Source: a filamentous cyanobacterium CCT1
GTDB lineage: Bacteria; Cyanobacteriota; Cyanobacteriia; Phormidesmidales; Phormidesmidaceae
Direction of reading: 5' to 3'
DNA length: 36,516 nucleotides
Assembly: GCA_003017855.1 (NCBI GenBank)
Contig: PYER01000030.1
Coordinates: 1 to 36,516 of the forward strand
Below, one piece after another: positions 1 through 36,516 of the stretch. The notes beneath the pieces were generated by a model, which saw only the letters and a program-made list of their open reading frames with translations, was not told the origin of the DNA and ran no database searches. How positions within the stretch are numbered: the first letter of the stretch is position 1; the number at the start of each line of letters is the position of its first letter. The translations under genes and the position numbers were made by a program.

Positions 1-19
1 AGATGTGTATAAGAGACAG
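1..19. other. Tn5/Nextera mosaic-end adapter sequence
   Basis: The first 19 bases, AGATGTGTATAAGAGACAG, are identical to the Tn5 transposase mosaic end used in tagmentation libraries. It lies exactly at the contig edge and interrupts a reading frame that continues inward, so it is almost certainly an untrimmed adapter and not part of the genome. Confidence 0.96.
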
Positions 20-295
20 TACTTGACCAGGGTAGTACCCAAGCAAAATAAGCATGGATTGCAGCTCGCGCACCGACTCGCCCTGGCTACCAAGCCGGAG
101 GGTGGGCCGCACAATCCGACCGCCACTAACGGTCGGAACGGCGGGTTGGGTAGCCGGGGCGGCCTCTTCGGTAGGGGCCTGAGCCTGGGCATTGGCGAAA
201 CTGCCAACCAAGGCAATCGCCATCGCCATTCCCCAAAGACCAGGGCTGGCCCAGCCTCGGGCTACCCGTTGAGTAAAAGGGGAAGCGCGGAACAT
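20..295 (-). CDS. Secreted peptidoglycan-binding domain protein, N-terminal fragment (partial)
   Basis: The frame starts at an ATG at 293-295 on the minus strand and stays open for 92 codons until it meets the adapter at base 19, so the C-terminus is missing. Residues about 20-40 are hydrophobic and end in an Ala-rich stretch (FANAQAQA), a signal peptide with a likely cleavage site near residue 36-40. A Pro/Ala/Thr-rich linker follows. From about residue 65 the sequence reads LRLGSQGESVRELQSMLILL then GYYPG, the first repeat of a PG_binding_1 domain (established family signature: LRxGSxGxxVxxLQxxLxxLGYxxG). In cyanobacteria such domains occur in periplasmic wall-binding proteins, often with a hydrolase or further repeats downstream; which one applies here cannot be known. 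The gene is divergent from the gene at 498. Confidence 0.85.
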
Positions 296-497
296 AAACT
301 TGACTCCAGACGGGGATAACAGTCAGCGGCAGGCGCTTGACAGCAAGCATTATAGGATTGCTATTCAAAAATAGGCTACTGCCCCCGCTTAAAATTCACG
401 CTCAGCGGTTAGATTTGCCCGCCACAATCTGTTTCTAAAGTCTGTCTCCAACGATTTACTAGGCGCTGGGTTTACCGGCGTAAAGGCAACCCCAACC

Positions 498-1331
498 ATG
501 TCACAGCCAGGAATGTCGCCAAGCGTGAGGCCAGGGTCACCGCCAGATCGGTTGGCGGCAGCGCTGGAGGCCGTTGTCATTGGCGATCGCTGGCTGGCTG
601 AGCGTCGATCTGTTGTCATCGCTGCCGCAGGCGGTTGGCAGGGGGGGCTGCTGCAGGTTGCCCGCGCCTGTGCCCAGGGCGATAGACTCTTGCCGCAGCA
701 GTGGCAGTCCCACTTTCAAACGCTGCCCGATACCGCAGCGCTGCTGCTCAACGCCCTCCCCTACCTATGGCTGCAGGCCGATGCCTACGGCCATCATCGA
801 GCGGCAGTGGTGGGCTGGGCAGCCGAGCTAGAGCAATGGCGCAGCCTCCCCAGCAGTGAATCACCCACGATGGTGGCGGCCTATGAGGTGCTGTTTGACC
901 TCGTCTGCCAGACAATCAGGGCGGCTGGGGCAGGGCTGAGCTGGGGCCAGTTCTCCACTTCGCTCCTGACGCTTGCCTCAAACTGTGAAGACACCCCCCT
1001 GGGGCCAGCCCTACGGCTTGTGGCCCAGAGCCAGGGTGAGTTTGCAGTGGTGTTGAGCACGGCCGAGCAGCGGGGCTGGGCGGCAACGGAGGTGGCCCTG
1101 GCCGGGCTGCTGGTGGGCCTGGCCAGCGGGCGAGCCGGGGTGGAAGCAACCCTGCGGCAGCGCTGGCTGTTGGCGTACCCTGCATCAGCGCAGGATGTCT
1201 GGCAGCTGAGCGCCGATGACCTGGAGGCGATCGCCCTGGATCTGCACGCATGCTGGTCGGGGTGCAGGCCGGGGGGAAATGCACGCGATCGTCTGGAATC
1301 GCCTCCTTTCCCTTTCGGCATCAGGGTTTAG
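498..1331 (+). CDS. ADP-ribosylglycohydrolase-like protein, divergent, function uncertain
   Basis: A 277-residue soluble, Ala/Leu/Trp-rich protein, with an ATG at 498. I do not recognise it firmly. The C-terminal half (around residues 200-225, ALAGLLVGLASGRAGVEATL then RQRW) resembles the helical end of cyanobacterial ADP-ribosylglycohydrolase-family proteins, where a Gly/Ala helix is followed by 'G(L/I)xxxxRxxW'. The N-terminal 'AVVIGDRW' could be a degraded version of the family's GDALG metal-site region. The acidic metal-binding residues expected of an active hydrolase are not obvious, so an enzymatic role is doubtful. It is followed 192 bp later by the 7TM-HD protein on the same strand, with a -10-like TATAAT between, so the two may be separate transcription units. 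Confidence 0.6.
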   Translation: MSQPGMSPSVRPGSPPDRLAAALEAVVIGDRWLAERRSVVIAAAGGWQGGLLQVARACAQGDRLLPQQWQSHFQTLPDTAALLLNALPYLWLQADAYGHHRAAVVGWAAELEQWRSLPSSESPTMVAAYEVLFDLVCQTIRAAGAGLSWGQFSTSLLTLASNCEDTPLGPALRLVAQSQGEFAVVLSTAEQRGWAATEVALAGLLVGLASGRAGVEATLRQRWLLAYPASAQDVWQLSADDLEAIALDLHACWSGCRPGGNARDRLESPPFPFGIRV

Positions 1332-1366
1332 GGCCAGGGGTACAGGCGTTGACCAGAACCGCCGCC

Positions 1367-1372
1367 TATAAT
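1367..1372 (+). promoter_or_regulatory. Candidate -10 box upstream of the 7TM-HD gene
   Basis: A perfect TATAAT lies 157 bp before the preferred ATG of the HD-family gene. A TTGACC at 1349-1354 is only 12 bp upstream, too close to be its -35, so only the -10 element is supported. Confidence 0.35.
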
Positions 1373-1523
1373 AGCGTTTGAGAGGCTCCGGTTGGGCTGG
1401 CGGCCCGAGCGCACAGCGGGGAGAGGAGCGTCTCGAACCGCTCGCTGCTGACGATTCATTTTGGCTGACCCTTTATTTTTGGGGTTTTCGGCCTCTGCCC
1501 ACCCCTCTAGCTGTCTTATCTTT

Positions 1524-4049
1524 ATGAAGGCAATTCAGGAATTTGTGGCTGCGGTTGAGCGCTGGTGGGCTGTCGAGCAGCAGACCACTAAGCCGATGAT
1601 CCATCGCCCTATGTTGGTACGGCGATCGTCGTCTCTAGAGCCCGTGCAGGCCAACGACAGGTCGACTGCATCCAGCTCAGCCCAGTCCGTGCGGTTGCGC
1701 CACAATCGACCGCAGCCCTGCCGCCCCCTGCGGCGACGCAAAAATATTCGTCACCCCCGGTTGGCCTTTGTGCTGACCACCCTGAGCCTGACGGCCATTC
1801 TAGGGCAGCGCTTTTACAATCAGCCGGGCTTGCAGGTAGGCAGCCTGGCTCCCAACACCATTTTTGCCCCCGCCGATACTCGGGTAGAAGATAAAGAAAC
1901 CACCGAAGAACGCCGTCGAGACGCCCGCAACGGTGCCCTGCAGGTATTGCGAATTGAGTCTGCTACCGACGAGGCCGTGCTGCGATCGCTGAGCAGCCTG
2001 ATGGCGGAGGTGGGCGATATTCGCCGCCAGGCCGGAACGGTCCCCTTTGTCGCCACCAGTATTTTGTCAACCCAGGTGCAGAGTTATCTGCGGCGCTCCG
2101 ACGACGCTACCTGGCTCAAGCTGCGCAGCCTGATCGACCCCCTGGCCAAAGACAATGCCCGCAATGAGCGAGTGGCGCTAGATACCCTGCTGCGCAACCA
2201 AACCATCACCCCCGATCAGCAGAAGGCCCTGGGCGAACTTTGGGCCTATGGTCAGCGCTCTAGCAGTCAGGAGCTGAGTCAGCTCCTAGACTCAGTAGAG
2301 CAGGCGCGGCAGGGCTACCAGGAAGCGATGGCCAACTTTACGCTGTTGGTCTCCCAGTCCGAGGGCGTTACAGAGTCTCCCCAGGTGCTGGAGCTATCGT
2401 TTCAGGACTGGGCCAACGCTCAGGTCGAAATTCGCAAGGCCGCAGAGCGCATGCTGGCCCAGGGCATTTCCTCAGGGCTACCCCCCGACGTGCTCGATCG
2501 CGCCGTCTATCTGCAGCTCAGAGATACGCTGCCCGGCTCAGTCGAGCCCTTTGGTCGCCAGCTGCTGCTCTCTACCCTAGAGCCCAACCTGATTGAAGAC
2601 AGCGATCGCACTCGCCTGCAGGCCGATATGGCCGCAGAGGCGGTCAAACCCGTCTTTGTCGAAGTGCAGGAGGGAGAACTCATTGTTGCCGCTGGTGACG
2701 TCATTACCCAGAGCCAGTTTGTGCTGCTCGACAGCTTTAATCTCAGCCAGCGCCGCTTTAACTACTGGGGTTTGGCTATGTTTGGGGGGCTGGTGGCTGG
2801 TGGGGTGGGCTTGTTTTTGCTGGTTGAGCGCTGGGTACCCCAGCGGCTGCGTCAGCAAGACTACCTGTTGCTAACGGCCATGGTGGTCAGCGCTGGGGTC
2901 ATGAAAATGGTTGGGGTGGCTGCCTACGGGCTGCCCGCCATTGGTCTGCTGGCCGGGAGTTTCTACGGCCCCGTGCTGGGGGGCACCCTGGTCGTGCTGG
3001 TGGCTGTACTGCTGCCAGTCGGAGCCACGGTGAGCGGTATTTCGTTTATGGCTGGGGCAGCTGGAGCCTTTGTGTGCAGCCTGCTGGCGGGCCGTATGCG
3101 ATCGCGCGAAGAGTTGGCCCTCCTCGGCGGTGGCGTAGGCCTCACCCAGGGGGTAGCCTACCTGCTGCTGACGCTGGTGGTCAGCCCAGTATCGCTGCTC
3201 TCTGCCTGGTCGGGTATGCTGACCGGGGCAGCCCTTCAGGGCATCTACGGCGTGATTTCCAGCATTGCCGCCCTGGGCCTGAGCCCCTACCTAGAGCACC
3301 TCTTTGATCTGGTGACCCCCATCCGTCTGGCCGAGCTGTCAAACCCCAACCGTCCTATGCTCAAGCGGTTGGCCTCAGAAGCGCCCGGCACATTTCAACA
3401 CACGGTCTTTGTATCGAGTCTGGCTGAAGCCGCCGCCCGTGCCCTGGGCTGCAATGTGGAGCTAGTACGTGCCGGTACCCTCTACCACGACATCGGTAAA
3501 ATGCACGACCCCCAGGGATTTATCGAAAACCAGATGGGTGGCCCCAACAAGCACGATGCCCTCAACGACCCCTGGCTCAGTGCCGAAATCATCAAAAAAC
3601 ACGTCACCGAGGGCATTGTGATGGCCCGTAAATGTCGTCTGCCCAAGGCCGTTCAGGCGTTTATCCCCGAGCACCAGGGCACAATGCTGATCAGCTATTT
3701 TTATCACCAGGCCGAGGAAATGGCTAAAGATGAACCAGCCCTGGCGGTGAAAGAAGCCGATTTTCGCTACGACGGCCCTATTCCACAGTCACCCGAAACC
3801 GGCATTGTCATGCTGGCCGACTCCTGCGAAGCGGCCCTGCGATCGCTCACTGATGCCACCCCCGATGAGGCCCTGGCTATGGTCAACCGCATTTTGCGCG
3901 CCCGCTGGAAAGATAATCAGCTCATAGAATCGGGCCTAACCCGTGACCATATGGCCCTGATTGCCGAAATTTTTGTGCAGGTGTGGCAGCAGTACAACCA
4001 CAAGCGCATTGCATACCCCAAGGCCGCGCTGGCTCCCAAGCTAAGCTAA
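1524..4049 (+). CDS. 7TMR-HD family phosphohydrolase (PgpH-type, predicted cyclic-di-AMP phosphodiesterase)
   Basis: An 841-residue membrane protein. After a basic cytoplasmic N-terminus there is one membrane segment (about residues 80-97), a long extracytoplasmic 7TMR-HDED domain (about 100-405), a block of about seven membrane segments (about 412-600), and a cytoplasmic HD domain. The HD motif is at H655-D656 in LYHDIGK, followed by KHVTEG, EHQGT and the late D in 'MLADSCEAALRS'. This order matches PgpH (YqfF), which hydrolyses the second messenger c-di-AMP in Firmicutes; the same activity in cyanobacteria is inferred from family membership. The frame is open from a TTG at 1461, but the ATG at 1524 (MKAIQEFVAAVERWW) resembles the usual start of cyanobacterial homologues and is preferred. 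No strong Shine-Dalgarno is visible at either. The gene ends 24 bp before a dispersed repeat. Confidence 0.92.
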   Translation: MKAIQEFVAAVERWWAVEQQTTKPMIHRPMLVRRSSSLEPVQANDRSTASSSAQSVRLRHNRPQPCRPLRRRKNIRHPRLAFVLTTLSLTAILGQRFYNQPGLQVGSLAPNTIFAPADTRVEDKETTEERRRDARNGALQVLRIESATDEAVLRSLSSLMAEVGDIRRQAGTVPFVATSILSTQVQSYLRRSDDATWLKLRSLIDPLAKDNARNERVALDTLLRNQTITPDQQKALGELWAYGQRSSSQELSQLLDSVEQARQGYQEAMANFTLLVSQSEGVTESPQVLELSFQDWANAQVEIRKAAERMLAQGISSGLPPDVLDRAVYLQLRDTLPGSVEPFGRQLLLSTLEPNLIEDSDRTRLQADMAAEAVKPVFVEVQEGELIVAAGDVITQSQFVLLDSFNLSQRRFNYWGLAMFGGLVAGGVGLFLLVERWVPQRLRQQDYLLLTAMVVSAGVMKMVGVAAYGLPAIGLLAGSFYGPVLGGTLVVLVAVLLPVGATVSGISFMAGAAGAFVCSLLAGRMRSREELALLGGGVGLTQGVAYLLLTLVVSPVSLLSAWSGMLTGAALQGIYGVISSIAALGLSPYLEHLFDLVTPIRLAELSNPNRPMLKRLASEAPGTFQHTVFVSSLAEAAARALGCNVELVRAGTLYHDIGKMHDPQGFIENQMGGPNKHDALNDPWLSAEIIKKHVTEGIVMARKCRLPKAVQAFIPEHQGTMLISYFYHQAEEMAKDEPALAVKEADFRYDGPIPQSPETGIVMLADSCEAALRSLTDATPDEALAMVNRILRARWKDNQLIESGLTRDHMALIAEIFVQVWQQYNHKRIAYPKAALAPKLS

Positions 4050-4938
4050 GCTGCAAGTCTCATACCAAATCCGAATCGCATAACCCCGATTCTCCAACAG
4101 GCGACTTGCATAGGGGCAAACGGTGTTTGCCCAGCCCAACCGGGGGCAGTCAAAGCGGATTCAGTATCAGAGCAGGCAGGCTCAAAAGCCCTGACTACTT
4201 CAGCCAAATCCCCAAGGGCTCTTTAGGTGTAGAGCCGTCACCATGGCGGTTAGAGAACTTCAGCGTTTTTAGAGCGATGGTTATTTGCCAGACAGTTTGG
4301 GAATTATGGATACACCTGTCGTAGCCCTTACGCGGCATCTTAACTTTACATTGGCAGAGCCTCGCGTAAGCATATACGACTATATGGATCCCAAGAATAA
4401 ATTTGACAAGCCGCAGAAAAACGCTGCTTTAATGCTTTTGTCGCCAATGATGTCGCTTGGTTTGAAGATACCGTTATCCTGCAGAATAGCTAATCTTTCT
4501 TCAAAATACTCAAAAAGCCCAACCACAAAACGAAGGCGTTAGGTGGTATTTTTACCAAATCATAAACTTATTACGAAGCTCCGGCAGCGCATCTGTAGGA
4601 TGATTTCACCGCCGGGGTAGACTTGGTGTAGTGATTTAGAAAGCATTGGTGAGTGATCTCTAAATTGGCTTTTGTACGACTGGTTTTTATACTCAGAAGG
4701 TAAAACACATGTATTTCTGCACCCCTAGCCCTAGATGTGGTTAGCTGCCCTTATACATTCACAGCTTACCTTTCTGCCCCCTACACTGCCCCTGTACAAT
4801 TGAACATCGCTAATTCACTCAACTGGTTTGACGCCCCTCAACCGGTAGCTTTGTTTGATAACCTTCGCCTAAAGCGATGTTGAACTGTATCTACGCCAAA
4901 TACCCTAGGTCATTTAGATAGATTGAGATAGGAGTTGT
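4050..4938. other. Gene-poor region carrying a dispersed repeat
   Basis: This 889-bp stretch is visibly richer in A and T than the flanking genes. It holds repeat copy A (4073-4172). An open frame at 4285-4542, whose best internal start is the ATG at 4309, encodes about 78 residues ending in KRRR; it has no recognisable motif and no clear ribosome binding site, and may be a decayed gene fragment. The last part before 4939 has a good ribosome binding site (TAGGAG) but no promoter I can assign with confidence. Confidence 0.6.
4073..4172 (+). repeat. Dispersed repeat, copy A (about 100 bp), with internal palindrome
   Basis: This stretch aligns over about 100 bp with the reverse complement of 32826-32924. 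Shared blocks include GAATCGCATAACCCC at one end, an AACAGGCG block, a central GGGGCAA...TTGCCC palindrome, AACCGGGGG, and GCGGATTCAGTATCA at the other end. The palindrome here has 8-bp arms (4114-4121 and 4125-4132) and a 3-nt loop. It begins 24 bp after the stop codon of the 7TM-HD gene. The lack of any open frame and the small size suggest a non-autonomous, MITE- or REP-like repeat. Confidence 0.8.
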
Positions 4939-5544
4939 ATGACCTCTGCAATTAACGTTGCCAATAGTTCTCTAGATGTCGACTTTGAGAACCGAGCGGA
5001 GCAACCCAACACTTCATTTAAAGCGTTAATTCAGCAAATAAAAGAAGACTGGATTGCCCATGGTCGCGATTGGGTCAAGCCTGGTTTTAGAGCGGTGGCA
5101 GTTCATCGCTTTGGCGTCTGGCGCATGGGCGTCAAGTCTAAGGTTTTGCGGGCACCGCTGAGCCTGCTTTACCGGATGATGTACCACAAAGTGCGAAATA
5201 CCTACGGAATCGAGCTACCCTACACAGTCAAACTGGGGCGGCGGGTCATTGTAGAGCACCAGGGCAATATTGTTGTACATGGCAACTGCGTCCTTGGGGA
5301 CGACACCATTATTCGCCAGGGCGTGACGCTGGGTTTGCGCCATCTCGATCGCCCTTTGGATGCCCCAATTTTGGGCAACCGGGTCAATGTGGGAGCGGGC
5401 GCTAAACTGTTTGGCAAGATCACGATTGGCGACAACGTCAATGTGGGCGCTAACGCTGTTGTTTTAATCGATGTACCCCCAAACTCCACCGTGGTAGGGA
5501 TTCCGGCCAGGATAATTAAATCTAAAGCAGATAGTCTGGTCTAG
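4939..5544 (+). CDS. Left-handed beta-helix (hexapeptide) acetyltransferase, serine acetyltransferase-like
   Basis: A 201-residue protein with an ATG at 4939 preceded by TAGGAG. Residues about 25-90 are an alpha-helical N-terminal region and about 95-195 are hexapeptide repeats ('GNCVLGDDTII', 'VNVGAGAKLFGKITIGDNVNV'), ending in the PPNSTVVGIPARII signature typical of CysE/LbH-SAT proteins. One of the His residues used by serine acetyltransferase is kept (VEHQGNIVV), but the CysE loop DRHPKI is replaced by LDRPLDAPIL, so the second His is absent. Acetylation of a sugar or polysaccharide precursor is therefore at least as likely as O-acetylserine formation (inference). It stands alone, with no glycosyltransferases beside it and a gene-poor region before it. 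Confidence 0.8.
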   Translation: MTSAINVANSSLDVDFENRAEQPNTSFKALIQQIKEDWIAHGRDWVKPGFRAVAVHRFGVWRMGVKSKVLRAPLSLLYRMMYHKVRNTYGIELPYTVKLGRRVIVEHQGNIVVHGNCVLGDDTIIRQGVTLGLRHLDRPLDAPILGNRVNVGAGAKLFGKITIGDNVNVGANAVVLIDVPPNSTVVGIPARIIKSKADSLV

Positions 5545-5719
5545 AGATAGCGCTGGCCAGTACCTTCTTACGAGAGAGGTAGCGGCTAGATTGTGCAGAA
5601 AGCGAGCCTGCTACCCGAAGCTTTGCTCGGTGAGCGGCAAAAACTCTATGCGTACGGGAAATGACCCCGCTAGACTAGCCATAGTCTGAGGGTTCCTCCT
5701 ACGCTATAGTTTTTCTGCC

Positions 5720-6682
5720 ATGCTCGGCTATTTGCTCAAGCGTCTGCTGGTTGCGATTCCAACGCTACTGGCCATCAGCGCGGTGATCTTCTTTGTTTTA
5801 GCGCTGTCGCCCAGCAACCCGTTGGGCGATCTGGCGACTAATCCAGCGATAACGCCGGAGGTGCGGGAGAATATTCGGCGATCGCTGGGCCTCGACCAGC
5901 CCATTCCCATTCGCTACCTGAAGTGGACGGTGGCGCTGTTTAGCGGCAACCTGGGCTACTCTTTTGTCAGTCGATTGCCGGTGGCGGAGCTGATCGCTCA
6001 ACGCTTGCCCGTAACCCTGTGGGTGATTGGCATGGCCTACCTGCTGAGTGTGGCCCTGGCTTTGCCGTTGGGAATCATTGCGGCTCTGCGGCAAAACACC
6101 TGGATTGACCGTACCATTACCACCGTGGCGTTTATGGGCTTCTCGACGCCGCCTTTTTTTTCGGGGCTGGTGCTCATTATTGTGCTGAGCGTACGGCTGG
6201 GCTGGCTGCCGTTTATCTACGACAACACCCTGGTAGTAAACGATTTGGGCAGCTTGGGGCAGTGGCTGCGGCAGTCAATTATGCCGATCGCCACGCTGGT
6301 GCTGTTTCAGACGGCGGTGCTGCTGCGGTTTGTGCGGGCCGCCATGCTCGAAGAAATTCCGCAAAATTACGTCAAAACGGCACGAGCCAAGGGGCTGGGG
6401 CGCTGGCGGATTGTCACCCTGCACATGCTGCGCAACGCGCTGATTCCGGTGGTAACGCTGGTGGCGCTGGATATTCCGGCGATTTTTACGGGGGCGCTGG
6501 TTACCGAACAGGTGTTTCGGGTACCGGGTATTGGGGCGCTGCTGATCGAGGCTATCTATCGGGGCGATACGCCAGTGGTGATGGGGATTGCCTTTATCTA
6601 TGCGGTGCTGGTGGTGGTTTTCAACCTGGTGGCGGACGTGCTCTACGGCATTGTTGATCCCAGAGTGCGCTATGGACACTAA
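5720..6682 (+). CDS. Oligopeptide/nickel-type ABC transporter permease (DppB family)
   Basis: A 320-residue inner-membrane permease. It opens with MLGYLLKRLLVAIPTLLAIS, the standard first membrane helix of DppB/OppB proteins. About six membrane segments follow, with the cytoplasmic coupling (EAA) loop around residues 215-245 (KTARAKGLGRWRIVTLHMLR) and the family C-terminus EQVFRVPGIGALLIEAI. Together with the DppC partner, whose start codon overlaps its end by 11 bp, it would form the channel of an ATP-driven importer of peptides, nickel or opine-like compounds. Neither the ATPases nor the periplasmic binding protein is encoded nearby, so they must lie elsewhere. The substrate cannot be told from the permease alone. 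Confidence 0.9.
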   Translation: MLGYLLKRLLVAIPTLLAISAVIFFVLALSPSNPLGDLATNPAITPEVRENIRRSLGLDQPIPIRYLKWTVALFSGNLGYSFVSRLPVAELIAQRLPVTLWVIGMAYLLSVALALPLGIIAALRQNTWIDRTITTVAFMGFSTPPFFSGLVLIIVLSVRLGWLPFIYDNTLVVNDLGSLGQWLRQSIMPIATLVLFQTAVLLRFVRAAMLEEIPQNYVKTARAKGLGRWRIVTLHMLRNALIPVVTLVALDIPAIFTGALVTEQVFRVPGIGALLIEAIYRGDTPVVMGIAFIYAVLVVVFNLVADVLYGIVDPRVRYGH

Positions 6683-7580
6683 TGCGGTAGCACCCCGGCC
6701 ATTGGCCGCAGGAAGTCCCAAACACCGCGCCTGGCAGCGGCTGTGGGCCGATCGCACTGCTCAACTCGCTCTCGTTGTGCTGGGCCTGCTGATGCTGGCG
6801 ATCGCCCTGGGTCCCTGGCTCTACGGGGGGTCGCCCAGCGCCATCGACTTTAGCCGCGCCTTTCAGCCTCCCGGGGCAGCTCACCCCCTGGGCACCAACG
6901 ACCTGGGCCAGGACCAGCTGGCCCGGCTGCTGCTGGGGGGGCGCATTTCGCTCGCCGTGGGGCTGGCGGCTACCTTGATAGGTATCAGTTTGGGGGTCGG
7001 CATTGGCGCGGTGGCTGGGTTCTATGGCGGCTGGCTAGACACCATTTTGATGCGCCTGACCGATTTGTTTTTGGCCCTGCCCCAGCTGCCGCTGGTGCTG
7101 CTGGTGGTCTATCTGTTTGGTGACCCCGTGCGTCGGGCTCTAGGGCCAGAGCGCGGCATTTTTCTGCTGGTAGTGGGTGTGATTGGCGGCCTGAACTGGA
7201 TGGCGGTGGCCCGACTGGTGCGAGCAGGTTTCTTGAGCTTGAAACAGCGTACCTTTGTCCAAGCGGCGATTGCCCTGGGTTCGAGCCCCTGGGGCATTAT
7301 TAAAACCCATCTGCTGCCCAACATTCTCGGCCCGGTGATTGTGGCAGCTACCCTAGGGGTGGGCAATGCCCTGCTGGCCGAGTCGACCCTGAGCTTTTTG
7401 GGGGTTGGCTTTCCGCCTGATGTGCCCACCTGGGGCCGCATGCTCTACGACGCCCAAAACTATATCGAGCGCGCGCCCTACCTGGTGCTGGCCCCCGGTC
7501 TGGCTATTTTTCTCACCGTTCTTTGCATTAATACGCTGGGCGATCGCCTCCGCGATAGTCTAGATCCCACTAGCCGCTAA
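6672..7580 (+). CDS. Oligopeptide/nickel-type ABC transporter permease (DppC family)
   Basis: A 302-residue permease. The ATG at 6672 overlaps the stop of the DppB-type gene by 11 bp, indicating translational coupling; a longer frame from 6588 only mirrors the upstream gene and is rejected. The N-terminal OppC_N region (HRAWQRLWADRTAQLALVV) is followed by the typical 'AHPLGTNDLGQDQLARLLLG' segment, then five membrane helices and the EAA loop (QAAIALGSSPWGIIKTHLLP). The end, 'GDRLRDSLDPTSR', is the common DppC tail. It pairs with the preceding permease. The deacetylase gene starts 6 bp later, so the three probably share a transcript. Confidence 0.9.
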   Translation: MDTNAVAPRPLAAGSPKHRAWQRLWADRTAQLALVVLGLLMLAIALGPWLYGGSPSAIDFSRAFQPPGAAHPLGTNDLGQDQLARLLLGGRISLAVGLAATLIGISLGVGIGAVAGFYGGWLDTILMRLTDLFLALPQLPLVLLVVYLFGDPVRRALGPERGIFLLVVGVIGGLNWMAVARLVRAGFLSLKQRTFVQAAIALGSSPWGIIKTHLLPNILGPVIVAATLGVGNALLAESTLSFLGVGFPPDVPTWGRMLYDAQNYIERAPYLVLAPGLAIFLTVLCINTLGDRLRDSLDPTSR

Positions 7581-7586
7581 ACCGCT

Positions 7587-8438
7587 ATGGCTCTTCCCCA
7601 GCAGCAGTTGCTCACCCAGGTCGCCCGGATGTTTCCGGATGCGCTGTTCTACGCCCCTACCCAGGCGCGGCTGGTGGCCCTTACTATCGATGATGTGCCG
7701 ACTCCGGGCGATCGCAACGATGCCTCTACTCGCCTCATTCTCGCCGCCCTCGATCGCTACAACCGCACCGCCAAGCACCCGGTACAGGCCACCTTCTTTG
7801 TCATCACCGACCACCTCAATCCGGGCAGCACCATTCTGCAAGAAATTCTGGCCAGCGGCCACGAAATCGCCAACCACGGCACCACCGATACCACTCCCGC
7901 CATTTTGCAGCCGGCCCAGTTTGCCCGCCATTTTCAAGAGGCCCACGATCGCATTACCGACCTGATTCAGCAGCCCCTGCGCTGGTATCGCCCTGGACGC
8001 GGCCTCTACAACCGGGCCATGGTCGACCACATTCGACTCACCCCCGGCTACGAGTCGCTGGTGGCCCTGGCCTCGATGGTGCCGTTTGACACCCTGCGGC
8101 CCCTCAGCACCCCCAATCTCAACACCTGGTACTTGGCTCGCTTTATCTTTCCTGGCGCTATTTTTGTCATGCACGGCGGGTCCATGGAGCGCTGTGTGCA
8201 GACGGCCCAGGCGCTGCCCACCCTGCTCAACCTCATTGACCGCCAGGGGTTTCGGGTTGTGACGCTCTCGCAGTTGTACGACAGCCTGAGCCCCAGCCCG
8301 CCCCCGGATAGCTCGGTCCTGGATAGCCCAATCTCAGGAAGATCAGCCCCAGAAAGCCCTACAGCAGAAACTCCTGCAGAGCCGCCGCCACCCCATCCGC
8401 ATCCACCCCTGGAGCCACCCAATCGGCCCCCTGCTTGA
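7587..8438 (+). CDS. NodB-type polysaccharide deacetylase-like protein with atypical active site
   Basis: A 283-residue protein starting 6 bp after the DppC-type permease. The NodB-homology core spans about residues 28-235. Motif 1 is LTIDDVP, with D35 and the metal-ligand position D36. Motif 2, normally NHTxxH, reads NHGTTD: H97 is present but the second His is an Asp (D101). Motif 3 is RPGRG (135-139) rather than RPPYG. A late His is in VMHGGS. It may be a divergent deacetylase of peptidoglycan or a chitin-like glycan, or a degenerate paralogue. I see no clear signal peptide. The last 45 or so residues are Pro/Ser/Glu-rich and coded in the 80 bp that overlap, antisense, the end of the Cof-type gene. 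Confidence 0.8.
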   Translation: MALPQQQLLTQVARMFPDALFYAPTQARLVALTIDDVPTPGDRNDASTRLILAALDRYNRTAKHPVQATFFVITDHLNPGSTILQEILASGHEIANHGTTDTTPAILQPAQFARHFQEAHDRITDLIQQPLRWYRPGRGLYNRAMVDHIRLTPGYESLVALASMVPFDTLRPLSTPNLNTWYLARFIFPGAIFVMHGGSMERCVQTAQALPTLLNLIDRQGFRVVTLSQLYDSLSPSPPPDSSVLDSPISGRSAPESPTAETPAEPPPPHPHPPLEPPNRPPA

Positions 8439-9192
8439 CGGGCATTGGCGCATCGCCCATTGCCACGCCAATACCCGCGTAGCGCAGCATTTCGAGATCG
8501 TTGTAGTTATCGCCAACGGCCATTACCTGGTCGGGCTTGAGGCCCAGCAGGTCTTCGGCCAGGTACCGCACCGCTTCGCCCTTGTGGGCTAAGGGGTGGG
8601 TGGCCTCGACAAAGTACTCGACCGATCGCGTTAGATACAGATCTTCGGTAGGGTAGCGCTGGCCCAAATGACTCAAAATGTCGCTGAGCAGGTCGATGTT
8701 GTTGCTCAAGGTCAGCAGCTTGGTGGTTTCGATCGCCACGTTGTTGTTCAGCAGCATGGCCAGGTCGCCAGCGGCAATGGGGCGAATGCCCGATCGCTCG
8801 GCGTAGGCCTCGGTGTCGTCAATAATCGCCCGCACGTGAAGCTGATCGTCGATATACAGGTGAATTGACAGGTCGTTGCTGGCCTCCATGGGGGCCAGGT
8901 AGGTCAAAATTTCCAGCGCCAGCTGCCGGGGCAGGGGCGTGTGGCGGTGCAGTTTTTGGGTTTTGGGGTCTTTGATGAAGGCCCCCTGGTAGGCCATCAG
9001 CGGCAGGGCTGAGCCCACCAGCTGGTGAAACCGCAGCGCCGATTGGTACATGCGCCCGGTGGCGATCGCCACCGCAACTCCCCGCTGCTGCACCTGGCCT
9101 ATGGCATCTAGCACAGGGGCGTTGATCTGATTAGACTCTCCGGCCAGGGTACCGTCGATATCGAGCACGAGTAGACGAATGTCGGCAGTCAT
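8359..9192 (-). CDS. Cof-type HAD hydrolase (IIB subfamily sugar/nucleotide phosphatase-like)
   Basis: A 277-residue cytoplasmic HAD protein. Motif I is LLVLDIDGTLAG with nucleophile D11 and acid/base D13; motif II is the Thr of AIATGR; motif III is the Lys in 'HKGEAVRYLAEDL'; motif IV is AVGDNYNDLEML. The alpha/beta cap between motifs II and III marks the Cof/YbiV group, which dephosphorylates sugar phosphates and flavin or pyridoxal phosphates with broad specificity. The exact substrate cannot be inferred. The gene converges on the deacetylase and their coding ends overlap by 80 bp. Its start (ATG at 9190-9192) is followed upstream by the 740-bp spacer. Confidence 0.9.
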   Translation of the reverse strand: MTADIRLLVLDIDGTLAGESNQINAPVLDAIGQVQQRGVAVAIATGRMYQSALRFHQLVGSALPLMAYQGAFIKDPKTQKLHRHTPLPRQLALEILTYLAPMEASNDLSIHLYIDDQLHVRAIIDDTEAYAERSGIRPIAAGDLAMLLNNNVAIETTKLLTLSNNIDLLSDILSHLGQRYPTEDLYLTRSVEYFVEATHPLAHKGEAVRYLAEDLLGLKPDQVMAVGDNYNDLEMLRYAGIGVAMGDAPMPVKQGADWVAPGVDADGVAAALQEFLL

Positions 9193-9933
9193 GGGGTGAG
9201 CCTGTAAACGTTTTCGCGTCTATTATCTCTGGCGAAGAGTCTAATTGGTCAACCTGGGCAAGCGCTCGGCAGAACGCAGAGGCAGCGTCAGGGCTAACCC
9301 CAAATTCCAATGAAGAACCCCCTGTTTCGAGGGGCATACCCTTACGCTGTGAAACACACGCTGCGCCCAGGCAAGATCTTGGATTGTGGGCTGGCGTTTA
9401 CCACATCGAATGCCGTGTAAGTTGCAGATTCGCTGGGCACAGTCTATGCGTACAGGCCAATACATTGAGGGTAACCGTCCCAGCGACTACGCTGGCTGAG
9501 CGAAGTCGTTCGCTCTGCGTCTCCCAAAGGGAGAAAGCCAAAACCCATCCGAATGTTCCCTAGCCCCTCTGGGGCGGCAAAGCCTACGACTCCGCTCAGG
9601 GGACGCTTACCATTGAGGCACAGAAAATGTGATTTCCCTACTGAGTGGAAGCCCGACTTTTCTAATTTTGCCGCTATCGTAAACCCCTCGCTCAGCCCTA
9701 GAATAAAACCTTGAGAAGGCTAGCCGTTCACAGCCAGAGGGTTCAATATTTCTTCACAAAAACCTCACGGGATTACGGTTTAGATTTAGCATTAAGGTGG
9801 GTCGTGAGTAGAGAATTTTGCTGATGAGTTTAGGCTTCAAGTGGCTGTTAACCACCTCAGCAAATATCTGACTGACGGCAGATACTCAGACCTAACACCA
9901 GCTTTGTCTTCATAGAAAAATGGAGGAAAAGTT
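9193..9933. other. Repeat-rich intergenic spacer before hsp20
   Basis: I see no credible gene in this 741-bp spacer. It contains a hairpin at 9484-9508 (10-bp arms with one mismatch: CGACTACGCT and AGCGAAGTCG), a related CGACTCCGCTCAGGGG motif about 80 bp on, and a short CCCC...GGGG stem near 9325. Short open frames on the minus strand (9131-9337, 9241-9465) have low-complexity, family-less translations of the sort produced by cyanobacterial intergenic repeats. The last 250 bp should hold the hsp20 promoter. No CIRCE operator (TTAGCACTC-N9-GAGTGCTAA) is present. Confidence 0.6.
9907..9931 (+). promoter_or_regulatory. Candidate RNA thermometer masking the hsp20 ribosome binding site
   Basis: In the leader, UCUUCAU (9907-9913) can pair with AUGGAGGA (9920-9927) using one G-U pair and one bulged G, closing on a 6-nt A-rich loop. 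After one mismatch, UUU (9903-9905) can extend the stem with AAG (9929-9931). This would bury the GGAGG Shine-Dalgarno that lies 7 bp before the ATG at 9934. Small hairpins of this kind control hsp17 translation in Synechocystis (established). Its action here is inferred from pairing alone. Confidence 0.45.
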
Positions 9934-10413
9934 ATGCCTATCATGCGTTACGACCCTCTAAACGATATCGCTCGGTGGGAGCCCTTCCGAGGCATTGAGC
10001 GCCTGCACCGAGAAATGAACCATCTATTCGATCGCTTTCTGTCTGAAGGCCATGGCGACGGTGACAGAGACTTAAAATCGCTGTCCTTTATGCCTTCGGC
10101 AGAACTGGAAGAAACCGATGACGCCATTCATCTCAAACTTGAGATTCCAGGTATGGAAGCCAAGGATTTAGATGTTCAGGTCACAGAATCATCGGTTTTA
10201 GTCAGAGGCGAGCGCAAGTCTGAGTCTAAGCACGAAGAAAAGGGCTTAGTGCGATCAGAATTCCACTATGGACAGTTTGAGCGCACTATTCCGCTGCCTG
10301 CTCGCATTCAAACTGACAATGTGCAGGCCGACTACAAAAACGGCATGGTGCATCTGACCTTGCCCAAACTGGAGTCAGAGCAGCAAAAAGTCGTGAAAGT
10401 CGATATTCACTAA
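9934..10413 (+). CDS. hspA: Small heat-shock protein, Hsp20/alpha-crystallin family
   Basis: A 159-residue chaperone, close to the usual cyanobacterial HspA/Hsp17 size. An N-terminal arm (residues 1-45, with MRYDPLNDIARWEPFRGIER and 'MNHLFDRF') precedes the alpha-crystallin domain (about 50-150: PSAELEETDDAIHLKLEIPG, ending in KNGMVHLTLPK, the family's GxLxLxxPK signature). The C-terminus VVKVDIH is a weak match to the I-x-I oligomer-linking motif. Such proteins hold unfolding proteins and protect thylakoid membranes in heat and high light. The start is fixed by GGAGGAAAA before the ATG. The preceding leader may act as a thermometer. It is followed by a strong hairpin and a phosphoribosyltransferase gene. 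Confidence 0.95.
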   Translation: MPIMRYDPLNDIARWEPFRGIERLHREMNHLFDRFLSEGHGDGDRDLKSLSFMPSAELEETDDAIHLKLEIPGMEAKDLDVQVTESSVLVRGERKSESKHEEKGLVRSEFHYGQFERTIPLPARIQTDNVQADYKNGMVHLTLPKLESEQQKVVKVDIH

Positions 10414-10427
10414 GCCATTGCGGGTAG

Positions 10428-10452
10428 GGGACTGCGATGCGATCGCAGTCCC
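10428..10452 (+). terminator. Hairpin downstream of hsp20
   Basis: Perfect 11-bp arms (GGGACTGCGAT and ATCGCAGTCCC) enclose a 3-nt GCG loop; the right arm and loop contain GCGATCGC. There is no T-run, so it may be a processing or factor-dependent signal instead of an intrinsic terminator. It separates hsp20 from the next gene. Confidence 0.5.
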
Positions 10453-10490
10453 TCACGTTCCCCAATCGGCCCGTCCCCAGGAGGTAGACC

Positions 10491-11150
10491 ATGCTCGATG
10501 CTGTTGCCCAAGACATGCGGTTTCATGACCGTGCCGACGCCGGGCGACAGCTCGCCGAGCGGCTGCAGCGCTATGCCCATCGTGCCGATGTGCTGGTGCT
10601 GGGGCTGCCTCGCGGTGGGGTGCCGGTGGCCTACGAAATAGCCCAGGCGCTAAACGCGCCGCTGGATGTTTGCCTGGTGCGCAAGCTGGGGGTGCCAGAC
10701 CACAAAGAACTGGCCCTAGGGGCGATCGCCTCGGGCGGGGTGCGCGTGCTCAACGACGATGTCGTCAGCGGCATGAATATTTCGACCCCAACCATTGACG
10801 CGATCGCGGCCAAAGAACTGCAAGAGCTACAGCGCCGCGATCGCGCCTATCGGGGCGATCGGCCCCCACTAGATATCCGCGATCGCACCGTCATTCTGGT
10901 TGACGATGGCATCGCCACTGGAGCCACCATGCGCGCCGCCGTCTCAGTGATCAAACCCCAGCAGCCCGCTCGACTAATTGTGGCGGCCCCAGTTGTGGCT
11001 CCGCCGATCTATGAAGAGCTGAGCCTGGCGGTGGATGAGGTGGTGTATGTCGCTATGCCCGAAGCCTTGCGCGCGATCGGGTTTTGGTACGAAGACTTCG
11101 CTCAAACCAGCGATGCAGACGTTCGCCAACGCTTGGCCGACCAGTCCTGA
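10491..11150 (+). CDS. Predicted phosphoribosyltransferase (COG1926-like)
   Basis: A 219-residue protein, with an ATG at 10491 preceded by AGGAGG. It has a type I PRTase fold: 'VLVLGLPRGGVPVAYEIA' near residue 35 (pyrophosphate loop region), VRKLGVP at about 63, and the PRPP-binding loop at 134-147 (VILVDDGIATGATM). The flexible region 'GGVRVLNDDVV' and the length match the stand-alone predicted PRTase group often found next to stress genes. The base substrate is unknown. Its placement after hsp20 suggests a stress link, but a hairpin lies between them, so co-transcription is not certain. Confidence 0.88.
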   Translation: MLDAVAQDMRFHDRADAGRQLAERLQRYAHRADVLVLGLPRGGVPVAYEIAQALNAPLDVCLVRKLGVPDHKELALGAIASGGVRVLNDDVVSGMNISTPTIDAIAAKELQELQRRDRAYRGDRPPLDIRDRTVILVDDGIATGATMRAAVSVIKPQQPARLIVAAPVVAPPIYEELSLAVDEVVYVAMPEALRAIGFWYEDFAQTSDADVRQRLADQS

Positions 11151-11154
11151 GCCG

Positions 11155-11781
11155 TCACGATGGGATCTGCCAGGCGGCTTCAAAAAAAGCCAGTTCGCAG
11201 TCCATCGCGTAGCGGTAGGCGGCCTGGTGACTGGAGGAATCAACCGCTTGAGCATCGATCAGCGATTCGAGCTGGGCGGCCAGCGGCTCAAACTGGTCGC
11301 TGCTGTAGGTCTCAATCCAGGCGCTGTAGCGGTGGGGCGACGGCTTGAGCTGCGCCAGAGACTGCCCCAGGAAAGCATAGAGCCGCATGCACGGGGCCAT
11401 GGCGATCGCCGTCGCCTCAGACGACTGCCCCCAGGCGGTACTGAGCAAAAAATCGGTGTAGCGCCGAGTGGCCGCACCGGGGGTAACGGTGGCCAGGTCC
11501 ACGCCCCACTCTTGAGCGTAGCCACCGTGAAGATTTAGCTCATCGAGGACCCCGTCGGCCAGCTGATGAAAAACCTGGAATGTCTCCCAGGTAGAAGCTT
11601 TAGCGGCAGCGATGCTGTAGGCCCGAGCAAAGGCTTCTAAAAAGAAGGCGTCCTGGCCGACGTAGTAGGCAAATTTTTCGACAGGCAGGGTGCCATCGCC
11701 AATGCCCTGCACAAAGGGATGGTGCAGGCAGGCCTGAGCCAGGTCGTCGTTGGCGTGCCAAAGGTTTTGGGAGAGCGGCAT
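11155..11781 (-). CDS. tenA: TenA-family thiaminase II / aminopyrimidine aminohydrolase (Cys type)
   Basis: A 208-residue all-helical protein. TenA hydrolyses thiamine breakdown products such as formylaminopyrimidine to the HMP precursor, or thiamine itself, for salvage. The catalytic residues known from Bacillus subtilis TenA are recognisable: D44 in YYVGQDAFF, the nucleophile C131 in MAPCMRLYAF and the proton donor E201 in 'LAFFEAAW'. The frame extends upstream to 11865, but the extra 28 residues are low-complexity (coded by a GGGGATGAGGAGG-rich repeat). The ATG at 11779-11781 (MPLSQNLWHAN) fits the family start and is chosen. It converges on the PRTase gene with only 4 bp between them. A second, non-Cys paralogue lies at 18802. 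Confidence 0.92.
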   Translation of the reverse strand: MPLSQNLWHANDDLAQACLHHPFVQGIGDGTLPVEKFAYYVGQDAFFLEAFARAYSIAAAKASTWETFQVFHQLADGVLDELNLHGGYAQEWGVDLATVTPGAATRRYTDFLLSTAWGQSSEATAIAMAPCMRLYAFLGQSLAQLKPSPHRYSAWIETYSSDQFEPLAAQLESLIDAQAVDSSSHQAAYRYAMDCELAFFEAAWQIPS

Positions 11782-11892
11782 GGGAACAAGAAGATGGGGG
11801 GATGAGGAGGTAAGGGAATGAGGAGGATTAGGCGGAGAATCCTGACGTGAAAGGTAGGGGCGCATGGCGTGCGCCCTTAACCCTGCTGGCGT

Positions 11893-12654
11893 CTAGGACG
11901 GGAGCAGCGTCTGGGCCAGATCGAGAGAGAAATAATAGGCGTTGTTGACCTGGCCCCAAAGCACTTCAAAGGGAAGGCTGGGTTCACCCAGGTGGCTGAT
12001 TACCAGGCGAGCGCCGGGCATAGCAGAGCTGCGAGTGTAGTCATTGACCGTAACCACGGTGGGGAGCCCCGCTGCGATCGCCGCTTCTACCCCCTGGCGG
12101 CTGTCTTCAATCACCAGGCAGGTGGCGGGGTTAAGATCCATGGCGTTGATCACCAGGTTGTAGATGTCAGGGGCGGGTTTCTTGGTTGGCACCATGTCTC
12201 CGGCGGCGATCATCTCAAACCAGGTGGGCGACTTTGGCCCCAGCAGATGCTCTAGCAATGGAATCACGCTGTCTTTGGCGCTGGTAGTGGCGATCGCCAG
12301 CCGCACCCCTTCCCGCTGGGCGGCCTCAATCAATCGCCGCACCCCAGGCCGCAGCGGTATCACGTTGCCTGCAACCAGCGCTTGAAAGTGGCGAGCCTTG
12401 GCCTGATGCAGCGCCACTACCAGCTCATCGATATCGGTTTGCTGCTGAAACTTTGGCTGGTAGCGGTCAATGTAGTGGCGAATGCGCTCTTTGCCCCCGG
12501 CCACTCGCAACAGCTGACCGTAAAGGCCCACCGGCCAGTGCCAGGGTAGTTCGAACTCTTGAAACGCCTGGTTGAACGCGACCCGGTGGCCGTCTCGCTC
12601 GGTTTCGGCCAGGGTACCATCGACATCAAAAATGAGCGCTTCAAGGGTTTTCAT
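11893..12654 (-). CDS. cbbY: CbbY-like HAD phosphatase (xylulose-1,5-bisphosphate phosphatase type)
   Basis: A 253-residue HAD hydrolase of the beta-phosphoglucomutase/CbbY group. Motif I is LIFDVDGTLAETERDGHR (D10 nucleophile, D12), motif II is IATTSAK, motif III is KKPAPDIY and motif IV is VIEDSRQG. The cap segment 'WHWPVGLYGQLLRVAGGKER' strongly resembles CbbY. CbbY removes phosphate from xylulose-1,5-bisphosphate, a misfire product that inhibits Rubisco; in a cyanobacterium this would protect CO2 fixation (established for the family, inferred here). The gene lies 111 bp upstream of the tenA start on the same strand. Its promoter should be in 12655-12800. Confidence 0.88.
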   Translation of the reverse strand: MKTLEALIFDVDGTLAETERDGHRVAFNQAFQEFELPWHWPVGLYGQLLRVAGGKERIRHYIDRYQPKFQQQTDIDELVVALHQAKARHFQALVAGNVIPLRPGVRRLIEAAQREGVRLAIATTSAKDSVIPLLEHLLGPKSPTWFEMIAAGDMVPTKKPAPDIYNLVINAMDLNPATCLVIEDSRQGVEAAIAAGLPTVVTVNDYTRSSAMPGARLVISHLGEPSLPFEVLWGQVNNAYYFSLDLAQTLLPS

Positions 12655-13079
12655 TGGGAGGCCGTAGGGAAACAGGGGAAGCTAGTGGCTGGTCGCAGCA
12701 AGAGGTGGGCTGAGACCGAGATTGTGCTCTCAAGGCAGATGCTGGCTGCGTTTCTCTCTATCACACTAGTAGGAGAATGCCGGGAGCTACCTTGCTTAGT
12801 CAGTGCTGGGCCAGTCGTCAGCGATCGCGAGAGGGCCAGGGGATGTTCACAAAGCATCTCAGGTTGGGAATCGCCCCTGCTGCTTCACCCTAGACTATCG
12901 CCTTCAGACTGTCGCCTCCCAGCAGCATCTTCAAAAGCGGCCCCAAAACTGCAGAAAGCACAACGATTCTAGCCGAGAAGCCCGCCGTTTCACCGTAGGA
13001 TGAAGAGGCGACTTGCGCTAGAGAATTGGGTCAGCGTCGGCCCCGGCGCAGCAGGCTGTTGTCAACGGTTACGAAGCAT
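12655..13079. other. Intergenic region between cbbY and cysK starts
   Basis: This 425-bp region separates two divergent genes and should carry both promoters. I see HIP1 sites but no convincing paired -35/-10, repeat or small gene. The open frames inside it have no family resemblance. Confidence 0.5.
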
Positions 13080-14099
13080 ATGGATATCAAAAACGGTTTT
13101 GTCGCCACGGTGGGCAATACTCCCCTGATTCGCCTCCCCAGCGTTAGCGAAGCGACCGGCTGCGACATTCTGGGCAAAGCAGAGTTTCTCAACCCTGGCG
13201 GGTCGGTCAAAGATCGCGCTGCCCTCTACATCATTAAAGACGCCGAAGAAAAAGGCTTGCTCAAGCCTGGTGGCACCGTGGTTGAAGGTACGGCAGGCAA
13301 TACCGGCATCGGTTTGGCCCACATCTGCAACGCCAAAGGCTACCGCTGTTTGATCGTCATTCCCGATACCCAGTCCCAGGAAAAAATTGATCTGCTGCGC
13401 ACCCTGGGGGCTGAGGTGCGCACCGTGCCCGCCGTTCCCTACCGCGACCCCAACAACTACGTTAAAGTCTCGGGTCGCCTGGCCGAAGAACTCGATAACG
13501 CCATTTGGGCCAACCAGTTCGACAATTTAGCCAATCGCCTGGCCCACTACGAAACCACCGGCCCCGAGATCTGGGCGCAAACTGACGGCACTATCGACGG
13601 CTGGGTAGCCGCTACCGGTACCGGCGGCACCTACGCAGGCGCAGCTCTGTTCTTCAAAGAGAAAAATCCTCAAATTCGCTGCGTTGTGGCTGACCCCATG
13701 GGCAGCGGTCTCTACAGCTACATTAAGACCGGCGAAATCAACATCAACGGCAACTCAATTACCGAGGGCATCGGCAACAGTCGCATTACCGCCAATATGG
13801 AAGGTGTACCGATTGACGATGCTATTCAAATTGAGGACTCTGAGGCGCTGCGAACGATCTATCAACTGCTCTATAAAGATGGGCTGTTTATGGGGGGCTC
13901 CGTCGGCATTAACGTAGCGGCGGCGGTCAAGCTGGCCCAGCAGCTTGGCCCTGGCCACAAAATTGTTACCGTGCTGTGCGACGGGGGCTCCCGCTACCAG
14001 TCGCGTATTTACAGTCGCTCCTGGCTGGAGGAAAAAGGCCTGTGGTCTGAGGATCTGGCCCCTGAAAATCCTGCAGAAATCCCGTTGCCGATCGCCTAG
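13080..14099 (+). CDS. cysK: Cysteine synthase A (O-acetylserine sulfhydrylase)
   Basis: A 339-residue fold-type II PLP enzyme that makes cysteine from O-acetylserine and sulfide. The PLP lysine is K44 in NPGGSVKDRAA, the substrate/phosphate loops are EGTAGNTGIG (69-78) and ATGTGGTYAG, and the C-terminal GGS segment is CDGGSRYQSRIYS. An ATG at 13080 (MDIKNGFVATVGNTPLIRL) matches cyanobacterial homologues; an extension from a TTG at 13026 is rejected as low quality. It is annotated in many cyanobacteria as CysK, although the long 'ANQFDNLANRLAHYETTGPEIW' pattern is shared with cystathionine beta-synthase-like paralogues, so the exact nucleophile is less sure than the family. Confidence 0.92.
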   Translation: MDIKNGFVATVGNTPLIRLPSVSEATGCDILGKAEFLNPGGSVKDRAALYIIKDAEEKGLLKPGGTVVEGTAGNTGIGLAHICNAKGYRCLIVIPDTQSQEKIDLLRTLGAEVRTVPAVPYRDPNNYVKVSGRLAEELDNAIWANQFDNLANRLAHYETTGPEIWAQTDGTIDGWVAATGTGGTYAGAALFFKEKNPQIRCVVADPMGSGLYSYIKTGEININGNSITEGIGNSRITANMEGVPIDDAIQIEDSEALRTIYQLLYKDGLFMGGSVGINVAAAVKLAQQLGPGHKIVTVLCDGGSRYQSRIYSRSWLEEKGLWSEDLAPENPAEIPLPIA

Positions 14100-14144
14100 G
14101 TCCATCCCCCGATGCACTACCCAAGGCGATCGTCTGTAATCGCG

Positions 14145-14176
14145 GTAACCACCTGTCTGATAGCACAGATGGTTGC
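14145..14176 (+). terminator. Possible terminator hairpin after cysK
   Basis: A 12-position stem (GTAACCACCTGT with ACAGATGGTTGC, one mismatch and one G-U) encloses an 8-nt loop. No T-run follows. It lies 46 bp after the cysK stop. Confidence 0.4.
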
Positions 14177-14282
14177 AGAGCAGATCGACTACACTAGGAC
14201 AGATTAAAGGGGACGCCCGGAGGCAAGTAGGCCTCAGCGCTACCCGAGCTTACCCTGCTCTGTAATTTTCGGGGACACACCT

Positions 14283-14891
14283 GTGACCGATCAGTCTGAC
14301 AAATCTTCGCTGCCGCCCGAGCCTGCCCTGGACCAAGGTCCAGGGCGTCGCAAGCAGGTGTCGCAGCCCAATCCCTGGGTGGAGGGGCTGCAAACGATTG
14401 GGCTCAGCGTAGTGTTGGCTCTGGGGATTCGGCACTTTGTGGCAGAGGCGCGCTACATTCCCTCTGGCTCAATGGAACCAACGCTGCAAATCAACGATCG
14501 CCTGGTAATCGAAAAAATTAGCTACCACCTCAACCCCCCAGAACATGGGGATATCGTCGTGTTTTGGCCGCCCGAAAGTCTCACCCCTCCCGGCAAGCGT
14601 CGAGATGCGTTTATCAAACGCATTGTCGGTTTGCCGGGGGATGTGGTTGAAGTGCGCAATGGTGAGGTGATTCGCAACGGCGAGGTGCTGAGCGAGCCCT
14701 ACATCAAAGCCCCACCCGACTACCAATGGGGGCCTGAGGAAGTTCCTGACGCGTCTTATCTGGTGCTGGGCGATAACCGCAACAGCAGCTATGACAGCCA
14801 CGCCTGGGGGTTTGTGCCTCAGGAAAACATTATCGGCAAGGCGGTAGTGCGGTTTTGGCCACCGGGTCGAGTCGGCCTGCTCGACGATTAA
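14283..14891 (+). CDS. lepB: Signal peptidase I
   Basis: A 202-residue membrane-anchored serine protease that cleaves signal peptides from exported proteins. After a Pro/Lys-rich cytoplasmic N-terminus there is one membrane segment (about residues 35-52). Catalytic S63 is in SGSMEPTL and the general base K112 is in DAFIKRIVGLPGD. The conserved box GDNRNSSYDSHAWGFV follows near the C-terminus. The start is a GTG at 14283, preceded by a weak GGGGAC; no in-frame ATG precedes the membrane helix. The active site faces the periplasm or thylakoid lumen. It is a single gene with its own upstream spacer. Confidence 0.95.
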   Translation: MTDQSDKSSLPPEPALDQGPGRRKQVSQPNPWVEGLQTIGLSVVLALGIRHFVAEARYIPSGSMEPTLQINDRLVIEKISYHLNPPEHGDIVVFWPPESLTPPGKRRDAFIKRIVGLPGDVVEVRNGEVIRNGEVLSEPYIKAPPDYQWGPEEVPDASYLVLGDNRNSSYDSHAWGFVPQENIIGKAVVRFWPPGRVGLLDD

Positions 14892-15004
14892 AACTGGCCC
14901 TGCCAAAGCCGTTTCATGACAGTTCTTTTACTCTGTCAGATGCTTAAATCTTCTGGGTTTTATTCAGGGAACCTTAACACGGCCACCTAGGCTAATGGAT
15001 AGCG

Positions 15005-15036
15005 TCCGGTTTGTGCAGGTTCCGGTTTGTGCAGGT
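15005..15036. repeat. Perfect 16-bp tandem duplication
   Basis: TCCGGTTTGTGCAGGT occurs twice in direct succession (15005-15020 and 15021-15036), about 140 bp upstream of metG. It could be slippage or a duplicated protein-binding site. Confidence 0.9.
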
Positions 15037-15177
15037 ATCAACAGTCAGCTTTTAGCTAGCGCTGCTATCCTGGTTATCTGTCGGTTGTCCCCCTAGAGCC
15101 TAGTTCTGGTGGTCGTTGTGCCGATGCTAAGCCGTTGTCAGTTCAGCCTCTAGCAGGCTAATTTTCCCGTTGGTTGT

Positions 15178-16785
15178 ATGACTTTTACCCCTGCCGATAA
15201 ACCGCCCTTTGCTATTACGACCCCGCTGTATTATGTCAACGGTCTACCCCACATCGGCAGCGCCTACACGACTATCGCGGCTGACGTCGTGGCTCGGTTT
15301 TACCGACTGATGGGGCACCCGGTGCTGATGATTACCGGCACCGATGAGCATGGCCAAAAGATTCAGCGCACCGCCGAAGAACGGGGCGTTTCGCCGCAGG
15401 AGCACTGCGATGAGTTTGTGGCTGGGTTTGAGCGGCTGTGGAAGTTGCTCAATATTGACTGCGATCGCTTTATTCGCACCACTGCCCCTCGTCACAACGT
15501 CATCGTCAACGAGTTTTTTCAGCGCGTGTGGGAGCGTGGCGATATCTACAAGGGCCAGCAGCAGGGCTGGTACTGCGTCTCCTGTGAAGAATTTAAAGAA
15601 GAGCGCGATCTGCTGCCCAACCAGCACTGCCCCATCCACACCAATAAACCTGTCGAGTGGCGCGACGAGTCGAACTACTTTTTTAAGCTGTCCAACTATC
15701 AGGAGCAGCTAGAGCAGCTCTACGCCGATCGCCCCGACTTTATTCAGCCTGAGTCGCGCCGCAACGAAGTGCTGAGCTTTGTGAAGCGGGGGCTGCAAGA
15801 TTTTTCAATTTCGCGGATCAACCTCGACTGGGGTTTTGCTGTACCCACCGACCCCGGCCACACGCTCTACGTGTGGTTTGACGCGCTTTTGGGCTATATC
15901 ACCGCCCTGCAAGACTCCAGCGAGCCACCCAGTCTCGAAAAGGCGATCGCCCACTGGTGGCCCATCAACATTCATTTAATTGGCAAAGACATTTTGCGCT
16001 TTCACGCGGTGTACTGGCCCGCTATGCTGATGTCGGCGGGCCTGCCGCTACCAGAGCGAGTGTACGGACACGGCTTTTTGACCAAAGACGGCCAGAAAAT
16101 GGGCAAGAGCCAGGGCAATACCCTGGACCCGGTAGAGCTGGTCGAAACCTACGGCCCCGACGCGGTGCGGTACTATTTTTTGCGCGAAATTGAGTTTGGC
16201 AAAGACGGCGACTTCAACGAAACCCGCTTCATCAACGTGCTCAACGCCGACTTGGCCAACGATCTGGGCAACCTGCTCAACCGCACCCTCAAAATGGCGG
16301 GTCGCTACTGCAACGGCAAGGTGCCCGATATCGATCCTGAGAAAATCGCCGCTGACCACCCCCTGCGGGCAATTGGATCTGACCTCACCGATACGGTCGC
16401 CAAGGCTTACACCCATCTAGCCTTTAGCCAGGCCTGCATAGCTACCCTGGCCCTGGTACAGGCCAGCAACAAGTTTTTGGATGAGCAAGCACCCTGGAGC
16501 CTCTATAAGCAGGGTAAACAGGCCGAGACTGAAGTCGTTTTGTACGCCGTGTTGGAGTCGGTGCGACAGGCCGCCTACCTGCTGGCGCCGATTATCCCTG
16601 ACATTAGCAACCAGATTTATTCCCAGTTAGGCTTTGCCATTGATTTCAACGACAAAGCCCTGGGGCAAGTGATTGGCTACGCTGACCACGCTGCCTGGGG
16701 CTACCTGCCTCCCGGTCAACTCTTAGGAGAAGCCGCTCCCGTCTTTCAACGACTAGAGCTGCCCGAAACGGCAGCTAGCCCCTGA
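15178..16785 (+). CDS. metG: Methionyl-tRNA synthetase
   Basis: A 535-residue class I aminoacyl-tRNA synthetase that charges tRNA-Met. The Rossmann-fold start is TTPLYYVNGLPHIGSAYTT with the HIGH-type motif HIGS, and the KMSKS-type loop is KMGKSQGN at about residue 305-312. The insertion 'WYCVSCEEFKEERDLLPNQH' then C at about 125-150 is the short zinc-knuckle region. The C-terminal helical bundle ends in a 'LGQVIGYADHAAWGYLPPGQ' tail. The protein lacks the fused dimerisation (EMAP-like) domain, so it is of the short type. The ATG at 15178 has no strong Shine-Dalgarno. The NYN gene lies 75 bp downstream. Confidence 0.97.
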   Translation: MTFTPADKPPFAITTPLYYVNGLPHIGSAYTTIAADVVARFYRLMGHPVLMITGTDEHGQKIQRTAEERGVSPQEHCDEFVAGFERLWKLLNIDCDRFIRTTAPRHNVIVNEFFQRVWERGDIYKGQQQGWYCVSCEEFKEERDLLPNQHCPIHTNKPVEWRDESNYFFKLSNYQEQLEQLYADRPDFIQPESRRNEVLSFVKRGLQDFSISRINLDWGFAVPTDPGHTLYVWFDALLGYITALQDSSEPPSLEKAIAHWWPINIHLIGKDILRFHAVYWPAMLMSAGLPLPERVYGHGFLTKDGQKMGKSQGNTLDPVELVETYGPDAVRYYFLREIEFGKDGDFNETRFINVLNADLANDLGNLLNRTLKMAGRYCNGKVPDIDPEKIAADHPLRAIGSDLTDTVAKAYTHLAFSQACIATLALVQASNKFLDEQAPWSLYKQGKQAETEVVLYAVLESVRQAAYLLAPIIPDISNQIYSQLGFAIDFNDKALGQVIGYADHAAWGYLPPGQLLGEAAPVFQRLELPETAASP

Positions 16786-16860
16786 TAAAAAACCATCCAG
16801 CGCTGTTTACGTTCGCTTTAAATTCAACAAACTCAATTTAACAAAACCCCTTAAAAACCC

Positions 16861-17514
16861 ATGTTAGATACTCATCACAACCATTCCTTGATCAGCGACG
16901 ATGCCATATTTACCCCCGAGCAGGTGCTCGACAACCGGGGGCGGGTGGCCATTTTCATCGACGGCTCAAATCTGTTCTATGCGGCTCTACAGCTGGGTAT
17001 CGAGATCGACTACACCAAGCTGCTGTGCAAGCTAACGGCGGGGTCGCGGCTGTTTCGCTCATTTTTCTACACTGGGGTAGACCGCACCAACGAAAAGCAG
17101 CAGGGCTTTTTGCTGTGGATGCGGCGTAACGGCTACCGGGTGATTGCCAAAGATCTGGTGCAGCTGCCCGACGGCTCTAAGAAAGCCAACCTCGATGTTG
17201 AGATTGCCGTCGACTTGGTCGCGTTGGTGGATTACTACGACACCGCTGTACTGGTCAGCGGCGATGGCGATCTGGCCTATGCCGCCGATGCCGCCAGCTA
17301 CCGCGGGGCGCGGGTTGAGGTGGTTAGCCTGCGATCGATGACCAGCGATAGCCTAATCAACGTAGCCGATCGCTACATCGACCTCGAAGGGGTTAAAGAC
17401 GATATCCGAAAGCTGCCCCGCAGCACCCCTAGCCACAACTATACCTACCGACCCCTGTCTAACCTAGCCGCCACCGACGAGCCGCCAGAAGACGGCTTGG
17501 TGATTAGCGAATAA
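16861..17514 (+). CDS. NYN-domain (LabA/DUF88-like, PIN-fold) protein
   Basis: A 217-residue protein. The NYN domain spans about residues 27-170: VAIFIDGSNLFYA (D34), 'KKANLDVEIAVDLVAL' and LVSGDGDLAYAADAA. These supply the acidic residues of the PIN-like nuclease fold. NYN proteins are predicted RNases; the cyanobacterial LabA member feeds back on circadian output in Synechococcus (established for that protein, not shown here). It begins 75 bp after metG and ends 15 bp before lptC, so it is probably co-transcribed with lptC. Confidence 0.9.
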   Translation: MLDTHHNHSLISDDAIFTPEQVLDNRGRVAIFIDGSNLFYAALQLGIEIDYTKLLCKLTAGSRLFRSFFYTGVDRTNEKQQGFLLWMRRNGYRVIAKDLVQLPDGSKKANLDVEIAVDLVALVDYYDTAVLVSGDGDLAYAADAASYRGARVEVVSLRSMTSDSLINVADRYIDLEGVKDDIRKLPRSTPSHNYTYRPLSNLAATDEPPEDGLVISE

Positions 17515-17529
17515 TTGTTAGGACGACCC

Positions 17530-18681
17530 ATGGCAGCACAATGGCGGCGGTTAATGATTGGGGGAGCTGCGATCGCGGCTGTGACGCTTGGGGTATACAG
17601 CTGGATTGGGCCTGAGCCGGGTTTCAATCGTAGGACCGAGGATGCTACGGCCGAGCCAGAACCCGGCCTCACCCTGCGCGATGTCACCTTAGAGCAGCCC
17701 GACGACGACGGGCTGCTGCTGTGGCGGGTCAAGGGCGACGAGGTCACCTACAGTACCGACCAGCAGGTGGCCTTTATCACCCGCCCCGACGGCGATCTCT
17801 TTCAGGATGGCGAGGTAATCTACCGAGTCATTGCCGACACAGGCGAAGTGCGAGAAAACGGCAGCGTGATTTTGCTGCGGGGCAATATTGTCGCGACGGG
17901 CGTTCAGAACGGCTCTGTCTTACGGGGCAGCGAAATGGAGTGGCGGCCCCAGGACGACGTGCTGATCATGCGCGACCAGATCACCGGTACCCACCCCCAG
18001 CTGCGCGCCGCCGCCGATGAAGCACGGGTGTTTAACCGCGAAAACCGTATGGAGCTGGAGGGCAATGTGGTCGCCAGCACCGTGGTGGACGACCCAGAGA
18101 CCGAATCCTGGCTCAAGCTCCAGGCCAAAGAACTGACTTGGTTTTGGGAGGACGAGCGCGTCGAAAGCGCCGAGCCGCTGCGAGTTGAGCAGTTTAAGCA
18201 AAATGCCATTACCGACGTGGTGGTGGGCCAGCGCGGTTCCCTCGACCTGGCCGAGCAGCTGGTGGCGCTGCGGGGTCAGGTAGCCATGCAAATGCTAGAG
18301 CTGCCGCTCAACATGACCAGCGAAGCCCTCGACTGGCAGGTGGACGAAGAGCAGGTCGCCGTCAATCAGCCTCTAACCTTGGTTCATCCCGAAAACAAAA
18401 TTAGGGTTACTGCTCGTCAGGGCCAGATGAACCTAGCTGAGCAGCAGATTATGCTCTCCGAAGATGTGGTGGCGGTCGGCGAAACCAACCAGACTCGCAT
18501 GACCAGCGATCGCCTCAACTGGAACGTCGAAACCCAAACGGTAATAGCCGAGGGCGGGGTCAACTACCGCCAGGCCGACCCTGCCATTAACCTCAATGGT
18601 TCCCGCGCTGTGGGTCGCCTTGACGATGAAACCGTAGTAGTCGACGGCGGCCGCGTCGTCACTGAAATCGTGCCGAATTAA
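17530..18681 (+). CDS. lptC: LptC, lipopolysaccharide transport periplasmic protein
   Basis: A 383-residue envelope protein with one N-terminal membrane anchor (about residues 8-25, IGGAAIAAVTLGVYSWIG) and a periplasmic remainder of beta-strand repeats. Residues about 40-200 match the LptC fold ('GLLLWRVKGDEVTYSTDQQ', 'LRGNIVATGVQNGSVLRGSE', 'NRMELEGNVVAS'). The C-terminal half continues with LptA-like OstA strands. LptC hands LPS from the LptBFG complex to LptA. Enterobacterial LptC is about 190 residues; the doubled length is typical of cyanobacteria. ATG 17530 is preferred over TTG 17515 because AGGA lies just before it. It follows the NYN gene by 15 bp. Confidence 0.88.
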   Translation: MAAQWRRLMIGGAAIAAVTLGVYSWIGPEPGFNRRTEDATAEPEPGLTLRDVTLEQPDDDGLLLWRVKGDEVTYSTDQQVAFITRPDGDLFQDGEVIYRVIADTGEVRENGSVILLRGNIVATGVQNGSVLRGSEMEWRPQDDVLIMRDQITGTHPQLRAAADEARVFNRENRMELEGNVVASTVVDDPETESWLKLQAKELTWFWEDERVESAEPLRVEQFKQNAITDVVVGQRGSLDLAEQLVALRGQVAMQMLELPLNMTSEALDWQVDEEQVAVNQPLTLVHPENKIRVTARQGQMNLAEQQIMLSEDVVAVGETNQTRMTSDRLNWNVETQTVIAEGGVNYRQADPAINLNGSRAVGRLDDETVVVDGGRVVTEIVPN

Positions 18682-18801
18682 CCTGCTGGGTTGCGAATTC
18701 ACTGTTTTGGGTTCATGGTTATGGGCTAAAGCGCGGAAAACTGCTGCGACCCGAAACCTACCTACTCCTGGCCCCACTTGTTTGCTGTTGCCAAGTTCAC
18801 T

Positions 18802-19443
18802 ATGCCTTTAACCTGCCAAACTCTTATCCAAACCTATCCCGCCGCCTGGGAAAAAGCTACCACCCACCCCTTTCTGACCGGCTGCCACAGCGGCACCCTA
18901 CAGCCAGTCCAGTTCAACACCTGGCTGGTGCAAGATTTTTTGTTTGTCAAAGCCTTTACCCGCATGGTCGGCCGCGTGCTGGCCGCCGCCCCCGACGACC
19001 ACATCGACGTGCTGCTGGCGGGTTTGGGTGCTCTCAAGGACGAGCTGCTGTGGTTTGAGGCCAAGGCTAGCGAGCGATCGCTCAACCTGAGCGCCCCCCT
19101 CCAGCCCACCTGCCAGCGCTACTGCGAGTTTATGGCCAGCCTGGCCATTGCCTCTTACCCGGTACAGGCCACCGCAATCTGGGCCATTGAGTATGCCTAC
19201 AATCAGGGCTGGCAACTCCCCGGCCCCATGCCCGCACCCTACACCGAGTTTGCCGATCGCTGGGGCAACCCCGGCTTCACCGACTACGTTCGTCTGCTCG
19301 CCGCCCAGGCCGATGCTGCCCTGTCCACTGCCAGCCCCGACGTCGAGGCCCAGGCTGAAGCTGCCTTTCTGCGGGTTGCCGAGCTAGAAGCCGCCTTTTG
19401 GCAGATGGCCTTTGCCTCTGGGGATGAGGGGATGGGGAGGTGA
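18802..19443 (+). CDS. TenA-family protein, Glu-type paralogue
   Basis: A 213-residue TenA-like helical protein. D45 (WLVQDF) and the C-terminal E196 (LEAAFW) are in the expected places, but the nucleophilic Cys is replaced by Glu: E130 in AIWAIEYAYNQGW. This is the TenA_E pattern found in plants, yeast and cyanobacteria. Some family members hydrolyse aminopyrimidine salvage substrates (established for plant TenA_E). The ATG at 18802 is preferred over TTG 18778. The last residues (GDEGMGR) are coded by the start of a GGGGATGAGGGGATGG repeat, so the true C-terminus may recently have been remodelled. Confidence 0.9.
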   Translation: MPLTCQTLIQTYPAAWEKATTHPFLTGCHSGTLQPVQFNTWLVQDFLFVKAFTRMVGRVLAAAPDDHIDVLLAGLGALKDELLWFEAKASERSLNLSAPLQPTCQRYCEFMASLAIASYPVQATAIWAIEYAYNQGWQLPGPMPAPYTEFADRWGNPGFTDYVRLLAAQADAALSTASPDVEAQAEAAFLRVAELEAAFWQMAFASGDEGMGR

Positions 19444-19560
19444 GGGGATGAGGGATGTGGGCGTATAGCGGCTTCCCGCAGCGCGAGGATAGGTGAATTC
19501 AAAATTTTGTACTTTAAATTTTGCACTTTGCACTCCCTCTACCTCACCTTCCTCACTCCC

Positions 19561-19878
19561 TCACATTCCCTCCTTCCCCACCTCCTCTCCTCCAGCCTGC
19601 TGCTGCAGTACGGCCTGACGAAACCCCAGCACCACCAAAATATTCGAAAGCGTTAGGAACGCCTCGGCGCTGCCGTGGAGCCAGTCGACATTGGCCAGCT
19701 CTTCCCCCAGCCCTACCTTGGCGTAAATACCTGCTGGAATAGTTACCGCTACAAATACCAGCAGCGCGTAGAACCCAGATAGTGCCAGTCGGGGGGTCTC
19801 TTTGGTGCGGGTCATGAACCACAGAAACCCCAGGTAGGGAAAGAGGGACATGGCAAAAAGGGTATTTTTGTCGAGCAT
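19561..19878 (-). CDS. DUF3593 family small membrane protein
   Basis: A 105-residue protein with about three hydrophobic segments: ALSGFYALLVFVAVTIPAGI is the clearest, with others in 'MSLFPYLGFLWFM' and 'AEAFLTLSNILVVLGF'. The sequence patterns 'FPYLGFLWFMTRT', 'NVDWLHGSAEAFLTLSNIL' and 'VVLGFRQAV' fit DUF3593, a family found in cyanobacteria and plastid-bearing plants. The function is unknown. The C-terminal QQQAGGEEVGKEGM is unlike the rest and lies in the purine-rich repeat zone. It is next to the DUF2499 gene on the same strand (81 bp), a pairing that suggests a common membrane role. Confidence 0.8.
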   Translation of the reverse strand: MLDKNTLFAMSLFPYLGFLWFMTRTKETPRLALSGFYALLVFVAVTIPAGIYAKVGLGEELANVDWLHGSAEAFLTLSNILVVLGFRQAVLQQQAGGEEVGKEGM

Positions 19879-19959
19879 GGGGTTGTTGGAGAGTGAGTGG
19901 GCAGGGAGCGATGGGGAGGGGGAAAAGCAGTTTCTGGCCTAAAATCCAAAATCCAAAAC

Positions 19960-20274
19960 TCACTTAGGGTTTACTGGTGAAGCGCTGCTCTGTCGCCAAA
20001 TCCACCAGGCGGCAAGGCAGAGGGTGCCGTTGCCAACCACGGTCATGGCGGCCTGTAGGGTCACTAGCCAAGCCAGGTCAGGGGCATTGTCAAAGAGGTG
20101 CCAGGTGCAGGCAGCCATCGCGCTGACCAGGGCTGGAAACATGCCGATTGCCAGCCATCGCCACACAGGCCGCTGGGTGACCGCTGCAAACTGCCAGATA
20201 AACCACATCGCCGCCATCCACTCCAGCACGCTTGAGATGTGGATCATCCAGGTGGGTAGCGAGAGGGCGTGCAT
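19960..20274 (-). CDS. DUF2499 family (Ycf49-like) membrane protein
   Basis: A 104-residue protein with about three membrane segments. The start MHALSLPTWMIHISSVLEW and the middle 'ACTWHLFDNAPDLAWLVTL' then 'VVGNGTLCLAAWWIWR' match DUF2499, which I recall as equivalent to the plastid ORF Ycf49; the function is unknown. The gene is upstream of the DUF3593 gene and divergent from csaB, with 91 bp between starts. The pair probably forms a two-gene operon of thylakoid or plasma-membrane proteins (inference). Confidence 0.8.
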   Translation of the reverse strand: MHALSLPTWMIHISSVLEWMAAMWFIWQFAAVTQRPVWRWLAIGMFPALVSAMAACTWHLFDNAPDLAWLVTLQAAMTVVGNGTLCLAAWWIWRQSSASPVNPK

Positions 20275-20365
20275 GGGGTTCAGGGCGTAACAACAGCCTC
20301 TATTGTAGAGAGGTCGGGGTTATGGCGTATAGCGATTTAACGAACGGGTTGGGGGCAGGTGAAGC

Positions 20366-21433
20366 ATGCGAGCGGTTCTGTGTGGCTACTACGGCATGGG
20401 CAACGGCGGCGACGAAGCGCTGCTGGCCACCCTGCTGCAAATGCTGCCCTCCACGGTGACTCCGGTGGTGCTGTCGGGCAACCCGGCTGAAACCGCTCAG
20501 CGCTATGGGGTTGAGGCGGTGCCCCGTAAAGCCCTAGGGCCGGTCATTCGGGCCTTGCGAGGAGCCGATGTGTTTATTTGGGGGGGCGGTAGTCTGCTGC
20601 AGGATGCCACCAGCCTGCAAAACCCAATTTATTATGGTGGTCTAATGGCGATCGCCCAGTGGCTGGGGCTAAAAACTATTGCCTGGGGCCAGGGTATTGG
20701 CCCGCTGACCCATCCTCTGAGCCAGGGGCTGGGGCGCTACGCACTGGGCCGCTGCGATGCTGTGAGTGTGCGCGACAACGGTTCGGCGGCCTGGCTGGCG
20801 CGGTGGCAGGTGCCGGGGATGCAGGCCCCTGACCCAGTGTGGGCGCTGGCAGCAGAGCCGGTAGAGGGGCTGTGGGATCTGCCTGCGCCCCGCGTAGCCG
20901 TGGCGCTGCGCCCTCACCCCTGGCTGAGCGAGCGTCATCTCGATCACTTCACCCAGGCGCTGGCCTCGTTTCAATCGGCTACCCAGACCTGCCTGCTGCT
21001 GGTGCCATTTCAGCCGGTCAAAGACTTGCCCATTGCCGAGTACATCCAGCCCCGGCTACCTGGCCCCAGCCAAATCTACGCTCTCAACGACCCGCACCAG
21101 CTCAAGGGGCTGTTTCGCGGCGTAGAGATGACGATTGGCATGCGGCTGCACGCGCTGATTATGGCGGCGGCTGAGGGCTGCCGCTGCTTTGGGCTGAGCT
21201 ACGACCCCAAGGTTAGCCAGCTGATGGCCGACCTCGACCTGCCGGGCTTTGACCTCAACCCCCAGGCGGGGGCGCACCGCTGGCCAGAAACCCCAGAGCA
21301 AATTACCAAAACCTGGCTAGAGGTCTATGCCAACGGCGACCCGCTGACGCCAGAGCAGATCAAATCGCGGGTCGATCGCGCCCTCATGCACCGAGATTTA
21401 CTGCACGATGTGCTGGCGACCCTGACTCGTTAG
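20366..21433 (+). CDS. csaB: CsaB, polysaccharide pyruvyl transferase
   Basis: A 355-residue GT-B-like enzyme that adds pyruvate ketals from PEP to cell-wall polysaccharide. It begins MRAVLCGYYGMGNGGDEALL, the family's Gly-rich N-terminal loop, then 'DVFIWGGGSLLQDATS' and the PEP/substrate-side segment 'IGMRLHALIMAAAEGCRCFG' near residue 255. In bacteria with S-layers the pyruvylated polymer anchors SLH-domain proteins; cyanobacterial outer-membrane porins with SLH domains are anchored in a comparable way (established for the family). The stop TAG overlaps the glutathione peroxidase stop on the other strand by 4 bp. Confidence 0.93.
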   Translation: MRAVLCGYYGMGNGGDEALLATLLQMLPSTVTPVVLSGNPAETAQRYGVEAVPRKALGPVIRALRGADVFIWGGGSLLQDATSLQNPIYYGGLMAIAQWLGLKTIAWGQGIGPLTHPLSQGLGRYALGRCDAVSVRDNGSAAWLARWQVPGMQAPDPVWALAAEPVEGLWDLPAPRVAVALRPHPWLSERHLDHFTQALASFQSATQTCLLLVPFQPVKDLPIAEYIQPRLPGPSQIYALNDPHQLKGLFRGVEMTIGMRLHALIMAAAEGCRCFGLSYDPKVSQLMADLDLPGFDLNPQAGAHRWPETPEQITKTWLEVYANGDPLTPEQIKSRVDRALMHRDLLHDVLATLTR

Positions 21434-21894
21434 CCCAGAGCTTTCTCAATGGCCGCCTTTAGATCAGCGTCGTCGGGCGGGGTTTTGGGGTCAAAGCGGG
21501 CGACGACGTTGCCGTCGCGCCCGACCAGAAACTTGCCAAAGTTCCAGCTAATGTCAGGGCCTTCGCCGATCAAGAACTGGTAGAGCGGGCTGCGGTTGGG
21601 GCCGTTGACATCCTGCTTTTCGAGCAGGGTAAAGTCGACGTCGTACTTGTTCTTGGTAAAGTCTTTGATTTCTTCAGGGCTGCCAGGTTCCTGCTGGCCA
21701 AACTGATTGCAGGGCACGCCCACAATCATCAGACCGCGATCGCCGTAGGCTTTATCCAGTTCTACCAGGCCGTTGTACTGAGGGGTGAGGCCACATTTGC
21801 TGGCCACATTCACAAAGAGAACGACTTTGTTAGCCAATGACTCGGAGGCCAGAGGAGCACCGTCTAGGGTGGCTAGATTTGTAGGAAGAGGCAT
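21430..21894 (-). CDS. Glutathione peroxidase family thiol peroxidase
   Basis: A 154-residue thioredoxin-fold peroxidase. The catalytic tetrad is Cys34 (NVASKCGLT), Gln68 (CNQFGQQEP), Trp117 and Asn118 (ISWNFGKFLV). Cys replaces selenocysteine, as in bacterial and plant members that use thioredoxin or NADPH-linked reductants to reduce lipid and hydrogen peroxides. The start is ATG at 21892-21894 (MPLPTNLATL); a 7-residue upstream extension is not supported. The gene is convergent with csaB (4-bp overlap of stops). Confidence 0.93.
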   Translation of the reverse strand: MPLPTNLATLDGAPLASESLANKVVLFVNVASKCGLTPQYNGLVELDKAYGDRGLMIVGVPCNQFGQQEPGSPEEIKDFTKNKYDVDFTLLEKQDVNGPNRSPLYQFLIGEGPDISWNFGKFLVGRDGNVVARFDPKTPPDDADLKAAIEKALG

Positions 21895-21964
21895 AGGGCT
21901 TAACTGTCTGCACAACGTTGTTATTATCGACCATGCTACGGCGATCGCTGTGTATTGCCCAGGG

Positions 21965-22085
21965 CTAGTGCAGCGTCAAGTTTAATTTTTAGGGTGCCGT
22001 AGGGTGTATTCGCGAAGCAATGCACCGCAGGGAAGCTCCGTCAAGGACAGGCAAACCCTAAATCTCAGTCTTGACGGAGCACTAG
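21965..22085. mobile_element. MITE-like element, 121 bp, with terminal inverted repeats
   Basis: The ends read CTAGTGCAGCGTCAAG (21965-21980) and, on the other strand, CTAGTGCTCCGTCAAG (22070-22085): 14 of 16 positions agree, and a weaker match continues to 31 bp (24 of 31). A second right-end-like motif, GCTCCGTCAAG (22035-22045), makes a perfect 11-bp inverted pair with 22070-22080. A further hairpin, GGTGTATT...AATGCACC, lies at about 22003-22026. There is no open frame. It sits between the glutathione peroxidase start and the 3' end of the PEP-synthase-like gene. No target-site duplication is clear. Confidence 0.7.
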
Positions 22086-22099
22086 TAACATTGCCCCAG

Positions 22100-24508
22100 C
22101 TACTCATCGCCCTGCTCGGCCTGCCACACGGCTTCTAGGGTGAAGGGTAGAGCGGCGGCTTCGACCGAAATGGAACCAATTCCCCAGGCGACTAAATCGG
22201 CAATTAGCTCGGGATAGCGCACCGGAGCCTGGCCGCAGATGGAGCACATCAGGCCGCAGCGGTGGGCCTCCTGCACCAAGTGGGCCATCGCCAGCCGCAC
22301 AACGGGATGGCGCTCGTCGTAGGCAGAGGCCATGATGGGCTGGTCGCGATCGACGGCCAGCAGCAGCTGAGTCAAGTCGTTTGAGCCAATCGCAATGCCC
22401 TGTACTCCCGCCTGGGCGTAGGCGGGCAGCAAAAACAGCACCGATGGCACCTCGGCCATAATCCACAGCACAAACCCGTCGGCATCGAGCAGCCCAGCGC
22501 GCTCAATGCGCTGACGGCAGGCGATCGCCTCTTCGACCGTGCGCACAAAGGGCAAAATGAGCTGCAAACTGTTGTAACCAGCCCTCTGCAGGGTTGCCAG
22601 TGCCCCCAGCTCTACCTGAAATAGGCGATCGTCAACCTCGTAGCTGAGGGTACCCCGCAGCCCCAGCATGGGGTTGGGCTCGACCGGTGGGCTGCCCTGG
22701 AGAGCCTGCCATTCGTGCGATCGCAGGTCAAGGCTGCGGTAGCGCAGGGGCTTTGACCCCAGCGCCTGCAAAATTGGCTCTAGCTGCTGCACCAGACGGC
22801 TTTGCAGCTCAGCCTCCTGGCCCTGGTTGACCCAGTCCCACGGGTGTCGGCCATCGAGCACATCGAGCAGCAGCCACTCCGATCGCAGCAGGCCAATACC
22901 GTTGGCGTAGTCAAAGGGGAGGGTAGCCAGCTGCCGCGTCTGGCTGAGGTTAATCATCACCTGGGTCTGCAGCCGCTGATAGCGAGCCCTGTGCTGGGGC
23001 GACAGGTCGGCTACCGGGTCAGCCGTGGTTTGAAACTGGGTAAGGGCGGTTTGCAGCTGCTGATGGTCGCCAGCCTCGTCGGTCAGGCCGTAGACCACGC
23101 CGCGATCGCCGTCGAGCCAGAGCACCATGCCGTTCTCTAGCAGCTGGGTGGCCTGAGGTGCTCCGACCACCGCTGGAATACCGACCTCCCGCGCCAAAAT
23201 CGCCGCGTGGCAGGTAGCCCCACCTCGCTCCGTCACAATGCCTTTGACGGCCTGCAGCTGCAAAAAGACGTCGGGCTGGAGGTCGGGCAGCACCACAATG
23301 CACCCCACGGGTAAAGGCTGGGGTAAATCTTGGGGATGGTGGGCGACCACCGCCACGCCCTGAATGCGCCCAACCGCCGCGCCAATGCCGCGCACCACCG
23401 TACTGGCCGAGGGCAGCAGGGGCGGCTGCGATCGGGCGCGCGGGGCGGCGGGTGAGGGCGCAGGGGCTACCGCCGCCGAATCGCTCCAGGGCGCCGCCTC
23501 GGTGATAATCAGAGTAGGCTGATCGGGGTTGATGCTGGGGTGCAGCAGCCACTCCAGGCGCACGCCGCCGCTGCCCAGGGCCGCCTGGGACAGATCGGCC
23601 AGATGCACCAGGCGGGCTAGCTGGGTTGCGCCCAGGGGCGAGTGCAGCTCGGGGCGATCGCGTTCTACAACCTGAATGGGCTGGGCTACCGCCGCCGGTC
23701 GGGGCCGGTACTTAGACGCCGGCATCAGCTGGTAGACCCGCTCCTGAAACCCCGGTTCCCAGGTGGCCGCAGCAACCTTACCACGGCTGGTGCGGCAGTA
23801 GGTCGGTATCGCTTCTCCCAGGGTCATGGCCAGCCCCAGCCCAGCGACAGCCGCCACGGTAATCTGCCCCTGCTCAAGGGTCAAGGTACCCGAGGCGATC
23901 GCCGGGTAGACCGGCGTAATTAGCGTAGCGAAGCTGAGATCGCCCAGGCGCTGGCAGTGGAGTTGCCAAACCGACAGACATCGGGCCGTGAGCGCCTGGC
24001 TCCAAAACTGCGGCAGCACCTGGGACAGGGCAGCAAAGTCAGCCTCAATGTGGGCTGGTAAAAGTCCTTGGCTGAGCAGCACTGGGGGAGCAGCTAAGGA
24101 CTCTAACGAAGGGTCTGACAGGGGTTCTGATGAATTTTCTGGTCCCGCTGGATCTACCCACAGCGAGGCGCGCAGCATCCAGGCGGCGGAGACAGTGTCG
24201 TTGAAAGGCAAGAAATCTGACCAGTCAGTCTGGGCGATCGCCGGAATACCCCGCATGGCTTGCTGCCACTGCTGGCTGCACTGCTGCAAAGCCTGAAACC
24301 CTCCTTGGCCAAACGACGTTAGCCGATCGCCCCAGGGTTCTGGCCAGGCGATCTGCTTCAGGCTGTGATGCCAGGTTGCAGCGGGTAGCACAGCTCCCTG
24401 AGCCACAGGCAGTCCATGCTGCTTGAGCAAGCTCAGGTAGTAGGCTTTGTGGCCAACCGCTCGCAGGTCGGCCAAACTCAGATTATCGAGTTGTCTAAGC
24501 CAGGTCAT
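22100..24508 (-). CDS. PEP-synthase/PPDK-family protein with a divergent N-terminal ATP-grasp region
   Basis: An 802-residue cytoplasmic protein. Residues about 1-340 resemble the PPDK_N nucleotide domain only weakly: the usual 'GGKxxxLxxM' is GHKAYYLSLL and the usual 'RSS' loop is MLRASLW (110-116). GLGLAMTLGEAIPTY (about 223-237) is a partial match to the later ATP-grasp loop. A Pro/Ala/Ser linker (340-370) leads to the swivelling phosphohistidine domain with H434 in GGATCHAAILARE. The C-terminal PEP/pyruvate barrel is well kept: NPMLGLRG, IMAEVPS, IGSNDLTQLLLAVDRD and the catalytic-Cys box CSICGQAP. It may be a PEP synthase variant or a phosphotransfer protein that has changed its donor. 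It is a single gene on its strand. Confidence 0.85.
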   Translation of the reverse strand: MTWLRQLDNLSLADLRAVGHKAYYLSLLKQHGLPVAQGAVLPAATWHHSLKQIAWPEPWGDRLTSFGQGGFQALQQCSQQWQQAMRGIPAIAQTDWSDFLPFNDTVSAAWMLRASLWVDPAGPENSSEPLSDPSLESLAAPPVLLSQGLLPAHIEADFAALSQVLPQFWSQALTARCLSVWQLHCQRLGDLSFATLITPVYPAIASGTLTLEQGQITVAAVAGLGLAMTLGEAIPTYCRTSRGKVAAATWEPGFQERVYQLMPASKYRPRPAAVAQPIQVVERDRPELHSPLGATQLARLVHLADLSQAALGSGGVRLEWLLHPSINPDQPTLIITEAAPWSDSAAVAPAPSPAAPRARSQPPLLPSASTVVRGIGAAVGRIQGVAVVAHHPQDLPQPLPVGCIVVLPDLQPDVFLQLQAVKGIVTERGGATCHAAILAREVGIPAVVGAPQATQLLENGMVLWLDGDRGVVYGLTDEAGDHQQLQTALTQFQTTADPVADLSPQHRARYQRLQTQVMINLSQTRQLATLPFDYANGIGLLRSEWLLLDVLDGRHPWDWVNQGQEAELQSRLVQQLEPILQALGSKPLRYRSLDLRSHEWQALQGSPPVEPNPMLGLRGTLSYEVDDRLFQVELGALATLQRAGYNSLQLILPFVRTVEEAIACRQRIERAGLLDADGFVLWIMAEVPSVLFLLPAYAQAGVQGIAIGSNDLTQLLLAVDRDQPIMASAYDERHPVVRLAMAHLVQEAHRCGLMCSICGQAPVRYPELIADLVAWGIGSISVEAAALPFTLEAVWQAEQGDE

Positions 24509-24864
24509 ACCAGAGGTAAAAGGCTAGCCCTCACCAAAAACGAGCCTGAGGGAAATGGCCAATGTATTTAGTTTTTAGTGAATGCTTATTACCTCCCTAG
24601 GGCGATCGATCTGCTCGTAGCATCAGGACGCCGAAGGGCAATGGGCCAACCTGCGATCGCAGACAAGCGTTGTATTAAGTCAACATCTTATACTTACAAA
24701 TTCTACGCGATGGCCATCCCCTTAACCGCCTCTCCAAAGACCTAGAGTGGGTCAGCTGCCGCCAAATTCGTTATTTTTACCCTCGCCGCCGCTGGTAGTC
24801 TCCACCACAATAGACCCAGCAGTGCGCGGCCACAGCCCTGCCGCTTTCCACCAGGGCAACGTCT
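24509..24864. other. Divergent intergenic region
   Basis: This 356-bp region lies between the PEP-synthase-like gene and the ComF-like gene, which are divergent. It contains HIP1-type GCGATCG sites and a more A/T-rich stretch around 24675-24705 that may hold promoter elements. I see no small gene or RNA. Confidence 0.5.
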
Positions 24865-25641
24865 ATGCGCGTTTCATCCTCGACTCAGCACTGGTTTGAC
24901 CAGGGCAAACAACAGCTGCTCAACCTGTTTTTGGCCAGCCCGTGCCCGCTGTGCCAGCGATCGACTGCGGCAGTACTCTGCCCAAACTGCTGTCGGCAGG
25001 TACGGCAGTGCCAATTTTCTACCCCCTGCGATCGCCCCCTCCCCAGCCTGGCGGTGGTGAGCTGGGGGCGCTACGAGGGCAGCTTGCGGCAGGTCATTGG
25101 CACCCTCAAGTACAACGGCCATCGTGAGGTGGCCCAATTTTTAGGAGCTGAGCTGGGGCAAACCTGGCGCGATCGCCCCTCGAGGTCGGTCCTTGGCCAT
25201 CGCATCAGAGCGCAGGCATCGTCTCGCCCGGTGGCGATCGTGCCCATTCCGCTGCATCCTGCCAAGCTGCAGCAGCGGGGCTTTAACCAGGCCGACCTGC
25301 TGGCCCAGGCCTTTTGCCGTCTAACCCAGTTGCCCCTGCACAATCACGCACTGCGGCGGGTGCTAGCCACCCAGGCTCAGCACAGCCTCGGCTGGGCGGC
25401 CCGCCAGCAAAACCTGGCCCAGGCCTTTGCCGTAGAGCCCAAACAGGCCGACGCGCTCCGCCAGACGACCGTATGGCTGCTAGACGATATTTTTACAACC
25501 GGAGCGACCGCCCAGGCGGCGGCTCAAACCCTGCGGCGCAGCGGCATTGCAGTAGCGGGCATCTGCACCGTAGCCCGTGCGATCGCCTGGAATGCCAACT
25601 CCAGCCCTACCAACCCTCACGCCATCTCACCCCGCTGGTAG
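24865..25641 (+). CDS. comF: ComF family phosphoribosyltransferase-like protein
   Basis: A 258-residue protein with the double-CxxC zinc ribbon at about residues 26-46 (CPLCQRSTAAVLCPNCCRQV). A PRTase domain from about residue 65 follows: 'LKYNGHREVA', the 'VAIVPIPLHPAKLQQRGFNQ' signature, and the PRPP-binding loop TVWLLDDIFTTGATAQ near residue 205. ComF is required for natural transformation in several bacteria, probably at the inner face of the DNA uptake channel; cyanobacteria such as Synechocystis also need it for competence (established). The enzyme reaction is not known. The ATG at 24865 is the only good start; the 69-codon gene follows 107 bp later. Confidence 0.92.
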   Translation: MRVSSSTQHWFDQGKQQLLNLFLASPCPLCQRSTAAVLCPNCCRQVRQCQFSTPCDRPLPSLAVVSWGRYEGSLRQVIGTLKYNGHREVAQFLGAELGQTWRDRPSRSVLGHRIRAQASSRPVAIVPIPLHPAKLQQRGFNQADLLAQAFCRLTQLPLHNHALRRVLATQAQHSLGWAARQQNLAQAFAVEPKQADALRQTTVWLLDDIFTTGATAQAAAQTLRRSGIAVAGICTVARAIAWNANSSPTNPHAISPRW

Positions 25642-25748
25642 ATTGGCGGTAGCACTACGGCAAACGAAGATATGAATAATTCTTCGGCTCCGCTGCACAT
25701 CGAGTCGAATGCATTAGTATAAATCTAAAGAAATTATTAACAACTGCT

Positions 25749-25958
25749 ATGAACCCTCAGCTCCTACGACACCTGTGGTCTTTGGTAGAACGGTCGCAGA
25801 GCAGTCATCTCCTTGCCCTAGATGACAACAGCCTGGTGTGCTGGCTGTTAGATCAATTTGCCGGGCAGCGGCCCATTGACCAAACCGAAACCGCTCAGCT
25901 CCACGGCTACATTCGCGCCAAGATCCCTTTAATCCGCGATCTAGCCCAGGAGCGCTAG
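25749..25958 (+). CDS. Small conserved cyanobacterial protein, function unknown
   Basis: A 69-residue soluble protein with no membrane segment or Cys. The sequence is amphipathic: 'LRHLWSLVERSQSSHLLALD' and 'DNSLVCWLLDQF' before a C-terminal 'YIRAKIPLIRDLAQER'. It resembles small proteins common in cyanobacteria, from memory; I cannot name a family. The ATG is at 25749. It lies after comF on the same strand, with an A/T-rich 107-bp gap that may hold its own promoter. Confidence 0.7.
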   Translation: MNPQLLRHLWSLVERSQSSHLLALDDNSLVCWLLDQFAGQRPIDQTETAQLHGYIRAKIPLIRDLAQER

Positions 25959-26355
25959 GATAGCCAGCGCCATTGCACTCAAAGCATTCCAGAGGTTTTA
26001 GCGCGATGGTCGTACGCCAGTTCGCCGCCCGAGGTTGCGCCCATGACAGTTCCCAATCTCCTCAGCGAACTGGCCAGCGCCGTACCGGCAGGCACAAGCA
26101 TGACAGGTCTTGCTGCGGGTAGGCGATCTTAGGTATCAGGTGTCAGGAACGGTTGACCAACGGCCGCCCCAGAGTCCTGGGGCTTGCCACCAGCTAGCGG
26201 CTGATGGATCCACACAGTTTGAATCTCCCTCCGCTATATTGTTATCTCTGATGCAAAATGAAAACTCAAACCGTTGGAGTGTTAAGCATGTTAAACACTC
26301 TCGGTTGCTGAAGAGTGTACATTTTGCAATGTTTCTTGTGAGTGAGGATTGATTC
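25959..26355. other. Leader and promoter region of the amino acid transporter
   Basis: A 397-bp non-coding region. It carries a 10-bp inverted pair (GCCAGTTCGC at 26016-26025, GCGAACTGGC at 26065-26074) 39 bp apart, a CCCCA...TGGGG hairpin near 26168, a TATATT that could be a -10 near 26235, and the nested hairpin at 26252-26328. I find no perfect NtcA box (GTA-N8-TAC), although nitrogen control would be plausible for this operon. Confidence 0.55.
26252..26328 (+). promoter_or_regulatory. Nested imperfect hairpin upstream of the amino acid-binding protein gene
   Basis: Four stem blocks nest in order: TGCAAAATG/CATTTTGCA (26252-26260 with 26320-26328, 9 bp perfect), ACTC/GAGT (26264-26267 with 26313-26316), AACCG/CGGTT (26269-26273 with 26302-26306) and GAGTGTT/AACACTC (26277-26283 with 26294-26300), closing on a 10-nt loop. 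That is 25 pairs in 77 nt, ending 27 bp before the ATG. It could be a leader RNA structure or a palindromic operator cluster; the role is unknown. Confidence 0.6.
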
Positions 26356-27414
26356 ATGCGTAAGTGGGGTTTACTCGCAGCTGCCCTGGGGCTAACAATG
26401 GCCGCCTGCGGTGGCGGAACCACGACCACTGCCGATGGTGAAGCAGGAGGTACGGCTACTGCCGGTAGTCGTTTAGATGTCGTCAAGGATCGCGGCCAGC
26501 TGATTTGTGGTGTAGATGGTGGCATTCCCGGCTTCAGCTTTGTAGACGAAAGTGGCACCTACTCGGGCCTCGACGTAGATGTGTGCAAGGCTGTGGCCGC
26601 AGCCGTTTTGGGCGATGCCGAAGCCGTAGAATACCGTCGTCTTGACTCTACCGAGCGCTTTACCGCGCTGTCTGGGGGTGAGGTCGACATGCTCTCTCGC
26701 AACACTACCTGGACCGTTAGCCGCGATACCAGCGTTGGACTAGAGTTTGCGCCGACCACCTTTTTTGATGGCCAGGGCATGCTGGTGCGGGCCGACAGCG
26801 GCATCGAGACCCTCGAAGACTTCGCTGGCCAAGCCATCTGTGTTGAAACCGGGACCACAACCGAGCTCAACCTGACCGACCAAATGCGCCAGCTGGGTGT
26901 GGACTTTGAGCCCGTGGTGTTTCAGGATGCCGACGCCGCCTATGCCGCCTACGACGAAGGCCGTTGCGAAGGCATGACCTCCGACAAGTCGCAGCTGGTG
27001 GCTCGTCGCAGCACCCTGCCCAACCCGGATGAGCACGTTCTGCTCGAAGTCACCATGTCTAAAGAGCCTCTCGGTCCGGTTACCGTCAACAACGACTCGG
27101 CCTGGTTTGACGTGGTCAAGTGGGTTACCTACGGTCTGATTCAGGCTGAGGAGTTTGGCATTACCTCCGAGAATGTGGCCACCTTCGAGGGCACCGAGAA
27201 TCCTGACATTGCCCGATTCCTGGGTGCTGAGGGCACTCTGGGCACCGACATGGGCCTACCCAACACCTTTATGGTGGATGTCATTGGCCAGGTGGGTAAC
27301 TACGGCGAGATCTACGAGCGCAACGTTGGGGCTGACTCTGAGTTTGCTCTAGAGCGCGGCCAAAACGCGCTTTGGACGGATGGAGGCCTGATGTACTCAC
27401 CGCCCTTCCGCTAG
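26356..27414 (+). CDS. aapJ: Polar amino acid ABC transporter, periplasmic binding lipoprotein
   Basis: A 352-residue family 3 solute-binding protein. The N-terminus is a lipoprotein signal with lipobox MAAC (Cys18), followed by a Thr/Gly/Ala-rich linker. The binding domain starts 'RLDVVKDRGQLICGVDGGIP' and contains FSFVDESGTYSGLDVDVCKA, the pattern of general amino acid binding proteins (AapJ; NatF in Anabaena). It delivers amino acids to the permeases encoded downstream. A strong intrinsic terminator after its stop should let it be expressed above the permeases. The ribosome binding site is weak (GAGGATT). The long hairpin leader ends just before it. Confidence 0.92.
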   Translation: MRKWGLLAAALGLTMAACGGGTTTTADGEAGGTATAGSRLDVVKDRGQLICGVDGGIPGFSFVDESGTYSGLDVDVCKAVAAAVLGDAEAVEYRRLDSTERFTALSGGEVDMLSRNTTWTVSRDTSVGLEFAPTTFFDGQGMLVRADSGIETLEDFAGQAICVETGTTTELNLTDQMRQLGVDFEPVVFQDADAAYAAYDEGRCEGMTSDKSQLVARRSTLPNPDEHVLLEVTMSKEPLGPVTVNNDSAWFDVVKWVTYGLIQAEEFGITSENVATFEGTENPDIARFLGAEGTLGTDMGLPNTFMVDVIGQVGNYGEIYERNVGADSEFALERGQNALWTDGGLMYSPPFR

Positions 27415-27487
27415 GGCAAGACCGCGAGGGCAAGACTGGGGGCTACATGCTTCCTTAGAGCCCATGGCCTAAATCTTTGGCCATTTG

Positions 27488-27514
27488 AAAGGCGCAGCTA
27501 GACTGCGCCTTTTT
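27488..27514 (+). terminator. Rho-independent terminator after aapJ
   Basis: A perfect 10-bp stem, AAAGGCGCAG with CTGCGCCTTT, closes on the loop CTAGA and the right arm runs into a T-tract (TTTTT at 27510-27514). It sits about 73 bp after the aapJ stop, between aapJ and the permeases. Partial read-through would give excess binding protein. Confidence 0.88.
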
Positions 27515-27544
27515 CATAAATCCTTGTAACAAATTGAACTTTTC

Positions 27545-27573
27545 TTGACATCCCTCTTGGATTATTTTGCATA
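27545..27573 (+). promoter_or_regulatory. Possible second promoter for the permease genes
   Basis: A perfect -35 TTGACA (27545-27550) lies 31 bp past the terminator, with a poor TGCATA 17 bp further on at the -10 position. The -10 is weak, so an activator or a different start would be needed. Confidence 0.3.
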
Positions 27574-27618
27574 CAGCCCTCAGACGACTTTTGCACGACT
27601 TAACCGCAGGTGATATAG

Positions 27619-28797
27619 ATGACCCACGATAGCGGCAGCAAATCCTTCAATTTGAAGGCCATGCTGCGGGATGAGCGATTCTGGAAGATTGCCTTTCAGG
27701 TAATTACGCTAGTCGTTGTCTTTCTCTTGCTGAGCTTTTTCCTGGGCAACTTAAACCGCAACTTGAGTCAGATGGGGCGGGCGTTTGGCTTTAGCTTTTT
27801 GCGCAACCCGGCGGGCTTCAGCATTGGCGAAAGTTTGATTCAGTATCGCCCCAATGACCCCTACTGGCGGGCGCTGATGGTGGGGCTGGGCAATACCCTG
27901 ACCCTAGTGGCGGCAGGGATTGCCCTCACCACTCTGCTGGGAACGGTGGCGGGCGTGGCCAGCTTTTCTAAAAACTGGCTGGTGCACAAAATTAGCCGTG
28001 TCTACGTCGGTCTGGTGCGTAACATTCCGCTGCTGCTGCAGCTGTTTTTTTGGTACTTTGCCATCTTTGGCGCTCTGCCCAACCCCGCTAACCAGATCGG
28101 CGTACTGGGCCTAGCGTTTCTCAATAACCGGGGGGTTTATGTTCCCTGGGCGAGCAGCGCGGTGCTGGCGGTGCTGGGCATTGCGGCGACAATTGGGGCG
28201 GCGATCGCCGCCTTTTACTTATGGCAGTGGCGCACCAAGATTCGCATTGAAACCGGTGTGGGTGGGCAGAAGCAGTCGATCGCCCTGGCGGTGCTGGCAC
28301 TGGTCTGGCTTGCGATTATCGTCTTTGGCATGAACTGGACTGTGCCTGAGGGCGTTGAGGGCGGCGGCGTCACTGGCGGTCTGCGCCTGTCGCGGGAGTA
28401 CGTAGCTGCCCTCACTGCGCTGGTATTTTATACTTCAGCCTTTGTGGCCGAGATTGTGCGGGCGGGCATTCAGTCGGTGTCAAAGGGCCAGTGGGAAGCG
28501 GCCCGGTCCCTGGGGCTGCACGCGGGCATCGTGATGCGGCTAGTGGTGTTTCCCCAGGCGCTGCGGGTGATTATTCCGCCCATGAACAGCGAGTACATGA
28601 ACCTGACCAAGAACACCAGCTTGGCCTTTGCGATCGCCTTTCCTGAGATGTATTCGGTAGCGACTACCACGTACAACCAGACCGGTCGCCCGGTAGAAGT
28701 CTTTGTCGTGCTGATGGCGACTTACCTCATTCTTTGCTTACTCATCACCCTGGTGATGAACCAGTTCAACCGGGCCGTGCAGTTCAAGGAGCGCTAA
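27619..28797 (+). CDS. aapQ: Polar amino acid ABC transporter permease (AapQ type)
   Basis: A 392-residue inner-membrane permease of the HisM/AapQ group. The first membrane segment is near residue 25 ('AFQVITLVVVFLLLSFFLG'). A large loop and central segments follow, with 'NPLTL'-type helices from about residue 75 and a coupling EAA loop at about 295-315 (EAARSLGLHAGIVMRLVVFP). Several helices carry the 'RAGIQSVSKGQWEA' motif typical of this family. The long N-terminal half distinguishes AapQ/NatG from short His-type permeases. It is the first of three genes spaced 3 and about 173 bp apart and forms a heterodimer channel with the next protein. Confidence 0.9.
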   Translation: MTHDSGSKSFNLKAMLRDERFWKIAFQVITLVVVFLLLSFFLGNLNRNLSQMGRAFGFSFLRNPAGFSIGESLIQYRPNDPYWRALMVGLGNTLTLVAAGIALTTLLGTVAGVASFSKNWLVHKISRVYVGLVRNIPLLLQLFFWYFAIFGALPNPANQIGVLGLAFLNNRGVYVPWASSAVLAVLGIAATIGAAIAAFYLWQWRTKIRIETGVGGQKQSIALAVLALVWLAIIVFGMNWTVPEGVEGGGVTGGLRLSREYVAALTALVFYTSAFVAEIVRAGIQSVSKGQWEAARSLGLHAGIVMRLVVFPQALRVIIPPMNSEYMNLTKNTSLAFAIAFPEMYSVATTTYNQTGRPVEVFVVLMATYLILCLLITLVMNQFNRAVQFKER

Positions 28798-28800
28798 TTC

Positions 28801-30018
28801 ATGACTACCGTAACTCCCGATTCTTTCTCATCGGCGCCCCCTGAAGTTGTGGGCCTGGGGCCTGTAGCCTGGGCCAAAAAGAACCTGTTTAGCGACTGGT
28901 TTAACAGCCTGCTGACGGTTGTTATTGTGGGTGTTTTTGCCTGGGGAGCCTATCGGCTGGTCTCCTGGGCCCTGACCGCTGCCCAGTGGCAGGTGATTCC
29001 CAACAACTTTGGCCTGTTTATGACCGGCACCTTCCCCTCCGGTCTCTATCCGCGCATCTGGGCCTTGCTGGCAATTATCTGCGGTTTGGCAGGCCTGTCG
29101 TGGGGGGTGCTGGGCCGCAATGTCTCGACCCTGTTTAGCCGTAGCGTGCTGATCGGCTTGGGGCTGGTGTGTGCCTTTATTGTGCTGTTTCCGCCCACGC
29201 GACCCAGTTCCCTCAAACTGCTGCCCATGGTAGCGCTGGTGGCGATCGCTGCCGCCGCCGGTCGCCAAGCCGGGCGCAAATTTCTCGGCATTGGCAAATG
29301 GGTTTCTCTGGGCTGGTTTTTGTCGTACTTCGCCGCCCTCTGGCTGATTGGCGGCGGGCTGGGGCTCACTCCCGTATCGACCAACGACTGGGGCGGGCTG
29401 GTGCTGACGCTGTTTACCGCCGTCAGCGGTATTGTTTTGTGCTTTCCGCTGGGCCTGCTGCTGGCCCTGGGGCGGCGCAGTGCCCTACCGGTGGTGCGCT
29501 GGCTATCGACGGCCTACATTGAGCTGGTACGGGGGGTGCCCCTGGTGGCCCTGCTGTTCATGGGCCAGGTAATGATTCCGCTATTTTTGCCGATCGGGTC
29601 GCGGCCCGATCGCATCTTGCGAGCCATTATTGCGCTGGCTCTGTTTAGCGCCGCCTATCTGGCCGAAAACGTGCGGGCTGGCCTGCAGGCGGTACCCCGC
29701 GGCCAAAACGAAGCGGCGATGTCGCTGGGGCTAAATACGCCTACGACCCTGGGCTTAATTGTCCTACCCCAGGCTCTCAAAATTGCGATTCCGGCGATCG
29801 TGGGCCAGTTTATCAGCCTGTTTCAAGACACCACGCTGCTGTCGATTGTGGGTCTGGCAGAACTGCTGGGTATTGGTCGATCGATTTTAGCAAACCCGTC
29901 TTACCTGGGTCGCTACGCCGAGGTCTACCTCTTTCTGGCCGTCATCTACTGGATCTTTTGCTACGCCATGTCGTTGGGCAGCCGCAAGATCGAAGAGAAG
30001 TTAAACACCAATCATTAG
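28801..30018 (+). CDS. aapM: Polar amino acid ABC transporter permease (AapM type)
   Basis: A 405-residue inner-membrane permease whose ATG lies 3 bp after the AapQ stop. Residues 35-200 contain hydrophobic segments in the N-terminal half ('NSLLTVVIVGVFAWGAYRLV'). The permease core is in the second half, with the family helix 'GGLVLTLFTAVSGIVLCFPL' and a coupling loop 'AAMSLGLNTPTTLGLIVLPQ'. 'ELVRGVPLVALLFMGQVMIP' is the helix typical of the family. With AapQ and the ATPase it forms the membrane part of a broad amino acid importer (Anabaena N-II/NatFGH-BgtA in cyanobacterial naming). Confidence 0.9.
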   Translation: MTTVTPDSFSSAPPEVVGLGPVAWAKKNLFSDWFNSLLTVVIVGVFAWGAYRLVSWALTAAQWQVIPNNFGLFMTGTFPSGLYPRIWALLAIICGLAGLSWGVLGRNVSTLFSRSVLIGLGLVCAFIVLFPPTRPSSLKLLPMVALVAIAAAAGRQAGRKFLGIGKWVSLGWFLSYFAALWLIGGGLGLTPVSTNDWGGLVLTLFTAVSGIVLCFPLGLLLALGRRSALPVVRWLSTAYIELVRGVPLVALLFMGQVMIPLFLPIGSRPDRILRAIIALALFSAAYLAENVRAGLQAVPRGQNEAAMSLGLNTPTTLGLIVLPQALKIAIPAIVGQFISLFQDTTLLSIVGLAELLGIGRSILANPSYLGRYAEVYLFLAVIYWIFCYAMSLGSRKIEEKLNTNH

Positions 30019-30191
30019 ACAGGGTCAAACGCTTTCTCCGTGTAACAGTTAACAGTCTGGAGTCTCAAAACCCCATAGGGTTAAGGCAAAATAGCGTTAG
30101 CTGCCTGTGGTAGGGAGCCGCACATTTTTTGAACATAGCGTTTAGGCATCGTTGATAGTCCCAAGGGGCTTTACTTAAGAGGAAACCTTTC

Positions 30192-30971
30192 ATGACACAG
30201 TTTCAGACGGAGCAATCATCGGCCCACCAGACGGGCACAGAGCCAGTTATCGTCGCCCGCGATGTAGAAAAGTGGTACGACAACGGTTTTCATGTGCTCA
30301 AGGGAGTTAGCATGACCGTCTATAAGGGCGAGGTGCTGGTTGTCATGGGACCGTCTGGATCGGGCAAGTCAACCTTCATTCGTACGTTTAATGCCCTCGA
30401 ACCTTACCAAAAGGGCACCATTGAGGTCGATGGTACGACCATCTCCCACGACCTCAAAGATATTGAAGCGATTCGTCGCGAAGTAGGCATGGTGTTTCAG
30501 CAGTTCAACCTGTTTCCCCACCTGACGGTGCTGCAAAATGTCACCCTGGCCCCCATCTGGGTGCGCCGCTGGCCCAAGGCCAAAGCCCAGGAAGTGGCCA
30601 TGCAGCTGCTGGAGCGGGTCGGTATTTTAGAGCAGGCCCACAAGTTTCCGGGGCAGCTTTCGGGGGGGCAGCAGCAGCGGGTGGCGATCGCGCGCTCCCT
30701 GGCCATGCAGCCCAAAGTTATGCTGTTCGACGAACCCACCTCCGCCCTCGACCCAGAAATGGTGCGAGAGGTGCTGGATGTAATGCGTGGTCTAGCCGAT
30801 TCCGGCATGACCATGGTGTGCGTTACCCACGAAGTCGGCTTTGCCCGTGAGGTGGCCGATCGCGTCGTGCTCATGGACGGTGGCTACCTGGTTGAAGAAA
30901 ATACTCCCCAGGAGTTCTTCAGCAACCCCCGCGAAGACCGCACCCAAAAATTCCTCTCCCAAATTTTGTAG
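30192..30971 (+). CDS. aapP: Amino acid ABC transporter ATP-binding protein (AapP/GlnQ type)
   Basis: A 259-residue ABC ATPase. Walker A is [10 protein letters not shown] (about 54-63), the Q-loop is [10 protein letters not shown], the signature is LSGGQQQR, Walker B is [14 protein letters not shown] and the H-loop is CVTHE. The [10 protein letters not shown] insert and '[19 protein letters not shown]' tail match the polar amino acid ATPase group. A Shine-Dalgarno GAGGAAA precedes the ATG at 30192. The 173-bp gap after AapM contains no terminator that I can see, so it probably belongs to the same operon and powers the AapQ-AapM channel. Confidence 0.95.
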
Positions 30972-31079
30972 GAACTGGCGGGCAGAGTGGTTCAGGCAAA
31001 ATCAACCTCAGGCTCCAGGTGCTGTCGTCGATAATGTCGATAATAAAGACGACGGTACTTGCCCAGAGAGAATGTTTGC

Positions 31080-31463
31080 ATGGATATCCTCGACCAAATT
31101 CGTCTCGACTATCAGCACTTCCCTAAGGACCAGAGCTACCACCTGTACGCTGAGAATGTGTACTTTAAAGACCCGCTCAACGAGTTTCGCGGCGTCGGTC
31201 GCTACCGCAGCATGATTGGGCTAATCGATCGGTTGTTTCAGCAAGTCAACCTCGATCTGCACGGTATAGAGTACGCCACTCCCACTCAAATCAACACCCA
31301 CTGGACTCTCAGCTGGGTCGCCCCTGTGCCCTGGCAGCCGCGTATGAGCATTCCTGGGCACAGCGAGCTAGCCCTCGGCGAAGACGGCAAGGTCATTTCC
31401 CATATTGACTACTGGCACTGCTCTCGGCTGGCGGTGCTGGGTCAGCTATTCGGCAAAAAATAG
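31080..31463 (+). CDS. DUF2358 (NTF2-like) protein
   Basis: A 127-residue cytoplasmic protein. The sequence 'DILDQIRLDYQHFPKDQSYH' then 'YAENVYFKDPLNEFRGVGRY' and 'HIDYWHCSRL' matches DUF2358, an NTF2/SnoaL-like cone fold widespread in cyanobacteria and plants; the function is not known. The ATG at 31080 (MDILDQIRL) is preferred; the frame extends back to a TTG at 31059. It follows the ABC ATPase by 108 bp and ends 2 bp from the convergent Uma2 gene. Confidence 0.85.
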   Translation: MDILDQIRLDYQHFPKDQSYHLYAENVYFKDPLNEFRGVGRYRSMIGLIDRLFQQVNLDLHGIEYATPTQINTHWTLSWVAPVPWQPRMSIPGHSELALGEDGKVISHIDYWHCSRLAVLGQLFGKK

Positions 31464-31465
31464 TG

Positions 31466-32263
31466 CTAAATTTCGTCGGGGTCTACCCCAAGTTCGCGCA
31501 GCCGCTGCGCCAGGCGATCGGCTCGCTCTACAGCAGCCTCAGTATCTGTAGACAACCAACGACCACTGGCGTTACACCACCGTAGCCAATGGCCCCATAT
31601 GCCCTCAAACTCTCCTTCCCAAAGGCCCAAACCGATGTCTAAATCGCTCAGCCAAATGGCTACAGGGGATGGAGCAGTAGGTTGCTCCTCATACTGACGC
31701 CCCACTAGTTTGAAGTAGCGCAGACGCTGAGTATATCGACTGTAAACAATATAGTGAGGCACCCGTAAGTAAGTTTCATAGACCTCTAGCTTGCCGGGCA
31801 CTTGCTCCAGATCTATGGGTTCGGCAGCGTCATCATTGTTTACCTGATCGGCGTCTTGGCAAAAACGGCCCAGATCCTCTCGTTCAGTGCGGGGAGATAG
31901 AAACTCTACTACGACTGCCGGAGCAGCACCCTCTTGCCAGACTACGTAGCTACGCCTTAAATCGTGGCCATCGTACAGATGAGGTACGCCGACGGCTAAG
32001 AACCAGTCGGGTCGCTTGTGCCAGAGGGGATGATGCACGTCGTAGTAGAGGTTTAAGTCAGATCCGGTAAACCACTGGTCGCGATTGTAGTCAGCAAGGG
32101 TCAGCGACCGACTTAGCAATTGGGGCTGCAAGTCGTGAAATTCGTCAGGCAAGCCAGGCTCCTCGGGAAATTCGCTGGGGAGGTCGTACATGGTCGGCAG
32201 TGTTTCGCGCGGCGATCGCGGCGGGTCAGTCTGCGCGATGGAATATCCCGTTGGGTAGGTCAT
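31466..32263 (-). CDS. Uma2 family (DUF820) PD-(D/E)XK nuclease-like protein
   Basis: A 265-residue protein. Family signatures are the N-terminal MYDLPSEFPEEPGLPDEFHD, the Asp of HKRPDWFLAVGVP, the Glu of AVVVEFLSPRTERED and the distal Lys region 'GKLEVYETYLRVPHYIVYS', which together form the PD-(D/E)XK nuclease core. A C-terminal coiled tail ('EAAVERADRLAQRLRELGVD') is typical of the long cyanobacterial type. These genes are present in dozens of copies in filamentous cyanobacteria; the biological role is not established, although nuclease activity is predicted. The start at 32263 gives the usual N-terminal extension; Met25 (32191) is an alternative. Confidence 0.9.
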   Translation of the reverse strand: MTYPTGYSIAQTDPPRSPRETLPTMYDLPSEFPEEPGLPDEFHDLQPQLLSRSLTLADYNRDQWFTGSDLNLYYDVHHPLWHKRPDWFLAVGVPHLYDGHDLRRSYVVWQEGAAPAVVVEFLSPRTEREDLGRFCQDADQVNNDDAAEPIDLEQVPGKLEVYETYLRVPHYIVYSRYTQRLRYFKLVGRQYEEQPTAPSPVAIWLSDLDIGLGLWEGEFEGIWGHWLRWCNASGRWLSTDTEAAVERADRLAQRLRELGVDPDEI

Positions 32264-32416
32264 AGCTGGCCGAGGGCGATTAGGTTGCCTCTTATTATAG
32301 AGAGGGTATAGAGACGGTAAAAGCGGCTCCTCCTAGGCAAATCGGGGAGAAGATGGCTAACATTGCTGTCAAAGTCTGTCAAAAGCCGAGATCGATTTGG
32401 GTGGGAGAATACGGAT

Positions 32417-32830
32417 ATGCGAACAATACAAAAGACACTGGCTGGAGCTTGTTTGTTGTTTGGGCTATCCATTTCGCTGCTGGCAACCGTTCAACTCGTC
32501 GACGCTGATGACGATTTAGAAGATCTAGCCGAAACCGGAGTTGCGCTAGTGCTGTTTGGTCTAGCGCCTACGGCCTTGGGCGGCTGGCTGGCATGGAATC
32601 TGCGCCACAGCAACCGGCAAACATTCCAGTCCCTGTCACTACAGCAGGAGCAGATGTTTCTACAGCTGCTGCAAAACCAGGCGGGAGACCTCACCATTAT
32701 TCAGTTTGCAGCGGCAGCACAGCTGCCGATCGAGCAGGCCAAGGCGTTTCTCGATCAAAAAGCTCAGCTGCTCAACGCGACCTTTGAAGTCAAAGATACA
32801 GGCGCGATCGTCTATCGCTTTCCGCTTTGA
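32417..32830 (+). CDS. Small two-helix membrane protein, cyanobacterial, function unknown
   Basis: A 137-residue protein. The ATG at 32417 has a GGGAG site upstream and is preferred over the longer frame from 32363. Two membrane segments are near residues 8-26 ('LAGACLLFGLSISLLATVQL') and 41-60 ('ETGVALVLFGLAPTALGGWL'), joined by an acidic DADDDLEDLAE loop. The C-terminal 70 residues ('LLQNQAGDLTIIQFAAAAQL' onward) look like a small soluble winged-helix-like domain. No known family name comes to mind. Its stop codon TGA (32828-32830) lies inside the dispersed repeat, so the repeat may have set the C-terminus. Confidence 0.7.
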   Translation: MRTIQKTLAGACLLFGLSISLLATVQLVDADDDLEDLAETGVALVLFGLAPTALGGWLAWNLRHSNRQTFQSLSLQQEQMFLQLLQNQAGDLTIIQFAAAAQLPIEQAKAFLDQKAQLLNATFEVKDTGAIVYRFPL

Positions 32831-32924
32831 TACTGAATCCGCCTTAGCTACCCCCGGTTAGGTAGGGGCAAGCGCCGCTTGCCCCTACCTAAGCCGCCTG
32901 TTTAAAGACGGGGTTATGCGATTC
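32826..32924 (-). repeat. Dispersed repeat, copy B (about 100 bp), with a 17-bp perfect hairpin
   Basis: This is the reverse-oriented partner of 4073-4172; the ends GATACTGAATCCGC and GGGGTTATGCGATTC match copy A in inverse. Its core (32858-32892) is a perfect palindrome with 17-bp arms around one base. It begins within the stop codon of the 32417 gene and ends 18 bp before the serS stop, so it lies between two convergent gene ends and could terminate both. Confidence 0.85.
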
Positions 32925-32941
32925 AAACTTGATGTCACACC

Positions 32942-34219
32942 CTAAAGGTACTCGCGCCCCAGGTAGGGTTGTAATACCTCCGGCACCCGTACCGAGCCAT
33001 TGGCTTCCTGGTAGTTTTCTAGAATGGCAGCCATCGTGCGGCCAATGGCCAGACCCGAACCATTCAGGGTGTGCACGTACTGAGTGCCCTTTTGCCCTGC
33101 CACTTTAAAGCGCACGTTGGCACGCCGGGCCTGAAAATCCAGACAGTTCGAGCAGCTCGAGATTTCGCGGTAGCTCTCAGAAGAGGGCATCCACACTTCT
33201 AAGTCGTAGGTTTTACAGCTTGAGAAGCCCAGATCGCCAGTACACAGTTCGAGCACCCGGTAGGGCAACTTAAGCTGTTGCAGAATGTCTTCGGCATCCT
33301 TCACCAATGCCTCTAGGGCGTCGAAGGAGCTGTCGGGGTGGACAAATTTGTACATTTCCACCTTGTTGAACTGGTGGAGTCGAATCAGGCCCCGGGTATC
33401 TTTGCCGTAGCTGCCCGCTTCGCGTCGAAAGCAGGGAGTGTAGGCACAGTAGTGAATGGGAAGCTGCTCATCGCTCAAAATTTCGTCGCGGTGCAGGTTG
33501 GTGAGGGGCACCTCGGCGGTGGGGGTGAGCCACAGGTCGTCGTTACGGCACTGAAAGCTCTCTTCAGCAAATTTGGGCAGCTGGCCCGAGGCGGTCAGCG
33601 CCGCCGAATTGACCAGGTAAGGAGGAATGACCTCGTAGTAGCCTGCTTTGGTATGGCGATCGAGCATGAAGGAAATCAGCGATCGCTCCAGTGCAGCCCC
33701 CACCCCCATCAGGGCCACGAAGCGGCTCTGGGCAATCTTTTCGGCGGCGCGCTTAAAGTCAAGAATGCCAAGGGTTTCGCCAATTTCCCAGTGGGGCTTG
33801 GCGGGCTGCTGAGGCAAATACTCATCGCCCCAGCGGCGCACCTCTACATTTTCGGTTTCGTCTTTGCCGACCGGAGTGGAGTCGCTGGGCAGGTTAGGCA
33901 GCGAGAGCAAAATGGCGTCGATCTCAGCCTTAATCGCTCGCTCCTGAGGTTCTAGGGTTTGCAGCTCGGCCTTGACCTGGTTGCCTTCGTCTTTGAGCGA
34001 GGTGACCTCAGGCCCATTAGGAGCGGCACCAGCTTTAATCGTCTGGCCGACCTGCTTACCGATCTCGTTGCTGCGGGCCTGCAGCTGCGATCGCGCCGTT
34101 TCTAGCTGACGCTGCTGCTGGTCTAGCTCTAGCAGCGGGGTCAAATCGTACTTGCCCCGTTTACCCAGAGCAGACTGCACCTGCTCTGGGTTTTCTCGTA
34201 TTTGCTTTAGATCCAGCAC
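32942..34219 (-). CDS. serS: Seryl-tRNA synthetase
   Basis: A 425-residue class II synthetase. The N-terminal coiled-coil arm (about residues 27-105, with many Gln, Glu and Lys) binds the long variable arm of tRNA-Ser. The catalytic core has motif 2 '[20 protein letters not shown]' and motif 3 [18 protein letters not shown]. The length is normal. It is a single gene between the dispersed repeat and the nfu gene, transcribed leftward. The start is ATG 34219 ([18 protein letters not shown]), as in most bacteria. Confidence 0.97.
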
Positions 34220-34290
34220 AGCAGCCCTCTAAAATCTGGTTCTCTGGCGTCAGGAAAACCCCTTGCCAATAGACCAGAATATCAGCATTC

Positions 34291-34530
34291 CTAAAACACC
34301 TGCTCGATCTCGGCGATTTCAGGAATAAACTCACGCAGACGGCGCTCAATGCCCATGCGCAGCGTCATCGCTGAACTGGGGCAAGAGCCGCAGGCACCCT
34401 GCAGGCGCAGCTTGACAACAGGGCCGTCAATTTCAACCAGTTCCACATTGCCTCCGTCGGCCAGCAGGTAGGGGCGCAGCTCGTCAAGCACTTGCTCAAC
34501 GTTATCTGAAGTCAAAGCCAGGGTTTCCAT
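34291..34530 (-). CDS. nfu: NifU-like C-terminal domain protein (Nfu/CnfU scaffold)
   Basis: A 79-residue protein consisting of the NifU C-terminal domain alone. The CxxC cluster site is CGSCPSS at about 47-50, in the '[20 protein letters not shown]' motif. CnfU proteins hold a transient [2Fe-2S] or [4Fe-4S] cluster and deliver it to targets such as photosystem I components (established for Nfu in cyanobacteria and plastids). The ATG at 34530 and overall length match. It lies 71 bp upstream of serS on the same strand. Confidence 0.95.
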
Positions 34531-34639
34531 GGGTTATCTCGTCGGTAAAAGTAGTGTTCTAGCTCTATTCTAAGGACTTTACTTTCCTCATTCCTTCTCG
34601 TTAGACCAATACCCAGCATAGACAATATTCCAACCTAAT

Positions 34640-34671
34640 CGGGAGGGTGGCCACAATCGACCACCCTCCCG
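34640..34671 (-). terminator. Terminator-like hairpin after the 47-aa Hlip gene
   Basis: Perfect 11-bp arms CGGGAGGGTGG and CCACCCTCCCG enclose a 10-nt loop. There is no T-run on the leftward strand. It lies 43 bp past the Hlip stop and 110 bp before the nfu start. Confidence 0.5.
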
Positions 34672-34713
34672 CAGCGTTTATTCAGTTTTGACTGCCGTTA
34701 AAGGGTCGATGAA

Positions 34714-34857
34714 CTACATCAGACCGATTTGAGACAGAATGCCCTGACCGGTCAGGAACTCGGTCGCTACACCAATCACGAAGCCCAGCATAGCCAGACG
34801 GCCATTCCAGGTCTCAGCAAAGTTGACAAAGCCGAACTTGGTTTCTTTAGTTTCCAT
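34714..34857 (-). CDS. High-light-inducible protein (Hlip/SCP), 47 aa
   Basis: A 47-residue one-helix chlorophyll-binding protein, shorter than the usual gene-calling limit. The sequence METKETKFGFVNFAETWN, then GRLAMLGFVIGVATEFLTG, has the conserved ExxNxR motif at E15-N18-R20 and the transmembrane helix at about 20-38. It belongs to the short Hlip (HliA/B-like) type. Hlips bind chlorophyll and carotenoids, associate with photosystem II assembly intermediates and dissipate energy in high light. The ribosome binding site TAGGAG lies 9 bp before the ATG. It is the second of two tandem Hlip genes; the spacer of 163 bp holds a palindrome (34902-34918) and a hairpin. Confidence 0.95.
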   Translation of the reverse strand: METKETKFGFVNFAETWNGRLAMLGFVIGVATEFLTGQGILSQIGLM

Positions 34858-34901
34858 GGTGGATATCTCCTAAGTGATTAGAGGGGCGAAAATCAATATC
34901 C

Positions 34902-34918
34902 TGTTACTTAACGTAACA
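34902..34918. promoter_or_regulatory. Palindrome upstream of the 47-aa Hlip gene
   Basis: TGTTAC-N5-GTAACA is a perfect inverted repeat with 6-bp arms, 45 bp before the Hlip start. It resembles an operator. On the gene strand, GTTACGTT resembles half of an HLR1 box, but its partner half is poor. Confidence 0.45.
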
Positions 34919-34987
34919 TAGGTTTTTGGAGCTGTGGGTCTTCAAACGCTAACTTTTTCCGATGCTCACAATTAAATCGTTCAATAG

Positions 34988-35011
34988 CAGGTTGCCTAGG
35001 GCTGCAACCTG
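34988..35011 (-). terminator. Hairpin after the 70-aa Hlip gene
   Basis: Perfect 8-bp arms CAGGTTGC and GCAACCTG around an 8-nt loop, starting 10 bp past the Hlip stop. There is no T-tract, so it may be an attenuator or mRNA-stabilising element between the tandem genes. Confidence 0.4.
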
Positions 35012-35020
35012 AGTTAAAGC

Positions 35021-35233
35021 CTAGAGATTGGTCAGCCAGGTAACAATGCCGTGGCCAGTTGCCGCCTCAAACAGTACCGCAGAGACAAAGCCGATCATGG
35101 CCAGGCGACCGTTCAGCTTTTCGGCATATTCGTTAAAGCCAAACCGCTGGCTGTCATCGACGTAAACCTTGGGCTCAACCGCAAAGTTATTGAGGCGACC
35201 GCCCTCTTCGGTGGTGTAACCGCTAGTAGTCAT
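35021..35233 (-). CDS. High-light-inducible protein (Hlip/SCP), 70 aa
   Basis: A 70-residue Hlip of the long type, with a stretched N-terminus ([20 protein letters not shown]). The motif '[20 protein letters not shown]' has E38, N41 and R43 as pigment ligands, followed by the transmembrane helix to 'AVLFEAATG'. This layout is like HliC/D or ScpB/E; the exact class is uncertain. The ribosome binding site is GGAGAG. The promoter carries an exact HLR1 box, so induction by high light through RpaB is expected. It is upstream of the 47-aa Hlip gene on the same strand. Confidence 0.93.
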
Positions 35234-35266
35234 ATGAGTGCTCTCCGCTTTTGTTTTCTTGTCTTA

Positions 35267-35284
35267 ATTGTAACGCAATGTAAA
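35267..35284 (-). promoter_or_regulatory. HLR1 box (RpaB site) in the Hlip promoter
   Basis: On the gene strand, TTTACATTGCGTTACAAT fits the known consensus (G/T)TTACA(T/A)(T/A)NN(G/T)TTACA(T/A)(T/A) at every defined position. The response regulator RpaB binds such boxes at high-light genes (established). It overlaps the predicted -10, suggesting repression in low light. Confidence 0.85.
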
Positions 35285-35296
35285 GAAATATTGCAA
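35267..35296 (-). promoter_or_regulatory. Predicted promoter of the 70-aa Hlip gene
   Basis: On the minus strand a -35 TTGCAA (35291-35296) and a -10 TACAAT (35267-35272) are 18 bp apart, and the -10 lies 33 bp before the ATG. The HLR1 box covers the -10 and part of the spacer. Confidence 0.55.
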
Positions 35297-35424
35297 ATTT
35301 GTTTACATATTTTCAAGAGTGGGCTCCGCAGTACATTGGCTATACATGCCCTGTTGCCCCAAAAGTAGGGGACTAAACCTCTTTGCAGAGGGGATGGGGT
35401 GCTTACTACTGGTAACAACGGCTG

Positions 35425-36189
35425 ATGACATTAATTGATTTACAAGACAGCACAGTGTTAATTACGGGCGGTTCCCGAGGCATTGGGGAGGCGATCGCCC
35501 GCACCCTGCACCAATCGGGAGCGTCGGTTCTGATCCACTACAGCCAGGGAGAGGCTGAGGCTAACCAGATCGCAGCCGATCTGGGGCATGAGCGTGTTTG
35601 TCTGGTGCAGGCCGACCTGACGGTACCCGGAGCGGCCCCGAGCTTATGGCAACAGGCTTTGAGCTGGAGAGGGCAGATTAACGCTGTGGTCAATAACGCG
35701 GCGACCATGCCTGCCGCCCCCATTAGCGCCGACTGGGCGCAGTGGTCAACAGCCTGGCAGGACACGCTGCAGGTCAACCTGATTGCGATGGCCGATCTGT
35801 GTCGAGAAGCCGTGCGCCACTTTCAATCCCAGGGCGGCGGTACGCTGGTGAACCTGGCCAGCCGGGCGGCATTTCGGGGCGATGGGCCGGAGTTTATGGC
35901 CTATGCGGCTTCAAAGGGCGGTGTGATTGGGCTTACTCGTACAATCGCCAAGGGGTTTGCTCAGGATGGGGTGCGGGCCTACGCGATCGCGCCTGGTTTT
36001 GTCCGTACCGATCGCATTGAGCAGGTGATGGCGGAGCGAGGGGCGGAGTATGTTACCCGCGATATTCCGATGGGTGCTCCGGCGGAGCCGCAGGATATCG
36101 CCAACCTGGTGGCATTTTTGGTGGCGGGGTTAGCGCCCCACGCAACGGGGGCGACGTTTGATATCAACGGCGCGTCCTATTTTCATTGA
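35425..36189 (+). CDS. Short-chain dehydrogenase/reductase (FabG-like SDR)
   Basis: A 254-residue classical SDR. It has the NAD(P) loop TGGSRGIGEAI (about 14-24), the NNAA box (about 92-95), the catalytic Ser in 'LVNLASRAAF' and the YxxxK motif in 'AYAASKGG' (about 157-161). The family includes 3-oxoacyl-ACP reductase (FabG) and many others; sequence alone does not define the substrate. The C-terminal 'GATFDINGASYFH' is an SDR end. It is divergent from the Hlip genes, with 191 bp between starts, and followed by a cluster of palindromes. Confidence 0.88.
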   Translation: MTLIDLQDSTVLITGGSRGIGEAIARTLHQSGASVLIHYSQGEAEANQIAADLGHERVCLVQADLTVPGAAPSLWQQALSWRGQINAVVNNAATMPAAPISADWAQWSTAWQDTLQVNLIAMADLCREAVRHFQSQGGGTLVNLASRAAFRGDGPEFMAYAASKGGVIGLTRTIAKGFAQDGVRAYAIAPGFVRTDRIEQVMAERGAEYVTRDIPMGAPAEPQDIANLVAFLVAGLAPHATGATFDINGASYFH

Positions 36190-36516
36190 GGGTAGGGGCA
36201 AACAGCGTTTGCCCTTCACTGAACATTTGTTTCAAGTTACCGGTAGGGTGGGCAATGCCCACCATTCAACTCAGGTTTTCTCAGCTCAATATTTGGGCAG
36301 CGGCGCACAATTGGGGTCAAAGCCAGAACTGCCGCTGGGGCCATTTCGCTGGCCCCAGACCCCCGTCGACAAGGACGTTCCGTCGTCCTTGACCTCACGG
36401 AAAGGACTGGCCGATCATCGGTTTAAACCTTTGTTCTGCAAAGGAGCCTGTAAGCAACACTTTCCCCTCACCCTACGAGAAGCCGCTCCACACCTACACC
36501 TCCCCACCTCCCTCAC
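36190..36516. other. Palindrome-rich region at the right edge
   Basis: No gene is supported here. The 327 bp contain four inverted repeats: GGGCAAAC/GTTTGCCC (36196-36214), GGTGGGCA/TGCCCACC (36247-36263), CTGGGGCCA/TGGCCCCAG (36335-36358) and CAAGGACG/CGTCCTTG (36370-36391). The first is a third copy of the palindromic core seen in repeats A and B. The final 25 bases are a C-rich CTCCC pattern. The right edge shows no adapter. Confidence 0.65.
36335..36358 (+). terminator. Terminator-like hairpin near the right edge
   Basis: Perfect 9-bp arms CTGGGGCCA and TGGCCCCAG around a TTTCGC loop, without a T-run. It is 146 bp after the SDR stop, so its link to that gene is uncertain. Confidence 0.35.

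Follow-up and report, generated by a model that had tools for sequence, protein, structure and literature searches.

Two dispersed repeats in a filamentous cyanobacterium as probable members of an IS630-related MITE family

The stretch analysed here (referred to as the window; 36,516 bp, contig PYER01000030.1 of assembly GCA_003017855.1) is one contig of the 6.85-Mb draft genome of filamentous cyanobacterium CCT1, which comprises 546 contigs. It carries two similar repeats in opposite orientation, each just behind a gene, which raises the question of what these repeats are, how they came to be moved and why they stand where genes end. We consider it probable, at roughly 0.87, that both belong to a family of MITEs with a relationship to the IS630-type insertion sequences (IS) of the genus.

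The two window copies and their family

In agreement with the original prediction, the two copies have their ends and a central palindrome in common and differ in their interiors. The copies proposed at 4073-4172 and 32826-32924 proved to be real, while their boundaries had to be replaced by those in Table 1, which were set by alignment with copies elsewhere in the genome. The predicted closeness to stop codons also held, since the duplication of copy 1 begins 10 bp past the stop codon of the preceding gene and one duplication of copy 2 is itself a stop codon, the flanks of copy 2 on the element's strand being TGA and TCA with one mismatch. Orthologues of the gene ending at copy 2 were found at five loci in Nodosilinea spp., a Tildeniella MAG and 'filamentous cyanobacterium CCP3' (best identity 91%), which marks the host as Nodosilinea-like. 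An Rfam search of the window returned 0 matches.

Table 1. Positions of the repeats, their flanks and adjacent genes in the window
Feature	Position	Strand	Remark
Gene upstream of copy 1	1461-4049	+	7TM/HD-domain protein (Pfam 7TMR-HDED, 7TM-7TMR_HD, HD)
Target-site duplication, left, copy 1	4060-4062	.	TCA
MITE copy 1	4063-4166	+	Old subfamily A, 104 bp, ends TACCAAATCCG / CGGATTCAGTA
Central palindrome, copy 1	4111-4132	+	TAGGGGCAAACGGTGTTTGCCC
Target-site duplication, right, copy 1	4167-4169	.	TCA
Gene ending at copy 2	32363-32830	+	155 aa; stop codon is the copy 2 duplication; no Pfam/NCBIfam match
Target-site duplication, copy 2	32828-32830	.	TGA; stop codon of ORF 32363-32830
MITE copy 2	32831-32934	-	Old subfamily A, 104 bp; orthologous insertion in L116
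Central palindrome, copy 2	32863-32889	+	Perfect hairpin, longer than consensus
Other duplication, copy 2	32935-32937	.	One base off the stop codon
Seryl-tRNA synthetase gene	32942-34219	-	Convergent neighbour of copy 2

Several further observations were made in the window. The central hairpin of copy 2 is more perfect than that of the consensus and longer and more perfect than that of its L116 orthologue, and could have arisen by repair of an imperfect palindrome. A third palindrome resembling the MITE centre, TAGGGGCAAACAGCGTTTGCCC, stands at 36193-36214 without surrounding MITE ends, and a lone core similar to it also occurs in L190 near 2408. The segment of about 214 bp behind copy 1 (4170-4383) has no counterpart in congener G016.

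The predicted dispersed, non-autonomous family was confirmed genome-wide. With 40 of 151 first-look candidates scored, BLASTN of copy 1 against the 6.85-Mb genome yielded at least 44 matches, the best of them other than copy 1 itself at E = 6.8e-47; a covariance model, for which 150 of 2703 candidates were scored, yielded at least 123 at E ≤ 0.1. The terminal pattern TNATACYRAATCCG occurred 36 times in the genome, compared to 0 for a reversed control pattern. The MITEs have bodies of 102-104 bp with no coding capacity and carry short terminal inverted repeats, TACYRAATCCG, at both ends. Ends lacking a matching body led to subfamily B (102 bp), which shares those ends and has a related palindrome at its centre; a B copy used as query gave 42 matches in the own genome, three at 100% identity (the query's own place included) and others at 92-99%. 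From the 123 covariance-model matches, 88 copies were examined in 80 fetched stretches plus the window, with partial and weaker matches left out. Identical TNA trinucleotides flanked 26 of 27 copies in the young subfamily versus 25 of the 61 remaining copies, which places the window copies in an old layer and subfamily B in a recent one. The original description of the family as ageing is thus apt for the window subfamily and fails for the second, in which three 100% identical copies each occupy a different site.

Across 38 genomes, the B copy as a DNA query found a match in 20, all of them among the 23 of the genus (own included) and none among the 15 from other families, so that at this sensitivity the MITEs look genus-bound, while the IS type ranges more widely. 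A plasmid collection searched with both subfamilies gave no match.

Variation among the copies was also recorded. Longer bodies were present in 13 of the 88 own-genome copies (C276, C395, C47, C394, C144, C441, C456, C464, C409, two on C499, C173 and C72), mostly because a fixed position in the central palindrome carries about 24 additional bp. This insert is found in copies of subfamily A and in a single B-like body, all 10 of its matches within the fetched stretches lie inside MITEs, and it resembles the cyanobacterial small dispersed repeats (SDR5), which measure 24 nt. A deviant left end, with a GGCTATTTTNAGRGC-like motif before AAATCC rather than TNATACC, was seen in L005, L006, L009, L012, L018, L050, C188 and C456, and congener G016 has a piece of this motif where copy 1 sits in the window. 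In congener G011, copies are adjacent or clustered at some loci (L327, 2537-2644 and 2649-2746; L322, 2141-2631).

A TNA target-site duplication and a candidate transposase source

TNA stood on both sides of 64 of the 88 copies, with agreement of the middle base in 51 of them (TGA 18, TAA 13, TTA 11, TCA 9), leaving 37 copies without identical TNA duplications; in G011, identical duplications were present in only 14 of 45 copies. Because TA sits just inside each MITE end, a TA duplication had to be excluded. Empty sites in related strains, which the original prediction had named as a check, were found for C422 and for window copy 2. The C422 site is empty in congener G016, with a single TGA there, and window copy 2, minus its body and one duplication, gave an ungapped 400-bp alignment to L114 (81.5%) and L115 (80.5%), in which the stop codon TGA lies opposite TAA and TAG in the orthologues. 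L113 aligned to this site with 12 gaps, and L112 had unrelated sequence there. L116 (CCP3) has this insertion too, at the same stop codon, which makes copy 2 older than that split. For copy 1, no clean empty site was found, congener G016 having 37 bp compared to 328 bp in the window. Collectively, the empty sites and the agreement of the middle base support a 3-bp duplication of TNA, not TA.

Comparisons with paralogous sites included adverse cases. The flanks of C508 match another locus of the own genome over 120 bp with one gap and TTA at the site, C435 has a match over 60 bp with ACA, and the flanks of C178 match other own loci with CGA; the ACA and CGA indicate that such sites are not always TNA. 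In L227, an interrupted IS5-type transposase reads through in frame with one TCA, with no uninterrupted homologue among the loci. As a separate observation, the TGA duplication of C422:16625-16732 (L193) overlaps the start codon in ATGA, and the last base of the element, A, restores ATG after the insertion, whereby the start codon is rebuilt.

A candidate source of the transposase was located in congeners. Two end pairs in G011 lie 1147 bp apart with flanks TCA/TCA and TAA/TAA. Within the 1147-bp IS, two ORFs overlap, an A7 run lies where they do so, and we infer a programmed frameshift. ORF1 has HTH domains, and ORF2 matches transpos_IS630 (E = 4.4e-41) and also DDE_3; against NF033545 (cut-off 100 bits), ORF2 scored above the cut-off (141.3 bits) and ORF1 below it (71.5 bits). 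Six full-length copies with identical TNA flanks were found in four congeners, namely G011 (three), G009, G004 and G019, and a related end pair in G006 spans 1168 bp with unequal flanks (TCA/TAA). Across all comparisons of MITE and IS ends, 17-24 of 28 positions match, with 21-24 of 28 in the best comparison per MITE end; past the 11-bp repeat, the best for each MITE end was 12-14 of the next 17 positions. The 1147-bp IS630-family element of the congeners is therefore the probable transposase source of the MITEs. In the own 546-contig draft genome, a search with the transposase gave 0 matches at E ≤ 1e-15, and none of 14 IS630-model matches had TNA-flanked TACYRAATCC ends; ends common to the MITEs and an autonomous element were thus found in four congeners, and the IS was not found in the window's own genome.

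TNA duplications are usual for some IS5 groups (IS1031/IS427), and 3-bp duplications occur in Zator. That an IS5-type transposase of the IS1031/IS427 groups moves the family is nevertheless very improbable: although the duplication would fit and the genome has 24 DDE_Tnp_1 matches, including about ten near-identical copies, the IS5-type partner was rejected because none of the 24 loci carries a MITE-like end within one mismatch, and the ends, duplications and subterminal match all belong to an IS630-family IS. Also rejected as partner was a 1508-bp end pair with TTA/TTA flanks in G039 (L229), which holds only an ISAs1-type transposase fragment (ORF of 131 aa) among other sequence.

With an IS630-family partner, the transposase would bind the MITE ends in trans, cut the element out and insert it at a TNA trinucleotide, which would be duplicated. 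TNA covers TAA and TGA (TTA and TCA on the other strand), and an insertion could therefore hit a stop codon yet leave a stop codon.

To survey the flanks of related IS, inverted repeats that end in TA and are spaced as in an IS were sought in 69 loci (L252-L320); these loci came from 26 genus genomes (14 with a match), the IS630 search of the own genome and 291 class genomes (26 with a match). Identical TNA on both sides was present in 22 of the 69 loci, 11 in the genus and 11 from six other genera, a count that favours TNA in that several loci offered a choice of candidate end pairs and the TNA-flanked pair was counted where present. TNA on both sides with an unequal middle base was found in 7 of the 69, including the distant L275 and L278 (32-34% identical). 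For random TA pairs within these loci, the count was 14 of 19,817. By flank identity only, duplication of TNA instead of TA would thus extend to relatives from six other genera.

Placement behind genes

Gene positions (353 genes) came from a custom codon-usage script, run on sequences from which the elements had been removed, and not from an annotation. The 88 sites comprised 67 intergenic sites, 10 that coincide exactly with a stop codon, 5 inside genes and 6 at contig edges; omitting the last two classes left 77 sites, which were compared over 5000 draws with TNA sites from the non-coding parts of these stretches. Sites were in excess between convergent genes (35 vs. 13.7 expected), at stop codons (10 vs. 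2.3) and up to 30 bp from a gene end (16 vs. 6.3), and were depleted between divergent genes (6 vs. 24.3) and up to 100 bp from a gene start (1 vs. 20.4). The expected bias of placement towards gene ends and the expected further copies, distributed non-randomly relative to gene ends, were thereby observed. Among the 44 testable sites with intact duplications, 21 were between convergent genes (7.8 expected) and 5 at a stop codon (1.3 expected). A second genome, G011, showed the same direction more weakly; 45 of its 55 matches were taken, the 10 weakest being left out (several were the reverse reading of one place), and 43 of the 45 were testable, with 15 between convergent genes (7.5 expected, P = 0.004), 5 at a stop codon (1.6 expected, P = 0.02), 8 within 30 bp of a gene end (4.4 expected, P = 0.06) and 8 within 100 bp of a gene start (14.3 expected, P = 0.03).

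The excess exactly on stop codons in all three of these sets would suit active targeting of stop codons or of the 3' ends of genes by the transposase. Such targeting is unlikely, however, as stop codons were not significantly preferred over other TNA sites within 30 bp behind genes (10 of 26, P = 0.13), and the young subfamily had 1 of 23 sites at a stop codon with 0.7 expected. Five of the 10 stop-codon sites have unequal duplications (C497, C143, C441, C499 and window copy 2), and in these five it is the gene-side copy that has remained a stop codon, as would follow from its retention by selection. Selection would remove insertions near promoters and inside genes, and survivors would therefore gather behind genes. 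This loss of harmful insertions is a simpler cause than insertion preference, though these data fit either.

The original prediction had also suggested a selected role in transcription ending. In that case the element would be kept as a transcription terminator or a stabiliser of mRNA 3' ends, and its position behind genes would reflect positive use. The enrichment at gene 3' ends and the strong hairpins (shuffle z-scores of -1.5 to -6.2 over the six strands folded) are consistent with such a role. However, neither window copy has a terminator-like site, since no intrinsic terminator (a GC-rich stem and then a T run) was found in 3900-4400 or 32700-33100; promoter-like sites were likewise found at neither copy. 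Orientation to the nearest gene end was unbiased (40 same, 31 opposite, P = 0.34), compensatory changes were confined to 3 of the 11 consensus pairs, each time in a single sequence (covariation term -0.33), and the convergent bias is already present in young copies with intact duplications. The minimal covariation ruled out a selected RNA structure. Judged by intrinsic terminators, orientation bias and covariation, a termination role is not supported; we regard it as improbable, and purifying selection explains the placement better. A host function for the MITEs need not be assumed.

Relation to known elements

The unusual feature is the duplication of TNA instead of TA by an IS630-type element, TA duplication being treated as a hallmark of the IS630/Tc1/mariner group, to which the partner IS is likened by the match of its transposase to the IS630 model. 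ISY100 of this group is reported to insert almost only into TA, which is duplicated (34 of 39 products, PMC2170065), and known departures from TA are TAA/TAAA in Fot (PMC7386202), described for some eukaryotic relatives, and TATA in Sailor (PMC8533490), in contrast to the TNA with variable middle base of the window MITE family. Among the matches listed in a literature search on IS630 with TNA or 3-bp duplications, none named TNA for IS630, and among those listed for Nodosilinea repeats and transposases no title was about such an element. We see about even odds that an IS630-type lineage across several cyanobacterial genera swapped the hallmark TA for a 3-bp TNA, which would imply a changed strand-transfer stagger, and that its elements can enter stop codons and leave them intact, thereby gaining a harmless landing place at gene ends. 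If a bacterial branch really duplicates TNA, comparison of its transposase with that of ISY100 could reveal the determinants of cut spacing and target choice. The family further offers orthologous sites, filled or empty and dated, throughout a single genus, on which it could be asked whether targeting or selection accounts for the position behind genes.

Nezha and other cyanobacterial MITEs are, as cited in PMC10969869, likewise non-autonomous with inverted ends. A close parallel is the pneumococcal RUP, which, according to PMC3049150 and PMC2229807, is about 107 bp long, occurs in over 100 copies and is mobilised by IS630-Spn1. Like the window MITEs, it has IS630-family-like ends and is over-represented between convergent genes. 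The two differ in sequence, host phylum and GC content, and RUP is reported at TA target sites (PMC2229807), whereas the unit duplicated by the window family is TNA and not the TA dinucleotide. The excess of RUP between convergent genes was read by its authors (PMC3049150) as a sign of mobile, parasitic elements; this reading fits the window MITE family, which, by analogy, may work like pneumococcal RUP.
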